Positions 1 through 64,000 are shown, counted from the first letter of the stretch. The stretch: 64,000 bases of DNA from Synergistaceae bacterium (GCA_031267575.1 JAIRYN010000031.1:1-64000), one strand, 5' to 3'. The notes: a model not told the origin generated them from the letters alone. Translations and numbers: made by a program.

Positions 1-213
1 TGGAAAGTCTGTTCGTTTGATACTGTTCAGTTTGCGCCGTAGTGCCATCTGGTTAGGTTTTGGGTTTGCAGAGTCGGCTTTCCACGCCTCGTACTGCCGC
101 TTCCATTCAGCCAACGCCCAATTGTATGCAAATCGGGCGCAACCTGCCGCACGGGCAAAATATGTTGCTTGCTTGTTATTCGGATTGAGGACTATCCTAT
201 GCGCTATCAACAT
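1..213 (-). CDS. tnpB: TnpB (IS605 OrfB-family) nuclease, N-terminal part, cut by window edge
   Basis: Read on the minus strand from an ATG at 213, 71 codons stay open to the window edge. The product starts MLIAHRIVLNPN and continues with ARAAGCARFAYNWAL and a KLNSIK segment. This is the typical start of IS200/IS605 OrfB/TnpB proteins: a short RNA-binding N-terminal region with the 'fAYNWAL..W' pattern. TnpB is an RNA-guided DNA nuclease encoded by these transposons. An in-frame stop lies four codons upstream of the ATG, which supports this start. The RuvC catalytic residues and zinc ribbon would lie beyond the left edge, so it cannot be judged whether the gene is intact. No tnpA is visible on the upstream side. 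Confidence 0.8.
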   Translation of the reverse strand, partial: MLIAHRIVLNPNNKQATYFARAAGCARFAYNWALAEWKRQYEAWKADSANPKPNQMALRRKLNSIKRTDFP

Positions 214-484
214 GATGGCCGCCTATTATATGTTCTGTTTTGATTCGCCCGATTTTTTCCCAACGCCGTAGCACTGTGATTGAAACCCCTAATGTTTCAA
301 ATGTTTCACCTATGCTTAACAATCTATTCATAGTTACTATATTAACATAGATTTAATTATATTTCTATCGTACTGTTCACACCCCACGTGGATTTTTTGG
401 GATAAACTTTTCGTAATGATACATTATGAGAAAGCGCTGTGGAAGGTAGAAGTTTTGACGAATTTTATTTCTGGAGGTTTTATA
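214..484. other. AT-rich spacer next to tnpB; possible IS left end
   Basis: No coding sequence is seen. A small hairpin (TGAAAC at 281-286 pairing with GTTTCA at 294-299) lies about 70 bases upstream of the tnpB start, with a further GTTTCA-like copy just after it. IS200/IS605 elements carry subterminal hairpins rather than inverted repeats, so this could be the left end, but the boundary cannot be fixed from one copy. The remainder to the SMUG gene is very AT-rich and may hold its promoter. Confidence 0.3.
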
Positions 485-1336
485 GTGAACGTTATAAACG
501 ATCATGTGAACGATCATGTGAACGATCAGTTGAAAGCCGCGGCAGTCCTCAGGGACGCGATGGAAAAAATAATGGAAGAAAAAATAATGGAAAAAATAAT
601 AGGGGACATGACCTTCGATCCCGCTCTTGATCCCGCTCTTTGGGTCTACAACCCTTTGACCTACGCTTGGCCGGCGTTCGAGGAATACGTGACCCGCTAC
701 GGCAAAGGAGAGAAGCGGGTGGTTTTTCTAGGTATGAACCCAGGCCCCTGGGGTATGGCTCAGACCGGGGTTCCCTTCGGAGAGGTCACGGCGGTGCGAG
801 ATTGGCTGGGAATTTCCGCGCCCATCGGACGACCCCGCCGTGAACACCCCAAGTATCCCATAGACGGCTACGCCTGCAAGCGCTCGGAGGTCAGCGGCAA
901 GCGGCTGTGGGGGCTTTTCAAAGAGCGTTTTGGCAGCGCGGACTCCTTCTTCGAGGAGCATTTTGTCGTCAACTACTGCCCGCTCCTTTTTATCGAGGCA
1001 TCACCCTTAAAGAATGGCAAGGAGGGAGCGCGTAATCTGACCCCGGACAAGCTGAATCCAACCTTGCGCGCGCCCCTTTATGAGGCCTGTGACGTTTACC
1101 TGAAAGCCTTGATTCAAGCGTTATCGCCCCAATACGTGATCGGAGTCGGCAACTTCGCAGAGGCTCGCGTTGCGGCTTTGGAGAACGCGCTCGCCATGAA
1201 TTTTAGACCGAAGGTGGGCAAAATTCTGCACCCCAGCCCCGCGTCCCCCCGAAGCAACTCCAACTGGAGCGGTGAGGTCACACGGCAGTTGGAAGAACTG
1301 GAGGTTTGGCAGAACGGACGTGTAAGAGTGTTATAA
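485..1336 (+). CDS. SMUG1-type single-strand-selective uracil-DNA glycosylase
   Basis: Base-excision repair enzyme predicted to remove uracil (and oxidised uracil) from DNA. The family active-site motif GMNPGPWGMAQTGVPFGEV lies near residues 80-98, NYCPLLF follows in the middle, and HPSPASPRSN, the DNA-intercalation motif, is near the C-terminus. The start is taken as GTG 485 because GGAGG lies 8 bases upstream; an in-frame ATG at 416 has no such site. The N-terminal about 45 residues are unusual: they hold a 12-bp unit repeated three times (497-532, giving VNDHVNDHVNDQ) and repeats rich in Glu-Lys-Ile-Met, so this tail is probably not part of the enzyme core. The last codons and stop are covered by an 11-bp duplication. 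Confidence 0.9.
   Translation: MNVINDHVNDHVNDQLKAAAVLRDAMEKIMEEKIMEKIIGDMTFDPALDPALWVYNPLTYAWPAFEEYVTRYGKGEKRVVFLGMNPGPWGMAQTGVPFGEVTAVRDWLGISAPIGRPRREHPKYPIDGYACKRSEVSGKRLWGLFKERFGSADSFFEEHFVVNYCPLLFIEASPLKNGKEGARNLTPDKLNPTLRAPLYEACDVYLKALIQALSPQYVIGVGNFAEARVAALENALAMNFRPKVGKILHPSPASPRSNSNWSGEVTRQLEELEVWQNGRVRVL
497..532 (+). repeat. 12-bp in-frame tandem repeat, 3 copies, in SMUG gene 5' end
   Basis: Unit aacgatcatgtg at 497-508 and 509-520, then a variant at 521-532. Length is a multiple of three, so the frame is kept and a four-residue repeat (N-D-H-V) is added to the N-terminus. Confidence 0.95.
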
Positions 1337-1344
1337 GAGTGTTG
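1323..1344 (+). repeat. 11-bp tandem duplication over the SMUG stop codon
   Basis: taagagtgtta (1323-1333) followed by taagagtgttg (1334-1344). The TAA stop is the first three bases of the second copy. One of many stop-associated duplications in this window. Confidence 0.85.
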
Positions 1345-1384
1345 TATCAGTAGCGTTCTTTCAGGCCGGCATGGTCCATACAAA

Positions 1385-1497
1385 CCAATGTCAACAACTT
1401 AAAAAATTTAACGGAGTCGGGGCGAGTCCCCCGCGGTTTTCTTGGGTTACGGGACATAATCTCACGTTTTTGCTTAAGCTTAAGTTGTTGACATTGG
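1385..1497. repeat. Perfect 18-bp inverted repeat between convergent genes
   Basis: CCAATGTCAACAACTTAA at 1385-1402 is the exact reverse complement of 1480-1497, with 77 bases between the arms. The interior holds a GC-rich GGGGCGAGTCCCC hairpin. It sits between the 3' ends of the SMUG gene and the surface-protein gene, so it could be a bidirectional termination structure or a small MITE-like element. No flanking target duplication was seen. Confidence 0.75.
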
Positions 1498-1543
1498 TGT
1501 TGTTGATATTGGTTATGAAACTTTTCTCGAATTAATCTTTGAA

Positions 1544-4500
1544 TTAATCTTTTCGCCGCTTTAGGGTCCAAACCGCTCCCAGCGCTAAAGGAAGCAAGGG
1601 CAGGAAACCCATCCCCGCGTCGCAACCGCCGCCTCCCCCCCCGCCGCTTTCGTCGCTCTCGTTGCCGTTTTCCGTGTCTTCTGTATCTCTAACGCGTTTC
1701 AGTAGCCACAGAGAACCCTTTGCCGTACCGTCCGCGGCGCCATCCGCCACAACCAATCGTCTGTCGATGAGTTGCGGTTTGCCGTCGCTCGCGGCCTTGA
1801 CGTCACCCAAGAACATTTCCAGGGACAATGTCAATCCCTCATCGCCGTTGTTCTGACTCAAGGACCCGCTGGAAACGACTCTCGCCGCGTTGATGCCGAA
1901 CTCTCCGTCCGCGTCCACCACAGGCGTCATCGTTCCAACCGCGTCCTCGAAAACCAGCTTGAGACTGTCGAACAACTGCGCGACACTGACATTGGCGCTG
2001 GCCTCGGCGAGATTGGTGATCTCCGTCGTCTCACGCCCCAGAATCTCGCTTACGTCTTCCCAGCTCATGCTGTAGATGAACTTCAGCGGCACTAACGAAC
2101 CGCCCCCGGAGGGCAGAGATCCTACGGATACGGCGATGGACGGCTTGGCCGAGACCCATTTGTCGCCCGTGTAGCTAGGCTTGGAGTTAAAACTGACCGC
2201 GCCCACGCTTGGAAGGTCCGACATATGAGAGGCCGTCACGCCGTAAGCGATCTTGAAGGTGGTCGCGAACGCGGCTTTCATCACGTTTGTGGGATCGTCG
2301 TTCAAGAAATAAACCTGCTCTGCGTACTGTTGCAGGCCATCGTTGAAGTCGATCAGTCTTGTCCAGACGTCGGGATGGATATTGGTATAGCTCCACTCCT
2401 CGGAAACCACAAGTTCCGCCGAGTCCTCGGCGTGGTTGTTGTTGAAGTCATACCCCTCGGTGACGACGCCGATCTGAGTCGTCCCCCTCGACAGGGAAAC
2501 CAGATTTCCGTACTGATCTATCGTCGCCACGCGCGGGTTGCTGCTGCTCCATCTGACGGGCTCGACGTATGTGGACTCGCCGTTCTGATAGTAAACCAGA
2601 GCCGTCAGGCTGCACGTTTGGCCTATCTTGACCATCGTGTTGGGGATGCCGCTCATAATGATGTACGCAATCGTCTTACCGGTCGGCGGAGTAGGAGGAA
2701 GGCCCCCGTCCTCGCGCTCGAAAGCCCCCACGTCGCTGTTGCCCCCTCGCGGATTGGGGCGATCCACCCCACGCTCATCGGTGTGAGTTATGCGTTCGGT
2801 CCCGAAGGAGTCGTTAAACAAGTTCATAGCGATGAGGCCCGGCATGTAATCCAACGCGGGGTTGGTTGCCTCCGGAGTGGTCGGGGCCGTCTCCAGCGTA
2901 TTCAAAGTCTGCTGTATTTTCAAATCGGACCCCACCATTATAGGAGTCATGCCGGAGCGGGGGTTGGCGGCGAGCGCGTTGGAGCCGAAAATCAGATTCC
3001 TCGTGTAGTCCCGACCGTACCTATCGGAACCGCCTCGGCTATTTTCCCCACTGACGCCCTCAGCCGCCGCCCAGTCCACGTTCGCGGACGGCCCGCTTGT
3101 CATCTGCGCTCCATAGTTGCCCAAAATGTTATAGCCTCTGGAGATGATGGTCCCCCTCGCCTTGAAAACATCTTCCCCGAAGGTGCCGGTGTTGCTGACA
3201 AAGACCGACGCCGCGAACTTGACGATCGAGGCGGCAGTATAAACGGCGCCGCCCTGTCCCCCGCCGACGAGGTTTTCCGTAAACGTGCAGTAAAACACGA
3301 CGGAATCCTGCGTCGATCCGCTCATCTCACTGAGAAAAAGAGCGCCGCCTCTGCCGTTTCCTGCTGTGTTGTCCACAAAAGTGCAGTTGCTGAATTTAAA
3401 CGTTGCCGCGTTGGTGAACACGGCGCCGCCCTGCGCTCCGCCGGCGATGTTGCTCGTGAACGTGCAACTACTGAACAATAACCTGTTGCCATCGACAGAA
3501 ACAGCGCCCCCGCTACCGTCTATCGAGTAGTTCGATTCGAAAACGGTATTGGTGACCCTTGTCCTGTGGTTGGCGCCTGAGAAGTAAAGGGCGCCTCCGT
3601 CATTTTTAGCCTGATTCAAAGCGAACCAACAGTAGTCAAACTGGCTTTCTCCATCGCCCTGGTAATAAACAGCGCCTCCAAAACCACCCTGTGGTTCGCC
3701 CGCGGCGTTATTGGCCCGGAAAGTCGTTCTCGTCGCCACGACGACTCCAGCGCAAACGCCTCCCCCAAATTTCCCCGCGATATTACCCTGATTCTCATCT
3801 CCGACGACGCAGTTTGTCAAATCGCTTCTAGTGAAGCTGTAAATGGCCCCGCCGTTTCCCTCTTCCGCCCTGTTATTTGTGAAGATGACGTTTGTGGCGG
3901 ACAAACTTTTTTGCGTGTGCAACGCCCCGCCGTTTTGTCGGACGGTGTTTCCGTCAAACGTTATGGATTCCGCAGGCGTCACACTGATATTATCCATGGC
4001 GAACACAGCGCCTCCACCAATTTTTTCGTCGTTGGTGCCCGTCGCGTGATTTCGGCCGAAAAAGCCTCCCGTTATTCGGATTTCTCCTCCACCGTAAACA
4101 GCGCCGCCGGAACCTCCCGCAGTGTTCTCCGTAAAGTCTCCTCCGCTGACGCTGACCACCGAGGCATCGAGTCCCGCAGTGATAGCTCCGCCGTTGCCCG
4201 CAGCCTTGTTAGCGGTAAAGGTTCCTCCACTTACGTTGACAGCTCCGCCGGCGTAAAACGCACCTCCCGCTTGTTGCGCCTCGTTTGTGGAAAAGGTTCC
4301 GCCTCTTATCGTCGAAAGGACGGTTCCCGCCGAGACAGCTCCACCATTGGCCGTGGCCCTATTGGCGATAAAACTTCCACCGTCCACGTCGACGGCTCCG
4401 GTGGCATAAAACGCGCCTCCCGATCCTTCCGTCACATTTACGGAAAATTCTCCGCCGCTTATCTGGCCGCTTCCCGCCGCGACGGCGCCGCCGTTGCCCG

Positions 4501-5845
4501 TGGCCCTGTTGGTGGCAAACCTTCCGCCTTCTACTCTAACGGTTGCTATGTTGCTGTAAATAGCCCCACCGGAAGCTCCCGCGACACTGTTCAAAAAAGA
4601 AGCGCCCTCGCGTATCGTCAACCCGTTCTCCGCGAAGATGGCCCCACCGTCATGCGTGGCGGTGTTGCCGCTAAAAAACAAAGTCCCGGAGAACACCGTG
4701 GGCACTGTCCTCAAGTATAGCGCCCCGCCGTCGATCGCGCTGTTATCGGTAAACGTGATGCCAGCCGTGCCTCCGGCAAATGAAACGGACACGACCCCAA
4801 GATCGGCGTAGACGACCCCTCCGTTGACTACCGCACGGTTGTTCGCAAATGCCCCGCGCGTGAAAGCGACGGTTCCCCCTCCTCCGACGTAGACGACCCC
4901 GCCGTTGCCTGAGCCCGTCGTATAATTGCCCTGGAATACTCCGTCCTGGAATGTGACGGTCCCGCTCCCTATGTTGGCGACTCCGCCGTTGCCTGCCGTC
5001 CGGTTGCTCTCAAATGTTCCACCCTCGAAAGCGACGACTCCCCCTCCTCCGACGTTGACGATCCCGCCGTTGCCCGCGCCCGTCGTCTGATTGTCCCGGA
5101 ATGACCCGTTCCTGAACGCGACGGTCCCACCCGCGACGTTGGCGACCCCACCGTTGCCTACCGCGTTGTTGCTCGTAAATGTCCCGTCCTGGAACGCGAC
5201 GGTCCCACCCCCGACGTTGACGACCCCGCCGTTGCCCGCCGCGCTATTGCTCCCAAATGTCCCGCCCGTGAACGTGACGGTCCCGCCCGCGACGTTCACG
5301 ACCCCGCCGCTGCCTGAGCCCGTCGTCTGATTGCCCCGGAATGTCCCGTTCCTAAACGTGACGGTCCCACCCTCGACGTTGGCGATTCCTCCGTTGCCTG
5401 CTGTTCGATTCGTCTCAAACGTCCCGCCCTCGAAAGTGACTTCCCCGGTCGTGACATTAACGACTCCCCCAGTCGTTTGGTTACCTGTGAACATAGCCTC
5501 CTGAAAAGTGACAGTGGTGGAAGTATTTATAGTGATCCTGCCATTGTTCGCGTTGCTGACTGTGAGGTGATCGAAGACGACCGACGCGTTATTGATGATA
5601 TTGATCGCGAAATTCGTTCCGGTAAACTGATTGCCGCTTCCGTTCAGTCTCACATCCTGGGATATCTCGACTACAGCATTAATAGGGAGGTCTATGTTGC
5701 CGCCCAAGTTAATCGGATTATTGCCGTTGCCCAACGCAAAATTCAGCTCGTCCACATTGTTGACCGTCGCCGACTCCGCCCCCCATCCTACTCTCGCTGG
5801 CGCCAGCGCCAGCAAGCACACCAAAACTAAAGCAAACTTCTTCAC
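1544..5845 (-). CDS. Giant surface protein: Pmp-like beta-helix repeats, BIG2 domain, Synerg-CTERM tail
   Basis: A 1433-residue predicted secreted protein. The GTG start at 5845 gives a clean signal peptide (KKFALVLVCLLALAPARVGWG) and has GGGAGGAG upstream; the longer upstream frame is arginine-rich and overlaps the preceding gene. Residues about 115-915 are repeats of the form GGxVxVxGGTVxFxxGxFxxN and GGAVY..xxxFxxNxA, as in polymorphic outer-membrane proteins and parallel beta-helix adhesins. A choice-of-anchor-like DVGAFERE motif is near 1033, then a bacterial Ig-like (BIG2) domain at about 1055-1128. The end has a poly-glycine run, CDAG, one hydrophobic segment and KRRKD. Its start overlaps the upstream gene's stop by 4 bases (GTGA), so the two are coupled. 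Role: probably adhesion or cell-surface display; ligand unknown. Confidence 0.85.
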   Translation of the reverse strand: MKKFALVLVCLLALAPARVGWGAESATVNNVDELNFALGNGNNPINLGGNIDLPINAVVEISQDVRLNGSGNQFTGTNFAINIINNASVVFDHLTVSNANNGRITINTSTTVTFQEAMFTGNQTTGGVVNVTTGEVTFEGGTFETNRTAGNGGIANVEGGTVTFRNGTFRGNQTTGSGSGGVVNVAGGTVTFTGGTFGSNSAAGNGGVVNVGGGTVAFQDGTFTSNNAVGNGGVANVAGGTVAFRNGSFRDNQTTGAGNGGIVNVGGGGVVAFEGGTFESNRTAGNGGVANIGSGTVTFQDGVFQGNYTTGSGNGGVVYVGGGGTVAFTRGAFANNRAVVNGGVVYADLGVVSVSFAGGTAGITFTDNSAIDGGALYLRTVPTVFSGTLFFSGNTATHDGGAIFAENGLTIREGASFLNSVAGASGGAIYSNIATVRVEGGRFATNRATGNGGAVAAGSGQISGGEFSVNVTEGSGGAFYATGAVDVDGGSFIANRATANGGAVSAGTVLSTIRGGTFSTNEAQQAGGAFYAGGAVNVSGGTFTANKAAGNGGAITAGLDASVVSVSGGDFTENTAGGSGGAVYGGGEIRITGGFFGRNHATGTNDEKIGGGAVFAMDNISVTPAESITFDGNTVRQNGGALHTQKSLSATNVIFTNNRAEEGNGGAIYSFTRSDLTNCVVGDENQGNIAGKFGGGVCAGVVVATRTTFRANNAAGEPQGGFGGAVYYQGDGESQFDYCWFALNQAKNDGGALYFSGANHRTRVTNTVFESNYSIDGSGGAVSVDGNRLLFSSCTFTSNIAGGAQGGAVFTNAATFKFSNCTFVDNTAGNGRGGALFLSEMSGSTQDSVVFYCTFTENLVGGGQGGAVYTAASIVKFAASVFVSNTGTFGEDVFKARGTIISRGYNILGNYGAQMTSGPSANVDWAAAEGVSGENSRGGSDRYGRDYTRNLIFGSNALAANPRSGMTPIMVGSDLKIQQTLNTLETAPTTPEATNPALDYMPGLIAMNLFNDSFGTERITHTDERGVDRPNPRGGNSDVGAFEREDGGLPPTPPTGKTIAYIIMSGIPNTMVKIGQTCSLTALVYYQNGESTYVEPVRWSSSNPRVATIDQYGNLVSLSRGTTQIGVVTEGYDFNNNHAEDSAELVVSEEWSYTNIHPDVWTRLIDFNDGLQQYAEQVYFLNDDPTNVMKAAFATTFKIAYGVTASHMSDLPSVGAVSFNSKPSYTGDKWVSAKPSIAVSVGSLPSGGGSLVPLKFIYSMSWEDVSEILGRETTEITNLAEASANVSVAQLFDSLKLVFEDAVGTMTPVVDADGEFGINAARVVSSGSLSQNNGDEGLTLSLEMFLGDVKAASDGKPQLIDRRLVVADGAADGTAKGSLWLLKRVRDTEDTENGNESDESGGGGGGGCDAGMGFLPLLPLALGAVWTLKRRKD

Positions 5846-7737
5846 TTCGCACTCCTCCCTTTCAAGATCACGGGCACGCAGAATAAAACCAGCAGAGCCC
5901 CCAGGACGATGGTATCGCACCCGCCTCCGCTTCCGCTTCCGCTGAGGGATTCCTGGCGACCCGACTGGGCGCGCGCCGGAGCCACGAAAACCTTCATGTC
6001 CCACTTGCCGTTGACGACGCCGTCCGCCGCCACAATGTAGCTGTTGGATGTGGCCGGAGTCGTGTCGTTCACAAGGCGAACGGCCGCCCTCGAGTCCTTC
6101 GCGCTGTCCATCATCATGACGATGAAGCTTATCGTGAGGACATTCCGCTGCTCATCAAGAAAGACTTTCACCGTTTTGTCGTAACCGTTTTGCTCTTGCA
6201 GCCACTCGGTCAAGTTCAAGTTTTCCCCGTGGCTGTCCTGCAGATAAAGGCAGAAGGCGTTGGCGAAGAGGTTTCGGATATTGCCGGATTTGCGCCATTC
6301 TTCCAGCAAGGCGTTCCAACGGAGGCTCAGCAGCTGGTTGGAGCGCGGCACGTTGAAAGTGATGTGAAGGGGCAAAAGCCCCGAACCGGCCATCCGACCT
6401 GGAACGGTCGCCTCCACCCCCAGAGACGCGATCACGTCGCTCGCGATATAGGCGTAACTCACGGCCCCGCTCATCACGCCGTCGGCGGGATCGGGCATTT
6501 GCGCATTGGACCCTCCCATCGCTTTCCCCACATTGCTCAAAAAATCGGCACCAGCCGAGAGCAATTGAAAGCCTGTCGCGATGTAAGCGCTAGGGGTGGC
6601 CGCGTCCTTGAAGGTTCCCAGATCGAGCCCGAAGATCGAACGATGGGTGAGGGTGAGGTTACGGAACCCCGCGGCAGGGTAGTTCGGGTCTATGGGATAC
6701 ATGCGAAACGCGTCTTTCACCCCGCTGACGACGTTGAAACTTTGATTGTAAGTGGTGACTAAACCGGGCGGAATGTGACTCAACTCGTCCAAATCAAACC
6801 TGCTGGGGATGTCGGACGCGGTCGGTATATCGAAAGCCCAGCGACTCGGGGCGAGGGTCACCCCATCGTAACGGTGAAGGGCGTAACGAATGGCGGTGCG
6901 GTTAGTGATCTCCGTGGACAGTCGGTAGTATACCGCGTTACTGTCGGTGGGCAGCTTCGGTATAGGAACGAACACCCAATCGGCGGTGATCGGAGTTTCG
7001 TCGTCGATGACGCTCCACTCGAAACGGTCATAGGCCGCAATATTCCCCCCTCCCGACGCCACGCTATCTCGAATCATAGCCTTGAACAACAACGGCTTGC
7101 CCTCCGCGGTTCCGTCATACACGTTAGCGATGATGAATGGAACCTGCAAGGACTGAGAAGGGGCTAGGTTCGGGTTCTGGTGAAAAATGAAGTTCCCTCG
7201 CACACTCTCGTAAACCTCAGAGGCGTCCTGGTTTTTGACGAAATCCAACTGGTAGGCTTTTTGGGGTCCAGATGTCTGGCCCACAGGGGTTTTCAGCACG
7301 GCGTAGAAGGCGTTGTCTACTTGCACATCCTGAGTGTAAGCGCTTCCCGCCGGGTAAGGGGGAGACGCGTCGAAGCTCACGGTCATCGTTCCCTGTCTTG
7401 CGGGCAGCACCAAAAAAAGCGTGTCGATCGTGGCCGACGTCACACCACCGTTCATTAGCAACACGGGGTTACGCGCCTCCACAATATTCGTGACGGCGTT
7501 CAGGAAAACGTTCGTGGGAGCTCCTCCCGTGTCGTAGTTGCTCGTCACCACCATCCACTGGGGACCCTGACCAGACGGACGAAGAAGGTCGTCAAATAGA
7601 TATAGGGCTTCCGCTTCAGTAACCGGTAACACCGTCAGAACCACCGCCCAAACCATCAAAGCGGCCCAAGTTTTGCGCGTCCAAATTTTCCCATTCCGAG
7701 CATTCCCATTCCGAGTTTTCCACATCCAAGCTCCCAA
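5842..7737 (-). CDS. Secreted protein of unknown function with Synerg-CTERM tail
   Basis: About 630 residues. The start is placed at TTG 7737, 8 bases after an AAAGGAGG site; ATG 7725 is possible but about 20 bases from that site. A hydrophobic segment (WAALMVWAVVLTVLPVTEA) follows a basic N-terminus and looks like a signal peptide. The body has no domain I recognise and reads as a beta-rich extracellular protein. The C-terminus has SGSGSGGGCD, a hydrophobic stretch and a basic end, the same sorting-tail design as its neighbour. It is the first gene of a two-gene unit and overlaps the giant surface protein by 4 bases, so the two products are probably made and exported together. A 15-bp duplication at 7688-7717 lies in the N-terminal region. 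Confidence 0.8.
   Translation of the reverse strand: MGAWMWKTRNGNARNGKIWTRKTWAALMVWAVVLTVLPVTEAEALYLFDDLLRPSGQGPQWMVVTSNYDTGGAPTNVFLNAVTNIVEARNPVLLMNGGVTSATIDTLFLVLPARQGTMTVSFDASPPYPAGSAYTQDVQVDNAFYAVLKTPVGQTSGPQKAYQLDFVKNQDASEVYESVRGNFIFHQNPNLAPSQSLQVPFIIANVYDGTAEGKPLLFKAMIRDSVASGGGNIAAYDRFEWSVIDDETPITADWVFVPIPKLPTDSNAVYYRLSTEITNRTAIRYALHRYDGVTLAPSRWAFDIPTASDIPSRFDLDELSHIPPGLVTTYNQSFNVVSGVKDAFRMYPIDPNYPAAGFRNLTLTHRSIFGLDLGTFKDAATPSAYIATGFQLLSAGADFLSNVGKAMGGSNAQMPDPADGVMSGAVSYAYIASDVIASLGVEATVPGRMAGSGLLPLHITFNVPRSNQLLSLRWNALLEEWRKSGNIRNLFANAFCLYLQDSHGENLNLTEWLQEQNGYDKTVKVFLDEQRNVLTISFIVMMMDSAKDSRAAVRLVNDTTPATSNSYIVAADGVVNGKWDMKVFVAPARAQSGRQESLSGSGSGGGCDTIVLGALLVLFCVPVILKGRSAK
7688..7717 (-). 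repeat. 15-bp in-frame duplication before the signal peptide
   Basis: ttcccattccgag plus two bases, at 7688-7702 and 7703-7717. It adds five residues to the basic N-region of the secreted protein without changing frame. Confidence 0.85.
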
Positions 7738-7810
7738 TTTCAACTCCTCCTTTGTTCCCAATCCATTATCACAATCATATATCACATATCACAATCATAA
7801 GGCGACCATC

Positions 7811-7863
7811 TTTGATTATCTATTTTGATTATCTATTTTGATCATCTATTTTTGATCCTCTAT
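7811..7863 (-). repeat. 13-bp tandem repeat, 4 copies, spanning a stop codon
   Basis: tttgattatctat at 7811-7823 and 7824-7836, tttgatcatctat at 7837-7849, then a fourth variant to 7863. The TAG stop of the YyaL-like gene (7846-7848) lies inside the third copy; the innermost copy is coding sequence for its last residues. Confidence 0.95.
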
Positions 7864-9780
7864 TTCTTCATCGGCTATCGCGCTTTCTTCTTTTATACGC
7901 GCTATACGCGCGAGTTCTAATACATGTGTGAACTCCAGAAACGCCGTGATGATGGAAAGGTGCTCAGTGGGTCGCAAAAGGGCCGCCCGCGAGAAACAAG
8001 ACCCCACTCTTTTGACCCTGTCCGGGTATTTGGGGTTGTCGGGGTCCGCTCCGGTCAAGGCGGCGTAGGCCATCATCGCTAGCGCGTTGGCAGAGGGAAC
8101 AGCGCTGTCCACGGCCGATTTGCGACGGTAAAAGATATACTCCTCGTCGGCGGCGGAAAGGAAAAATCCTCCTCGTTCCTCGTCCCAGAAGCGCTCCTCC
8201 AGTTTCAGAGAGAGGTTTTCTGCGTACTTCAACCAGTCTCTCTTCTGTTTGCTCATCGTCGCGGACTCGTAAAGCTCCATAACTCCCCACATCAGAGCGG
8301 CATAATCCCCAGGAAGCGCGGGAATGGCGGCCTCTTTCGCGCAATAGCGGCGTCGCCAGGAGCCTTTGGGGTCCACCAGAACTTTTTGCAAAAAAAGCGC
8401 GGCCCTTTCCGCGGAAAGCGTCCATTCTTTTTTCTCGAAAATGCGTCCGGCGTAGGCCAGAGCTCCGATGATCAAGCCATTCCAGTCCATTAAGATTTTG
8501 TTGTCCACCAAGGGTTTCGGCCGTTTCTCTCGCGCCTTGAGTAGAAATTTCCGGTCGTTTTCCAGGCGTTTTACCAATTCCGGCGGGCGAATGCCGTAAC
8601 GCCTCGCCACCTCCATGTAGGGGATGGCCTCGTAAAGCACGTTGTATCCCGTCTGCCTCCCTGTCGTCTCATTGGTGAAATTCCCGCTCGGCATGACGGC
8701 GTAGGCCGCACAGAACAGTCCCGAGTCGCCCTGGGGCAGGCTCACGCGAATCTCATCCTCTGTCCAGATGTAATACTTACCCTCCTCTCCCTCGCTGTCC
8801 GCGTCCAGGGACGCCCAAAAACACGCCTCCGGGGATAGAAAATCCCGCGTGACGCAACTCACGATATCCTCCGCGAATTTGAGGTAGAAGGCGTCCGGCT
8901 TCATCTCCTGAGCCGCCGCCGCCACCCACAGAAGCATCGCCTGATCATAGAGCATCTTTTCAAAATGAGGGACCGTCCAGCGCTCGTCCGTGGTATACCG
9001 CGCGTATCCGCCACCTATGTGGTCGTGAATCCCTCCTGCCCACATTTTTCGAAGCGTCAGATCGACCATGGAGAAAATCTCCTCTTCCTCGTAAGCCGCG
9101 CTCCTGCGCAAGCTCCGCGCGAACCGCAAAAGAAAAAGCAATTTTGGAGCGCAAGGGAACTTTGGAGCGAAACCAAATCCACCCCAAATTCCGTCGAACG
9201 AGTTCCTTAACTCTTTCAACACCATTCTTGCCTGGAGTATGCTGATGGGACCTCCAGGGATGATGGGAAACCGAGAGATCAACGTGTCCGCCAGGTCTTT
9301 AGCGCCCTGTAGGACGTCTTCTTTCTGGGTCAGCCACAGCCATTTGACCCGGGGGATGATGTCGGCCAAGCCGGGCATTCTCCCTATCGTCCGCTTCGGC
9401 AGAAACGTAGCGGCAAAAAAAGGCTCTCCCGTAGGAGTCAAAAAAAGGTTGAGCGGCCATCCGTCGTTGCCGTTCTGGATCTGGCAGATCTCCATGAACA
9501 GCGCGTCCAGGTCGGGGCGTTCCTCTCGGTCCACCTTGATTGAAACACACACGTCGTTCAACAGCTCGGCGACTTCCTCGTCGTTGAAACACTCCTTTTC
9601 CATGACGTGGCACCAATGACACGAGGCGTACCCGATAGAAAGGAAAATTGGCTTGTCTTCTTCCTGAGCGAGCTCGAAAGCCTCTTTACCCCAGGGATAC
9701 CACTCCACGGGATTTCGAGCGTGTAGCAGAAGATGGGGGCTTTTTTCCCCGGCTAGCTTATTTTCGCGCGGCATGTTCAT
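7846..9780 (-). CDS. YyaL/SSP411-type thioredoxin-domain protein (DUF255)
   Basis: About 644 residues. It opens with the conserved NKLAGEKSPHLLLHARNPV..W region and the thioredoxin-like SCHWCHVM motif (Cys-x-x-Cys near residue 53), followed by NGNDGWPLNLFLTP. The rest has the alpha/alpha-barrel features of this family (HFEKMLYDQA, LDADSEGEEGKYYIWT, DWNGLIIGALAYAG). Members are bacterial YyaL and human SPATA20; the biochemical function is not established, though a redox or sugar-epimerase-like role has been proposed from the fold. ATG 9780 or 9774 are the likely starts, with GTG 9789 possible. The gene overlaps the 3' end of the HAD gene by about 20 bases, implying co-transcription. The short, highly charged C-terminal end comes from repeat DNA. 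Confidence 0.9.
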   Translation of the reverse strand: MNMPRENKLAGEKSPHLLLHARNPVEWYPWGKEAFELAQEEDKPIFLSIGYASCHWCHVMEKECFNDEEVAELLNDVCVSIKVDREERPDLDALFMEICQIQNGNDGWPLNLFLTPTGEPFFAATFLPKRTIGRMPGLADIIPRVKWLWLTQKEDVLQGAKDLADTLISRFPIIPGGPISILQARMVLKELRNSFDGIWGGFGFAPKFPCAPKLLFLLRFARSLRRSAAYEEEEIFSMVDLTLRKMWAGGIHDHIGGGYARYTTDERWTVPHFEKMLYDQAMLLWVAAAAQEMKPDAFYLKFAEDIVSCVTRDFLSPEACFWASLDADSEGEEGKYYIWTEDEIRVSLPQGDSGLFCAAYAVMPSGNFTNETTGRQTGYNVLYEAIPYMEVARRYGIRPPELVKRLENDRKFLLKAREKRPKPLVDNKILMDWNGLIIGALAYAGRIFEKKEWTLSAERAALFLQKVLVDPKGSWRRRYCAKEAAIPALPGDYAALMWGVMELYESATMSKQKRDWLKYAENLSLKLEERFWDEERGGFFLSAADEEYIFYRRKSAVDSAVPSANALAMMAYAALTGADPDNPKYPDRVKRVGSCFSRAALLRPTEHLSIITAFLEFTHVLELARIARIKEESAIADEEIEDQK

Positions 9781-10459
9781 GATATTCACGTTTTCCGCCT
9801 TTTTCGCCCGCGGCGTTCGCGGCAAGATTTCTGTCCTTGGCGGCAATGGGCAACAGATCCTCTATGGAGTCAATCACGCGCCAGGCCCCCAGCTCTTCGA
9901 GCCGCGTCCGCGTAAAGTTTCCCGTGGTCACGCCGATGGCGCGGACCCCCGCGGCGAGTCCCGTCGCCAGATCTACGTCGGAGTCCCCCACGTAAAGCGT
10001 CTCCTGACGAGCGACGCCGAAGCGCTCCATCAGGTTCTCCAACATGGCGGGGTTTGGCTTGTGAGGCAATCCGTCGATGGGGCCGACAATCGCGTCGAAG
10101 TACTGGGAGGTTTCACTTTTGTCCATTGCTATCCGGGGATTGTACCGGTTCGAGGCTACGGCGAGAAAAATCCCCATTTCCCGCAAGGCCGTCAAAGCGC
10201 GTGGAACGTTGGGGAACGGACGTATTTCATATTCGAGAGGCGCAGCTTTCTCGCGGTAGAGGTCGATCCATTCCCGCCTCCACTCGCCCCAGATTCCCCG
10301 AAGAAAATCCTCCAGAGGAAGGGCCGCGTATTCCAACACCGTCTGACGGGTGACAAAGGGCTTACCGAGCGTATGAGCCACTTCATTGATCGCGCTCGCG
10401 ATCACGTAACTGGAGTCTACGATCGTCATGTCATGGTCAAATACTAACAACTTTACCAA
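9758..10459 (-). CDS. HAD-family phosphatase (phosphoglycolate-phosphatase-like)
   Basis: About 233 residues. Motif I is FDHDMTIVDS (nucleophile and acid/base Asp), motif II is VASNR, the conserved lysine is in LPHKPNP, and the acidic motif is YVGDSDVDLATG. A helical cap sits between motifs I and II, as in HAD subfamily IA (Gph, PpaX). The substrate cannot be told; small phosphate esters or pyrophosphate are possible. TTG 10459 is chosen because GAGG lies 8 bases upstream; GTG 10468 overlaps that site. The gene's end overlaps the YyaL-like gene, so they form one transcription unit read leftwards from the AT-rich region above 10470. Confidence 0.85.
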   Translation of the reverse strand: MVKLLVFDHDMTIVDSSYVIASAINEVAHTLGKPFVTRQTVLEYAALPLEDFLRGIWGEWRREWIDLYREKAAPLEYEIRPFPNVPRALTALREMGIFLAVASNRYNPRIAMDKSETSQYFDAIVGPIDGLPHKPNPAMLENLMERFGVARQETLYVGDSDVDLATGLAAGVRAIGVTTGNFTRTRLEELGAWRVIDSIEDLLPIAAKDRNLAANAAGEKGGKREYHEHAARK

Positions 10460-10877
10460 ATTCAGCACCTCGTTATTTCTTTATATTCCCATATATTCCC
10501 ATATGATATTTCTTTTTCTATATAATATTTCTATAATTTATAATAATTTTTTTCTATAATTTTAATAGATGAATTATCCCTAAATTGTGAAAAAGCCCCT
10601 TCGAGTGAACCGCACTTTCAAGCGGCACACGTCTCAGCGTCTCGGACGAAAGCGCTTTTGATGATGTTAGCACGCATATTGTGCTCTGTCTTCCTCTTTT
10701 TTTGTTGTATCATAGCCCATATCGGCTTCGAAATTTTGACGTCGTCAGATTTTACAGTGGAGGTTATCTCATGCGTACGGGCTTCTCGATGTGTTCTTTT
10801 CCGTTCTCCGTGTTTCCATTCAGCGAAGCGATGGTACGTGTGACCCAATGCGTCGATTTCTATCTTCGGAGTGCTTC
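10460..10877. other. AT-rich divergent intergenic region
   Basis: Divides the leftward HAD/YyaL unit from the rightward GGDEF-like gene and should hold both promoters. It contains a duplicated atattcccat unit around 10480-10502 and long A/T runs to about 10565. Open frames here are short, overlap on both strands and have no protein-like composition. I see no convincing gene or RNA. Confidence 0.5.
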
Positions 10878-12032
10878 ATGAGCGACGACGATTTTCTGAA
10901 GGAGCCTGGCATCAGGGTTTCTACGCAATGGCTTTTTTTGCCTCCTATAACGGCGCTTTGCACCGTGGTGGTAGCGGGGTTATTTTCTTCCGACTCCCGT
11001 GTTCCCGTAGACGACGCGATATGGGGACTCTTGGGGTTATTTTTCATCATCTTGACCGTTCTTTATGGGATCTTCATCCGCAGAAATTTTACTAAGGGTT
11101 TTTTCCCCGTGCAACTTATTGCCCAGGGAATCCTGCTCTGCCCTCTGTCTCTGAAGTTGGGGGCGAGAATGTTTCAGTGGGTAGGAGTGATTCTGGCGAT
11201 TTGCGGAGCCGTGGTGCTGGCGGTGCTCTACTACCGTTTCCGCCCCGTGTCCTCAGGGTACACCTATGTACCGGAGTTTTCGCCGTATTTCACTTTTCTG
11301 CCGCTGCCTTGCGCCATTACCGACGCGGAGGGGAATGTCATCGCCGTCACTGAGGTTATGCTACAACTGACGCAAAAAAAACGCGAGGCGGTGGAAGGAG
11401 AAAAAATCTCCTCGATCCTGCCCCTCGACCAAGAGACAATCGACCTGGCCGGCAGGTCCTGGAAAATCCTCCAAACCCCTATAAAGCGACCTTTCGCCGA
11501 AACAGAGGAGACGAACTACTATTTCCAGCTCGAAGAAATGCGGGACGTGGCTATCACCTTGCCCTCATACGTCAGTGAGGAGGCGATTTTCATAGACCCC
11601 GCTACCTCCCTTTACACTCGATCCTATGCAGAAAGGAGGGTGAACGAGGAACTCTATCGCGTCCGGCGCTACCAGCGAAAGGGGGCCGCCGTCCTCATCC
11701 GCATGATTTTCCAGGGAAACACTCCTCTTCCGAAAGAAAACGAAATCTTCAACGCCTACTGCCGCTACCTTCGCTCAAACACGAGGATGTCTGATATCGC
11801 CTGCCTCGTGGGACCGCGGGACCTTTTGCTAGTCATGCCGGAGGTTTCTCTGGAGCAGGCTGAAATGGCGATAGGTCGTTTGGTGGACTTCGTTCCTCAC
11901 GTCCAGGAAGAACTGAAGGGCTTCGATGGCGCTGCGGAAATCCAAGAAGAGATCCTCTTCTTCGATTCGTCATCGGAAGATCTGAACTTCGATCTAGTCC
12001 TGAACAAACTGGACGAGGCTCTGGGCGTTTAA
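10878..12032 (+). CDS. Membrane protein with PAS-like and degenerate GGDEF domains
   Basis: 384 residues from ATG 10878, preceded by CGGAG seven bases upstream. Four to five membrane segments fill about residues 15-140. A PAS-like stretch (LPLPCAITDAEGNVIAVTEVML) follows, then a domain that lines up with diguanylate cyclases: DPATSLYTRSYAERRVNEEL matches the usual DxLTGLyNRryfee start, and LVGPRDLLLVMPE stands where RYGGDEFLVLLPE is expected. The catalytic GGDEF signature is lost, so it should not make c-di-GMP; it may bind nucleotide or act in protein contacts. It lies upstream of two metallophosphoesterase genes on the same strand. Confidence 0.75.
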   Translation: MSDDDFLKEPGIRVSTQWLFLPPITALCTVVVAGLFSSDSRVPVDDAIWGLLGLFFIILTVLYGIFIRRNFTKGFFPVQLIAQGILLCPLSLKLGARMFQWVGVILAICGAVVLAVLYYRFRPVSSGYTYVPEFSPYFTFLPLPCAITDAEGNVIAVTEVMLQLTQKKREAVEGEKISSILPLDQETIDLAGRSWKILQTPIKRPFAETEETNYYFQLEEMRDVAITLPSYVSEEAIFIDPATSLYTRSYAERRVNEELYRVRRYQRKGAAVLIRMIFQGNTPLPKENEIFNAYCRYLRSNTRMSDIACLVGPRDLLLVMPEVSLEQAEMAIGRLVDFVPHVQEELKGFDGAAEIQEEILFFDSSSEDLNFDLVLNKLDEALGV

Positions 12033-12050
12033 GACATGTCTGACGCCCCT

Positions 12051-12113
12051 ATCTTTATTTATATCTTTATTTAAACGTGTAACGTACTTAATTTAAACGT
12101 GTAACGTACCTTA
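12051..12113 (+). repeat. Nested tandem duplications upstream of metallophosphoesterase
   Basis: atctttatttat twice (12051-12074), running into a 22-bp unit (atttaaacgtgtaacgtact plus two bases) at 12069-12090 that recurs with a one-base insertion at 12091-12113, directly before the AGGAGG of the next gene. Confidence 0.9.
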
Positions 12114-12123
12114 GGAGGTTTTC

Positions 12124-13248
12124 TTGATTCCCTATACTTTGATTGTTTTTATTCTCGCCAACTTATACCTTTACATGGAATTGCGATCAGCCTTCAGAAA
12201 GGGACGTTGGAACGGGGTTTATTTGTTGTGGGCCGTCGTGGGAGCGGTCGCGCCCTTCGTCTTCAAGATGAATCTGTGGTCTGGACGCGTAGTGGAGGTT
12301 CTCTCCTCCTTGTCTTTCGCGTGGGTTGCGATCGTGGGGATGACTTGTGTGGGCATGTTCTTCGCGGACGTCCTCGCTCTGATGGCCAGACTCATGGATC
12401 GAATATGGGGGACCGAGTGGCGTCCTTTCCTCGCGCCCCATAGGCGAGTGCCCGTCGTGTTGTTTTTGGCGGCGGTGTTGACGCTCTATAGCCTTTACGA
12501 GGCCTGGAACATTCGACGCGTGGACCTAACCTTCGAGACGCGAAAGCTACCGGAGGGCGTCGAGCGTCTGCGTCTGGTACACCTCACAGATACTCACATC
12601 GGCGGGGTTTGTTCTTTGGAGCGACTTCGAAAGGTTATGGATATCGTGCGATCAGCGGAACCGGACCTTTTGGTGATAACGGGAGACCTACTGGACCGTG
12701 ACGCGAGTTTTAGCCAGGACGAGGCGGAACCGCTGTTCACTCACGGGGCGCGGTTCGGAGCCTATGCTGTCACGGGCAATCACGAATTTCACGCGGAAAT
12801 CGAACGAGTGGAGGACTTCATGCGAAACGCTGGGGTGATTTTGCTTCGAGACGCTCAGGTGGACGTCGCGGGCATCACCATCGTCGGTCTGGACGACCCC
12901 GCGAAATTCGGGCGGTATGTCTTGGAGCTCCCAGAGTTGCCCGATGGCCTAACGTTTCCAGAGGACCGGTTCGTGCTGCTCTTGAAACATCGTCCAGGGG
13001 TTCTTCCGGAAACGGAGGGAAAGTTTGACCTGCAACTGTCTGGTCATACTCACGGTGGGCAAATCTGGCCCTACCACTACGCGGTACAATGGTTCTACGG
13101 ACACGTTCAAGGCTTGTCCTACAAGGGCACGAGCGCTGTCTACGTCAGTAACGGCGCGGGAGGATTGCCACTACGTTTCTTGGCGCCGCCGGAAGTCACG
13201 GTCATTGACTTAGTGAAGCCGGTAAAAAGCGTAATCAGCGGAAACTGA
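12124..13248 (+). CDS. Membrane-anchored metallophosphoesterase (YkuE-like), copy 1
   Basis: 374 residues, TTG start with AGGAGG upstream. Four N-terminal membrane segments (about residues 1-135) carry a calcineurin-like phosphoesterase domain with all metal-binding motifs: HLTDTHIGG (about 155), ITGDLLD, VTGNHEF (about 217) and LSGHTHGGQ (about 305). Related enzymes include B. subtilis YkuE, reported to act on lipid A-type or UDP-linked lipid phosphates; the substrate here is unknown. The gene is followed 45 bases later by a close paralogue of the same architecture, so the pair is a tandem duplication. The catalytic domain is predicted outside the cytoplasm or at the membrane face, depending on the number of segments. 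Confidence 0.88.
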   Translation: MIPYTLIVFILANLYLYMELRSAFRKGRWNGVYLLWAVVGAVAPFVFKMNLWSGRVVEVLSSLSFAWVAIVGMTCVGMFFADVLALMARLMDRIWGTEWRPFLAPHRRVPVVLFLAAVLTLYSLYEAWNIRRVDLTFETRKLPEGVERLRLVHLTDTHIGGVCSLERLRKVMDIVRSAEPDLLVITGDLLDRDASFSQDEAEPLFTHGARFGAYAVTGNHEFHAEIERVEDFMRNAGVILLRDAQVDVAGITIVGLDDPAKFGRYVLELPELPDGLTFPEDRFVLLLKHRPGVLPETEGKFDLQLSGHTHGGQIWPYHYAVQWFYGHVQGLSYKGTSAVYVSNGAGGLPLRFLAPPEVTVIDLVKPVKSVISGN

Positions 13249-13293
13249 AAAGGGCGCTGTCCGCATAATCTGGAGAGTCGGGAGGATGTGCTT

Positions 13294-14418
13294 TTGATTC
13301 ATGGCGTTTTGATTTTTTTAACGGCCACTAACGTGTATCTTTATTGGAAGCTGCGTTCGGGGTTCGGGGGCGGATCTTTGATTGGATGGAACGGAATCTA
13401 TCTGATCTGGGCACTTGGGGGTGTTGTGTTGCCCTTCGTTTCCCGATCCGGTCTCTTGGGTTCGGGGCGCGCGTCGGAAATTTTATTTGCCCTTTCTTTT
13501 ACCTGGGTCGCGATCGTGGGCATGGCCTGCATGGTTTTCCTTACCGTAGACGTGGCTTCCTTGGTGGCTCATCTTGTGGATTGGGCGTTGGGAACCTCGT
13601 CCCGCCGATTTTTTGCGCCACGCAAGTGCGTGCCCGCGACCCTCATTTTGGTTGCGATGATGGCGCTCTATAGCTTTTATGAAGCCTGGACAGTCCGGCG
13701 CGTGGACTTGACCCTGGAAACGACGAAGCTACCGGAAGGTATGGAGCGCCTGCGGCTGGCGCATTTGACGGATATCCACATCGGCGGGGTGTATACGGTA
13801 GGACGGCTTCGGAAGGTCATGGACATCGTGCGCTCGGCAAAACCAGACCTTTTGGTGATGACGGGAGATCTGGTGGACGGTGACATGCGTTTCCGCCAGG
13901 AGGAGGAGAAATTGCTATCCACCCACGGAGCACGGTTTGGGGCCTTCGCCGTTACGGGCAACCATGATTTTTACTCAGGCATCGAACAGGCGGAGACTTT
14001 TACAAGGCGCGCCGGCTTCTCACTGCTGCGGGACGAACAAACGGAGGTTGCCGGTATCGTCATCATCGGCCTGGACGATCCCGCAAGGTTCGGAAGGGGC
14101 GTCTTCGATCCGGGGCATTTTCCAGAAAACCTGAAGTTCCCCGATGACAAATTCGTCTTGCTCTTGAAGCACCGCCCGCAAGTCCCTGACGGCATAGAGG
14201 GCAAGTTCGACCTTCAACTGTCCGGCCACACTCACGGCGGACAGATCTGGCCTTTCGGCTATGTGGCAAAGTGGATAAACAAACACGTTCAGCACCTGTC
14301 CTATAGAGGCGACAGCGCTATTTACATCAGCAATGGAGCCGGGTTCTGGGGTCCGCCCCTGCGCTTCCTGACACCTCCAGAGGTCACGGTCGTTGATTTG
14401 CTGCAAAAGCCTAAGTGA
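13294..14418 (+). CDS. Membrane-anchored metallophosphoesterase (YkuE-like), copy 2
   Basis: Paralogue of the preceding gene, with long identical runs such as ERLRL.HLTD.HIGGV and GKFDLQLSGHTHGGQIWP. Metal ligands are intact (HLTDIHIGG, MTGDLVDGD, VTGNHDF, SGHTHGG). TTG 13294 is preferred over GTG 13288 because it is 8 bases from GGGAGG and starts the protein M-I as in copy 1 (also a TTG start). The two have diverged most in the membrane part and near the C-terminus, where this copy has an inserted FWGP. Retention of both with full active sites suggests separate substrates or expression. Confidence 0.88.
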   Translation: MIHGVLIFLTATNVYLYWKLRSGFGGGSLIGWNGIYLIWALGGVVLPFVSRSGLLGSGRASEILFALSFTWVAIVGMACMVFLTVDVASLVAHLVDWALGTSSRRFFAPRKCVPATLILVAMMALYSFYEAWTVRRVDLTLETTKLPEGMERLRLAHLTDIHIGGVYTVGRLRKVMDIVRSAKPDLLVMTGDLVDGDMRFRQEEEKLLSTHGARFGAFAVTGNHDFYSGIEQAETFTRRAGFSLLRDEQTEVAGIVIIGLDDPARFGRGVFDPGHFPENLKFPDDKFVLLLKHRPQVPDGIEGKFDLQLSGHTHGGQIWPFGYVAKWINKHVQHLSYRGDSAIYISNGAGFWGPPLRFLTPPEVTVVDLLQKPK

Positions 14419-14472
14419 TTGCGAATCTCTATATCTCTATAATCTATATCTCGATAAAGGGGGAAATGTTCA

Positions 14473-16092
14473 TTGCGACGTAGCTTTTTGTTAGGATGTT
14501 TTATGATGTTTCTTTTGACAGGAATCATGGGAATCACAGGCGAAGCCCAGGAAGCCAACGCAACCAGGATGGACAAAGTCCCGCCAGTGATATCGGTGGA
14601 CTTTTATCCCAGCGGAGCCCGCTTTGTTTTTGAGATTTTCGAGGTTGCCGAGGACCCTGGTTACCGGGAGTTTGAGTTCTACCTGCCGGGGGCCTTCGAC
14701 TTTCAAAACGTGCGCCCTCTGACCCAGGGTGATGTAACTACCTTCAGTGTCGATTCATTGAATCTCGGCCGCTGGGAGCCACAGGAGCTGGAGCCCCTGA
14801 AGCGGATCGTTGCGGACAGAACCCGAGAACTCAATCTGCTGCAGGGGCGTCAAAGGGCTTTGAAGCAGGCTCTATCCTTGTTCGACGCTCCTCTCTCTCT
14901 GGATATAAAAGACCCGCAACTGCTGTCCCACGTGGATGACCTGTACAACGCGCGCCTTCGCTTCGAGTCCCGGATGGTGGACGCGCGTATCGCCGTCAAA
15001 GAAGCAAAAGAGGAATTGCGGAAGGCCGAGGAGGAACTGAAATTGCTCCAGGCCGAACGTGAAGGCAAGAGGCCTTATAACGACGAGTCTATCCTTCGAG
15101 TTTGCGGAACCGCGGTGAAGCCTGCTCCCATTTTAGTCGAGGCCTATACTTCCGCTGCCAGGTGGAACGCGCGTTACGACATGGACTTGAGCAGCGAGAC
15201 GGGCGATATAGTCGCGAAAATGCGGGCTCAGGTCTGGCAGAAGACGGGGCTAAACATCGAAGGCGAGTTTTCTTTCCACACGCGTCACCCATCCTCCACG
15301 GTGCCCCTCTATGAGCTGGGACCTCTGCGGGTGAACCTGAGAAGGCAACCCCCGAAGCCCTTGGTTAAGAATGACCGCGCGTCGATGGCGATGATGGAAT
15401 CTGGAGAAGCGAACATGTTTAAGGCGCTTGACGCCAAACCCGTGTCTCCTATGGAGGTGCCCGTCATGAACTTGACACCGGCGGACATCACCGTGAAAGG
15501 GATAGGGGAGATCAAAGGGGATGGTACCCGGGAGGACATCGCATTAGGGGTTTTTCAAATGAAAAGCGACGTTTTGTTGGTCTCCATTCCTGAGCAAAAC
15601 AGCGAAACGTGGATTGTCGCCAGCATGGATCACTCCTCTTCATCCCTGTCGTCCACCATACCCCTTTTGCCGGGTCCAGCTGACTTGACCGTGAATGGCG
15701 CCGGCAGCGGTAAAACGAACATCCCAGCCTTCGGTTTGCAGGAACAAATCCCCTTCGGCATGGCCTCGCGATTGACCTCTCGTAAAGAACCTTTTGTTTC
15801 TAAAACGGGAACCACCTGGATCGGCAAGGGCGTTCTGGAGGACGGTTATACTCTCATCGTCACCAATGGGACGGAGACAGCGTGGGAGGTTCTCGTGAAA
15901 GACCGTATTCCCATACCCGTGAACGAGAAAATACAACTCGAGGTGAAAAAAATTGCCCCGACTCCAGCGGAACGGGACCCAGAGAACCGCCTGACGTGGA
16001 AAATCGATCTCCAGCCCGGCGAGACGAAACGAATCGTTGTGGAGTTCACGCTTCATTACCCCAGCGACGAGACGTTGGAATACATACGATAG
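14473..16092 (+). CDS. Exported DUF4139 (mucoidy-inhibitor-A-like) protein
   Basis: 539 residues, TTG start at 14473 with AAAGGGGG upstream. A signal peptide (FLLGCFMMFLLTGIMG) leads into an N-terminal beta domain, then a coiled coil at about residues 105-200 rich in Glu/Lys (ARIAVKEAKEELRKAEEEL), then a beta-rich DUF4139-type domain with the conserved SAARWNARYDMDLSS segment and a C-terminal ..W.IDLQPGETKRIVVEF.L.YP ending. This order matches the MuiA family of eukaryotes and bacteria, whose molecular role is not defined. It follows the phosphoesterase pair on the same strand. Confidence 0.8.
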   Translation: MRRSFLLGCFMMFLLTGIMGITGEAQEANATRMDKVPPVISVDFYPSGARFVFEIFEVAEDPGYREFEFYLPGAFDFQNVRPLTQGDVTTFSVDSLNLGRWEPQELEPLKRIVADRTRELNLLQGRQRALKQALSLFDAPLSLDIKDPQLLSHVDDLYNARLRFESRMVDARIAVKEAKEELRKAEEELKLLQAEREGKRPYNDESILRVCGTAVKPAPILVEAYTSAARWNARYDMDLSSETGDIVAKMRAQVWQKTGLNIEGEFSFHTRHPSSTVPLYELGPLRVNLRRQPPKPLVKNDRASMAMMESGEANMFKALDAKPVSPMEVPVMNLTPADITVKGIGEIKGDGTREDIALGVFQMKSDVLLVSIPEQNSETWIVASMDHSSSSLSSTIPLLPGPADLTVNGAGSGKTNIPAFGLQEQIPFGMASRLTSRKEPFVSKTGTTWIGKGVLEDGYTLIVTNGTETAWEVLVKDRIPIPVNEKIQLEVKKIAPTPAERDPENRLTWKIDLQPGETKRIVVEFTLHYPSDETLEYIR

Positions 16093-16140
16093 CTATAGCT
16101 CAGTCCCCGCGTCCACCATACGGATACGGTAGAGTGAGAC

Positions 16141-16169
16141 TTGACTACTAATCTGAGATACTATATATT
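16141..16169 (+). promoter_or_regulatory. Sigma-70-type promoter for the gntR-cit genes
   Basis: TTGACT at 16141-16146, a 17-base spacer, and TATATT at 16164-16169, about 50 bases upstream of the GntR start. Spacing and boxes are near consensus. Expected transcription start is around 16176. Confidence 0.7.
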
Positions 16170-16217
16170 CTGCATTTAGAGATGAGATAGGCATCCTGAC
16201 CAGGTGAGGCGAAGGTA

Positions 16218-16886
16218 ATGTCGCAGGTCATAGCAGTAGAAGACATTAGACCCATTCGGGAATTGGTGTACGAATATCTGAAAAGCGCAATAGGAACAGG
16301 GGAGATTCCCAGCGGCAGACGATTGAATGAATCGGAGCTGGCTCTGAAGCTCAACATAAGTCGTACGCCTATCCGTGAAGCCATTCGGAAGCTAGAGTCT
16401 GATGGGCTGGTGGAGGCGATTCCCCGCCGAGGCGTTGTCGTTCGGGATGTTGACATGACGGAAATTATCGAAATCTACATGATTCGCCAAGCCTTGGAGG
16501 TCATGGCCTTCAAGGCCGCGGCGGAACGGATCACCCCGAAAGAACTGAAAAAAGCCCGAAAATATCTTTGCGACGCTGAAACCCTTCTGTCGAAAAAAGA
16601 ATTTGAAGAGTACTTTCTCGTCAACGAATTGTTCACGAATGTTGTTATTAAAGCGGGCCACCTGCCAAAAATCACCCAGTTGATTGCCAGCTATCGCGAC
16701 CAGCTTCGGCGGTATCGCAAGATTACCCTCTCAGAGCCGCATCGCCAACAGAAAGTGATACGGCAACATTCGGACATCTTGGATGCCATCGAAAACCACG
16801 ACGTGGAGAAGGTAGGGGATCTCGTCTTTCAGCACCTGGAAGATGCTTTAGAGGTTTGCAGGCGCAACAACAATGCCCATGCCTGA
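16218..16886 (+). CDS. GntR-family (FCD) transcriptional regulator
   Basis: 222 residues. The N-terminal winged helix-turn-helix has the GntR signature (GEIPSGRRLNESELALKLNISRTPIREAIRKLESDGLV) and the C-terminal helical FCD domain has the usual metal/ligand-binding pattern with HSDILDAIENHD and FQHLEDAL. FCD regulators respond to organic acids or sugar acids. Lying 30 bases upstream of citC, with its own promoter, it is the natural candidate regulator of the citrate lyase maturation genes; a citrate or related acid effector is an inference. ATG 16218 has GAAGG upstream. Confidence 0.92.
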   Translation: MSQVIAVEDIRPIRELVYEYLKSAIGTGEIPSGRRLNESELALKLNISRTPIREAIRKLESDGLVEAIPRRGVVVRDVDMTEIIEIYMIRQALEVMAFKAAAERITPKELKKARKYLCDAETLLSKKEFEEYFLVNELFTNVVIKAGHLPKITQLIASYRDQLRRYRKITLSEPHRQQKVIRQHSDILDAIENHDVEKVGDLVFQHLEDALEVCRRNNNAHA

Positions 16887-16898
16887 TAAACCGCGCAA

Positions 16899-16922
16899 CA
16901 GGTCATGTGACAGGTCATGTGG
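16899..16922 (+). repeat. 12-bp duplication covering the citC start
   Basis: caggtcatgtga then caggtcatgtgg. The second copy contains the ATG at 16917, so the duplication created or moved a translation start. Confidence 0.85.
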
Positions 16923-18077
16923 ATGAGTTCTGAACGGGTTCTCCGCGCTCCCTCAGACTTCAAGCAAAGAGCCGAGCTTCTCGCCTCCAGGGGGCTTTCC
17001 GTTCCGGGCGGAGAGGATGTCGTCTTAGGGCTTTTCGACGAAGAGCTACTTGTGGCCACAGGGTCACTGGTGGGGCGCGTCATTGAGGGCGTTGCCGTAA
17101 AAAAGGAACGCGAAGGCCAAGGGTTGACATCCGAACTTCTGAGCTTTTTGTTGAGATACGCCTCCGACGCTGGAATATGGAATCTTTTTCTCTTCACCAA
17201 ACCCACCGAGGCGTTGCGCTTCGTTGACCTGGGGTTCCGTTTCGTGGCCTCCACGGACTCCGCCGCGTTGTTGGAGTGGGGACGGCCGGGGATAGAAGAG
17301 TTTCTAAAGAATTTGGCGCTCCAATCGTCGGGGCGATTTTCGGATCGATTTGAAGATCAATTTGAAGATCGATTTAAAGATCAATTTAAAGATCGATTTG
17401 AAGATCAATTTGAAGAAAACGGGGAAAAAACTTCGCGCCGAGGAGAGCGGAGTTTTAGTTGCAATTGCGGTTGCGTGGTGGCCAACTGTAACCCCTTCAC
17501 GCGAGGACACCGATACCTCATCGAAACGGCGTCCCTCGTCAGCGAGCGCCTTTACGTCATTGTGGTCGAGGACCCAGGGGGAGTCGTAAACGCCGCCAAC
17601 CGGCCGGCCTTTCCCTTCGAGGTTCGGTTCCGGCTCGTGCGCGAGGGCGTGAAGGACCTTCGTAACGTTTTCGTTCTTAGCGGAGGGGAGTATGTGATTT
17701 CCGCCGCCACTTTTCCCTCCTACTTCACTGGGGAGAAAGATGTCGCCTTCGTCCACGCGGCCCTCGACCTGGAAATCTTCGCGACCCGCATCGCCCCGGC
17801 CCTTTCCATAACCAGACGTTTTGTGGGTACCGAGCCTTTTTCCCCCGTGACGAACATCTACAACGAGACCATGAAGCGCCTTCTGCCCCGGCACGGTATC
17901 GCGGTGGAGGAACTGGAGCGGATACAAGTGGGCGGTACGGCCGTCAGCGCGTCCCGCGTCCGTGCCCTCCTGAGGAAAGGAAGCGTCGAGGATGCGCGTG
18001 AACTCGTTCCTCCTTGCACGTGGCGCTTTCTCGACTCCTCCGAAGCCGAGCCAGTGCTGCGAAAACTGCGTGGATAA
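16917..18077 (+). CDS. citC: [Citrate (pro-3S)-lyase] ligase CitC with repeat-expanded linker
   Basis: Acetylates the prosthetic group of citrate lyase acyl-carrier protein using acetate and ATP, switching the lyase on. Residues 1-120 resemble a GNAT domain; residues about 180-386 are the nucleotidyltransferase domain with VVANCNPFTRGHRYLIETAS, the family HxGH-like site, and FVGTEPFSPVTNIYN. Between the domains, residues 143-166 are six copies of a 12-bp unit (17343-17414), giving a charged DRFEDQFEDRFK-type linker not expected in CitC. The frame is kept. ATG 16917 or 16923 may be used; both lie in duplicated DNA with a weak ribosome site. citX follows after 16 bases. Confidence 0.92.
   Translation: MWMSSERVLRAPSDFKQRAELLASRGLSVPGGEDVVLGLFDEELLVATGSLVGRVIEGVAVKKEREGQGLTSELLSFLLRYASDAGIWNLFLFTKPTEALRFVDLGFRFVASTDSAALLEWGRPGIEEFLKNLALQSSGRFSDRFEDQFEDRFKDQFKDRFEDQFEENGEKTSRRGERSFSCNCGCVVANCNPFTRGHRYLIETASLVSERLYVIVVEDPGGVVNAANRPAFPFEVRFRLVREGVKDLRNVFVLSGGEYVISAATFPSYFTGEKDVAFVHAALDLEIFATRIAPALSITRRFVGTEPFSPVTNIYNETMKRLLPRHGIAVEELERIQVGGTAVSASRVRALLRKGSVEDARELVPPCTWRFLDSSEAEPVLRKLRG
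17343..17414 (+). repeat. 12-bp in-frame tandem repeat, 6 copies, in the CitC linker
   Basis: Units alternate between gatcgatttgaa and gatcaatttgaa, with a third pair carrying aaa endings, so the array is also three copies of 24 bp. It encodes 24 charged residues between two folded domains. Copy number is likely to vary. Confidence 0.95.
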
Positions 18078-18093
18078 GACAGGATCAAACAGG

Positions 18094-18627
18094 ATGAGAC
18101 AAAGCCTTTGCTCAAATGTTCCTAACGCTGTTGCCGCTTTGCTGAATGCGCGAGAGGAGCGGTGGCTACGACGTCTAGCCTTGTCGGAGCGTGGCACTCT
18201 CCTCACTGTTACCCTCAACCTGCCGGGGCCGGACAAATGCCTGCCTCAGTGGTTGGCGTTTTACGCCGCCGCCCGGAACGACTTAGAAGAAAACTTAGCC
18301 ATTCGAGGATATGACGTTGTTCTCGCGTCCTTTTACCTGAGCGCCGCAGGGCCAGAGACCCATTTTCTCCTTGTGGATAAGGCGATTAAGGCGGCGGAAC
18401 TCAAGCGCGCGATGGTCGATTTCGAGGAACGCTACCCAGCGGGACGGCTTTTGGACCTGGACGTCATGGCCAGCGAAGGAGAACCCTTGGGGCGGGAATC
18501 GCTTGGCCTACCTCCTCGTTCTTGTCTTTGTTGTTCTCGGCCGGCCAAGGAATGCGCGGCCCAGGCGCGGCATCCTCTCGATCAGGTCCTGCGGGCGGCC
18601 GAACGCTTCTTACGCGTTTTTGAATGA
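18094..18627 (+). CDS. citX: CitX: apo-citrate lyase phosphoribosyl-dephospho-CoA transferase
   Basis: 177 residues. Transfers the 2'-(5''-triphosphoribosyl)-3'-dephospho-CoA prosthetic group to the CitD acyl-carrier subunit. Family features are AREERWLRRLAL, TLNLPGPDK, a GRLLDLDV segment, and LPPRSCLCCSRPAKECA with the cysteine-rich end typical of CitX. The start is ATG 18094; upstream in-frame codons belong to the citC 3' end. Its TGA overlaps the citG ATG (ATGA), so the two are coupled. Confidence 0.92.
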   Translation: MRQSLCSNVPNAVAALLNAREERWLRRLALSERGTLLTVTLNLPGPDKCLPQWLAFYAAARNDLEENLAIRGYDVVLASFYLSAAGPETHFLLVDKAIKAAELKRAMVDFEERYPAGRLLDLDVMASEGEPLGRESLGLPPRSCLCCSRPAKECAAQARHPLDQVLRAAERFLRVFE

Positions 18628-19553
18628 CGGATCTGGAAATAGCGGGGTTCGCCGTCCGATCCCTTCTGCTCGAAGCCTCTCTCGCCCCTAAACCTGGACT
18701 GGTGACACCTTATAACAACGGATCCCACAAGGATATGAATTTTCAGGCATTTGTAAAAAGCGCATTAGCTCTGATCCACTGTTTCGAGACGTGCGCCGCC
18801 GTCGGGCGAGATTTCGCGGGACTCCCTCCCGAAGACGCTCTTCCTTCTCTTCGTAAAGCGGGGCTTCAAGGGGAAAAGGCCATGTACCGCGTCACGGAGG
18901 GAGTCAACACGCATAAAGGAGCCATATACCTGCTGGGTTTTTTGTGCGCCGCCGTCGGAAGAGCGCTTGGACAATCGGATGCTTTATCAGGAGGAGTTCC
19001 GCCTCCGAGAGATTTAGCACGATCAGCTGGGTCTTTTGTCCGGGGGACCGTTCAGCGAGAACTCGTCTCCCTCGCGCGCAAAGCCCCTACCGCTTTCACA
19101 GCGGGGGAACGAGCCTATCGAGACTGCGGCTTCACGGGAGCGCGAGGCGAGGTGGAGGGCGGATACCCCTTAACGCTGGAAGCCCTATCGTATCTCGACA
19201 CCCAATTATCTTTTACTCAATTACAATTGCCTTCCTGCCGGCTTAAGGACGCTCTCGTGGATACGTTTTTTTTTATCGTCGCCCGCAATTCTGACACCAA
19301 CCTCTACGCGCGGGGCGGTCTGGAGGGCGTCGAAACGGCGAAAACGCTGGCTCAGGAGGTCCTTCGGAGCGGTGGGGTATCGACTCCCCAAGGGCGCGAA
19401 AAAATACGGAGCGCAGAAAAGATCTTCGTCCAAAAAAACCTGAGCCCTGGCGGAAGCGCGGATATTTTATCCTCCACGGTTTTTCTGCTTCAGATTATGG
19501 AACTTGCCATATACGCCCAAGATGCCGTATCATTAGCTGGCAACGAAGAATAG
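18624..19553 (+). CDS. citG: CitG: triphosphoribosyl-dephospho-CoA synthase
   Basis: 309 residues. Makes the citrate lyase prosthetic-group precursor from ATP and dephospho-CoA; partner of CitX. Diagnostic stretches are LLEASLAPKPGLVTP..NGSHKDM near the start, LRKAGLQGEKAMYRVTEGVNTHKGAIY in the middle, and DTNLYARGG near the end. Overlaps citX by four bases. Citrate lyase subunit genes citD, citE and citF are not in this window, so the maturation set is separated from its substrate. Confidence 0.93.
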   Translation: MTDLEIAGFAVRSLLLEASLAPKPGLVTPYNNGSHKDMNFQAFVKSALALIHCFETCAAVGRDFAGLPPEDALPSLRKAGLQGEKAMYRVTEGVNTHKGAIYLLGFLCAAVGRALGQSDALSGGVPPPRDLARSAGSFVRGTVQRELVSLARKAPTAFTAGERAYRDCGFTGARGEVEGGYPLTLEALSYLDTQLSFTQLQLPSCRLKDALVDTFFFIVARNSDTNLYARGGLEGVETAKTLAQEVLRSGGVSTPQGREKIRSAEKIFVQKNLSPGGSADILSSTVFLLQIMELAIYAQDAVSLAGNEE

Positions 19554-19604
19554 AAGACTGGGAACCCTGAGATTGAGAGCGAGAGATGGAATAGAGGGGT
19601 TGTT

Positions 19605-20216
19605 TTGGAAGGACAGGTACGCAAAGGAAAGCTCTTTGTGCTGGCTGGGCCCAGCGGGGTGGGGAAAGGAACGTTGAGAGCGCGCGCTTTGGATGACGTG
19701 GAGAATTTGGTGTATTCCATATCATGCACTACGCGGCGACCACGTAGCGGCGAACGCGAGGGTGTGGATTATCATTTCGTCACACAAGAGGACTTCGAGG
19801 ACAAAGTGGTCCGGGGACTGTTTTTGGAGCACGCGGTCGTCCATGGGGACTGTTATGGTACGTTGCGGGAGGATGTGGAGCGCGAAACAAATGCTGGCTG
19901 CGACGTCCTCTTGGAGATCGACGTTCAGGGCGCGCGGCAGGTGCGCCGGCTTCTGCCGGAGAGCGTCTTGATCTTCGTAGCGCCACCCTCTCTGGAGGTC
20001 TTGGAACAACGTTTGCGTCAGCGAAAGACGGAATCTGAGGAGAAAATTGGACTGAGGCTCGAAAATGCGAGGAAAGAAATGCGAGAGATCGGAGAGTACA
20101 ACCACGTGGTCCTCAACAACGTTCTGGACCAGGCGGCGGCGGAGCTGCGCAACATCGTCCTCGGCTATCGGGAGAGCTATCGAGAAAATCACCAGAAGAG
20201 CGGGCACGCTCTTTAA
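19605..20216 (+). CDS. gmk: Guanylate kinase
   Basis: 203 residues. Phosphorylates GMP to GDP. P-loop LAGPSGVGKGTL at about residues 12-23, GMP-binding SCTTRRPRSGEREGVDYHF, and LEIDVQGARQVR are all intact. The start is TTG 19605, behind an AGAGGGG site. It leads a housekeeping cluster gmk-rpoZ-coaBC-priA, a common order in Firmicutes-like and Synergistota genomes. Confidence 0.95.
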   Translation: MEGQVRKGKLFVLAGPSGVGKGTLRARALDDVENLVYSISCTTRRPRSGEREGVDYHFVTQEDFEDKVVRGLFLEHAVVHGDCYGTLREDVERETNAGCDVLLEIDVQGARQVRRLLPESVLIFVAPPSLEVLEQRLRQRKTESEEKIGLRLENARKEMREIGEYNHVVLNNVLDQAAAELRNIVLGYRESYRENHQKSGHAL

Positions 20217-20255
20217 ATGGAGCGAAACATCTAAGCTTGAGTGCTGAAAAAGCTG

Positions 20256-20394
20256 GTTTTTAGCTACTTTAACTTTAGGCTTTTTATCAAGTTTTGGCTA
20301 TTTTAACTTTGGGCTTTTTATCGAGTTTTGGCTATTCTAATCTTTAGGCTTTTTATCGAGTTTTAGATATTCTAATCTTTAGGCTTTTTATCGG
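20256..20394 (+). repeat. Minisatellite, about 35-bp unit, 4 copies, between gmk and rpoZ
   Basis: Copies at 20256-20290, 20291-20324, 20325-20359 and 20360-20394 share a gttttggctattctaatc core followed by tttaggctttttatcga. The copies differ by a few substitutions and one 1-base deletion. It fills most of the 200-base gap, and no gene lies in it. Confidence 0.95.
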
Positions 20395-20416
20395 ATTCAG
20401 AAAGGCGGTCGCAAAA

Positions 20417-20683
20417 ATGAAATTTTACGACATCGATGCCCTCGAAAGCAAGTGCGGCACCGACAACAAATATAAGATCACGGCATTGGTGGCGGCCAGG
20501 GCTCGATGGTTGAGCGAGAGAAAGACATTCATCGACGCGCTGCCAGTGAACGAAAAATACCTTTCGGCCGCGCTCTTGGAGGTTGAAGAAGGAAAGCTCT
20601 TGATAAACTGGACGGAAGAACAGGAAAAGATACCTTCTCATTCTCGCAAACACGTGGAGGCGGCTACCTCCCTAAGAGAGTGA
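20417..20683 (+). CDS. rpoZ: RNA polymerase omega subunit
   Basis: 88 residues. The NKYKITALVAARARWL segment is the omega-family core (helix that wraps the beta-prime C-terminus); the position between gmk and coaBC is the classic one. AAAGGCGG lies eight bases upstream of ATG 20417. The C-terminal third is Glu-rich and divergent. Confidence 0.88.
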   Translation: MKFYDIDALESKCGTDNKYKITALVAARARWLSERKTFIDALPVNEKYLSAALLEVEEGKLLINWTEEQEKIPSHSRKHVEAATSLRE

Positions 20684-20695
20684 CATCTATTCAAA

Positions 20696-21928
20696 ATGAA
20701 CGGAAAAACCCTTGCTTGGAAGCGTTCCCGTAAAATATTTTTGTGTATTACGGGGGGAATCGCCGCTTACAAAATTCCCGATCTAGTCAGTCGCCTAAAA
20801 AAGCTGGACTGCGAGGTGGAAATAGCCATGACCGAGGCGGCTGAAACCTTGGTCAGCCCCTTGGCTCTTTCGACTCTTTCCGGCCGCCGCGTTTGGCTGC
20901 AAAGGGATTTTCTCTCCTCCTCGCGGGGTTTTGAGATTCCCCACATTCGGTTGGCCGATTGGGCGGAGGTCGTGGTGATCGCTCCTTGTTCCGCCAATAC
21001 CGCTTTTGGCATCGCGCAGGGGCGGGCCGGCAGCGTTGTGGAGGCCGCACTCCTTGCTACTCGCGCGCCTGTGCTGCTTTTCCCGGCGATGAACGTCCAC
21101 ATGTTCGAGAACCCGGCTACTCAACAGAACCTACGAACTCTGGCGGAACGAGGCGCACGCGTCGTGGACCCCGACTTCGGGCTTCTGGCCTGCGGATACG
21201 AGGGCAAAGGACGCCTGCCGGACACTGATCTCATCCTGGAAGAAATCGCCTACGCCCTTTCCCCTCACCGAGATTTGGCGGGGAAACACGTGCTGGTCAC
21301 GGCGGGACCCACTCGCGAGTACTTGGACCCGGTGCGCTTCATCTCCAACCCGTCCAGTGGAAAAATGGGGCTTGCCGTGGCGAGAACCGCCTGGTACCGG
21401 GGGGCGGAGGTGCGTGTCATCTTGGGACCGGTGAACGCCACCGGTTGTGTCCACGGTCTGAAGATCCGTAATGTGATCTCAGCCCTGGAAATGCGTGACG
21501 CGGTTATGGATAGCCTGGCCTGGGCGGACTGCGTCGTCAAAGCCGCTGCGGTGGGGGATTACCGCGCCCAAGACAAATCCGAACACAAGATCAAACGCGA
21601 TCCGGGAGGGGATACGCTTTCGTTGTCTTTAACTCAGAACCCGGATATTGCCGCAGAGGTCGGGTCCCAGAAGAGACCGGGGCAATTTTTGATCGGTTTC
21701 GCCGCCGAGACCGAGAATCTGGTGAACAACGCCCGAGCGAAACTGGAGCGTAAAAAGATGGACTTGATGGTGGCCAACGATGTCACCGCGCCGGGCAGCG
21801 GTTTTGAAGTGGACACCAACAAAGTGCGCCTCTTTTCCAGAAACGGAGAAGCGGCCATCTCCGGCAGCAAAGAAGAAGTCGCCGACACCTTATGGGAATA
21901 CATAGCGGATCATGGCCTTTGGACTTGA
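20696..21928 (+). CDS. coaBC: Bifunctional phosphopantothenoylcysteine decarboxylase/synthase
   Basis: 410 residues. Two steps of coenzyme A synthesis. The N-terminal flavoprotein CoaC half has GGIAAYKIPDLVSRL, an active-site His in IPHIRLADWAE, PAMNVHMFENPA and a substrate-flap cysteine in LLACGYEGKGR. The C-terminal CoaB half has VTAGPTREYLDPVRFISNPS, VKAAAVGDYR and GFAAET, with the K-x-K-K segment (ERKKMDLMVAND). Full length and apparently functional. It follows rpoZ by 12 bases and is in the same unit. Confidence 0.95.
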   Translation: MNGKTLAWKRSRKIFLCITGGIAAYKIPDLVSRLKKLDCEVEIAMTEAAETLVSPLALSTLSGRRVWLQRDFLSSSRGFEIPHIRLADWAEVVVIAPCSANTAFGIAQGRAGSVVEAALLATRAPVLLFPAMNVHMFENPATQQNLRTLAERGARVVDPDFGLLACGYEGKGRLPDTDLILEEIAYALSPHRDLAGKHVLVTAGPTREYLDPVRFISNPSSGKMGLAVARTAWYRGAEVRVILGPVNATGCVHGLKIRNVISALEMRDAVMDSLAWADCVVKAAAVGDYRAQDKSEHKIKRDPGGDTLSLSLTQNPDIAAEVGSQKRPGQFLIGFAAETENLVNNARAKLERKKMDLMVANDVTAPGSGFEVDTNKVRLFSRNGEAAISGSKEEVADTLWEYIADHGLWT

Positions 21929-21998
21929 CGAGCAAGATTCCGATGCCCACGGCTTTCTCTTGTAAACTTCGCCTTTTGATCTGGACCCGGAGGTTGAA

Positions 21999-23801
21999 TT
22001 GACTCGCAAGGTGGAGGTGATCGTTCCGGGGCCTTGGTGGAATACCTTGACTTACCTCTGCGACGCAGATTTACCCCTGGTGGAGGGCGCGCGGGTACGC
22101 GTTCCCGTCGGGGAAGGCGGGCGGGTGGGTTTCGCGGACCCCGCCGCGGTTCCAACGAAGGCGTTCGCGAAACTCAAACCTCTTCGGGAAGTTCTGGACG
22201 ACAGGTGCGCTCTGGGGGACGAGCTTTGGGGTCTTGCGCGTTGGATGGGGAAAACGTTCCTGTGCGGCATGGGCAGGGCCCTGCAACTTCTTTGCCCCCC
22301 GCCCCTCCTTCAGGGAAAGCCGATTCCGCCCCGTCCCGCGCTTTTGCCAAGACTGGAAAAAGAGGTTTTTCAAGAAATCTCCTTCTATCATCCTCTGGAC
22401 GACGAACGTTTCGCTTACTATCTCGAAAGACTTTCCGCCCCCGTCCGGGCTCTCGTGATCTTTCCAGAGGCGAAGGTGAGCGCTGGCTTTTTCGCCCGTT
22501 TGCCTACGTCCATCCAAGAAAGCGCCCTCCTGTGGCCCTCTCAGGGAGGGAAAAAATTATGGGACGCCTGGACTCGGACGGCATCCGGCGAGGTTCGAGT
22601 CGTGATCGGGTCTCAGGGGGCGGTGTTCGCGCCTTCGAGTTTCGAGGAGTTTATCGTGGACGACGAGTCTAACCCGGCTTACGTTTTCCAGCACGCGCCG
22701 CGGATCTCAGCTCGCAGTTTGATCGGTCGTCGCGCCTTGGCATCGAAGGCGCGATTCCTTTTAGGGGGGCGAATGCCGTCGGCCAAAACCTATCTCCGTA
22801 CCCACCCCAAGTGCGCACTGCTTCCAGATCGCAAAAAACTGATCTTCGTGGACATGGGCCGCTCTTTCAAAAACGAGGTCCGCGGCGTGGAGGGGACTCT
22901 TCCCGTCACGGGCGCTTTGGTCGAGCGTACCCGCGCGACATTAGAGGGAGGACTTCACGCTCTCTGGATCATGGATCGCAAAGGACAGGCGGGAGAGGTT
23001 TTTTGCTCTGATTGCGGGGAGTCCTTTACCTGCTCGCGCTGTGGTTCCGTCATGCGAAGCGAAAGCGGCGGAAACGGAGAAATGATTCTGCGCTGTGTTC
23101 GATGCGGCGCGCGAGGGACGCTTCCCGACCAATGTCCCGCTTGCCGGGGAACTCTCTTGTTAGGGAAGAGGCCGGGGCTAGAGGCCTTGCTACCGCTGGC
23201 GCTCCGGTACGTGAGAGGGCATCGGGTCCTATTGGATGGAGCGGACAAGACGAAAAAGGGCTCCAAGCCCCAGGTGCCGTCTCTCGTCTTGGGAACGCGG
23301 AAGGCTTTGTCTCTCTGCGATGCTCTCGACGTGGGCCTCGTGGCTTGGTTGGACCTGGACGCTGAGGCGCGCGGCATCGAATACAACGCCAGGTTTCAGG
23401 CGTTCAGCATGGTGTGGGAGTCTTATTGGAGGGGACGGAGAAAAAACGGGACCGAGAACAGGACCGTTCTGGCCCAGACGCGCCGCCCGGGAAGCAGCTG
23501 GCAACGTTCTTTCTGGCTCGGATGGGAACATTTTTGGGAGGAAGAATTGCGGGACCGCAAAAGCCTGGATTTGCCACCTCATCAACTTTTGGCGCAGGTT
23601 GATTTCCCGGAAAAAGGAGGTGTGGTCCGAAACGCTCTGCTGGAAATTCTTGAGAGGGAAAATATTTTCGCGCTGGACTCCGGTGGCCCTCTCTGGATTA
23701 CGCTCAAGTCCTTAAACCGTTTGAGGACGGTCCTAGCTCCCTGTTTTGAAATAGAACATTCACGTCAAGGATTTCCCACAATAACTGTTTGGATAGAATA
23801 A
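21999..23801 (+). CDS. priA: PriA-like primosomal protein with degenerate helicase motifs
   Basis: 600 residues (PriA is usually 720-830). TTG start 21999 with GGAGG upstream. The N-terminal DNA-binding part reads as PriA, and the zinc-binding cysteines are complete: CSDCGESFTCSRC (about 335) and CVRCGARGTLPDQCPAC (about 366-382). The motor is not: DDERFAYYL stands where GSGKTEVYL (Walker A) should be, VDDESNPAYVFQ replaces the DEEH box, GGRMPSAKT replaces GSATPS, and the AGRAGR arginine finger is absent. Actinobacterial PriA proteins show a similar loss. It should bind forks and partner proteins but not hydrolyse ATP or unwind DNA. Gene order supports orthology. Confidence 0.82.
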   Translation: MTRKVEVIVPGPWWNTLTYLCDADLPLVEGARVRVPVGEGGRVGFADPAAVPTKAFAKLKPLREVLDDRCALGDELWGLARWMGKTFLCGMGRALQLLCPPPLLQGKPIPPRPALLPRLEKEVFQEISFYHPLDDERFAYYLERLSAPVRALVIFPEAKVSAGFFARLPTSIQESALLWPSQGGKKLWDAWTRTASGEVRVVIGSQGAVFAPSSFEEFIVDDESNPAYVFQHAPRISARSLIGRRALASKARFLLGGRMPSAKTYLRTHPKCALLPDRKKLIFVDMGRSFKNEVRGVEGTLPVTGALVERTRATLEGGLHALWIMDRKGQAGEVFCSDCGESFTCSRCGSVMRSESGGNGEMILRCVRCGARGTLPDQCPACRGTLLLGKRPGLEALLPLALRYVRGHRVLLDGADKTKKGSKPQVPSLVLGTRKALSLCDALDVGLVAWLDLDAEARGIEYNARFQAFSMVWESYWRGRRKNGTENRTVLAQTRRPGSSWQRSFWLGWEHFWEEELRDRKSLDLPPHQLLAQVDFPEKGGVVRNALLEILERENIFALDSGGPLWITLKSLNRLRTVLAPCFEIEHSRQGFPTITVWIE

Positions 23802-23900
23802 GCAAGTAGGATACAATAATTATTGATGTATCGTCCAATTTTGTTCTGTTTGTTCGTTCTGTTTGAGGGAGGTTTTGTTTGACCGCGGAGGATAAGAGAG

Positions 23901-24536
23901 ATGCGAGAGTGGCATATGCAGGCATCCGATATGGTGGAGGAACAGATTGTCGGTCGCGATGTAAAGAACGTTCGTATTCTCAAAGCGATGTCCACCGTGC
24001 CCCGGCACCTTTTCGTGCCGGAAAAATACGCGGGAAGCGCTTACATCGACCGCCCACTACCCATAGGGGAGCGACAGACAATCTCTCAGCCATATATGGT
24101 CGCGAAAATGACGGAGCTTTTGTCCGCAGAGCCCGGGATGAAAGTATTGGAAATCGGGACGGGATCCGGGTATCAGGCGGCGATCCTGTCGGCTTTGGGC
24201 TTTCGCGTCTGGTCGGTGGAGCGGATTCAGTCCCTTGTCGATGGGGCGCGGAGGAGGCTGTCCGCTTTGGATTGCGACGTTACGCTGATTCACGACGACG
24301 GACGCAATGGTTACCCTGATGCATCTCCTTATGACAGAATCCTCGTCACGGCGGCATCGTCGCGTGTGGAGCCCGCTTGGGACAGCCAACTGGCCATAAA
24401 CGGTTTGTTGGTAGCGCCATTGGACGTCATGACGGGTGGACAGCGTCTTCTGGTGCGGGAGAACTTGAAAAATGGTTTCAGGAACACGTGGTATGATTAT
24501 TGTCGTTTTGTCCCCCTCTTGGTAGGTATTGATTAA
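23901..24536 (+). CDS. pcm: Protein-L-isoaspartate O-methyltransferase
   Basis: 211 residues. Methylates isoaspartyl residues in damaged proteins using SAM. Motifs: VPRHLFVPEKYAGSAYIDRPLPIG, TISQPYMVAKMTELL, and the SAM-binding VLEIGTGSGYQAA. ATG 23901 has GGAGG about ten bases upstream. The last residues (VGID) and the stop codon are the first copy of a four-copy 15-bp array. Confidence 0.93.
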   Translation: MREWHMQASDMVEEQIVGRDVKNVRILKAMSTVPRHLFVPEKYAGSAYIDRPLPIGERQTISQPYMVAKMTELLSAEPGMKVLEIGTGSGYQAAILSALGFRVWSVERIQSLVDGARRRLSALDCDVTLIHDDGRNGYPDASPYDRILVTAASSRVEPAWDSQLAINGLLVAPLDVMTGGQRLLVRENLKNGFRNTWYDYCRFVPLLVGID

Positions 24537-24582
24537 ATAGGTATTGATTAAGTAGAGATTGGTTAAGTAGAGATTGATTAAT
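24523..24582 (+). repeat. 15-bp tandem repeat, 4 copies, starting in the pcm 3' end
   Basis: taggtattgattaaa, taggtattgattaag, tagagattggttaag, tagagattgattaat at 24523, 24538, 24553 and 24568. The pcm TAA (24534-24536) is in the first copy and is repeated in later copies. Confidence 0.95.
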
Positions 24583-24705
24583 CAGGTGTTGATGAGATCC
24601 CTTGATTTTATCGTGAATAGTCTAGAGACGCGTGATCATGTGTCTCTGTGGGGATCCACGAAGCACGGAGAAAATCTTAAATTTTAAGGAGTTTGACAGA
24701 GTCGG
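24583..24705 (+). promoter_or_regulatory. Possible structured leader upstream of queT
   Basis: AGAGAC at about 24622-24627 can pair with GTCTCT at 24640-24645, and a GTGG/CCAC hairpin follows directly. queT genes are often under preQ1 riboswitches, but I cannot match the preQ1-I, -II or -III consensus here, so this is only a structured candidate. Confidence 0.25.
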
Positions 24706-25185
24706 ATGAACATAAAACCAGATATAAAATTGAAAAGTTTAGCTCTAGGTAGCGTTGTCGCCGCTTTATACGCCGTTTTGACCATCACGCTTGCCCCTAT
24801 TTCTTATGGTCCGGTGCAGTTTCGCGTCTCCGAGGCGCTGACCCTTCTGCCTTTTTATTTCCCCGAAGCTATCCCTGGGCTTTTCGTGGGATGTTTTATC
24901 GCCAATTTTTTCGGTGGCAACGGAATGCTAGACGTTTTTGTGGGAAGCTTCGCCACTTTGGCAGCGGCGTACCTGTCGCGCAAAATGCCTCGATTGTGGC
25001 TCGCGACCCTGCCACCCATTCTGGTCAACATGGCGGCCATCGGGACGCTGCTCCACTATCTTCTTGGCGTTCCCCTCTGGAGCACTGTCTTCTACGTGGG
25101 CATTGGACAGATGGGGGCCTGTGTACTTCTGGGCTATCCCCTGATGAAGGCTCTGGAAAATCGAGGAATCTTTAAACGCCGATAG
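24706..25185 (+). CDS. queT: QueT-family queuosine-precursor transporter
   Basis: 159 residues, five to six hydrophobic segments. The PISYGPVQFRVSEALTLLPFY segment and FVGCFIANFFGGNG are family signatures of QueT, the membrane S-type component proposed to take up queuine or preQ1 through an ECF transporter. It stands alone here; no ECF module or tgt is in the window. AAGGAG lies upstream of ATG 24706. The pxp genes start 40 bases downstream. Confidence 0.85.
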   Translation: MNIKPDIKLKSLALGSVVAALYAVLTITLAPISYGPVQFRVSEALTLLPFYFPEAIPGLFVGCFIANFFGGNGMLDVFVGSFATLAAAYLSRKMPRLWLATLPPILVNMAAIGTLLHYLLGVPLWSTVFYVGIGQMGACVLLGYPLMKALENRGIFKRR

Positions 25186-25225
25186 AATTATCCTGTACTT
25201 TGATATCGAGAGGGGAGAGCGCGTG

Positions 25226-26020
25226 ATGTCCACGAGAGCCCCGCGCTTTTTTTACGCTGGTGAAAGCGCCGTCGTTGTCGAGTTCGGAGACTCCATTGAC
25301 ATGGAGACGAACAAGCGCGTCCAGGTTTTGCGCAAAAAAATCGAAAGCTGCTCCTTTCCTGGCTTTATCGAGACGGTTCCCACATACCGGTCTTTGGCCG
25401 TTTATTTTAACCCGCTGCAGGCGGGCCCCCCAGAAAAACTGGAAGCTCTGTTACTCGAACTGTCCCAGAATCTGGAGATGAGCGGTGCGGAGGAAAAAGA
25501 GCTATTGATCATCCCCACCTGTTACGGGGGCGAGTTCGGGCCAGACTTAGATAAGGTCGCGTCGCGCACGGGACTCTCCGCCGACGAGGTGATCCGCCGC
25601 CACAGCGCCCAGGACTGTTATTGTTATATGCTGGGTTTTGTTCCGGGCTATCCCTACTTGGGCGGCATGGATCCCTCACTGGAGACGCCGCGATTGAAAG
25701 AGCCCCGGGAAAAAATTCCCGTCGGCTCCGTCGGCATAGGGGGAAAGCAGACGGGCATCTATACCGTGGAAAGTCCAGGGGGCTGGAATTTGATCGGCCG
25801 GACGCCCCTACGTATGTTTGATCCTGACAGACCTCTTCGGCCAGGAGGCACTCCGGCAATCTTTCTGAACGCGGGAATGTGGGTACGCTTCTCCCCCATC
25901 GACGCGGCGGATTTCGAGCTCCTCGCCCACCAGTCCGTCCTGCCGGATTGGCAGCCCGACATTCGCAAAAATAAAAAAGCGACAAAAGAGGTAATAGGCG
26001 ATGTGCCTGACGGAGTTTGA
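25226..26020 (+). CDS. pxpB: 5-oxoprolinase subunit PxpB (KipI-like)
   Basis: 264 residues. One of three subunits of the ATP-dependent prokaryotic 5-oxoprolinase that opens 5-oxoproline (pyroglutamate) to glutamate. Signature regions: GESAVVVEFGDSID near the start, CYCYMLGFVPGYPYLGGMD, and PVGSVGIGGKQTGIYTVESPGGW. ATG 25226 follows a GAGAGGGGAGAG purine tract; GTG 25223 is also possible. Its 3' end overlaps pxpC by 20 bases. Note the older B. subtilis name KipI (KinA inhibitor); the metabolic role is now the better-supported one. Confidence 0.93.
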   Translation: MSTRAPRFFYAGESAVVVEFGDSIDMETNKRVQVLRKKIESCSFPGFIETVPTYRSLAVYFNPLQAGPPEKLEALLLELSQNLEMSGAEEKELLIIPTCYGGEFGPDLDKVASRTGLSADEVIRRHSAQDCYCYMLGFVPGYPYLGGMDPSLETPRLKEPREKIPVGSVGIGGKQTGIYTVESPGGWNLIGRTPLRMFDPDRPLRPGGTPAIFLNAGMWVRFSPIDAADFELLAHQSVLPDWQPDIRKNKKATKEVIGDVPDGV

Positions 26021-27062
26021 GGTCCTGAAGCCGGGAATGTTCACCACCGTCCAAGATTTGGGCCGTCACGGGTATCAGATGTGGGGTATTCCCGTCGCTG
26101 GAGCCATGGACGGAGCCGCTTTGCGCCTAGGGAACATTCTGGTCGGCAACGAGGAAAATACTGCGGGCCTGGAAATCACCATGACCGGGCCCGTCTTGAA
26201 GGTTTTGAGGGGTGAAGGGTGTTTCGCCGTAACGGGAGCGAAGATCGGCGTGACAAAAAACGGGTTTCCGCTTCCCTACTGGACGACTCATCGATTTGTA
26301 ACTGGAGACGTCCTTGCGTTGGGCATGGTCTCCAGCGGATTCCGCGCTTATTTGTGCGTTGGAGGCGGCTTCGACGTGCCTCTGGTGATGGGCAGCCGGT
26401 CCACTTACACTCGTGGCGGGTTCGGTGGGTACCAGGGCCGCGCCCTCAGAGCCAGTGACCTGTTACTCACGGGGACGGCGGACGTTCTTTGGGCGGAATG
26501 CGAGGGTTTGGAATGCCCGCCCGTCTTGCGTCCGAACCGAGATCCCGGCATTCCGCTGCGCGCGATCACCGCTCAGGAGGACGCTTTCGCGGAGGAGGGG
26601 CTCGTCACGTTTTACTCCTCCGAGTACGTCATCTCAAACGTATCGGACCGCATGGGCTACCGGATGGAGGGTCCGACCATCGCCCACAGGGAAACGGCGG
26701 ACATTATCTCCGACGTCACGTGTCTGGGTAGTGTCCAGGTACCGGGACACGGGCAGCCCATCGTGATGCTGGCGGATCGTCAGACGACGGGGGGTTACGC
26801 GAAGATCGCCACGGTCTGCGCGGTGGACGTGGAAAATCTGGCTCAACGTCTGCCTGGGCAGAAAGTGCATTTCGCTCGCGTCTCCGTCTCTGAGGCCGTG
26901 GAGCTGTTGAGGAAGGAAGAGACCCTGTTCTCGGCCATGAAAAAACTCCGGGCCGCAAAACGGTCAATCTCTTCCGTATCCAGCTCTTCCGTATCCAGAG
27001 GAACATGGAACGTGACGGTGAACGGCGAAAACCACCAGATAGAGTGGGAAAGATTGGGGTGA
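26001..27062 (+). CDS. pxpC: 5-oxoprolinase subunit PxpC (KipA-like)
   Basis: 353 residues. Biotin-carboxylase-like PxpC subunit: VLKPGMFTTVQDLGRHGYQ..GIPVAGAMD at the start, YLCVGGGFDVP.VMGSRSTY, and SDRMGYRMEGP further on, then LADRQTTGGYAKIATV. The C-terminus carries a 15-bp in-frame duplication (26969-26998; SSVSSSSV) in a low-complexity linker before a final 15-residue tail. Overlaps pxpB; pxpA follows five bases after its stop. Confidence 0.93.
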   Translation: MCLTEFEVLKPGMFTTVQDLGRHGYQMWGIPVAGAMDGAALRLGNILVGNEENTAGLEITMTGPVLKVLRGEGCFAVTGAKIGVTKNGFPLPYWTTHRFVTGDVLALGMVSSGFRAYLCVGGGFDVPLVMGSRSTYTRGGFGGYQGRALRASDLLLTGTADVLWAECEGLECPPVLRPNRDPGIPLRAITAQEDAFAEEGLVTFYSSEYVISNVSDRMGYRMEGPTIAHRETADIISDVTCLGSVQVPGHGQPIVMLADRQTTGGYAKIATVCAVDVENLAQRLPGQKVHFARVSVSEAVELLRKEETLFSAMKKLRAAKRSISSVSSSSVSRGTWNVTVNGENHQIEWERLG

Positions 27063-27067
27063 GCGCG

Positions 27068-27847
27068 ATGGCGATGGTGATGGTGGATCTCAACAGCGAC
27101 CTGGGGGAGAGCTTCGGAGCCTGGACGATGGGGATAGACTCGGAGGTGATGAGTTATATTAGCTCCGCGAACGTGGCTTGTGCTTGGCACGGGGGCGACG
27201 CCGAGGTCATGCTCAGGACGGTTCGGGCGGCCAAGGCCCAAAACGTGGCCGTGGGGGCTCATCCTGGCTATCCCGACCTGCTGGGGTTCGGGCGGCGCAA
27301 CATGGCCTGCACGGTGGACGAGCTTTATGCTTATACGCTTTATCAAGTGGGGGCGCTCCAAGCGATATGCGCTTCCGAAGGGCTGGAACTTCAGCACGTG
27401 AAACCTCATGGAGCCATGTACAATCAGGCGGCAAAGGACCCAAAATCGGCCACCGCCATCGTGAAGGCCGTCAAGAACGCGGGAAGGGGGCTCATTTTCA
27501 TGGGGCTCGCAGGTTCTGCTTTTGAAGTGGCGGCTCTGGAGCAAGGTGTGCCTTTCGCGTCGGAGGCTTTCGCTGATCGTGGGTACATGCCAGATGGATC
27601 TCTAGTACCCCGCTCCCAGCCGGGCGCTTTCATCCACGACCCCGACCAGGCCGCGGTCCGTATGGTAAAGTTGGTCAAGGAGGGCGTTATCGAGACCCCT
27701 GACGGTCAGATTTTGAAGCTCGTGGCTCATTCTATCTGCCTGCACGGAGACAACCCCGCGGCAGTGAAGATGGCGATGGCCGTTCGCGCGGCTTTGGAGA
27801 AAAATGGGATTGCGGTCAGAAACGTGCGAGAAGTGCTAGGAAAGTGA
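27068..27847 (+). CDS. pxpA: 5-oxoprolinase subunit PxpA (LamB/YcsF family)
   Basis: 259 residues. The YcsF-type subunit with VDLNSDLGESFG at the start, SANVACAWHGGD, VGAHPGYPDLLGFGRR, VKPHGAMYN and SICLHGDNP, conserved residues around its putative metal site. ATG 27068 is preceded by GGGGTGAG; in-frame ATGs at 27074 and 27080 also exist. The order here is B-C-A rather than the more usual A-B-C. With the downstream D-glutamate cyclase-family gene it resembles the B. subtilis ycsF-ycsI-kipI-kipA block. Confidence 0.94.
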   Translation: MAMVMVDLNSDLGESFGAWTMGIDSEVMSYISSANVACAWHGGDAEVMLRTVRAAKAQNVAVGAHPGYPDLLGFGRRNMACTVDELYAYTLYQVGALQAICASEGLELQHVKPHGAMYNQAAKDPKSATAIVKAVKNAGRGLIFMGLAGSAFEVAALEQGVPFASEAFADRGYMPDGSLVPRSQPGAFIHDPDQAAVRMVKLVKEGVIETPDGQILKLVAHSICLHGDNPAAVKMAMAVRAALEKNGIAVRNVREVLGK

Positions 27848-27854
27848 TTCTTTG

Positions 27855-27962
27855 ATGGGATTCACTATAACGGCAACAGAGATAATGGCGTTTCTGGCAT
27901 CAAAGGGATACCTAATAGCTGGATTTACCCCACAAGATGTTATGAAATGGAGGTCTGAATAA
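27855..27962 (+). CDS. Small ORF (35 aa) directly upstream of a HicB-like gene
   Basis: ATG 27855 to TAA 27962, two bases before the next ATG. The predicted peptide has TATEIMAFLASKGYLIAGFT and ends KWRSE, with protein-like composition. In hicAB loci a short toxin gene lies before hicB, and HicA starts with a similar helix, but this peptide lacks the HicA GSH active-site region and is about half its length. It may be a truncated hicA, a separate small protein, or chance; a downstream GGAGG inside it serves the next gene. Confidence 0.4.
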   Translation: MGFTITATEIMAFLASKGYLIAGFTPQDVMKWRSE

Positions 27963-27964
27963 TC

Positions 27965-28285
27965 ATGAAACGAAAATATGCTTTGTCGTTAATTTTCTTC
28001 CCTCAGGACGAAGGCGGCTATCATGTGGAATGTCCAGAAATATCTGGGTGCTTTACGTGTGGCAAAACTTTGGAAGAAGCTACAGAAGCTATAAATAATT
28101 TGATTCAAGACCTCATGCCGGACGAAATAAAGACGGAGATACAAGAAGAGATGTTCCGCCTAGGGCATTGTCTTCCAGGAAAGCAGTTCTACGAAGTAAA
28201 GGTCGTAGAGGTCGAAGCCACCGATAGCGGAGAGATTTTTTTTACCTCTGCGGATGTAGCCGAGAGGATTCAAGCTGCGGTTTAA
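27965..28285 (+). CDS. HicB-like antitoxin-family protein
   Basis: 106 residues. The N-terminal [42 protein letters not shown] region is the HicB partial RNase-H fold. A C-terminal segment ([18 protein letters not shown]) has no clear DNA-binding helix-turn-helix or ribbon-helix-helix. No complete HicA toxin is adjacent, so it may be a solitary antitoxin-like protein. GGAGG lies 11 bases upstream of ATG 27965. It interrupts the pxp block between pxpA and the D-glutamate cyclase-family gene. Confidence 0.72.
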
Positions 28286-28322
28286 GAGATGGGATTATGT
28301 GAAGAAGGGGATAATACCAACC

Positions 28323-29129
28323 ATGACAAAAGCGAAAATGAGCGATTACGCAACGTGCAGTCCTCAGGAAGTGCGCCAGATGATCCGTGAGGGAAAGTGG
28401 GATCGCCCGACGTCCGGGATGTGCGCCGGTCACGTGCAGGGGAACTTGGTGGTGCTGCCCAAGGACCTGGCTTATGACTTTTTGGTCTTCGCTCAGCGCA
28501 ACCCGAAACCCTGCCCCATCCTCGACGTGACCGAGCCCGGCGATCCGGAGCCCAAGCTGGTGGCACCAGGGGCCAGCCTCGCCACAGACATTCCCCGGTA
28601 CCGTGTCTGGAAAAACGGGGAATGCGTAGACGAGCCCACGGATGCGCGGCGGTACTGGCGTGACGACCTGGTGGGGTTCCTGCTGGGCTGTTCTTTTTCC
28701 TTTGAGGGAGCTTTGATGCAGGCGAACATCGCGGTGCGTCACATCGACTGCGACTGCAACGTGCCGATGTACATCACAAACATTCCCTGCAACCCGGCCG
28801 GTCGGCTGCGGGGCCCTATGGTGGTTTCTATGCGCCCCGTTCCGGCGTCCCTGGTTCCGAAGGCCGTTCTCTGCACGGGGCGTTTTCCGGCGGTCCACGG
28901 CGCTCCGGTGCATATCGGGAAGCCCGCCGTTATCGGGATCGAGAATATCGACAAACCCGACTTCGGCGACTCCGTACCGATCTACCCCGGAGAGATCCCC
29001 GTCTTTTGGGCCTGCGGGGTAACCCCCCAAGCGGCGATCATGGCCGTAAAGCCGGAGTTCGCTATCACCCACGCCCCCGGCTGTATGTTCGTCGCCGACC
29101 CTCTGGACAGCGAATACGCGGTATTTTGA
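28323..29129 (+). CDS. DUF1445 / D-glutamate cyclase-family protein (YcsI-like hydro-lyase)
   Basis: 268 residues. Reads as the DUF1445 family: [23 protein letters not shown], an [12 protein letters not shown] segment, NVPMYITN and [15 protein letters not shown] at the end. The mammalian relative DGLUCY converts D-glutamate to 5-oxo-D-proline; bacterial members are annotated as putative hydro-lyases and lie beside 5-oxoprolinase genes in B. subtilis (ycsI). That context here supports a role in feeding 5-oxoproline to PxpABC, by inference. ATG 28323 fits the AAGGGGA site; GTG 28299 is less likely. A strong terminator follows. Confidence 0.85.
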
Positions 29130-29145
29130 TTTGGATTAATGGGAT

Positions 29146-29172
29146 CAGGGGACAAGTCCCCTGTGTTTTTTT
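29146..29172 (+). terminator. Rho-independent terminator after the 5-oxoproline block
   Basis: CAGGGGA and TCCCCTG form a 7-bp GC-rich stem around a CAAG loop, followed by TGTTTTTTT. It ends the rightward queT-pxp-ycsI-like unit between convergent genes. Confidence 0.85.
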
Positions 29173-29187
29173 AGTCAAGGTCCCGCG

Positions 29188-29211
29188 GTTGTTAATCTTG
29201 TTGTTAATCTT
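29188..29211 (-). repeat. 12-bp duplication abutting the fhs stop codon
   Basis: gttgttaatctt at 29188-29199 and 29200-29211, immediately beyond the fhs TAA (29212-29214). Confidence 0.9.
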
Positions 29212-30894
29212 TTAGAACAATCCCGAAATTTTCCCGTCCTCGTCGACGTCGATGGACAAGGCCGCGGGTTTTTTGGGAAGCCCCGGCATTGTCATGATGG
29301 AGCCGGTCACCGCCACCAAGAAGCCGGCCCCGGCGGAAAGGCGTACCTCCCGCACCGTAACGCGAAAGCCCTTGGGGCGGCCCAGCTTGGCCGCGTCGTC
29401 GGAGAGGGAGTACTGGGTTTTCGCCATGCAGATCAAAAGGTCGTCTTTGCCCAACCCGTGAATCAGATCCAGGTCTTTTTCGGCCTGTGGAGTGAAGTCT
29501 ACTCCATCCGCGCCGTAGATCTCTCTGGCGATGGCGTTTATCTTTTCCTTGGGGCTCATGACGGCTTCGTAGATAAACTTCACTTCCAAGGTTTTTTCGC
29601 GTTTTTCACAAGCCTCGATGACTTTTTTGGCTAACTCCGCGCCGCCTTTTCCGCCTTTTTCCCAGACCTCGGAGAGGGCGAAACTTGCGCCCAGCTCGGA
29701 GCATTTTTTCTCCACTAAGGCCAGTTCCGCTTCGGTGTCCAAGGGAAACCGATTGATGGCGACCACCACCGGAAGCCCGAACTTCTTGATGTTCTCGATA
29801 TGCTTTTCGAGGTTCGGCATCCCCGCCTCCAATGCTTTTAAATCCTCTCCCGTGAGTTCTGTTTTCTTTCTGCCCCCGTGCATCTTAAGGGCGCGAACCG
29901 TAGCTACCAACACCACCGCGTCGGGAGCGAGCCCAGCGGCGCGACATTTGATATCCAGGAACTTCTCGGCGCCCAGGTCCGCGCCGAAACCAGCCTCCGT
30001 CACCAAATATTCCGCCAGCTTCAACCCCAGTTTAGTGGCCTGGACGCTGTTGCAGCCGTGGGCAATGTTGGCGAAGGGTCCGCCGTGGATGAAAGCGGGC
30101 ACGCCCTCCAGGGTCTGAACTAGGTTCGGGTTGATGGCGTCCTTCAGAAGCGCAGCCATAGCCCCAGCCGCTCCGATATCCGCCACAGTGACGGGTTTGC
30201 CGTCGTAGCTATAGGCCAGGACGATCTTAGCGAGGCGTGCTTTGAGGTCCATCAAGTCCATCGCCAAACAAAGAATAGCCATCACCTCGGACGCGACGGT
30301 AATATCGAAACCGCTCTCCCGAGGGACGCCTTCCGTTTTACCGCCGAGCCCCATGATGATTTTGCGTAAAGCCCTCTCGTTCAAGTCCATCACCCTGCGG
30401 AAAACGATGCGGCGCGGGTCGATGTTCAGCTCGTTGCCCTGCTGGATGTGATTATCGAGCATCGCCGCGCAGAGGTTATGGGCTGTGGTAATGGCGTGCA
30501 GGTCTCCGGTGAAGTGGAGATTGATGTCCTCCATGGGAACGACCTGGGAATACCCACCTCCAGCCGCCCCTCCTTTGACGCCGAAGCTGGGACCCAGCGA
30601 AGGCTCTCGGAGGGCCACGCAGGCTTTTTTGCCGACACAGGCCAAGCCCTGGACGAGCCCCACGCTGGTGGTGGTCTTGCCCTCTCCCGCCGGGGTGGGC
30701 GTAATGGCCGTTACCAAGACGAGCTTGCCGTCTGGCTTGTTCGTGAGTCTTTTCAACACCCTGGGACGCACCTTCGCCTTATATTTACCGTAAAGTTCCA
30801 GATCGTCTTCTTCTATCCCCAACTTTTCGGCTATTTTAACGATCGGCTCCATTTGCGCGGCTTGCGCTATTTCGATATCGCTCGGTACTCTCAT
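29212..30894 (-). CDS. fhs: Formate-tetrahydrofolate ligase
   Basis: 560 residues. ATP-dependent formation of 10-formyl-THF from formate, feeding one-carbon metabolism. P-loop [16 protein letters not shown] is at about residues 67-82; [36 protein letters not shown] and [12 protein letters not shown] are family-typical. ATG 30894 is chosen behind GGAG; the ORF's first five upstream codons have no site. It is monocistronic. Synergistota use this enzyme in glycine, serine and histidine fermentation. A TATAAAAT box (minus strand, around 30960) may be its -10 element, but the -35 is unclear. Confidence 0.96.
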
Positions 30895-31051
30895 TAAAAA
30901 CCACTCCATCCATTTTCAAGTTATTCCCGAGGGAAGAAGTCCGAATCCGAACCCCAGACTATTTTATACAAAATATTGCCGGTTATGACCTGTGAGATCC
31001 TAACCGGTGCTAAAAGCGAAAATTAAGAGAATTTTTGAAAAGGAAAGGCGC

Positions 31052-31552
31052 TTACATCCCTCGTGTCCAGACCACAGTGTTCGATCGCTTGTAAAGGTAC
31101 GTGGAGCTAAAGGTTGGGGGAGGGGTCAAAATATTGTCGGAACCATAAAGAGCCATCGTATAGGTGGATTGGGCTTTATCCTCTATGATCTCATTCACAC
31201 GAGTCTTACCCTTTAGCCTCACTCCCACCCACCACTTGCCACCCGTAAAGAAAAAAGCGTAGCGGATGGGGTCGTTGATAATGCGTCCATGGTCCATGTA
31301 CTTACCCAGCAGTTCAGCGTAATTAACGCTCGCGGCTGGGAAAAAATCGCCGCTATTCATAACAAACAACATCGCGCCAGATTTCATAACGCGGAGGTCA
31401 CTGAGAATAGCCATCGCTTCGGCGCTGGACTCGCCACTCGCCTGGGCCAACAACATAGACCCTGCCAATATCCCGATGATAACGATGACGATCAAGACTT
31501 CGACGAGCGTAAAACCTTCACGTTTTTTTCGAGGTTGACACATTCGATACAT
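31052..31552 (-). CDS. Type IV prepilin-like protein
   Basis: 166 residues. The class III signal KKREGFTLVEVLIVIVIIGI has the Gly/Phe prepilin peptidase site, Glu at +5, and a hydrophobic helix, so it would be cleaved and methylated and assembled as a (pseudo)pilin. The globular part includes NSGDFFPAASVNY and GGKWWVGVRLKGKTRVNEI and is not assigned to a subtype. GAGAGG lies upstream of ATG 31552. No other pilus genes are nearby, so it may be a minor pilin or an orphan pilin-like surface protein. Confidence 0.85.
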   Translation of the reverse strand: MYRMCQPRKKREGFTLVEVLIVIVIIGILAGSMLLAQASGESSAEAMAILSDLRVMKSGAMLFVMNSGDFFPAASVNYAELLGKYMDHGRIINDPIRYAFFFTGGKWWVGVRLKGKTRVNEIIEDKAQSTYTMALYGSDNILTPPPTFSSTYLYKRSNTVVWTRGM

Positions 31553-32263
31553 TTCTTCCTCTCTTATCCTGAAATTTCCACCTTAAATGTTTTTATTGTA
31601 TAAGACTCTTTAATCTTGCGATATAGGGATTTAGTTGTATATTTTATAATACGTATAAATCTATACAATAATAAATTTACTGCTAGATGACATATAATGA
31701 TTATATGATATGTGATGATTATATGATATATGATGGTTAATGGTTATATTTTTCGCGCTGTGATTTTTACGATTGCGGGCCTGATCTTCTCAGAATTAAA
31801 CATTCAATACCCAAGCAATACCCAACGCGGACTATTAGTTATCTCATTAATTGTCTCATTAGTTAACTAATTTATTGTCTACAATCTCTCTGAATACTTG
31901 TCCGTTGAGCTTCCATTCGAGTAATCTTCTATCAAGAATGAATTTTAACTCCTTTTTAGCTCATCTAAATCTAAAACGCAATCATTTACACTTTTCCCGA
32001 CGCGTCCACCCTGGGAATTATCCGCCTAACTTGCAAAAAATATTTTATATGAGGTAAAATGTCAATATTATCGCTGCATTAAATTTCTTAACATAAAATC
32101 ATCACATGTACCGATGTTTTTCTCGACATACGAACAAGCTCTCCCGAACTTGGAGACAGGGAGGAGATGAGTTTGCGGCACTGACGTTTAGATATAACGC
32201 ACAAAGGGCAGCAATTCGATCCGCGCGGTTCGAAACGCCATATTATGAAACGAGGAGAAAAAA
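31553..32263. other. 711-base AT-rich intergenic region with short repeats
   Basis: Separates the leftward prepilin gene from the rightward GntP gene. It holds repeated atgattatatgatat motifs near 31695-31730, a caatacccaa pair near 31805-31825, and a tctcatta-type duplication near 31845-31865. I see no tRNA, convincing gene or terminator. A short reading frame on the minus strand near 31865-31965 has protein-like sequence but no start codon. Confidence 0.5.
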
Positions 32264-33580
32264 ATGGATGAAGTGACGATCAGTGTCATAGGTATTGTTG
32301 TGGCTTTGGGACTTGTGTTGTATATGATCATGAAGGGCGTCAATATCTTCGTTGTCGCGTTCTTGTGTTCGACAATTGTAGCCTTGACGGGAGACATTCA
32401 CCTCTATGATGCGCTCAAGGGACATTATATGAGAGGGTTCGTCGGGTTCATGCAGGCCAACTACCTGATATTCCTGACGGGTACCTTGCTGGGCAAGATG
32501 ATGGAGGTCACTAACGGCGCCAAAGCCATAGCGCAGATGTTGGTAAGGCTCTTCGGCAAGGACAAGGCGATCATCTCCGTCCCGCTCGCCTGCGGCATCC
32601 TGGGTTACGGCGGGGTGAGCGCTTTTGTCATCAGTTTCTGCGTATTCCCCATAGCGCTTCAAATCTTCAAAGAAGCAGACCTGCCAAGGCGCTTCATCCC
32701 AGCGGCCCTCACGTTTGGTTGTTCGACGTTTGCTATGGTCGCGCCAGGCGCGCCTCAAATCCACAACGCAATCCCGGCCAGTACTTTAGGCACGGACTTG
32801 ATGGCTGGCGCGCTGGTCGGCTTTGTCTCTTGCGCGGTAGTGCTTGTGATTGGCTGTCTTTGGCTGTTCCAAATCGTGCGCAAGGCCCAAGCCCAAGGAG
32901 AGCACTTCGTAGCAAAGTCCATGGACGTGTTCGCCAGCGGCGAGGAAAAGCTGCCCAATGGCTTCGTTGCCCTTATTCCGTTGATCGTCACCATTTTTAT
33001 CATTAACATCAAAATTGGTGGTCAACCCATAGTTAACCTGGAGTCCGGGCTGCTTTTGGGCTCGATCCTCGCCTTTGCGCTAATGAATAACTACCAAGAC
33101 AATAGCCAGATCCTGGCCAACTTGGGTGACAGTTGCAAAAACTCTATGGGCGCCATCGCCAACACGTGCGCGGTGGTGGGCTTCGGCACGGTGGTCCAGG
33201 CCGCCAAGGCGTTTCCCGCGATCGTCAACGCCGTCCTCGATATCCCCGGACCCGACCTTGTGGGAGTGGCCGTAGCCATGAACGTCATCGCCGGTATTTG
33301 CGGTTCCGCGTCGGGCGGATTGGGCATCGCTACCCCATTGATCGCTCCGGTTTACCTCGCGAGGGGAGTTCATGCCGCCGTCCTGCACCGAACCCTTACG
33401 ATCGCGTCGTCAGCTTTGGATTCGCTGCCACATAACGGTTATATTGTCACCGTCACGAATGGTATCTGCAATGAAACCCACAAAGACGCCTACGGAGCGG
33501 TGTTCAAGTTGACGGTTATCACGCCGTTGATCGGAACAGCAGTCTGCGTCATTCTGTTTACCCTATTCCCCATAGTGTAA
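32264..33580 (+). CDS. GntP-family permease
   Basis: 438 residues, 11-12 predicted membrane segments. Sequence style (LTGTLLGKMMEVTNGAKAIAQ, APGAPQIHNAIPA, SSALDSLPHNG) fits the GntP family of gluconate and hydroxybutyrate/organic-acid:H+ symporters. AGGAG is upstream of ATG 32264. The next gene, 46 bases on, is a CoA-transferase, so the likely substrate is a short-chain carboxylate or hydroxy acid rather than gluconate; this is inference from context. Confidence 0.87.
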   Translation: MDEVTISVIGIVVALGLVLYMIMKGVNIFVVAFLCSTIVALTGDIHLYDALKGHYMRGFVGFMQANYLIFLTGTLLGKMMEVTNGAKAIAQMLVRLFGKDKAIISVPLACGILGYGGVSAFVISFCVFPIALQIFKEADLPRRFIPAALTFGCSTFAMVAPGAPQIHNAIPASTLGTDLMAGALVGFVSCAVVLVIGCLWLFQIVRKAQAQGEHFVAKSMDVFASGEEKLPNGFVALIPLIVTIFIINIKIGGQPIVNLESGLLLGSILAFALMNNYQDNSQILANLGDSCKNSMGAIANTCAVVGFGTVVQAAKAFPAIVNAVLDIPGPDLVGVAVAMNVIAGICGSASGGLGIATPLIAPVYLARGVHAAVLHRTLTIASSALDSLPHNGYIVTVTNGICNETHKDAYGAVFKLTVITPLIGTAVCVILFTLFPIV

Positions 33581-33626
33581 AGATATCTCCTACACCAAAC
33601 CTATAATTGAATATGGAGGAAATAAA

Positions 33627-35186
33627 ATGAGTAAAGTCATATCCGCCGAATACGCGGTCTCTCTGGTACAAGACAAAATGACCCTCGGAATAGGAGGGTT
33701 CGTGGGCTCCGGCATACCGGAGGAGCTGTTGTCCGCGCTTCAAAAAAGATACAATGAGTCACAGAGTCCCAAGGACTTGACGCTTTTCCACTGCGCCGCC
33801 GTCGGTAATGGCAAAGATAAAGGGACCAACCATGTGGGTATTGAGGGCTTGGTCACAAAATTGATCTGCGCTCACATCGGACTGGAGCCGGAGTTGAACA
33901 AGCTGACCGTCGCCAACAAATTGGCTGCCTACATGATTCCGCAGGGTGTCACGTGCCATTTGTTGCGCGCCATCGCGGGTAAAAAACCCGGTGTTTTGAC
34001 TCATGTAGGGTTAAAAACTTTTGCCGACCCCCGCCTAGAGGGTTGCAAGGCGAATCAGGCGGCCATCGATTCCGGCGAGGAAGTTGTCTCTCTCATTCAA
34101 ATCGAAGGGAAAGACTATTTGTTTTACAAATCCTTCCCCATCAACATTTGTTTCATCAAAGGCACTTTTGGCGACGTGAACGGAAACATTTCCCTCGAAA
34201 GGGAATCCGTGCGTTCTGATCAGCTCGAAATGGCCTTGGCCGTCCACAATCATGGTGGCATCGTGATCGCCGAGGTCGAAAAGATCGTCGCGGCGGGCAG
34301 TTTGGATCCCAGGAACATCGTCGTTCACGGCTTGATGGTGGACTACGTCGTGGAAGCCACTGCCGAAAAAAATTGGCACACGTGGGCATCACAGGCATAC
34401 CGGCCGGAGCTTTCCGGAGAAATCAAGATCCCCCTCGACGCTATACCCGCCATGAAGCTGGATCATCGCAAAATCTGTGGAAGGCGCGCCGCTTTTGAAC
34501 TCAAAAAAGGGAAGCTGGTCAATCTGGGTATAGGAATCCCTGACGCCGTGGCTGCCGTCGCCAGCGAGGAGGGATTTTCTAACGAGATCACCCTTTCAAT
34601 CGAGTCCGGTGTTTTGGGCGGAGTTCCACTGGGCGGTCTTGGCATAGGCGCCACGATAGGACCGGAGGCTATTTACAAACAGCCCGATATTTTCGATGTC
34701 TATGACGGCGGCGGTCTTGATCTGACGTTCCTGGGAGCCGCCGAAATCGACGCAAAGGGCAACGTCAACGTGTCCAAGTTCGCTGGGCGGGTGGTCGGTC
34801 CAGGAGGCTTTGTCAATATTTCCCAAAACGCGAAAAAAGTTTGTTTCACGGGCACGTTTACGGCGGGTAAGCTGGAAACCAGAATCGAGGGCGGCAAGCT
34901 CACGATCGTCAAAGAGGGAACCGGCGTCAAGTTTATGAACAAAATCGAACAAGTCACGTTTTCCGCCGAGTACGCCGCTGAAACAGGGCAAGAAGTGTTA
35001 TACATCACCGAAAGAGCCGTATTCAAGCTCACTAAAGAAGGCATCATGCTCATCGAAATTGCTCCGGGCGTCGAGTTAGAAAAGGATATTCTGGCTCACA
35101 TGGAATTTAAGCCTCTCATCGCGGAGAATTTGAAGTTGATGGATGAGCGAATTTTCAAAAACGAAAAAATGGGCCTCACAATATAA
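33627..35186 (+). CDS. Acyl-CoA:carboxylate CoA-transferase (Pct/YdiF type)
   Basis: 519 residues, with both alpha- and beta-type halves fused in one chain. The N-terminal half has GIGGFVGSGIPEELL; the C-terminal half has LVNLGIGIPDAV and the glutamate-bearing SIESGVLGGVPLGG, where the Glu forms the CoA thioester, then FAGRVVGPGGFVNISQ. Closest to propionate/acetate CoA-transferases and YdiF. It would activate an imported acid using acetyl-CoA or another acyl-CoA. GGAGG is upstream of ATG. The coding end and stop sit in a three-copy 10-bp repeat. Confidence 0.9.
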   Translation: MSKVISAEYAVSLVQDKMTLGIGGFVGSGIPEELLSALQKRYNESQSPKDLTLFHCAAVGNGKDKGTNHVGIEGLVTKLICAHIGLEPELNKLTVANKLAAYMIPQGVTCHLLRAIAGKKPGVLTHVGLKTFADPRLEGCKANQAAIDSGEEVVSLIQIEGKDYLFYKSFPINICFIKGTFGDVNGNISLERESVRSDQLEMALAVHNHGGIVIAEVEKIVAAGSLDPRNIVVHGLMVDYVVEATAEKNWHTWASQAYRPELSGEIKIPLDAIPAMKLDHRKICGRRAAFELKKGKLVNLGIGIPDAVAAVASEEGFSNEITLSIESGVLGGVPLGGLGIGATIGPEAIYKQPDIFDVYDGGGLDLTFLGAAEIDAKGNVNVSKFAGRVVGPGGFVNISQNAKKVCFTGTFTAGKLETRIEGGKLTIVKEGTGVKFMNKIEQVTFSAEYAAETGQEVLYITERAVFKLTKEGIMLIEIAPGVELEKDILAHMEFKPLIAENLKLMDERIFKNEKMGLTI

Positions 35187-35212
35187 GCCCACATAAGCCC
35201 ACATAAGCCCAC
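35183..35212 (+). repeat. 10-bp tandem repeat, 3 copies, over the CoA-transferase stop
   Basis: ataagcccac at 35183, 35193 and 35203. The TAA stop (35184-35186) is inside the first copy and is repeated in each later copy. Confidence 0.95.
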
Positions 35213-35254
35213 GCTATAACCCCGATTTGCAAAATCGACATCGACCAGGTATTC

Positions 35255-35308
35255 TTTGCATATTTTCCCGGTGACCGCTCCTTTCCTTCTGCCGGGGAAA
35301 TATGCAAA
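35255..35308 (+). promoter_or_regulatory. Long hairpin in the leader of the ZIP transporter gene
   Basis: The 17-base arms at 35255-35271 and 35292-35308 pair with a single G-U wobble around a 20-base loop. The hairpin ends about 30 bases before the start codon and right before a run of A. It could be a regulatory RNA structure or operator. No known metal riboswitch consensus is recognised. Confidence 0.6.
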
Positions 35309-35339
35309 AAAACATTCTAGAAGGGGAGTCGAAAACCTC

Positions 35340-36176
35340 ATGGACACGCATACCTTATTTTTCGCTTTTGGACTTACACTGTTCGCGGGGCTTTCCACGG
35401 GGATAGGTTCGGCGTTGGCCTTCTGGGCGAAACGGACAAACACCCGGTTTCTTTCGATTAGTATGGGTTTTTCCGCGGGAGTCATGATTTATGTCTCTTT
35501 TGTGGAGATCCTTACCGAGGCCCGCAAGGCATTGACGGAAGAGTGGGGAGCCTTGGCGGGAGCGTGGGGAACCGTGACGGCGTTTTTCGCGGGCATGGCC
35601 TTGATCGCCGTCATTGACAGATGGGTACCCAGCGCTGAAAACCCCCACGAAGCACACACCGTGGAGGAGATGTCCTTGAGCAAAAGCGAACACGCCGACA
35701 AACACCACGACATGAGCGCGCTCCACCGTACCGGAATCTTGACGGCCATCGCCATCGCCATACATAACTTCCCCGAAGGGCTCGCGACTTTCGCGTCCGC
35801 CCTTGTAAATCCGAACTTGGGTATCGCCATCGCCGTGGCTGTCGCCATTCACAATATCCCCGAAGGTATCGCCGTATCCGTGCCTATCTTTTACTCCACC
35901 GGCGACCGCAAAAAAGCCTTTCTTTACTCCTTCCTGTCGGGGCTAGCCGAACCCGTCGGAGCTTTGGTGGGGTACGTGGCGCTGATGCCCTTTTTCTCTC
36001 CCACCGTCTTCGGCCTTCTGTTCGCGGTCGTCGCGGGGATCATGGTGTTTATCTCTTTCGACGAGCTTCTACCTGCGGCGGAAGAATATGGGGAGCACCA
36101 CCTGAGTCTCTACGGCCTCATCTCTGGCATGGCCGTCATGGCCCTCTCCCTGCTTTTGTTCATTCCGAACCCTTAA
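35340..36176 (+). CDS. ZIP-family divalent metal transporter (ZupT-like)
   Basis: 278 residues, eight predicted membrane segments. ZIP signatures are in the two metal-binding helices: AIAIHNFPEGLATF and VAIHNIPEGIAVSVP, each with His-Asn/x-x-Pro-Glu-Gly. A His-rich cytoplasmic loop (HEAHTVEEM.., HADKHHDM) sits between segments 3 and 4. It should import Zn2+, Fe2+ or Mn2+. ATG 35340 follows GGGGAG. A 15-bp duplication runs over its stop codon. Confidence 0.9.
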   Translation: MDTHTLFFAFGLTLFAGLSTGIGSALAFWAKRTNTRFLSISMGFSAGVMIYVSFVEILTEARKALTEEWGALAGAWGTVTAFFAGMALIAVIDRWVPSAENPHEAHTVEEMSLSKSEHADKHHDMSALHRTGILTAIAIAIHNFPEGLATFASALVNPNLGIAIAVAVAIHNIPEGIAVSVPIFYSTGDRKKAFLYSFLSGLAEPVGALVGYVALMPFFSPTVFGLLFAVVAGIMVFISFDELLPAAEEYGEHHLSLYGLISGMAVMALSLLLFIPNP

Positions 36177-36191
36177 ATTCCGAACCCTTAA
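36162..36191 (+). repeat. 15-bp duplication including the ZIP stop codon
   Basis: attccgaacccttaa at 36162-36176 and again at 36177-36191. The first copy ends exactly with the gene's stop codon. Confidence 0.95.
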
Positions 36192-36318
36192 GAAAACGGC
36201 GATTGCTTATTTAAGTAATGAAAAACATTTTGCCAAGTTAGATGTGCCATTGTACCTGACTATTATACTCGATAGAGAGATTTTAATCAGTCGTGAATTT
36301 TTGAGGGGAGACGGTTTC

Positions 36319-37569
36319 ATGACGATAAAGCTATTCAGGAACGCGTGTATCTATACGGCCCGGACGGGAAAAAAACCGGCGGCAGGGGAGGAACAGAGAC
36401 AGATCGCCCAGTGGGCGGAGGGGTGTTTCTTGACGGAGAACGGGCGCTTTGTGGCCGTCGGCACGCCCCAGGAGATCGAGAACAAAATAAAGGAAAAAAA
36501 GGGAAAGCTCATCAAAGAATACAACCTGGAGGGGGCAGCCGTCATTCCCGGCTTCGTGGACCCTCACACTCACGCTTGCTTCGCCGCGAAGCGGGAGGCC
36601 GAGTTTTCCATGCGCCTGGCGGGTAAACCTTATCTGGATATTCTGAAAGCGGGGGGAGGCATTCTCTCCTCCGTGAGTAAAGTGCGGGCTACCTCCGAGG
36701 AGGAGCTGTTCCAATTCTCTCACCGGATGTTGGGAACGACCCTTCATTATGGCACCACCACAGTGGAGGTCAAAAGCGGCTACGGGCTGGACACGGAGAC
36801 GGAATTAAAGATGCTGAGGGTTGCGGACCGTTTAGGACGCGAAACGCCCCAAACGATTGTATCCACTTTTATGGGCGCTCACGCCGTGCCGGAGGAGCAC
36901 AGGCAAACGCCTGAGACCTACGTGACGTTACTCCAGGAGGAAATGTTACCCGCCGTGGCTCGGCAGGGAATCGCCAGGTTCTGTGACATCTTCTGCGAGG
37001 AGGGGGTATTTTCGGTGAAGCAAAGCCGCGGAATCCTACAAAAAGCCAGGGAACTGGGCTTACGATTAAAGATTCACGCCGACGAGGTTCATGACCTGGG
37101 AGGTGCCGCCTTGGCGGGGGAACTCCACACGACATCAGCGGAGCATCTTCTGGCGGCCTCCGACACGGGCATCAACGCCTTGGCCCAAGGAGGCGTGGTG
37201 GCCGTCCTGTTGCCCGCCACGGCCTACAGCCTGAAAAAACCCTTCGCCCGCGCTCGGACGATGATCGAAAAGAACGTCCCGGTGGCGCTGGCGACGGACC
37301 TGAACCCCGGCTCCTGCTTCTGCGCGTCCATGCCCTTCGTTGTAAGCCTCGCCATTATGGGCATGAACTTGACGCCTGAGGAAGCGCTCCTGGGCGCGAC
37401 GCTGAACGCGGCCTGGGCGGTCGGGTTGGAACGGGAGGTCGGTAGTCTGGAGCCCGGCAAACTGGCCGATTTCATCGTATTGGACGGAGAAACTCCCGCT
37501 ATTCTGGCCTACGCTTCCGGCGCGCGCCCCATTCTCTCCGTCTGGAAAGCCGGGGAAAAGGTGGCGTGA
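36319..37569 (+). CDS. hutI: Imidazolonepropionase
   Basis: 416 residues. Third enzyme of histidine degradation, hydrolysing imidazolone-5-propionate to N-formimino-glutamate. Amidohydrolase metal site: DPHTHACF (HxH), KIHADEVHDLGGA and SAEHLLAASD, with a late ATDLNPGSC aspartate; the family's GGGILSSV and VKSGYGLDTETELK regions are intact. ATG 36319 follows GAGGGGAG. hutH, hutU and the formiminotransferase are not in the window, so the pathway is split. Confidence 0.95.
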   Translation: MTIKLFRNACIYTARTGKKPAAGEEQRQIAQWAEGCFLTENGRFVAVGTPQEIENKIKEKKGKLIKEYNLEGAAVIPGFVDPHTHACFAAKREAEFSMRLAGKPYLDILKAGGGILSSVSKVRATSEEELFQFSHRMLGTTLHYGTTTVEVKSGYGLDTETELKMLRVADRLGRETPQTIVSTFMGAHAVPEEHRQTPETYVTLLQEEMLPAVARQGIARFCDIFCEEGVFSVKQSRGILQKARELGLRLKIHADEVHDLGGAALAGELHTTSAEHLLAASDTGINALAQGGVVAVLLPATAYSLKKPFARARTMIEKNVPVALATDLNPGSCFCASMPFVVSLAIMGMNLTPEEALLGATLNAAWAVGLEREVGSLEPGKLADFIVLDGETPAILAYASGARPILSVWKAGEKVA

Positions 37570-37590
37570 GGAAACATCCTGGCGCTCCTG

Positions 37591-37650
37591 AAAATAGTTT
37601 AGCTTAGAATAGTTTAGGCTGAAATAGTTTAGATTAAAATAGTTTAGATT
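37591..37650 (+). repeat. 15-bp tandem repeat, 4 copies, before the hutI terminator
   Basis: aaaatagtttagctt, agaatagtttaggct, gaaatagtttagatt, aaaatagtttagatt. The array ends at the first base of the terminator stem. Confidence 0.95.
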
Positions 37651-37675
37651 GGCGGCTTTTGCCGCCATTTTTTTT
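37651..37675 (+). terminator. Rho-independent terminator of hutI
   Basis: GGCGGC, TTTT loop, GCCGCC, then ATTTTTTTT: a compact, near-ideal terminator. Confidence 0.92.
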
Positions 37676-37699
37676 GAATATACAATAATACGAGAACGC

Positions 37700-37770
37700 T
37701 AAAAATGCTCGCCCTTTTTTTTGAGAATAAAACGGACCTTGGAATTGAAATCTAAACTGAAACGCGACAG
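37700..37770. repeat. Diverged left copy of the sequence at 41201-41256
   Basis: The stretch TTTTTTGAGAATAAAACGG with the following ACCTTG matches 41217-41239 with about three changes, and looser similarity extends to either side. The two copies are in the same orientation and flank the ModA-like/surface-protein pair. Confidence 0.55.
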
Positions 37771-37868
37771 CAAACGCAACTTTGTTGCAAAAAATTGATT
37801 CGACCAGTAAACTTACTGAGGGGGTGATGTTGTGAGTTGATTTCGTATGAATTGGGCAGTGGTCGGAT

Positions 37869-37898
37869 TGAAGTAGATGGATCTGAAGTAGATGGATC
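37869..37898 (+). repeat. 15-bp duplication upstream of the ModA-like gene
   Basis: tgaagtagatggatc twice, at 37869-37883 and 37884-37898, directly before the AGGAGG site. Confidence 0.95.
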
Positions 37899-37916
37899 AT
37901 TAGGAGGTGAATGGAT

Positions 37917-38696
37917 ATGGCAGTAAACATCGCTGCGGCGGCAAGTCTCACAAATGGATTGGACGATGTTATAGCGGAGTTCAAGAAGGACATGCAATAC
38001 CAAGATACCGTGTTCACTGTGATATACGGCAGTTCTGGAGCGCTCGCAAGACAGATTATCGGCACATCGGGGTATACCCCTATATACCCCGATGTATTTA
38101 TCTCCGCAAGCGAAGGGGCGATGGATGTAGTTAACAATGCCGGAAAGCTGGCGAACAACACTCGATTCGATTGGGTAGGAAATTCCCTGGTTATTGTCAG
38201 GAACAACATCAGCGGGCAACCGTACCCCGTCATCAACAATTTCGGAGATGTCGCGCAGAGCACAGCGAATATGGCGACAACCCATATTTGGCTTCCGAAT
38301 CCTTACGATCCGGATTTTGTTCCAGCGGGAATCTACGCTGAAACGACTTTCAAACAGTACACGCCCGATGCGAAGCATTGGGACTATGTATTCGCAAAAG
38401 CCACGTCTGATGAAACAGTAGCGCAAGACGTTCAATATACGCTTAACGGCGTATTGAGCGACGGATCTCCCGCAATCGGGGTTGTCTACAACTCGGATGC
38501 CAAAGGCGCGGACTTAACGCCCATTGTGACCGCGCCGACTTCAATAAACCTAACTATTATCTACCCGGCGGCACAGGTGACTCAGAGTTTACAAGATACA
38601 GGTACGATTGGTGCTTTTCTTGAGTTCTTGAATACAGATTCCACGCGCGAAATTCTTACCGACTCCACAAAAGGTTACGGTTTCAGATTACTATAA
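37917..38696 (+). CDS. ModA-like substrate-binding protein lacking a signal peptide
   Basis: 259 residues. Reads as the molybdate-binding (ModA) type of periplasmic binding protein: AAAASLTNGLDDVIAEFKKD, FTVIYGSSGALARQI, and GNSLVIVRNN match AAASLTxAL.., SSG.LARQI.. and GNSLVVV in ModA. PDVFISASEGAMD is the expected domain hinge region. What is missing is any export signal: the protein starts at the mature N-terminus. ATG 37917 fits AGGAGG; ATG 37911 adds only two residues. No ABC permease or ATPase is adjacent. It may act in the cytoplasm or be a remnant; the next gene is a surface protein 22 bases on. Confidence 0.72.
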   Translation: MAVNIAAAASLTNGLDDVIAEFKKDMQYQDTVFTVIYGSSGALARQIIGTSGYTPIYPDVFISASEGAMDVVNNAGKLANNTRFDWVGNSLVIVRNNISGQPYPVINNFGDVAQSTANMATTHIWLPNPYDPDFVPAGIYAETTFKQYTPDAKHWDYVFAKATSDETVAQDVQYTLNGVLSDGSPAIGVVYNSDAKGADLTPIVTAPTSINLTIIYPAAQVTQSLQDTGTIGAFLEFLNTDSTREILTDSTKGYGFRLL

Positions 38697-38718
38697 TTTT
38701 ACAAGAGGGGCGTAAAAT

Positions 38719-41019
38719 ATGTTGAAGCCAAGTTTTCGTCGTTTCTTTTCACTGCTGTTTGTTTTGGCGTTGGCGACATCGCTGTTCGCAATGTCACTTT
38801 CGTCTGACGCGTATACGAATCCATATGCGGACCCCAACGCTTTACCGGAAGACGACCCCGACATATGGATAGGCGCGGATATTTCGTGGTACACGGATGA
38901 TGTGGATGCGGAATCCTATTTACTGTCGACACCCGCGGAACTCTATGGTTTCGCGTATCTTGTCGACAGATTTGGAAGCGATACTTATGAAGCTGTCAGT
39001 TTCATAGACAGAACTATTTTTCTCAGTAACGACATAGACCTTGCGGTAAGTGTCGATGTGTCAATCGGCCTGAAGATCGAGAAAAAATTTGCCGAAAAAG
39101 TAGACCCTGGAGAACGTGACGAGGAAAAACTTGACGAAAAAGTAAGAGAAGTACTGAAAACCGCGACCTATGGCGAAATCTGGAGACCTATCGGTTGGGG
39201 GGATTTTACAAAAACGGTTCCGCCTACAACGACTTACTGTCCATTCGAGGGTATATTTGACGGTAATGGACATACCATAAGTGGGCTTGCCGAAGAATCG
39301 CTCTTTGGCAACGCTATCGGCGCGACGATAAAAAATTTGTCGACGAGCGGCGAACTTCATACGCTATCTCTAACGCGCGCTCATTCCATTGCGGGTATAG
39401 TGAACGCAGCGATACACACCGATCTCCTCAACCTGACGAGCGACGTCGCGTTATTCTACGAAGCGTCAAGCCCATTTTGCCTGGTTGGCGGTATTGTGGG
39501 GAACGCTATAGGGACTATGAAGATCAGCGATTGCAAATTTGAAGGCAGCTACGATAAAATAGGAACCAATCAGCCAAATGTACCCGGCGGTATTGTGGGT
39601 CAAGTCGGTTTTTCCGTTGCCGCTTACGACACCGATTTAACGATCGAAAATTGCGTCAATGAGGTAGACCTCGTGGGATCTACCGGTGTTGGCGGAATCG
39701 CGGGCGGAGTGTATTATAGTGCGGGAAGTAGCAATTCGACCGTGGGCGTTAAGCTCACGATCAAGAACTGCGTCAATAATGGCGACATGTCGAGTCTTAT
39801 TGGCGGCGCCACTTATATCGGCACGGGCGGCATCCTCGGGAACGTTGGCTGGATGGTAAACGTCGATTGGGCGAATAATGTCAGAGTCACTATCGATAAC
39901 TGCGTGAACACGGGCAATATAAGCGGTTTTCGTTCCAATGTCGGAGGTATTGTCGGCTATCTCCAGTACGGCAACGGCTCGTCTATCAAGAACAGTTACA
40001 ACTGGGGCAACGTCTCTGTCGGCAGCCCAAACCACATAACTCCGGCATTGGCGGCGGGCGGCATAGCGGGACGCGTGGACAACGCGGCGCAAGATATCTT
40101 TGAGAACAATTACAACGCGGGCGTCGTTTCAAGTGATCAGCCAGGTGCGCCATACGTCGGCGGATTCATCGGTTACGCCTCCGGTACCAGTGTTATCGCC
40201 GGCGCCAGTGCTCTCAGCGCGAACAACTACTACCTCGATACATCCGCTCCGGGCGCGGTTGCGTCCGAAGATTATACTGGCGTGACCGCCGAGACCGAAG
40301 AGTATATGAAGTCCGCGGCGTTCGCGGAGGACCTCGGTAGCGCGTATGCGGCGGTTGAGGATAGTTACCCGTTTCTGAGTTGGCAGATCGAGGAGACGCC
40401 TGTTGATGAGCCTATCAATGAGCATGAGCCTGTCGATACGGATGTGCCGCCTGAAGGACCAGACACCACGGTGGTAACCGTGAAGAAAACCGTGCAAGAT
40501 TCCGACTCGCAGGGCGATGTATGGAGCCTCACGATCAAGAAACAGAACGGTGAAAGCATCGAGAGCGGCGTTAAGTTCTACGTATGGTTCATAGCGTTCA
40601 AGTTCGAGAGCGATTCCATTCACAGCGCCGCGGAAACTCGCTACGGGCCGTTTGTGACGACAAGCGCGGCGAACGCGAACGGCGACGTGACGCTCACGGT
40701 GGACGTAGACGCCCTTGAAACGCCGGAAGGTACAAAAGCCTCCATCTCTGCTGGAACTTATCAGATCAAGTATGCGGACGAGGATACCCGAGGGATCATC
40801 GGCACGACCGGCCTGATCACCACGCGGGGAACGAGCGCGCCGATCAGCGGCGGCGGTGAGACCAACGGCGGCGGGACCAGAGGCAGTAATAGCAGCGGCG
40901 GTGGATGCGACGCGAGCGGTTTTGGTTCATTCGCGCTGCTCGCTGCGGCAGGGAGTGTGTTCCTTAGAGGGAAGCGGATTAGGACAACCGAAAGGTCAGA
41001 TCTGAACAAAGCGGCGTAG
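38719..41019 (+). CDS. GLUG-type repeat surface protein with Synerg-CTERM tail
   Basis: 766 residues. Signal peptide (FFSLLFVLALATSLFA) followed by an acidic mature start. Residues about 170-520 contain repeats of the type GGIVGxx....xIxNCVNxGxVS (for example NVGGIVGYLQYGNGSSIKNSY), like GLUG/M26-type beta-solenoid modules. A Pro/Glu-rich linker (VDEPINEHEPVDTDVPPEG) leads to a C-terminal beta domain, then a Gly-rich SGGGCDASG, a hydrophobic stretch and a basic end. Unlike the other two tails here it has about 15 extra residues after the basic cluster. GAGGGG is upstream of ATG 38719. Probably a surface-anchored adhesin-like protein. Confidence 0.83.
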   Translation: MLKPSFRRFFSLLFVLALATSLFAMSLSSDAYTNPYADPNALPEDDPDIWIGADISWYTDDVDAESYLLSTPAELYGFAYLVDRFGSDTYEAVSFIDRTIFLSNDIDLAVSVDVSIGLKIEKKFAEKVDPGERDEEKLDEKVREVLKTATYGEIWRPIGWGDFTKTVPPTTTYCPFEGIFDGNGHTISGLAEESLFGNAIGATIKNLSTSGELHTLSLTRAHSIAGIVNAAIHTDLLNLTSDVALFYEASSPFCLVGGIVGNAIGTMKISDCKFEGSYDKIGTNQPNVPGGIVGQVGFSVAAYDTDLTIENCVNEVDLVGSTGVGGIAGGVYYSAGSSNSTVGVKLTIKNCVNNGDMSSLIGGATYIGTGGILGNVGWMVNVDWANNVRVTIDNCVNTGNISGFRSNVGGIVGYLQYGNGSSIKNSYNWGNVSVGSPNHITPALAAGGIAGRVDNAAQDIFENNYNAGVVSSDQPGAPYVGGFIGYASGTSVIAGASALSANNYYLDTSAPGAVASEDYTGVTAETEEYMKSAAFAEDLGSAYAAVEDSYPFLSWQIEETPVDEPINEHEPVDTDVPPEGPDTTVVTVKKTVQDSDSQGDVWSLTIKKQNGESIESGVKFYVWFIAFKFESDSIHSAAETRYGPFVTTSAANANGDVTLTVDVDALETPEGTKASISAGTYQIKYADEDTRGIIGTTGLITTRGTSAPISGGGETNGGGTRGSNSSGGGCDASGFGSFALLAAAGSVFLRGKRIRTTERSDLNKAA

Positions 41020-41065
41020 ATCAAAGGCATAGATCAAGGGCATAGATTAAGGGTATAGATTAAGT
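41014..41065 (+). repeat. 13-bp tandem repeat, 4 copies, over a stop codon
   Basis: gcgtagatcaaag, gcatagatcaagg, gcatagattaagg, gtatagattaagt at 41014, 41027, 41040 and 41053. The TAG stop (41017-41019) is in the first copy. Confidence 0.93.
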
Positions 41066-41066
41066 T

Positions 41067-41101
41067 GGAGGCCTCCCATTAATTGAGAGGCCCTCTTTTT
41101 T
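41067..41101 (+). terminator. Rho-independent terminator of the surface-protein gene
   Basis: GGCCTC (41070-41075) pairs with GAGGCC (41087-41092), followed after CTC by a T run to 41101. Confidence 0.82.
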
Positions 41102-41133
41102 CAATCAATATCATGTTCTTTGTATTCCGTGGA

Positions 41134-41166
41134 AATGAGTAGACAATGAGTAGACAATGAGTAGAC
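41134..41166. repeat. 11-bp tandem repeat, 3 copies, intergenic
   Basis: aatgagtagac at 41134, 41145 and 41156, exact copies, between two convergent terminators. Confidence 0.95.
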
Positions 41167-41194
41167 TTTACACTCTAGAAAGAATAACGAAAAC

Positions 41195-41240
41195 ACGAAA
41201 AAGGCCCACGCTTTCTTTTTGAGAATAGAGCGGGCCTTGA
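41195..41240 (-). terminator. Rho-independent terminator of the decarboxylase operon
   Basis: On the minus strand AAGGCCC (complement of 41232-41238) pairs with GGGCCTT (complement of 41201-41207), followed by TTTTCGTGTTTTCG. It lies just downstream of the beta-subunit gene. A diverged copy occurs at 37700-37770. Confidence 0.8.
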
Positions 41241-41286
41241 AGCTAAAATATGAAAAGGTAAAACAAAAAGTTTTTCTCTGTCCGGT

Positions 41287-42477
41287 TTACCCGTTCATCG
41301 TCAAAAGCGTCAGCAAAACTCCCGCCGCCACTGCCGTACCAATAACCCCGGCCACGTTGGGACCCATAGCGTGCATCAAAAGGTAGTTCCCAGGGTTCTC
41401 TGACTGAGAGACTTTTTGAACCACGCGCGCCGCCATGGGCACTGCGGAAACCCCCGCCGAACCGATCATGGGGTTGATTCGCCTGCCGCTTAAGACCTTC
41501 ATGAACTGACCGAAAATCACTCCGCCTATCGTGCTGAAAATAAAGGCTATAAGTCCTAGTAAGATAATTTTAAGCGTTTCCGGTTTCAGAAACTGCTCCG
41601 CGCCCATCGTGCTTCCCACCGCCAAGCCCAGAAACACCGTGGTGATGTTCAGTATTTCGTTTTGGGCCGCCTGGCTCAAGCGTTCAGTGGCTCCGCACTC
41701 TCGCAGCAGGTTGCCGAACATCAGCATACCCACCAGAGGAACGCAAGCGGGCAAAACCAACCCCGACACGATCGTGCAGATGATGGGGAAAAGAACTCTC
41801 TCCTTTTTGGAGACGGGACGCAATTGCGCCATGCGAATGGCTCGGTCGGCCTTTGAAGTAAACAGTTTGATGAAAGGCGGCTGGATCAACGGCACCAAGG
41901 ACATGTAACTATAGGCCGCCACCGCGATAGCCGGCAGGATCTGCGACTGCCCCAACTTCATCGTCAAGTATATGCTGGTGGGGCCATCCGCTCCTCCGAT
42001 GATGCCGATACTCGCCGCCTCCTTCAGGTTGAAGCCCAGTAAGTTGGCTCCGATGAACGCAACAAAGACCCCCAACTGAGCGGCAGCTCCCAGCAGGAAC
42101 GTGATTGGGTTAGCCAGCAGCGGGCCGAAATCCGTCAACGCCCCAATACCCAAAAAGATGATGATCGGATAAATCTCATGCTGCGCCCCGTAATACACGT
42201 AGCGCAAAAAACCGGAGCTAGTACCCGCAATTACGTTCGCCTCATCAAGAATACCAGATAGGGGCAAGTTGACCAACAACGCGCCAAAAGCGATCGGCAC
42301 CAGCAGCAAAGGCTCGAATCCTTTTCCAATGGCCAGATAAAGCAATAAGCACGCCACACATACCATTATAAAATACCCTGGTAGCAGAACTCCAAAAAAC
42401 TCCGTGTTCTGTTTGAATAATTCCGAAAACCCGGAGGCGTTTGCCAGATCGTGAAGCGATTTCAAATACATTTCCAT
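41287..42477 (-). CDS. Na+-translocating decarboxylase beta subunit
   Basis: 396 residues, about nine membrane segments. This subunit (MmdB/OadB/GcdB family) decarboxylates carboxybiotin and pumps Na+. Key regions: GIGALTDFGPLLANP, ASIGIIGGADGPTSIY (the Na+-binding aspartate region), and GRRINPMIGSAGVSAVPMAARV, with MHAMGPNVAGVIG near the end. It is the last gene of an operon read leftwards (carboxyltransferase, gamma/delta, biotin carrier, beta), and is followed by a terminator. Sequence alone does not separate methylmalonyl-, oxaloacetate- and glutaconyl-specific versions; the alpha subunit decides that. Confidence 0.94.
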   Translation of the reverse strand: MEMYLKSLHDLANASGFSELFKQNTEFFGVLLPGYFIMVCVACLLLYLAIGKGFEPLLLVPIAFGALLVNLPLSGILDEANVIAGTSSGFLRYVYYGAQHEIYPIIIFLGIGALTDFGPLLANPITFLLGAAAQLGVFVAFIGANLLGFNLKEAASIGIIGGADGPTSIYLTMKLGQSQILPAIAVAAYSYMSLVPLIQPPFIKLFTSKADRAIRMAQLRPVSKKERVLFPIICTIVSGLVLPACVPLVGMLMFGNLLRECGATERLSQAAQNEILNITTVFLGLAVGSTMGAEQFLKPETLKIILLGLIAFIFSTIGGVIFGQFMKVLSGRRINPMIGSAGVSAVPMAARVVQKVSQSENPGNYLLMHAMGPNVAGVIGTAVAAGVLLTLLTMNG

Positions 42478-42508
42478 TTCGACGGCACCTTCGCTGAATT
42501 TTCTAAAG

Positions 42509-42925
<417 letters not shown>

Positions 42926-43017
42926 AACCTCAATACCCCTTTCCCACAATAGTAATATAATGTAATGCAATTTTATAGTGTCATGATTTATAGCGAATAG
43001 CTCAAAACGTTTTTGTT

Positions 43018-43083
43018 TCAGTCATCATTCAGTTATCTTTCAGTTATCTTTCAGTCATCCTTCAGTCATCCTTCAGTCATCCT
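43018..43083 (-). repeat. 11-bp tandem repeat, 6 copies, abutting the OadG-like stop
   Basis: Copies at 43018, 43029, 43040, 43051, 43062 and 43073 (tcagtcatcct and variants). The stop codon of the OadG-like gene (43084-43086, TGA on the minus strand) continues the pattern, so each unit repeats a TGA. Confidence 0.95.
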
Positions 43084-43497
43084 TCAACGCTTCCAAGAGG
43101 GTTCGAGACCCCGATTGACGGAATCTACCACCGCCGCCGCGCGCCACGTGCTGTTCACTCCGGTAGAAAAAGGCCGGGCGCTCTCTATAGGGGTAATTCT
43201 CAAAACCCGACCCATCCCCTGAGTAGCTGCCAAAATCGCCGCCGTAATGGCCGCCACGTGCTGTACTTTCACGTTGATCACGGCACTAGGACTGACGGGG
43301 GGAATCTCCACCGCCTTGACCGCCGGCGCGGTCGTAACCGCGGAAGCGGAAGGGAGAGGGGGAGCTTTGGGCGTTTCCTCGCCCGTCAACAGTCGCATGG
43401 CGTAAATCACGAACGTCAAGCCACCCAACACGATAAAAACAATCGAAAAAGCGATAAGACTATAGGTGACCGCAGTCTCAAAATTTGTCATATTCAT
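43084..43497 (-). CDS. OadG-like small membrane subunit of the decarboxylase
   Basis: 137 residues. One N-terminal membrane helix (ETAVTYSLIAFSIVFIVLGGLTFVIYAMRLL), a Pro/Ala-rich linker and a polar C-terminal domain: the layout of OadG/MmdD, the small subunit that holds alpha and beta together. Lies between the carboxyltransferase and biotin carrier genes. ATG 43497 has AAAGGGG nine bases upstream. The C-terminal part (ATQGMGRVLRITP and after) is unlike the usual short OadG end and is of unknown role. Confidence 0.82.
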   Translation of the reverse strand: MNMTNFETAVTYSLIAFSIVFIVLGGLTFVIYAMRLLTGEETPKAPPLPSASAVTTAPAVKAVEIPPVSPSAVINVKVQHVAAITAAILAATQGMGRVLRITPIESARPFSTGVNSTWRAAAVVDSVNRGLEPSWKR

Positions 43498-43537
43498 ATG
43501 ACTTTACCCCTTTTTTTCCTACTTTTTTTCTACTTTT

Positions 43538-45097
43538 TTAATGAGGAATCACGCCGTGCTTTTTGCTCGGACGCCTCACCTTTTTGGTGTTGATGCCGTC
43601 AAGAGCGAGCCACAGCTCCCTGCGCGTCTCCTCGGGCAGGATCACACGGTCCACAAAGCCCCGCTCGGCAGCGACATAAGGCGTAGCGAAAGCGGCGCGG
43701 TACTCGTCTATCTTTTCCAGGCGCGTCGCCGCGGGATCAGCAGCCGCGTCGATTTCCTTCTTGAACACGATGTTGGCCGCGCCATCGGCCCCCATGACAG
43801 CAATCTCGGACTGAGGCCACGCCAAAACCACGTCGGCGCCCAGTGACTTTCCGCACATAGCAAGATTCGCGCCGCCATAGGACTTGCGCAGGATCACGGT
43901 AACCAGAGGCACCGTGGCCTCGCTGTAAGCATAGAGCAACTTGGCGCCGTGGCGAATAATGCCGCCCAATTCCTGAGTGACGCCCGGAAGGTAGCCGGGA
44001 ACGTCCACAAAGGTCACGATCGGTAAGTTGAAGGCGTCACAGTGACGGATGAAGCGGCTCGCTTTGTCGGAGGCGTCAATATCCAAACAACCCGCCATGA
44101 CCTTCGCCTGGTTGGCGATGATACCGATGGGACGTCCTCCTATGCGGCCGTAACCCGTGAGAATATTCTGAGCCCACGACGGCTGCACCTCGGTAAAAAC
44201 TCCCTCATCCAACACCAGCTTTAAAACATCGTGGACATCGTAACTCTTGTTAGGATTCGTCGGAACGATATTGCGAAGGGCCAAGTCCATGCGATTCACA
44301 CTGTCCCCCGTCTCCGTCGTCGGGGCATCGTCCAAATTGTTGGAGGGTAGGTAAGAAAGCACCTTGCGCACCTGAGCGAAACACTCTTCCTCGGTGGCGG
44401 CGCTGAAATGAGCGTTACCGCTCTTCATATTATGGGTTTTCGCCCCGCCCAGTTCCTCGCTGGTCACCTCTTCGCCCGTGACGGCTTTGATAACCGCCGG
44501 ACCCGTGATATGCATGACGCTGGTTCCCTGCACCATAAACACGAAGTCCGTTAGAGCCGGGCTGTAGACCGCTCCGCCCGCCGTTGGGCCCATGATAACC
44601 GAGATCTGCGGAATAACGCCGCTGGCCAAGGTATTGCGGAAGAAAATCTTACCGTAGCCGTTCAGGGAATCCACGGCCTCTTGGATGCGGGCCCCACCGG
44701 AGTCGTTGATGCCGATCGCGGGACAGCCCATTTCCATAGCCATATCTAAGACCTTGCAGATTTTATCGGCGTGTTTTTCTCCCAAAGACCCGCCCAAAAC
44801 CGTGAAGTCTTGGCTAAAGACGAAAACCTTGCGGCCATTGATCGTTCCCCATCCGGTGATCACGCCATCCCCTAGAGGTTTTGTCTTTTCCAGGCCGAAG
44901 TTCGTGCACCTATGGGTGACAAGTTCGTCAATTTCCACAAAACTTCCTGAATCCAGAAGTTGGGTGATGCGTTCTCTTGCTGTTCCTTTCCCCTTTTCTT
45001 TCTGCTTGGCGATCGCTTTTTCACCGCCACCCGCAAAGGCTGAGGCTCGTTTCGCCTTCAGCTCTTCGCATAGTTCCTCAATACCGCGAATTCCCAT
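43538..45097 (-). CDS. mmdA: Acyl-CoA decarboxylase carboxyltransferase (alpha) subunit, MmdA-like
   Basis: 519 residues. Carboxyltransferase of the PccB/MmdA type: moves CO2 from methylmalonyl-CoA (or a related malonyl-type CoA) to biotin. Family motifs are GKGTARERI..LLD..SF.E.., INDSGGARIQEAVDSL, MGPTAGGAVYSPALTDF, VDVPGYLPGVTQE and RKSYGGANLAMCGKSLGAD. Length matches MmdA rather than glutaconyl-CoA decarboxylase alpha (about 590). GGGGGAG precedes ATG 45097. As first gene, it likely carries the operon promoter above 45100. The decarboxylation energises Na+ transport, e.g. in propionate-forming or succinate-decarboxylating metabolism. Confidence 0.93.
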   Translation of the reverse strand: MGIRGIEELCEELKAKRASAFAGGGEKAIAKQKEKGKGTARERITQLLDSGSFVEIDELVTHRCTNFGLEKTKPLGDGVITGWGTINGRKVFVFSQDFTVLGGSLGEKHADKICKVLDMAMEMGCPAIGINDSGGARIQEAVDSLNGYGKIFFRNTLASGVIPQISVIMGPTAGGAVYSPALTDFVFMVQGTSVMHITGPAVIKAVTGEEVTSEELGGAKTHNMKSGNAHFSAATEEECFAQVRKVLSYLPSNNLDDAPTTETGDSVNRMDLALRNIVPTNPNKSYDVHDVLKLVLDEGVFTEVQPSWAQNILTGYGRIGGRPIGIIANQAKVMAGCLDIDASDKASRFIRHCDAFNLPIVTFVDVPGYLPGVTQELGGIIRHGAKLLYAYSEATVPLVTVILRKSYGGANLAMCGKSLGADVVLAWPQSEIAVMGADGAANIVFKKEIDAAADPAATRLEKIDEYRAAFATPYVAAERGFVDRVILPEETRRELWLALDGINTKKVRRPSKKHGVIPH

Positions 45098-45263
45098 AAC
45101 TGAAAAGCTCCCCCTTTAGGGCCGGCTTTCATATGCCGGTCAGATAATTTCGGCAAGTTCCCGATTTCGATTTTTTGACATCGCGCTTTTATCTTAACCG
45201 CAAAAACACACATAGTTTAGAGTAGCATATTTTAAGAATAGAAGATAGCGTTATTTTTCAGTA

Positions 45264-46652
45264 TTATTTCTTAATGCCACGCTCTTCGTCGGTGCCGGGG
45301 ACGAGAGAATCACAGAGCGCGGCGCAGATTCCTGCCACGGCCATGGGGGTTTTCAGAATAGCCCAGGCCATGCTGCCCAAGGTGGAAAGAAATTTTCCGT
45401 AAGCTGGGTCCGTAAAGGTTTTTTGCACAGCTTCCTGCCCCACCCAATTGGGTAAACCCATTGCCATCAAAAAAGCGAAGCCCACGATGAGGATGTTTCT
45501 CTGGCTGCCCAGGTCCGCGCGGGTCAATACCTGAATCCCTAGGGCCCCGATCGTCCCGAAAAGCGCGATGTACGCCCCACCAATGACGGGAGCGGGCATG
45601 GTGGCCACAAGAGCGCCGAACTTTCCCAATAGGCTCATGCCAATGAGCAACACCGCCCCCGTGCGGACGACGTTGCGGGATGCCATACCTGTGAGGCCGA
45701 TCAGGCCGATGTTCTCGGTGTAGGATGTGGTGCCGACGGACCCCAGCAAACCCGACAGGGCGCAGTTCATTCCCTCGGCCCCGATGCCCCGGCTGATCGT
45801 CGCGGGCGCGGGGTCCTCCAGATCTGCGACGTAAGAGCAGGAATGGTAATCCCCGATTGACTCGATCATGACGGCGAAAAAACCCGCCAGCATTGCGCTG
45901 ATCGCCAGCAAACTGAACTTGGGAACGCCCCAGGGAATGACAATCTCCGTGCGCCAGACAGGAGCGTTCAACACGGTCTGAAAGTCGATGAAAATAGGGT
46001 GTCCTGCCTCCACCCAACCAGCTTGGGATGCCCCAACGCAGGTCAGATAGGCCACGAGAATGGCGGACAGCACGGCGAAAATATTGAGGATTTTGCTTTT
46101 CGACACCAAGCTGAAGATAAAAATCAACACTACCACCAGAAGAGAAACCGGCCAAAATTTCGACGCGTTGTCCACGGCTGTTGGCGCCAGAGAAAATCCG
46201 ATAGCCATGATGGTGGGGCCAATGACCACCGGTGTGATGACCTTGCGGATGACTCCCACGAGTCCCGTGTAACCCAAAAGAGCCAGAATGAGCCCGCCCA
46301 CGATCAAGCCGCCCCCCACGTACTGCATGACGGTTTCTGGACCGGCTGCCCCATAGGCTCCGATGACCGTCATGATCGGCGGAATGAAACTGAAACTGGA
46401 ACCCTGCACGATGGGTAGCCCCGTGCCTAGCTTAGGGTGCGTCTGAATCAACGTCGCGATTCCCATGCCGAAATATACGCATCCGATGAACTTGGCGAGC
46501 TGTTCCGGATTCATGCCCATCGCCGGGCCGAAAATTAAGGGCACCAACGTGGTCGCCCCGAAAAGCGTCAAAACGTGTTGCGCCCCCGCCAATATCATGA
46601 TCGGGAAAGGCGGCGTGTCGTTTACCCCATACACTACTTGTCTCTTTGCCAT
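45264..46652 (-). CDS. uraA: Uracil permease (UraA/NCS2 family)
   Basis: 462 residues, 12-14 membrane segments. QHVLTLFGATTLVPLI at the start and GQ/E-type NCS2 signatures later (FFAVMIESIGDYHS, TTSYTENIGLIGLTGMASRNVV) mark it as a uracil/xanthine-type permease; position after pyrR favours uracil. ATG 46652 has AGGAGG eight bases upstream. The longer in-frame extension overlaps the pyrE relic and is not part of the gene. Under the PyrR attenuator at 47525-47640. Confidence 0.93.
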   Translation of the reverse strand: MAKRQVVYGVNDTPPFPIMILAGAQHVLTLFGATTLVPLIFGPAMGMNPEQLAKFIGCVYFGMGIATLIQTHPKLGTGLPIVQGSSFSFIPPIMTVIGAYGAAGPETVMQYVGGGLIVGGLILALLGYTGLVGVIRKVITPVVIGPTIMAIGFSLAPTAVDNASKFWPVSLLVVVLIFIFSLVSKSKILNIFAVLSAILVAYLTCVGASQAGWVEAGHPIFIDFQTVLNAPVWRTEIVIPWGVPKFSLLAISAMLAGFFAVMIESIGDYHSCSYVADLEDPAPATISRGIGAEGMNCALSGLLGSVGTTSYTENIGLIGLTGMASRNVVRTGAVLLIGMSLLGKFGALVATMPAPVIGGAYIALFGTIGALGIQVLTRADLGSQRNILIVGFAFLMAMGLPNWVGQEAVQKTFTDPAYGKFLSTLGSMAWAILKTPMAVAGICAALCDSLVPGTDEERGIKK

Positions 46653-46672
46653 AATCGTTCCTCCTGTATTTT

Positions 46673-46859
46673 TTATTTTCTGCTGCCGGGTTTGATGATA
46701 GGCAAACCGCGCCGGCAGAGAGGGCAGGCGTCGGCCTCCCAAGACTCCACGCTCATAGCGGCCAGAGGGTGAAAGGGAACGCCGAAATCCACAGCCCCGG
46801 AGCGGTCCATCACGGACCCCACACCCCGATCACCTCCAGCGCGGTTCCTTCAAGTTTCG
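46673..46859 (-). pseudogene. pyrE: Relic of pyrE (orotate phosphoribosyltransferase C-terminus)
   Basis: Between pyrR and uraA, the minus strand encodes DRSGAVDFGVPFHPLAAM and then CPLCRRGLPIIKPGSRK, ending in TAA at 46673. These are the conserved last about 50 residues of bacterial PyrE with its C-terminal CPLC..G.P..KPGSR. A preceding piece, EGTALEVIGV, is in another frame, the shift falling in the G-rich run near 46823. No start, PRPP-binding motif or N-terminal two-thirds remain. The relic starts directly after the pyrR stop, as expected if pyrE once lay in this operon and was deleted. Confidence 0.75.
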
Positions 46860-47448
<589 letters not shown>

Positions 47449-47524
47449 CCTAAAGTTAGAATAGTGAAAAGCATAAACCTTGACCTAATCATTGATTTCA
47501 TCATTGATCCCATCATTGCCCACA

Positions 47525-47571
47525 ATAAAAGGCGTGCCCGCCGTCCTTTGCAAGTCGACAGGGCACGCCTT
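47525..47571 (-). terminator. Attenuator terminator in the pyrR leader
   Basis: On the minus strand AAGGCGTGCCC (complement of 47561-47571) and GGGCACGCCTT (complement of 47529-47539) form a perfect 11-bp stem, followed by TTATT. It is about 125 bases upstream of the pyrR start and downstream of the PyrR-binding element, as required for transcription attenuation. Confidence 0.88.
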
Positions 47572-47589
47572 AATTCGCGTTTATGCCAC

Positions 47590-47642
47590 GTGTTTAATCG
47601 CCTTACCAGCCTCTCTGGACTGGACTTAAAGGACACGTTTCA
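47590..47642 (-). promoter_or_regulatory. PyrR-binding anti-antiterminator element
   Basis: The leader RNA contains GTCCAGTCCAGAGAGGCTGG followed by TAAGG (complement of 47601-47625), which fits the conserved PyrR binding loop UCCAGAGAGGCU known from Bacillus pyr leaders. Outer arms ACGTGT and ACACGT close the stem. PyrR with UMP would stabilise this stem and allow the downstream terminator to form. Confidence 0.88.
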
Positions 47643-47689
47643 AATTTATTCAATATCAAACCGGTTAAACCTCAGTTAAACCAGAGGGA

Positions 47690-47718
47690 AGTATAACACT
47701 CTCTTTCCCCTTTGTCCA
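47690..47718 (-). promoter_or_regulatory. Promoter of the pyrR-uraA operon
   Basis: Minus strand TGGACA (complement of 47713-47718), exactly 17 bases, then TATACT (complement of 47690-47695). The start of transcription should be near 47683, giving a leader of about 280 bases that includes the PyrR element and terminator. Confidence 0.75.
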
Positions 47719-47771
47719 TAACTTGCCTGTGATCACATAAAAATAATCTTTCCAACGCATTACGGATCATT

Positions 47772-49319
47772 CTATTTTTGATACAGATAGAACTCGTCTG
47801 TATGCAGAACAACGAGAGCTAAATCATAGTCGCCGCTATCAACAGCGTTTTGTGCTTCGCTCTGCGCGTGGGCGAGCAATTCGTCATCGGTCATTTCCAC
47901 ATATGAGGGCAAAGTGTCTTTATTACCCTTGTACTCAAATTCGTCGTTTGTTAAATTTATGCGTGTGCATTTTGCGTCATAACCAAAAATGCAAACCATA
48001 TCACGGCCAAAGTCAAATATTTGTTGTATCGTACGCAATCTAAATGGATAGGAGGAAACTTTAGATCTGTTACTATTCAAATTGAAAACCTTATAGGTTG
48101 AAACCTCTTTACTGTGGTCATATCGCGCTTCAATAGCTTCAATTGCGTTTTTCTGTCTTACTCCTGTTTGAATACCTTGATACATTGATCCTGCACCGGA
48201 TATTATAGAGCTTATGACAAAACTACTCACGCAGACTCTCAATGCTTTACCCTCGGTTTTATTCAGAAGATAGGCAAAGGCGATATTCGCGAAAAACACT
48301 ATGCAATTTTGACTCCAAATCGAACCCCCTGGCAAAGCAATTAATGTTGGTGTAAAAACAATTATCGACTGTAGTACAATTAGCAAAAGCACTATTGCGC
48401 TCTTGTTTTTGTCTTTAACAAGTTTAACAAATACTGATAACGATAATAAAAGTATTGGGATAGACAATAGAACACAAGCGCTTGTAAATACGACCTCTAT
48501 TGTCAGTATTTTGCTTCTGATAATCGTTATGATTGACGTCTGGTCTATTTGCGTATATGAGAACCCTAATCTCCGTGCGATTCCTATGACGTAGCTTGTT
48601 ATCGGATCGTTTCTCATTCCGTAAATCCATAACTGCTCAGACTGGATAATTGGCGATAAATAGTAGGCCAACGCACAGATGAATCCGGGAACATAAAATT
48701 TCGCAAGCGTTTTTATTTCCGATTTTGTGTTGAAATCGCCGTCATTCAAGTTCTTAATAAATCCAAATAACGGAATAATAGCGAAATAAACAATCCCTGC
48801 TTCTTTGGCGCATAACGCCAGTGTGCACGACACAAAATAAACGATGAATTTCTTGGCGATGCTCTTTGCGTTTGCAAACAGATAAATACCTATCGCTCCG
48901 AACATCAAACTTCCAGTCTGATTGAAGCAATCGTAGTTGATGACAGTCACGATTGTGTTTCCGCCAATTAGAAATAGCAGAGCAAACGCGAGAGCAATTT
49001 TGGCTCTTATGTCGAGTATTTCTCTCGCGATTTTATATAGGAATACCGCGCCCACAGTATGAGTGAACACAATTAAGACGCGGTTAAGCCACGGAAACGT
49101 TTCAGGGTGCGCCTGATTGAATAAACCAATCAGAATATCGAAAAATCTGCGATATTGAGCAATACGATAACCCGATTGAATTGTCGGCGAGGTTAAGTAA
49201 TGCCAGTCATCGGCAATCGGGACGATCAGCATAGTCAAGAAGAACAGCGCCAATCCGCCCACGGCAATCAGCAAGATGTTCTTGTCATTTTCCTTGTCAT
49301 TTTCCTTGCGTTTAATCAT
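47772..49319 (-). CDS. Multi-spanning membrane protein, putative GT-C glycosyltransferase (DUF6056-like)
   Basis: 515 residues with about 11 hydrophobic segments and a soluble C-terminal region of about 130 residues. An acidic DDWHYL motif follows the first membrane helix (IVPIADDWHYLTSPT), the position of the catalytic Asp/Glu in GT-C glycosyltransferases that use polyprenyl-phosphate sugars. I cannot name the family firmly; DUF6056-type proteins look similar. The start overlaps the HAD-GtrA gene stop by four bases (ATGA), and the N-terminus has an in-frame 12-bp duplication (49282-49305, KENDKENDK). A role transferring pentose from a lipid donor is inferred from the operon. Composition is more AT-rich than neighbours. 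Confidence 0.65.
   Translation of the reverse strand: MIKRKENDKENDKNILLIAVGGLALFFLTMLIVPIADDWHYLTSPTIQSGYRIAQYRRFFDILIGLFNQAHPETFPWLNRVLIVFTHTVGAVFLYKIAREILDIRAKIALAFALLFLIGGNTIVTVINYDCFNQTGSLMFGAIGIYLFANAKSIAKKFIVYFVSCTLALCAKEAGIVYFAIIPLFGFIKNLNDGDFNTKSEIKTLAKFYVPGFICALAYYLSPIIQSEQLWIYGMRNDPITSYVIGIARRLGFSYTQIDQTSIITIIRSKILTIEVVFTSACVLLSIPILLLSLSVFVKLVKDKNKSAIVLLLIVLQSIIVFTPTLIALPGGSIWSQNCIVFFANIAFAYLLNKTEGKALRVCVSSFVISSIISGAGSMYQGIQTGVRQKNAIEAIEARYDHSKEVSTYKVFNLNSNRSKVSSYPFRLRTIQQIFDFGRDMVCIFGYDAKCTRINLTNDEFEYKGNKDTLPSYVEMTDDELLAHAQSEAQNAVDSGDYDLALVVLHTDEFYLYQK
49282..49305 (-). repeat. 12-bp in-frame duplication at an N-terminus
   Basis: ttgtcattttcc at 49282-49293 and 49294-49305 on the plus strand; gives Glu-Asn-Asp-Lys twice in the cytoplasmic start of the membrane protein. 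Confidence 0.93.
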
Positions 49320-50347
49320 TTGAAAATTCCCCTTTGTTTAGGTTGTTTTAGGTTGTTATTGTTATGTTTTCCAAACGCAAACCACTTTGTCAGCACGAAC
49401 GTCAGCGGTACAGACAAACACGCGGCGAGAGCATATACGAAAATGTTATTCCACCCCAACAAGTTAATGCACACGCCAACGAACCCCACCAAAATACATA
49501 GGCTCGGTGTATACGATACGCAAAATCGCCCGAACTGCGTGAACGATAGTTGTTTTAACGCAAGTCTATATGTCAGCAGACCGCTCAACACATACGCCGG
49601 AATCAACCCTACAGCATAGCCGATAAAATATGCGATGGTTGGATCAATAATTAATGACGAGAAAGCCGAAACAGTAATCGCCGTTATTGATCCAATCACG
49701 CCGCAAAACACGAATGAAATAAATTTGCGCGAGAAGTAGGTGCGCTTGACCTTGCTCGCGAAGCTCGGTTTGTACTCGCCCCATGGGATTATCCGCCTTC
49801 CCTTTACTAAGAACGCGGATTTTGCGAGTGCGGCCATTGGCTCGTCTGACAACGTGTCGGAGTAAAACCGTGCGACGACAACGTCTGGAAACATCGCGCG
49901 GAAACGGTTGACCTTTTCCGCGCCGTGGCAGTTCGTGCCGAGCCATTCCCCGGTTCGCGGACTTGCGCGTGAGGCAATCAGAGTAACGCCCCACTCATCG
50001 CAGAGCGGTCGGAGCAGAAACTCCGGAGAAGCGGATATAATTACTTCGCCCGCTTTGCGCTCGTCAAGCGTTTTGTGCTCGTCAAGATAAAATGTTTTGA
50101 TTTTCTTCCTGTGTGTATACCAAAACTCGCGCACGGTTTGCTCCGTATCGGCGAGCGACTTCACGCATGCGAAGAACTTCGACTTGAATTGTTCTTTGCT
50201 GTAAAACCCCAAGCTATACAGCACGGTCGCGAGTATCAACGCGAGAAAATACACCGACTTAACGGGCTTGTTTTTCAGACAGTATCGCCAAAAATCAAGG
50301 GAACTGTCACCGTCGTAGATAGTGCCGTCGAAATCGTAAACGTTCAC
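49316..50347 (-). CDS. HAD-IB phosphatase fused to a GtrA-like membrane domain
   Basis: 343 residues. Residues 1-195 are a HAD subfamily-IB phosphatase: motif I YDFDGTIYDGDSS, motif II VIISASPE, motif III/IV region with GTNCHGAEKVNRF and the acidic YSDTLSDEPM. Residues about 215-335 are four membrane helices of the GtrA type (FVFCGVIGSITAITVSAF, GYAVGLIPAYVLSGLLTYR, LTFVLTKWFAF). In mycobacteria a phosphatase (Rv3807c) and a GtrA protein (Rv3789) act in the decaprenylphosphoryl-ribose/arabinose pathway; here they are one chain. Overlaps both neighbours by four bases. Predicted to dephosphorylate and help present the lipid-linked ribose. Confidence 0.82.
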   Translation of the reverse strand: MNVYDFDGTIYDGDSSLDFWRYCLKNKPVKSVYFLALILATVLYSLGFYSKEQFKSKFFACVKSLADTEQTVREFWYTHRKKIKTFYLDEHKTLDERKAGEVIISASPEFLLRPLCDEWGVTLIASRASPRTGEWLGTNCHGAEKVNRFRAMFPDVVVARFYSDTLSDEPMAALAKSAFLVKGRRIIPWGEYKPSFASKVKRTYFSRKFISFVFCGVIGSITAITVSAFSSLIIDPTIAYFIGYAVGLIPAYVLSGLLTYRLALKQLSFTQFGRFCVSYTPSLCILVGFVGVCINLLGWNNIFVYALAACLSVPLTFVLTKWFAFGKHNNNNLKQPKQRGIFK

Positions 50348-51201
50348 ATAAACCTCCCCGCGTAGAGTAAGCCGACAGTCAGTAGAGCGTACAAGCCACT
50401 TGCGGCGAGTAGGGTCTTATCCTCGAATATCACCGTGGTCGGGTCTCCGTGGGAATCGTCATCGTGAACGAGCAATAAATACTTGCACACGATAAAAATC
50501 ACGACAGGCACGGTGTAAATCATATTCAGTCCCCGCGCCATAGCCCACAACGAGTAAAACACAACCATTAACCCGGCGCAAACGAACATCATTCCGTTGA
50601 GAAAACGCAAATCGTACTGCTCCAAGGCGTGTCTTGTAAGCGAACCCTCCATTTTCATCATTTCACCGCGCCGCTTACCGAACGCCATAAACAGCGACAT
50701 CGCAATGACGGTCAAAAACAGCCAGTTCGATACCTTGTCGCCGATCGCAGCGCTTCCCGCGTACACCCGCAACACAAATCCTGCTGCTATGCAAAAGCAA
50801 TCAATAATCGCTAAGTGTTTTAGGCGTATCGTGTACGCGACATTGATAGCGAGGTAAGCCGCCGCGATCACCGCAGTCGGCAGGTTGACGAACAACGCAA
50901 GCGTCAAACCTGAAATAAGCAACAGAGCACAAAATACGGCGGCACCCGATTTCGGTATCGCGCCGGAGGCAATCGGGCGGCGGCATTTGATTGGATGCTC
51001 CGCGTCTTGCTCCGCATCCAGTAAGTCGTTAAAAGTATAGACTGTCGACGATGTCAAACAAAACGCCACAAACGCCAAACCGCACATCGCGAGTTTTGGT
51101 AAGTTCGTCAGTTCAAGCGAGAATACAAGCGGCATGAACACGAATACATTTTTCAGCCAGCTTTTGGGGCGAAGCTGTTTTATGTATGCAATTACAGGCA
51201 T
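50344..51201 (-). CDS. UbiA-family polyprenyl-phosphate phosphoribosyltransferase (DPPR-synthase-like)
   Basis: 285 residues, about nine membrane segments. The LRPKSWLKNVFVFMPLVFS start, the first Asp-rich motif NDLLDAEQDAEHP followed by KCRRPIASG, and LKHLAIIDCFCIAAGFVLRVYAG match the decaprenyl-phosphate 5-phosphoribosyltransferase branch (Rv3806c-like) of UbiA better than menaquinone or haem enzymes. It would join PRPP to polyprenyl phosphate, giving polyprenylphosphoryl-5-phosphoribose. First gene of the three-gene overlapping operon. No DprE1/DprE2 epimerase lies in the window, so the product may stay as ribose. Confidence 0.85.
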   Translation of the reverse strand: MPVIAYIKQLRPKSWLKNVFVFMPLVFSLELTNLPKLAMCGLAFVAFCLTSSTVYTFNDLLDAEQDAEHPIKCRRPIASGAIPKSGAAVFCALLLISGLTLALFVNLPTAVIAAAYLAINVAYTIRLKHLAIIDCFCIAAGFVLRVYAGSAAIGDKVSNWLFLTVIAMSLFMAFGKRRGEMMKMEGSLTRHALEQYDLRFLNGMMFVCAGLMVVFYSLWAMARGLNMIYTVPVVIFIVCKYLLLVHDDDSHGDPTTVIFEDKTLLAASGLYALLTVGLLYAGRFM

Positions 51202-52013
51202 AATCGTATCCTTTACTCAACAGGATTTTGGAGTTTACTCCAAAAGCGCGCGCCTTTTGATAGTCGCTTACCCCCTGCTAAAAACAGCACAATGACCCAT
51301 AATTCGTAATGACTCAGAGCTTGATGAATGACTTGATGAATGACTTGATGAATAAATGGAGACGCGCGTAAAAAAGGCGGCGCGCCCATCAAATAGAGGA
51401 CAGAATCGCCGTTATCGGCGTATAGAGTTTGATTGCCAATGGTATCGGAAAACGTCGCGCCGCAAACGGGCACGAAAAAACTATAAAAAGAGAAAAAATT
51501 CTCCTTTGGAGGAGTCATTAAAGAATAATCTGGCATCTGGCATCTGGCATCTGGCATCTGGCAAAATTATATAGGCCCATTACTAAATTTACAAGAGTAA
51601 AACGCACAAAAACAAGGAAATCAATGTGATTAACCTTCATTATCTCATGCCTCTCTTCTCGCTCATGAGGTGAAAGCGTCTTTCCAATGTAATCTTTCTG
51701 CCTATCAGCTTTTTTGTTTGTTGCTGTCAGTAAACTATTGACTAACCCTGAGTAGTTGGCGTAATTCTATGTGTGTTAACCAGAAAGTTGACACCCCCAT
51801 CCGCGAGATGAGGTCGAAAAATCTCCATAAATCCTTTCAGTGTAAGGGATAGAGCGTTTCCTTTTTTTCGCCAAATGGTGAAAGATAAAAAATCGCTGTT
51901 CCCTTAAACAACGTAGAATGACGCGGATTTTTAGAAAGTATCTCGCGGATTGAGGTGACATCATTGTTCCATAAGCAATATTACTTCAATATTACTTCAA
52001 TATTATTTCAATA
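51202..52013. other. 812-base intergenic region with microsatellites and a palindrome
   Basis: No gene supported. Contents: a 9-bp hairpin TTTTGGAGT/ACTCCAAAA at 51226-51245; a 12-bp cttgatgaatga array (three copies, 51320-51353); a 7-bp ctggcat array (four and a half copies, 51530-51562); and an operator-like imperfect palindrome GTGTTAAC..GTTGACAC near 51773-51795. Reading frames here are made largely of repeat DNA. The last part, 51977-52020, is the array over the next gene's stop codon. It probably carries the promoter of the UbiA operon. Confidence 0.6.
51530..51562. repeat. 7-bp microsatellite, 4.6 copies
   Basis: ctggcat repeated four times exactly, then ctggc. The unit is not a multiple of three, which fits a non-coding position. 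Confidence 0.97.
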
Positions 52014-52020
52014 TTATTTC
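51977..52020 (-). repeat. 11-bp tandem repeat, 4 copies, over a stop codon
   Basis: aatattacttc at 51977 and 51988, aatattatttc at 51999 and 52010. The TAA stop (52014-52016) of the large secreted protein is in the innermost copy. Confidence 0.95.
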
Positions 52021-55000
52021 AACAACGTTTCCACTTTGAGAATAAACGTCGCGACCTCGGAATTCGCGTGGAAATTTAGGCTTTCTTTGTAACGGGCCAA
52101 GGCTTCCTCGTACTTTTGGGCCTTATAAAGAGCATTGGCTTCCTGCACCAGCGTGTTGGCTTTTTCCATGTTATCCAAAGTGGTCTCCAATTGATTCGCA
52201 AAATCCAGCAATTTTGGGCTCTGGCTGAGTTTGTAGCTTTCTTTATATCTTTGTAGCGCCTCTCTGTATTTCTTTTGCTTATAGAGCTCGTTACCCTCTT
52301 TGAAAAGGGCGTCCGCCTGCACCAGGTCGCGCGTGTCCCCTTGGTCAGAAGACGTGTTTTCGTCTGGAGAGGGTTCTTCCGGCAAATCCCCGTTTTCCGA
52401 CAGGGGCGTCTCCGCCACAACCGGAGCCAACATAAGTTCCAGCTTCCGAATGGTCTCCTGCAGAGCCTTGTCGTTTGGGGCGTCTGCTTGGGCAAGCCGA
52501 TAACGTTGCAGGGCCTCAACAGACTGCTTTTGTTTGACGAGAGCGTCACCCTCCTTGATCAAGGCATCGGCGCGCCTTTTGGCCTCCGCATCCTCGGCCT
52601 TTTTCACGTAGGATGCCGCAGTGTCATTGTGGGCGTAGGTCAGGCTTTCTTTGTATTTCGCCAGAGCCTCGACGTTTTTTTTCTGCTTGATGAGGGCCTC
52701 GGCATCTTTGCGCAGTTGAGAGGCCCTTGCCTCGGCTATGCGATCTTCTTCCTTCTTGATCAGAGCGGCCAGCTCGTCGTCGTACCAGACGCGCAGACTT
52801 GCCTTGTATTTCACCAGGGCCTCAGTGGTTTTTTTGTCTTTCATGAGGGCGTCACCCTCGCCTCGCAGCCTAGATGCCTCCACCCGCGCGACCCTTTCCC
52901 TGTCCGCCCACTCTCGCAGTGTATCCATGTAAGCCGTCAGGTAGGGGTCAGCGTGAAGCGTCAAGCTGCGGGTGAAATACTCTAGGGCCTCGCTGTAGTG
53001 TTTTCTGTCCACCAAGGTGTAGCCTTTTTCTCGAAGGTCGCGAGCTTTTGCGATCTGCGCTTTCTCCTCCGCGATCTCTTGGGTCAGGCGCAGGATATCT
53101 TTGCTGACCGCGTCGTTTTCCGTCAACAGGAAACTGTCTTGAAAGCGAAGTAACGCCTCCACTTTCGAGCCTTGCGCCAAAAGGGCGTCTCCCTCGGCAC
53201 GCAGGTTTTCCGCCAGAATGACATTCCTGCGCCTGCGGGTCCAGGCCTCCGACAGGTCATATCGAATGTCTTTGTTTTTCTCGTTAGACCAGAGTCTTTC
53301 GGCCTCTCCGATTTTCGCCTCGGCCTCCTCGACTTGTCCGCCAGCCAGGAGGAGAGAACTCTCCGACAAAAGGCGAGCGGCCTGCTCCATTTTCCCCACG
53401 TCTCCCTTCATTTGGCTCAGGCCGGAAGAGATGTCGGGATCGAGTGGATCCAAAGAAGATGCCTCCGTCGCCTTATCTATGGCCTGAAGACGCCTGCCCT
53501 CGCTCCAAAAATCTTTGGCCTCCGTCCATCTCTCCCATGCTTGGAAGCGCTTGAAATCCCGGGCGATTTCGCTTTTATCAACAGCTACCAGAAAGTCGAT
53601 TTGACCGTTGCCCAAAATGATCCCACGAGAATCTTTGACCATGACGTTGACCCTGCTCATCCCCGGTGAAGGTCTTCGCAGCACCACGCCGCTGTCGAGA
53701 GACGCCACCAAAATGGAATCCGGATCTGCGCTCCAGAAGTAAGAAACAGCGCCTTCCGCCAGAGGGATGACCTCTGCTTGAATTTCCATATCCGTGCCTG
53801 TCGAGAACTCGTTGGCTTCCTCCAAGCGCTTCAGAGTCGTATTCCAGAGTTTTGCTGTCCGGGCTTTCTCGTTGACGGTTAGCCTCACGTAACGGGGTTC
53901 CGCCACAAGGGATAAGGTCCGCGTCGCCAATTCCCGCTCTTTTCCCGCTTGCAACACGGTCAGCGCGACTGTCACGGGCTGACCGTCCGCCGGGTAAAAA
54001 CCATAAGCGTGCCCCTGGCCGACAGGCGCGTTATCTTTTACGTTACCCGACACCTTCCAACGATAGGTCAACCCCTCGTCCACGGTCCAAGCGCCACCCT
54101 CAATCCGAACGGTGGTTCGCTCCCCTAGATAAGGGATAAGAGGGAGAGCTTTCAGCTCCAGAGGTTGGGGCAACAACGTCTCGATCCAGTTTTTTTCGAT
54201 GATTTTCTTCTGGACCTCGGTCAGTAGTTTTTCAGCTTCGGGCATCCGTTTGAGAGTGATAGACGACTGTAATTTTTCCTTCGCCTCTTCGAACTTCGAC
54301 TCTCTATCCAAGACCACAGCTTCTTTGTAAAGATCGGCGGCCCGTTCTTCCGCGTCGCGAGTTTCTCGAAGAAGCTCCTGAAGGGTTCGAATCATCTGGG
54401 CGACTTCTTCGTTGTGCCAAAGGTTTTCACTTTCGCGAAAAAGGTCTAGTGCCTTTTCTGGGTGAGACTCCTGCCGCGCCTGAGCCGCCAATTCCGCGGC
54501 CCGTGCGATTTTGCTGTTGCGGGCTCCTAGCGTGTTTTCCAAACGTTTGACGGTCGAGGCGATATCTCCCGCCTCCAGTTCGTCCAGAGGAAGATCCTTG
54601 ACCGTCAGCCCATTGGCGGAAAGCAAAGCCTCACCCCTTCGCGCGCTTTCTAATGCCCCGTCCAGGTTTCCCCCTTTTTCGAGTTTAGTGGCTTGAGCGT
54701 AGTGGGCCTGAGCTTCCAGAGCTAGCTTCTTTTTCGTTTCGATGCGCTTGGTAAGTTCTCCGATCTTTCTCTCGGCGTCTCCAGTTCTGCGGATATCTTG
54801 GGCGCGGCGATATTTATTCAATGCCTCCTCCAGGCGTCCACTCTCCTCCAGAAGCGCACCTTCCTTGAAGGCAAAAGTGGCTTGCGCGACATCGTCGTCG
54901 ATACGGGCGATATGGGATGTTACGCGCTCAATGGATCGTTCGAAAGAACTATCCCGCCATACGTCCAGGGCTTGGTGATATTTACTCAATGCCTCTCTTA

Positions 55001-56477
55001 AAATTTTAGGATCTCCCTGGTCTTGCAAGCCCCGAGCCTCTAAAACCGACGCTGCCTCAGACAGCCGCGCGCTCTCGTTTTGCCAGCGAAGCTGGTCCAT
55101 GATTTTCCCCTGAATCCGCTTCACGTCGGCGGCAATAGTGGGAAGCTCCCATATTTCTCTGGACTCAATCATCTTCGTAAGGGCATCATCCAGATTCTCC
55201 TGGGCTTCAAGCATCACGCCCACCTCTCGAACCGCTTCCGCGACCTCCTTTTTACGCTGTATGGCCTTCTGCAGAGCTTCCACATCGGTTTGAGCGGCGC
55301 GAACTTGAGGATTGAAACGAAGGCGCAGGCTTTCTTTGTACTTTTCCAGAGCGCCTTCCAGATCCCCAGCCTTCTCTAGGCGCTCCGCTTCTTTGACGAG
55401 GGTTGCCGCGCTATCCTCCACGGCCTGCGCTTGTTCCAAAAGCGTCTCGATCTCCGTGATGTTTTTTTCTATGGAGGCATGAGCGTAGAATGCCCGAGCC
55501 TGCCGGTATTGCGTCAGGGCTTCCTCTAACTTGCCGTCGCGCCACAGGGACGCCGCCAGGGATGCCAGCTCTAAAGCGTGAAAATAGTTGTCTCGGACCT
55601 GTTTAAACCGTTCGAGTTCGCTGCGCAGCACGTCATCTTTCACGCCCCCGTTCAACAATTCCTCGGCAGCCTGTCTGGCTTGGACGAAGGCGCTTTCGAT
55701 CTCTCCCTTTTCACGCAACGCGAGGGCGTTTCTCCAGCGTTCCCAGCCTCGGACCAATTGGCGGCTTCGCTCCAGCATCGCGTAGGAGATATCCACGTTG
55801 AAACCGTATATCGCCTGTCCCAAAGTTACGTTGTTCCTATCCGACACGATGACGGTGACCTCCGCCCGTCCCGGCGTTTCCCGGTAAACGAGACAGTGAT
55901 TTCCTACTTCCGACGTCAGAATGGTCCCCTCGTTGGAAGTCCACTGGTATCGAAGTTCTTTCTGTGGAACTGGTTCCAAAACGACATCCAGGGCGACTTT
56001 CGATTTAACCATTCTGCCCCGTCTTTCCATCATGGATTTTGTCGCCTCGTCCCATAACTGAACCGTCTCCTCTGGAGTCAGATTATTCACGGTAAGCGAA
56101 TGACGCTGAGGCGTGATGGTGAGGGCGGCAGTTCCCAAGTCACTTCCTCCGAGCCTGTCCCAAAAGCTGGCGGAAAGTGTCGCTGGTTCCACTCCCATCT
56201 CGTAGGTCACGGTATTACTACTTTCCACTCGGAAATCGCTCACTCCTCCCTGCCACTCCCAGCGAATGCCATATTGCGTTTCGTCGAATTTTCCCCCAGG
56301 AGAAAAATTCGACGAAAAATTCTCGGTGCGTATCCTCACCGTTTCGCCAGGATAGGGCATATCCGGAGACGCCACCAGAGAAAAACGCAACGGTTCGAAG
56401 TCGGGGGAGGCGGCGATAACAACTGAAGCGCGCAAAAACAAAAAAAGCGCAAGGCAACATACAATGATTTTTTTCAT
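52014..56477 (-). CDS. Large secreted repeat protein (TPR-like/coiled-coil with Ig-like modules), 1487 aa
   Basis: Signal peptide MKKIIVCCLALFLFLRASVVIA. The mature protein has two blocks of a beta-rich (Ig/PKD-like) region followed by long helical repeats of about 35-45 residues with the pattern (A)L.KY.ESL.L......I..LE (for example KYREALQRYKESYKLS, KYEEALARYKESLNFH), reading as TPR-like or coiled-coil repeats. The beta module appears at the start and again in the middle (TVNEKARTAKLWNT..; SRGIILGNGQIDFLV), so the protein is an internal duplication. It resembles its downstream-strand neighbour 56562-58445. Function unknown; export plus repeats suggest an extracytoplasmic scaffold. ATG 56477 begins the signal peptide. 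Confidence 0.8.
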   Translation of the reverse strand: MKKIIVCCLALFLFLRASVVIAASPDFEPLRFSLVASPDMPYPGETVRIRTENFSSNFSPGGKFDETQYGIRWEWQGGVSDFRVESSNTVTYEMGVEPATLSASFWDRLGGSDLGTAALTITPQRHSLTVNNLTPEETVQLWDEATKSMMERRGRMVKSKVALDVVLEPVPQKELRYQWTSNEGTILTSEVGNHCLVYRETPGRAEVTVIVSDRNNVTLGQAIYGFNVDISYAMLERSRQLVRGWERWRNALALREKGEIESAFVQARQAAEELLNGGVKDDVLRSELERFKQVRDNYFHALELASLAASLWRDGKLEEALTQYRQARAFYAHASIEKNITEIETLLEQAQAVEDSAATLVKEAERLEKAGDLEGALEKYKESLRLRFNPQVRAAQTDVEALQKAIQRKKEVAEAVREVGVMLEAQENLDDALTKMIESREIWELPTIAADVKRIQGKIMDQLRWQNESARLSEAASVLEARGLQDQGDPKILREALSKYHQALDVWRDSSFERSIERVTSHIARIDDDVAQATFAFKEGALLEESGRLEEALNKYRRAQDIRRTGDAERKIGELTKRIETKKKLALEAQAHYAQATKLEKGGNLDGALESARRGEALLSANGLTVKDLPLDELEAGDIASTVKRLENTLGARNSKIARAAELAAQARQESHPEKALDLFRESENLWHNEEVAQMIRTLQELLRETRDAEERAADLYKEAVVLDRESKFEEAKEKLQSSITLKRMPEAEKLLTEVQKKIIEKNWIETLLPQPLELKALPLIPYLGERTTVRIEGGAWTVDEGLTYRWKVSGNVKDNAPVGQGHAYGFYPADGQPVTVALTVLQAGKERELATRTLSLVAEPRYVRLTVNEKARTAKLWNTTLKRLEEANEFSTGTDMEIQAEVIPLAEGAVSYFWSADPDSILVASLDSGVVLRRPSPGMSRVNVMVKDSRGIILGNGQIDFLVAVDKSEIARDFKRFQAWERWTEAKDFWSEGRRLQAIDKATEASSLDPLDPDISSGLSQMKGDVGKMEQAARLLSESSLLLAGGQVEEAEAKIGEAERLWSNEKNKDIRYDLSEAWTRRRRNVILAENLRAEGDALLAQGSKVEALLRFQDSFLLTENDAVSKDILRLTQEIAEEKAQIAKARDLREKGYTLVDRKHYSEALEYFTRSLTLHADPYLTAYMDTLREWADRERVARVEASRLRGEGDALMKDKKTTEALVKYKASLRVWYDDELAALIKKEEDRIAEARASQLRKDAEALIKQKKNVEALAKYKESLTYAHNDTAASYVKKAEDAEAKRRADALIKEGDALVKQKQSVEALQRYRLAQADAPNDKALQETIRKLELMLAPVVAETPLSENGDLPEEPSPDENTSSDQGDTRDLVQADALFKEGNELYKQKKYREALQRYKESYKLSQSPKLLDFANQLETTLDNMEKANTLVQEANALYKAQKYEEALARYKESLNFHANSEVATFILKVETLLK

Positions 56478-56561
56478 GACTTTCGGATTCCTTTCAGACA
56501 CAATACACAACCGGCCGAAATCCCATTGCCGCTCAGGAGAATGTCTTCAACGGATTTCGCT

Positions 56562-58445
56562 TCACAAGTCGGCGTTTAACATATTGGTTTCTATGAGTTT
56601 CGTAAAACTTTCCACCTCGGGGTTGAAATGGATGACGAGGCTTTCTTTGTACTTTTCCAGCGCCTCGAAATAGTTGCCTTCGTTGTAGAGATTGTTGGCC
56701 TCCTTAATCAGAACGTTGGCCTGTAGAACGGATTCGTACTCTTTGAGCGAGGTTTCGACGATGCTGATCCAATCTGCTAGTCTCTGGTTTTGGGAAATGG
56801 TGTAGCTCTTGTGGTAAACGTCTAAGGACTCCCGATATTTGCCTTTTTTATAGAGGGTATGTCCCTCCTGCAAGAGGCGCGTGGCGTCAGTCTGGGTTCC
56901 TATGCCAAAGTCCTCCGCGGACCGCACCGCCTGTAAAGGCACATCCGTGACGGTCTTCTCCAGGAGCGCGATACGATTTTCCAAGTTGGGATCTGGCCAC
57001 AAAGCTTGACTTTCCCTGTAGCGCAACAACGCTTTAGCGTTGTTGTCCTTTTTTTCCAAGTCAGAGGCTTCTTTACGCAACACCGCTGCGCGATTCCTGC
57101 GTTCTTTGATGGTTTCGCCCAGTTCGGCGGTGTGAGCCTCCAGCTCCGAGTTGCTCTCCAGTTTCAGGCTTTCCCTGTATTTTGCCAATGCCTCCAACAG
57201 TTGCCCGGACGTCTCCAAATCGCGCCCTTCATTCGCGAAAGCATTGGCCTGAGCGATGGATGCCAGGCGTTTTTCGATGCGTTCGGCCCGTTGCGACACG
57301 GCTTCGTTGCTTTGCAGAATCAAAGTGTCCTTATAGTATTTCAGGGCGTCTTCAAAAAAACCTTCTTGGTCATAAGCCGCCGCCGTGTCCTTCAACCACT
57401 CCGCTTGCTGATGGACGAGGCGTGCTTTGTCCACCTCCGCCTCCAGATACTTGATGATGGTCTCCGTTTCCGCCAAGGCCCACGCGGCGTAAGCGCGTCG
57501 ATAGATTTTCAAAGCCTCCACGAGTTTCTGTTCGTTTTGCAGGGCGACGGCATCCGCGGTGAGTTTACGGGATCTCTTCACGCGGGCGTAGTTGCCGCTC
57601 ATCATTTTGAGTCCTTCCGCGATTTCAAGGGTTTTCGGGTCTTTATCCGCGGCCTCCACGGCGTTTTTCATGGCTTCGTCGAAGTTCTTCGCGTCCCACA
57701 GGCTCAAGGCTTCAAGCCATTGGTTCCACGCGTTTTTCTGTTGGATCGATTCCTCGACCCTTGTCCGAGAAATAGGAACGCTGACGTTTTTACTTCCGCG
57801 CCCCAAGACAATGCCTTTGGCATCCGCCACCACCACCGAAAGCTCTGCGTCTCCAATCTCATTGCGGGCGATTGTGACCTGACGCTCGTTTTCTCCACTG
57901 CGTATAGAGGTAGCGGCGTCCGTGCTCCACCGAGTCCGGATCTCCTTCGCGTAATCGGGAACAAGCCGCAAATCGAACATCACGGGTTCTCCCGCGATCA
58001 GGCCATCGGCGCCCACCTCTTTTTTTGAGTTGGCATCCCACAGCATAAAAGGAGCCGGTTCGATCATGAGAATATCCACAACAAATTCCTTCGGAGTCAA
58101 AGACACATCCGCCGACGTCAAGACCCGCCCCTCGGTGTCCAGTGCCGTAACGGAGGCGAAGATCGGCTCCGTGTCGAAGGGCGTGAAACGACATTCCAAC
58201 CCTCCCTTGCAAAGAAGAATAGGTTTTACGTTGCCCTCGAAAGACCACTCAAATATAGCGTTCGACGCTTTAGTCGCATTTCCGCTCAACGAGAGCACCA
58301 CCTCGCAACCGATGTAGGCTTCTTCCTTTTGCTCTATACGAAACGTCTCCGCTCCCTCCGCCGAAACGTCCATCGCAAAGAAGAAGGCCGTTGCGCACAC
58401 AATGCTCAACAACGACGCGCTTTTGAACCCTTGTTCGTACTTCAA
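56562..58445 (-). CDS. Secreted repeat protein, shorter paralogue (627 aa)
   Basis: TTG 58445, seven to eight bases after GGGAGG, gives a start (KYEQGFKSASLLSIVCATAFFFAMDVSAEG) with a signal peptide. Architecture repeats one unit of the larger neighbour: a beta region with a KGIVLGRGSKNVSVPIS strand pattern, an NAWNQWLEALSLWDAKNFDEAM helix, then four to five TPR-like repeats ending LYNEGNYFEALEKYKESLVIH. The large protein also ends with an ALYKAQKYEEALARYKESL repeat, so the two share a terminal module. They lie 84 bases apart on the same strand and are likely co-transcribed, this gene first. Function unknown. Confidence 0.8.
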   Translation of the reverse strand: MKYEQGFKSASLLSIVCATAFFFAMDVSAEGAETFRIEQKEEAYIGCEVVLSLSGNATKASNAIFEWSFEGNVKPILLCKGGLECRFTPFDTEPIFASVTALDTEGRVLTSADVSLTPKEFVVDILMIEPAPFMLWDANSKKEVGADGLIAGEPVMFDLRLVPDYAKEIRTRWSTDAATSIRSGENERQVTIARNEIGDAELSVVVADAKGIVLGRGSKNVSVPISRTRVEESIQQKNAWNQWLEALSLWDAKNFDEAMKNAVEAADKDPKTLEIAEGLKMMSGNYARVKRSRKLTADAVALQNEQKLVEALKIYRRAYAAWALAETETIIKYLEAEVDKARLVHQQAEWLKDTAAAYDQEGFFEDALKYYKDTLILQSNEAVSQRAERIEKRLASIAQANAFANEGRDLETSGQLLEALAKYRESLKLESNSELEAHTAELGETIKERRNRAAVLRKEASDLEKKDNNAKALLRYRESQALWPDPNLENRIALLEKTVTDVPLQAVRSAEDFGIGTQTDATRLLQEGHTLYKKGKYRESLDVYHKSYTISQNQRLADWISIVETSLKEYESVLQANVLIKEANNLYNEGNYFEALEKYKESLVIHFNPEVESFTKLIETNMLNADL

Positions 58446-58644
58446 AGCGATTCCTCCCACCTCAGTCGATTGACTTGAGACTATTCCGTAGAAGATTTTA
58501 CGCTATTTCGGAAAGAAAATCCATTTCGTGTCAAAGGGTCTCGGCGTACAAAAGATGGTGTTCCAGAGAAGAGATGGTATACTTACATAATTATCTCAGA
58601 ATTTGTTTTGAAAGTTTCGACTTGCGTAAGGATGTGGTGTACTC

Positions 58645-59679
58645 GTGCGACCCATTATTGTCGATGCCCATTACGATCTTCTATGCGATGTCTTCCGCCT
58701 GAGAAAAAAAGGGGAGCGAAAGGTCATTGAGCGTTTCTATCTGGAAGACCTGAAAACCTCTGGGGTCAACGTGGTGATATGCTCGCTCTTCGTTCACGAC
58801 CAATACCTGCCGGAGATGGCTTTGAGGCACGCTCTGGACCAAATCGGGATGTTCCACCGCGAAATGGAGGAATCCGAGGGACTTTTCGCCCTGTGTCGTA
58901 ACGCCGCAGAAGTCAGAAAAACGGTGGAAGAAGGACGGGCGGCGTTCCTGCTTTCCTTTGAAGGAGTTGAGCCCCTGGGGAACGACCTCCTTTTACTGAG
59001 ACCTTTCTACGAGCTAGGTGTGCGCTTTGTGGGTTTGACTTGGAGCCGACGTAACTACGCGGCGGACGGCTGTCATTTCTGGCCTATTCCCGAGGGGACA
59101 CCAGGGGGACTCACGGCTTTCGGGGTGCAATTGTTGAAAGAAGCGGAACAATTGGGAATGGTATTGGACGTCAGCCACTTGAACGACGCGGGATTCGCGG
59201 ACGTTCTCGCGCTCTCTCAAAAGCCCTTCATCGCCTCCCACTCCAATTGCCGATCCCTCGCCAACGTCACGCGGAACCTCACCGACCCTCAGATCAAAGA
59301 ATTGGCTTTCCGAGGCGGCGTCATGGGCCTCAACAATATGATCCATTTTGTTTATCCCAGCGAAGATTTCGACGAAAGAATATTCTACGCCAAGGAATCG
59401 GAACCGCCGCTAGCGCATATTCCAGAGGGCAAACCGCTTTACGAAGGGTTTTTCGACCATATCCACCATGTGGTTGACCTGGTGGGGCCTGATCACATCG
59501 GGTTTGGTTTTGACCTGTGCGAGTTCGATAGACCGGAGGAGAAGCGGAACATGAGCGTCTTCCCCTCTTATAGGCACGTAGCCCCTTTTATTGAGCGCCT
59601 CGACCAAGAGTTTCCGAAAAACGTGGTGGAGAAAATCTGTGGCGGCAATTGGATGAGAATCCTTGAGACCCTACACTAA
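58645..59679 (+). CDS. Membrane dipeptidase (peptidase family M19)
   Basis: 344 residues. Zinc dipeptidase/renal dipeptidase fold: IVDAHYDLLCD gives the first metal ligands (HxD-type), LSFEGVEPLG the bridging Glu, VLDVSHLNDAGF and FIASHSNCRSLANVTRNLTDPQI the His ligands, and HIGFGFDLCEF the late Asp. It would cleave dipeptides, including some with D-residues. GTG 58645 follows AAGGATG. No signal peptide, so cytoplasmic here. The DUF1850 gene starts inside its 3' end, tying it to the TRAP permease. Confidence 0.9.
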   Translation: MRPIIVDAHYDLLCDVFRLRKKGERKVIERFYLEDLKTSGVNVVICSLFVHDQYLPEMALRHALDQIGMFHREMEESEGLFALCRNAAEVRKTVEEGRAAFLLSFEGVEPLGNDLLLLRPFYELGVRFVGLTWSRRNYAADGCHFWPIPEGTPGGLTAFGVQLLKEAEQLGMVLDVSHLNDAGFADVLALSQKPFIASHSNCRSLANVTRNLTDPQIKELAFRGGVMGLNNMIHFVYPSEDFDERIFYAKESEPPLAHIPEGKPLYEGFFDHIHHVVDLVGPDHIGFGFDLCEFDRPEEKRNMSVFPSYRHVAPFIERLDQEFPKNVVEKICGGNWMRILETLH

Positions 59680-60127
59680 AATTGTCTATGTCGCTATGCT
59701 GTTTCTAGCAGTGGCGTTTATTCTCTCTATTCCTGTTCGGCGCGTCGAATTGCGCGACAGGGCGGGAACGACGGTGTTGTCTTTTCCTCTTTATTTGGGG
59801 GAAACCTTTTCTATGGAGTACATTCACTCCGTGCAACTGTGTCCTGTGGTGGACGAATACTACGTCGTGGGAGATGCTTTGTGGCTCTGGGAAGAACGGA
59901 CTCAATCCACCAACGCAGGCCTCCCGACGGAAGCTCCACATCTGGGGAGGTTCATTTACGATCCCCCTTGGTATCGGTACATAGGGAGACGGCGGCCTTT
60001 TAACGATATTCGCCTGAGAGTTGGTGACGTCCGAGTGGGACGCAACGTTCTGACTTTGCCGACAGGTCGGCGTGTGGAGCTTTTCGAGCATTTTGCGGGG
60101 GCGCTTTTAACGCTGTGTTTACGATGA
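59663..60127 (+). CDS. DUF1850 protein (TRAP-associated)
   Basis: 154 residues with one N-terminal membrane segment (IVYVAMLFLAVAFILSIPV) and a beta-rich domain containing GETFSMEYIHSVQLCPVVDEYYV, the family core. DUF1850 proteins usually sit beside TAXI-type TRAP transporters. TTG 59663 overlaps the dipeptidase stop by 17 bases. The expected TAXI solute-binding protein gene is absent on both sides. Confidence 0.82.
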   Translation: MRPYTKIVYVAMLFLAVAFILSIPVRRVELRDRAGTTVLSFPLYLGETFSMEYIHSVQLCPVVDEYYVVGDALWLWEERTQSTNAGLPTEAPHLGRFIYDPPWYRYIGRRRPFNDIRLRVGDVRVGRNVLTLPTGRRVELFEHFAGALLTLCLR

Positions 60128-60179
60128 TTTAGGGAGGTGGGCCGATGAAGGCGGAATTGACGATATGAGTCTAGAGTCT

Positions 60180-60293
60180 GGTAGACGGTTCATACGCGTT
60201 CTAATAGCTACTGACGTTGAAGCCGAAAACCAAGACCGTGCAGTGGCTGTTGACCTGGGCATCCGAACGTTTGCGTGTGGAGACCGTGTGTCT
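60180..60293 (+). pseudogene. tnpB: Relic of an IS605-type tnpB (RuvC-I region)
   Basis: A short open stretch reads GRRFIRVLIATDVEAENQDR then AVAVDLGIRTFACGDRV. This matches the TnpB pattern 'GrwFi.f.vevevE....QD..vGVDLGIktfA..sdG', the first RuvC motif with its catalytic Asp. Nothing else of TnpB is left on either side. It lies in the 220-base gap between DUF1850 and the TRAP permease. The related intact N-terminus at 1-213 shows such elements are present in this genome. Confidence 0.55.
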
Positions 60294-60349
60294 ATACTAT
60301 TTGTGTCTCTACTACTGTGGAAAATATTGCTGAAAGGATCGGTACAAAC

Positions 60350-62395
60350 ATGGCTCAGGTAACGGATCAGGTCAATTTAGATGTAGGATCAGACGTAGGA
60401 TTAGATGTAGGAATGGTAACCGATATCGATGTGGAGGAAATTAAAAGGCAATACGACAGTGAATCGCGGTTTCGAGCCCCTAGGGGCTGGGTAGGTATGC
60501 TTGTCAATATATTTGCCGTGGCTATGTCGCTTTTTCATCTTTACACATCGGCTTTTGGATTATTACTGGAGATGCGGCAGCGTGCGATACACCTCTTTTT
60601 CGTTTTGGTGCTGGTGTTTCTGCTCTATCCCATGAACTCTAAGAGTTCCAAAACTCGTATTCCCTGGTACGATTGGCTCATGGCGGCTCTTGGGGCCGTT
60701 GTCACGTTGTACATAGTCTTCGAGTTTTACCCCGTGTTAGGACAGGCAGGACTTCTGACGGGGCTCCTCGGAAAACTGACGGGGAACGAGTTTTACTCCA
60801 TGATAGTACGAGCGGGGTTGCCCAGCTCTACGGACTTGGCGATCGGTTGTCTGGGGATAGTGATGGTTCTGGAGGCGACCCGGCGGGTTTCTAACCCCGT
60901 ATTGCCGGTCATCGCGATTTTCTTTATTCTCTATTGCGCTTTCGGGCGCTCTGCCCCCGCCCTTTTCCAGCATCGAGGTTACAATTTTTACCGCATCATC
61001 AACCATATGTACCTGGGAACGGAGGGGGTCTTTGGGACGCCTCTGGCGGTATCTGCCACATTTGTGTTCATGTTCGTTCTCTTCGGCACGATCGTGGAAC
61101 AAACCGGATTGGGCAGGTATATCATCGACCTGTCTATGGCTCTGGCCGGTTGGTCGGCGGGCGGACCCGCCAAGGTGGCCGTGGTCAGTTCGGGCATCAT
61201 GGGAACCATCTCCGGCTCTTCCGTGGCCAACGTTTGCACTACGGGCATGTTTACCATTCCCTTGATGAAAAGCGTGGGGTATCAACCTCATTTCGCCGGA
61301 GCCGTGGAGGCCGTGGCGTCCACGGGAGGGCAGATTATGCCGCCCGTAATGGGAGCGGCCGCCTTCATCATGGCTCAGACCATGGGAATTTCCTATTTGG
61401 AAGTAGCCTTGGCTGCGGTGGTGCCTGCCTTGTTGTACTATATCGCCGTCATCGTTCAGGTCCATTTCGAGGCTACGCGCCTAGGTTTATTGGGTCTTTC
61501 TCGGGACAGGCTTCCGAGCCTGAAAAAACTCATCCTTGAACGAGGCCACTTGCTTCTCCCCCTGGGGGGCATTGTCTACTTCCTCGTGGCGGGTTACACG
61601 CCTCTCAAAGCGGCGTTTTACGGTATTCTCCTCACGGTGCTCACCTCCTATATGAGGCGAGATACTTGGTTGACTCCGCAAAAGCTATGGAATGGGCTCG
61701 TCAACGGAGCGAGAAGCTCCCTGGGTGTGGCCTGTGCCTGCGCCACGGTGGGAATCATTATCGGAACCGCGACGCTGACGGGGTTAGGGCTGAAGTTGGC
61801 TCATGCTATTGTAACTATGGCGGGCGGAAGTCTGTTTTTGACCTTGGTCTTCACTATGGTGGCCTCCATCTTTTTGGGCATGGGTTTACCCACCACGGCA
61901 AACTTCATCGTGACAAGCACCATGGCGGCCCCGGCTCTGATCAGATTGGGGATTCCCGAAATGGCCGCCTATATGTTTGTGCTCTACTTCGGCATCGCGG
62001 CTGATTTGACTCCTCCCGTGGCTCTCGCGGCCTACGCCGGGGCGGGCATCGCCAGAGCTGACCCTATGAAGACGGGCATCACCGCCACGAAGCTGGCTCT
62101 AGCGGGATTCCTCGTCCCCTATATTTACGCCTACAATCCCATATTGGTTTTAGTGGGCTTCGAACCGTTCGTGTTTTCCCAGGCCGTTGTGACGGCTTTG
62201 ATCGGGGTGTTCCTGTTGGGGATGGCTACCATAGGCTACTACAAGGCGCCTTTGAACGGGTTTTTGCGGATCTTGGCGTTGGGCGGCGCTTTGGGGCTGA
62301 TGATCCCGGGCTGGAAATCCGACCTGACGGGCTTGGTCGTGTTGATTTTCCTGTGGTTCGCGCAGACGGAAAAAGTGAAAAGGAAACTGAGTTAG
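60350..62395 (+). CDS. TRAP transporter fused permease (4TM-12TM)
   Basis: 681 residues, about 16 membrane segments: the small (DctQ-like) and large (DctM-like) TRAP subunits fused, as in TAXI-type systems. Typical DctM stretches are SGSSVANVCTTGMFTIPLMKSVGY, AVEAVASTGGQIMPPVMGAAAF, LGMGLPTTANFIVTSTMAAPAL and FGIAADLTPPVALAAYAGAGIA. ATG 60350 follows AAAGGATC. The N-terminus contains a 12-bp in-frame repeat (60380-60415, DVGSDVGLDVG). Substrate unknown; TRAP systems take up organic acids and some amino acids using a Na+ or H+ gradient and need a binding protein, which must lie elsewhere. Confidence 0.93.
   Translation: MAQVTDQVNLDVGSDVGLDVGMVTDIDVEEIKRQYDSESRFRAPRGWVGMLVNIFAVAMSLFHLYTSAFGLLLEMRQRAIHLFFVLVLVFLLYPMNSKSSKTRIPWYDWLMAALGAVVTLYIVFEFYPVLGQAGLLTGLLGKLTGNEFYSMIVRAGLPSSTDLAIGCLGIVMVLEATRRVSNPVLPVIAIFFILYCAFGRSAPALFQHRGYNFYRIINHMYLGTEGVFGTPLAVSATFVFMFVLFGTIVEQTGLGRYIIDLSMALAGWSAGGPAKVAVVSSGIMGTISGSSVANVCTTGMFTIPLMKSVGYQPHFAGAVEAVASTGGQIMPPVMGAAAFIMAQTMGISYLEVALAAVVPALLYYIAVIVQVHFEATRLGLLGLSRDRLPSLKKLILERGHLLLPLGGIVYFLVAGYTPLKAAFYGILLTVLTSYMRRDTWLTPQKLWNGLVNGARSSLGVACACATVGIIIGTATLTGLGLKLAHAIVTMAGGSLFLTLVFTMVASIFLGMGLPTTANFIVTSTMAAPALIRLGIPEMAAYMFVLYFGIAADLTPPVALAAYAGAGIARADPMKTGITATKLALAGFLVPYIYAYNPILVLVGFEPFVFSQAVVTALIGVFLLGMATIGYYKAPLNGFLRILALGGALGLMIPGWKSDLTGLVVLIFLWFAQTEKVKRKLS
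60380..60415 (+). repeat. 12-bp in-frame tandem repeat, 3 copies, at the TRAP N-terminus
   Basis: gatgtaggatca, gacgtaggatta, gatgtaggaatg: encodes Asp-Val-Gly-x three times in the cytoplasmic tail before the first helix. Confidence 0.9.
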
Positions 62396-62554
62396 GGGAA
62401 AAGACCATTGATGGTTTTAGTGGAGTGATGTATATTAGATAGGAGTAAGGGAGTAAGGTGGAGTGTGGCCTCTGGATTCGATATTTTTTCGGAAGCCATA
62501 AACTGAAGTAAGTTGAAGATAAGCCATAGATAGCTATAGAATGGAGGGTCTCCG

Positions 62555-63517
62555 ATGCAGGAAGTGAAGAAGGTTATAACTGAGGTCGGAACAAATGAAT
62601 GGCAGGTTGTGGTCTTCTTCTTAGGAGAGCAATCTTTTGCTATAAATGTGGACAAGACGCGGGAGATACTTCGCTGGCCGGGGTGTCGGGTTATTCCTGA
62701 TACTCCTAGCGCGATGATCGGAATCACCTCCGTTAGAGGCGAAGTGTTGCCCCTGGTGGACCTTCGTGTGTTTCTGAACGTGGACTCCCACGTGGAGAGA
62801 GAACAGTGCAAGGTGATCATTGCCGAGTTTAATGAAGTGAAGTTGGGCTTCGTGGTGGACGCGGTGGAGCGGATCTACCGCATCAACTCCGAGGACCTGG
62901 ATTCGACCTTGACGGGTAAATATTTAGGCGAGTGGATTCTTTACGTCATCAAGAGGGATGCGCGAAACGTGCTTCTTCTGGACTATGAGGCCATCGTCCA
63001 GGCTATCAGCCCTCAGCTCGCTATGCACCAGAAGCTAGACCTGACGGCGGCTCAAACTGTGATTAAGGGCCTAGGGGATCTTTCACAATACCATATCATT
63101 ATTGCCGAAGACTCGCCCTTGATACGTAAGCAGATCAAGGATTCCATGGAAGCGGGCGGTTTTATCAATCTTAGAATTTGCGCGGACGGGAAAGAGGCCT
63201 ATGACTGTATTATGGAGGAAGATATTCACTACGACGTCCTCATTACGGATGTGGAGATGCCGCGCCTGGACGGGCTCGCGTTGACGAGACGCCTCAAGGA
63301 AAACGCCGCTACGCGAGATCTTCCGATTATTGTTTTCTCCTCCATCATGGCCCAGGACATTAAGACCAAGGCCGCCAGCGTAGGGGCTAAGTACCAGATC
63401 ACCAAGCCGGAGATTTCTCAACTGGTGGAATACGTGGCGAAAGTCATCAAAGAAGAGCGACAAAAGCTGGAAGAGCGACAGACGGCGGAAGAAGAGCAAA
63501 AGAGCGCAGTTGCCTGA
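62555..63517 (+). CDS. cheV: CheV-type chemotaxis coupling protein (CheW + receiver)
   Basis: 320 residues. N-terminal CheW domain (residues about 15-160; WQVVVFFLGEQSFAINVDKTREIL, IGITSVRGEVLPLVDLRVFL) and C-terminal receiver domain (about 180-300) with the acidic pair IIAEDSPLIRKQI, phospho-acceptor Asp in VLITDVEMPRLDGL, conserved Ser in VFSS and Lys in YQITKPE. It links chemoreceptors to CheA and is tuned by phosphorylation. GGAGG is upstream. The C-terminal tail is Glu-rich. Marks the cell as likely motile. Confidence 0.93.
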   Translation: MQEVKKVITEVGTNEWQVVVFFLGEQSFAINVDKTREILRWPGCRVIPDTPSAMIGITSVRGEVLPLVDLRVFLNVDSHVEREQCKVIIAEFNEVKLGFVVDAVERIYRINSEDLDSTLTGKYLGEWILYVIKRDARNVLLLDYEAIVQAISPQLAMHQKLDLTAAQTVIKGLGDLSQYHIIIAEDSPLIRKQIKDSMEAGGFINLRICADGKEAYDCIMEEDIHYDVLITDVEMPRLDGLALTRRLKENAATRDLPIIVFSSIMAQDIKTKAASVGAKYQITKPEISQLVEYVAKVIKEERQKLEERQTAEEEQKSAVA

Positions 63518-63563
63518 GGAATCTGAAATCCGATGGAACCGCTGGAATGGGATAGGAGATAAG

Positions 63564-64000
63564 GTGTTGCGCTACTGGAATTCGGATCTGGATCTGGAGA
63601 TCGCTTCGTGGTTCCCCTTCGGGGTGGACTACAAGCTGATCTCTATTAATTCACTGCATAGTTCTCAACTGAAAAGAATAGCCGCCTTGTGCCTAGAGGT
63701 GGGAAGCGAGTTTTTTTTCATGACGTCGATGCTCAGCGGTTGCGTAGGTAGCTTGATGCGTGATAATTTTTACAAATACAACGCGGCTAATGGTATCAGT
63801 TTGGGGTTTATGATGCTTTTGGGCTACTCTCCAGAGATGGAGAAACTGCTGGGCCATAATTTTGCCGACCAGAAGGATATCAAGGCGGGGGTAGCGTTTT
63901 GTTCTCTGTGGAACAAAACGTTGCTTCTCGAAAATATGAAGGTTATCGTTTTGGTCAGCGATAGCGTTTTGTTCAGCGAAGAGGAGTTTTTGAGTAATTT
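63564..64000 (+). CDS. Partial gene of unknown function at the right edge
   Basis: Open from GTG 63564 (or TTG 63567) to the window end, 145 codons, with AGGAG just upstream. The predicted protein begins VLRYWNSDLDLEIASWFPFG and includes LCLEVGSEFFFMTSMLSGCV and GISLGFMMLLGYSPEMEKLLG. I recognise no family. It follows cheV by 46 bases on the same strand, so a link to signalling or chemotaxis is possible but not shown. Confidence 0.7.
   Translation, partial: MLRYWNSDLDLEIASWFPFGVDYKLISINSLHSSQLKRIAALCLEVGSEFFFMTSMLSGCVGSLMRDNFYKYNAANGISLGFMMLLGYSPEMEKLLGHNFADQKDIKAGVAFCSLWNKTLLLENMKVIVLVSDSVLFSEEEFLSN

Follow-up and report, generated by a model that had tools for sequence, protein, structure and literature searches.

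A candidate ribose-lipid glycosylation operon with a phosphatase fused to GtrA in a Synergistaceae bacterium

Introduction

Do three adjoining genes of a Synergistaceae bacterium encode a pathway that transfers ribofuranose from a lipid carrier to an acceptor outside the cytoplasm, and would such a pathway be new? The locus lies in a 64,000-nucleotide stretch of DNA (the window). An earlier note made from its sequence alone compared these genes with the mycobacterial decaprenylphosphoryl-arabinose pathway, which comprises Rv3806c, Rv3807c, DprE1/DprE2, Rv3789 and the Emb/Aft GT-C glycosyltransferases. It proposed a UbiA protein of the DPPR-synthase type, a single protein joining a phosphatase to a GtrA domain, and a GT-C-like transferase, without the DprE epimerase, and considered such a pathway undescribed in Synergistota.

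Results

Layout and edges of the operon

The three open reading frames run on the minus strand from 51201 to 47772 (Table 1), and the four-base overlaps reported at both junctions are indeed present in the sequence. Judged from this arrangement, the genes appear to be translationally coupled, which we count in favour of a single pathway. The third gene has a G+C content of 40%, the other two 49-50% and the window as a whole 53%. These values are compatible with acquisition, without proving it.

Table 1. Features of the operon and its downstream edge (window coordinates)
Feature	Position	Strand	Basis
UbiA-superfamily polyprenyl-phosphate 5-phosphoribosyltransferase (PPPRS / DPPR-synthase type), predicted, 285 aa	50344..51201	-	family and residue match
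HAD-IB phosphatase fused to GtrA domain, 343 aa, GTG start	49316..50347	-	PF12710 and PF04138
Putative GT-C glycosyltransferase, multi-spanning, 515 aa, DDWHY motif early in the sequence	47772..49319	-	homologs and model matches
GTGA four-base overlap, UbiA/HAD-GtrA genes	50344..50347	-	sequence
ATGA four-base overlap, HAD-GtrA/GT-C genes	49316..49319	-	sequence
PyrR-binding attenuator belonging to the pyrR and permease genes downstream, outside the pathway	47525..47636	-	Rfam RF00515

The attenuator, whose RF00515 match of 49.3 bits (E = 7e-5) is below the gathering score of 54, is followed by genes for a PyrR-like phosphoribosyltransferase (46860-47402) and a xanthine/uracil-type permease (45264-46655), and it delimits the operon on its downstream side. 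A hairpin considered as a terminator of the third gene is part of this attenuator and was dropped. Around the operon, sites resembling promoters or terminators were not commoner than in shuffled sequence.

The heptamer GCCAGAT stands in five tandem copies at 51528-51563, upstream of the UbiA gene by about 330 bases. No other place in the genome has three exact copies in succession, and further short tandem repeats cluster near the operon. The heptamer repeat possibly serves phase variation, or it may just be slippage-prone sequence. Elsewhere in the window, a type IV prepilin-like protein (GFTLVEVLIVIVIIGILA) is encoded at 31052-31552 on the minus strand, with no tie to the operon; Pseudomonas pilins accept lipid-linked pentose.

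The UbiA protein resembles DPPR synthases

The first gene product matches PF01040 (E = 1e-27). Its best NCBIfam model is NF008977 (decaprenyl-phosphate phosphoribosyltransferase) with 223 bits (E = 5e-66), 11 bits below the curated cut-off of 234 bits. The haem and quinone UbiA models reach only about 40-43 bits, and the protein thus does not group with those prenyltransferases. A comparison with the solved DPPR synthase 8j8j (E = 8e-36) agrees with the DPPR-synthase assignment, which can be retained. The residues N58, D59, D62 and D66 together with R177 and E180 have the same spacing as the residues studied in Citrobacter ORF15, namely N247, D248, D251 and D255 of loop II and R366 and E369 of loop IV (PMC11127046), and nearly all of the 25 relatives in an alignment keep them. 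The predicted chemistry, in which PRPP reacts with polyprenyl phosphate, is hence well supported by family and residues. The DPPR-type UbiA gene is present as a single copy in the genome, and neither this enzyme nor the HAD enzyme looks decayed in sequence.

A phosphatase and a GtrA domain in one protein

The second gene encodes a HAD domain (PF12710, E = 1e-19) and a GtrA domain (PF04138, E = 2e-9; 37.9 bits against a cut-off of 26.1) in a single polypeptide, both above their cut-offs, just as had been proposed. The GtrA domain, residues 212-325, is the only one in the genome. Six other loci (L028-L032 and L067) carry such a fusion, and the HAD motifs D5/D7 (DFDGT), S105, K145 and D164/D168 are invariant across all seven proteins. 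On the HAD tree the fusion requires five changes. In L028 and L067 it again accompanies a UbiA gene and a large membrane protein. In L030, L031 and L032 the HAD-GtrA gene (~7.1-9.0 kb) lies directly downstream of CarD-like, ispD and ispF-like genes, and in two of these three genomes no DPPR-type UbiA was found.

The window's HAD domain scores far higher than any other HAD in the phylum, and a quick tree places it beside UbiA-linked HADs with moderate support (85% SH-aLRT). A profile of this HAD subfamily gave no match to the HAD domain that alphaproteobacterial fusions carry alongside UbiA. Among viral contigs, neither HAD-GtrA nor UbiA had a relative; a UbiA match in the phage record MT837543 was set aside, as this record is a scaffold of 6.6 kb that is unverified. 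No paper on a phosphatase-GtrA fusion was found among the open-licence papers searched.

The third protein is likely, though not securely, a GT-C enzyme

No family reaches its cut-off with the third protein, the nearest being DUF6080 at E = 5e-5 only. The DDWHY motif occupies residues 37-41, and four homologs, all encoded beside UbiA genes, keep D37, D38 and Y41 without exception. Homologs adjoin UbiA in L050, L071 and L168, and in one genome of the window's phylum (G465) the UbiA gene is followed by a homolog scoring 167 bits. A structural model built from three sequences is of low confidence (mean pLDDT 54, pTM 0.59). Yeast STT3 (oligosaccharyltransferase), ArnT and Pmt4 head the list of PDB entries that it matches (best E 5e-3), and the GT-C entries among the first nine matches have probabilities of 0.75-1.0. 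The poorer model of the L071 homolog (pLDDT 50) gave no PDB match, GT-C or other, and no further GT-C homologs were found in 295 genomes of the L071 family. The suggestion of a GT-C fold therefore survives in a weakened form: the motif and the modest matches of the window's own model speak for it, the L071 model is silent, and the assignment, while likely, is insecure.

The genome appears to lack DprE1

The family ALO (PF04030) has no match in the window's genome, but as a DprE1 marker it proved insensitive, a DprE1-like protein of Rhizobium scoring only 16 bits. FAD_binding_4 was therefore used instead. Of the genome's three proteins with this domain, two are FAD-oxidase_C enzymes and the third is MurB, so no DprE1 was seen. 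This agrees with the proposed absence of DprE1, and the dprE pair that would speak against it was not encountered on the dprE1 side of the search of this genome. DprE1 probes likewise had no match within the fetched flanks of 80 related loci. DprE-like genes do accompany UbiA in other settings: plasmids of Rhizobium and Cereibacter carry a HAD-UbiA fusion, a GtrA gene and a pair of FAD oxidoreductase and SDR genes fitting DprE1/DprE2, and a Flammeovirgaceae plasmid carries UbiA with a similar pair.

Related loci

A scan of 84,980 genomes for the HAD yielded 385 relatives. The best 80 of the 385, mostly from gut Firmicutes with some from Treponema and Coriobacteriales, were kept and combined with the window and two plasmids into a set of 83 loci. 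A DPPR-type UbiA gene lies within 3 kb of the HAD in 43 of them, and a membrane protein of at least 400 residues, a label given by length and hydropathy only, adjoins the cassette in 35 of these 43. Since the search was seeded with the HAD itself, these counts are not natural frequencies. The neighbouring large membrane proteins fall into 14 sequence clusters, the window's excluded. On the HAD tree the UbiA-linked label clusters, requiring 13 changes against a mean of 28 after shuffling. UbiA-HAD-membrane-protein cassettes without DprE1 are thus common in this set.

Among 32 genomes in which the HAD lies away from UbiA, a DPPR-type UbiA was present in only five, and some HAD copies reside in DUF1385/prmC/prfA or ispD-ispF neighbourhoods (names read from the sequences). 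The HAD subfamily, which occurs without UbiA and in some copies at housekeeping loci, is thus not devoted exclusively to phosphoribose, and we rejected the HAD alone as a pathway marker. In the window's phylum, 19 of 188 genomes have a DPPR-type UbiA. In G486, G459 and G456 it adjoins other large membrane proteins without this HAD.

Other neighbourhoods differ. The DPPR-type UbiA of the related genomes L108, L112 and L114 has a radical SAM gene (FDVTKLCNQRCPMCN) in its vicinity, joined in the latter two by an NAD-dependent epimerase-like gene, which suggests from gene context a different use of the enzyme. On a Haloterrigena plasmid (L125), a UbiA annotated as decaprenyl-phosphate phosphoribosyltransferase lies near a GT39, a DolP-mannose mannosyltransferase and an NAD-dependent epimerase.

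Comparison with known systems

Of the systems with a constant donor cassette, the GtrABC O-antigen modification of Shigella and Salmonella combines a constant donor synthase and GtrA with a variable GT-C. The related loci resemble it in that their donor cassette is constant and their neighbouring membrane proteins are variable. The donor synthase of the window is a UbiA protein, whereas GtrB has no relationship to UbiA and takes a UDP-sugar. On the Lactococcus plasmid pLLF27D (NZ_PP589792.1), genes for a membrane protein of 533 aa, UbiA of the DPPR type, a HAD-IB phosphatase and GtrA follow one another within a polysaccharide cluster, but there HAD and GtrA are separate genes.

The mycobacterial parallel drawn at the outset is, for Rv3807c, one of function only. 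The window shares with that pathway a UbiA homologous to DPPR synthase, a GtrA protein and a like order of predicted steps. On the other hand, no DprE1 was found in the genome and phosphatase and GtrA form one protein. Furthermore, the phosphatase Rv3807c belongs to another structural family and is unrelated to HAD enzymes (PMC11127046).

The closest parallel in logic is the three-component pentofuranose system of Citrobacter youngae O1/O2, with the PPPRS ORF15, the flippase ORF14 and the GT136 enzyme ORF12, for which Kelly et al. in 2024 proved the ribose-lipid pathway and called it widespread (PMC11127046). Both clusters combine UbiA of the DPPR type with a HAD phosphatase, a small membrane transporter and a transferase of the GT-C type, putative in the window, and both do without DprE. 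However, the Citrobacter phosphatase is fused to UbiA and that of the window to GtrA, the Citrobacter flippase is EmrE/ArnE-like while the window's candidate is GtrA, and ORF12 has a carbohydrate-binding domain whereas the putative GT-C is a protein of 515 aa. In the known systems the transporters are proposed flippases, flipping itself not having been directly demonstrated (PMC11127046).

The claim that the pathway is new consequently fails, because of the Citrobacter precedent, the common gut-Firmicutes cassettes without DprE1 and the pairs of UbiA and large membrane protein within the same phylum.

Discussion

The predicted PPPRS, the flippase candidate and the GT-C candidate, the weakest of the three, all occur in one cluster. 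The following sequence of steps can be proposed. UbiA would join PRPP and polyprenyl phosphate to give polyprenyl-P-ribose-5-P, the HAD domain would take off the 5'-phosphate, the GtrA domain would aid movement of polyprenyl-P-ribofuranose to the outer face, and the GT-C protein would pass ribofuranose to a surface glycan or protein. We infer the phosphatase and flipping steps, the sugar and its acceptor by analogy with Citrobacter and mycobacteria and from the way the operon is built. With these elements so derived, we consider it probable that the locus is a dedicated operon for extracytoplasmic pentofuranose transfer.

The sugar that is handed on could nevertheless differ from the one that is first made. 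An unlinked epimerase might convert lipid-linked ribose to xylofuranose or arabinofuranose, so that ribose itself would not be transferred. Citrobacter O2 makes xylofuranose with a single epimerase, ORF13 (PMC11127046), and in G008, a relative from the same family, genes for UbiA, an SMR-type transporter and an NAD-dependent epimerase adjoin one another. No epimerase is found in the window's operon or adjoining it, however, the FAD_binding_4 search showed no DprE1 in the genome, and the alphaproteobacterial and Flammeovirgaceae relatives keep their epimerase genes linked to UbiA, all of which makes this course of events quite unlikely. A ribofuranosyl lipid donor is the best reading for the operon, and an unlinked epimerase may exist beside it.

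The role of the HAD domain is a matter of prediction, since genomes that lack this UbiA also contain members of its subfamily. HAD-GtrA could be a general envelope-lipid phosphatase or transporter, similar to phosphatidylglycerophosphatase C, with UbiA and the GT-C protein relying on another phosphatase and flippase. Such a role would accord with a weak match to the PgpC model (E = 4e-6, far below the cut-off), with the many genomes that have the HAD but no DPPR-type UbiA, with the fusions beside ispD-ispF-like genes and with the genomes of the phylum in which UbiA and a large membrane protein have no such HAD nearby. We nonetheless hold it to be unlikely: both junctions of the operon overlap, its GtrA has no counterpart elsewhere in the genome, the link of HAD to UbiA is frequent and clusters on the tree, and L028 and L067 repeat the same combination. 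The third protein, in turn, might be another kind of polytopic envelope protein, such as a polymerase or transporter, and no glycosyltransferase at all. The missing family assignment, the low model confidence and the unmatched L071 model leave room for this, but the leading matches to STT3, ArnT and Pmt4, with probabilities up to 1.0, and the early DD..Y motif, invariant in homologs beside UbiA genes, make it unlikely.

In summary, the locus reads as a real ribose-lipid glycosylation operon that, as far as its sequence tells, is ordinary in kind and unusual in its domain packaging. The new element is this packaging, with phosphatase and proposed flippase as one protein. It invites the tentative idea, rather unlikely as it stands, of a coupled phosphatase-flippase in which only the dephosphorylated ribose lipid reaches the membrane domain and the two activities form one committed step. 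If true, this would tie GtrA directly to polyprenyl-P-pentose translocation, which would be biochemically new. The natural fusion also provides a guilt-by-fusion argument for GtrA handling the ribose lipid, and it is a compact construct suited to testing the proposed flipping. Finally, the cassette without DprE1 is shown to be common among related gut-Firmicutes loci, and the predicted operon would add a further bacterial group to those with ribose-lipid glycosylation.
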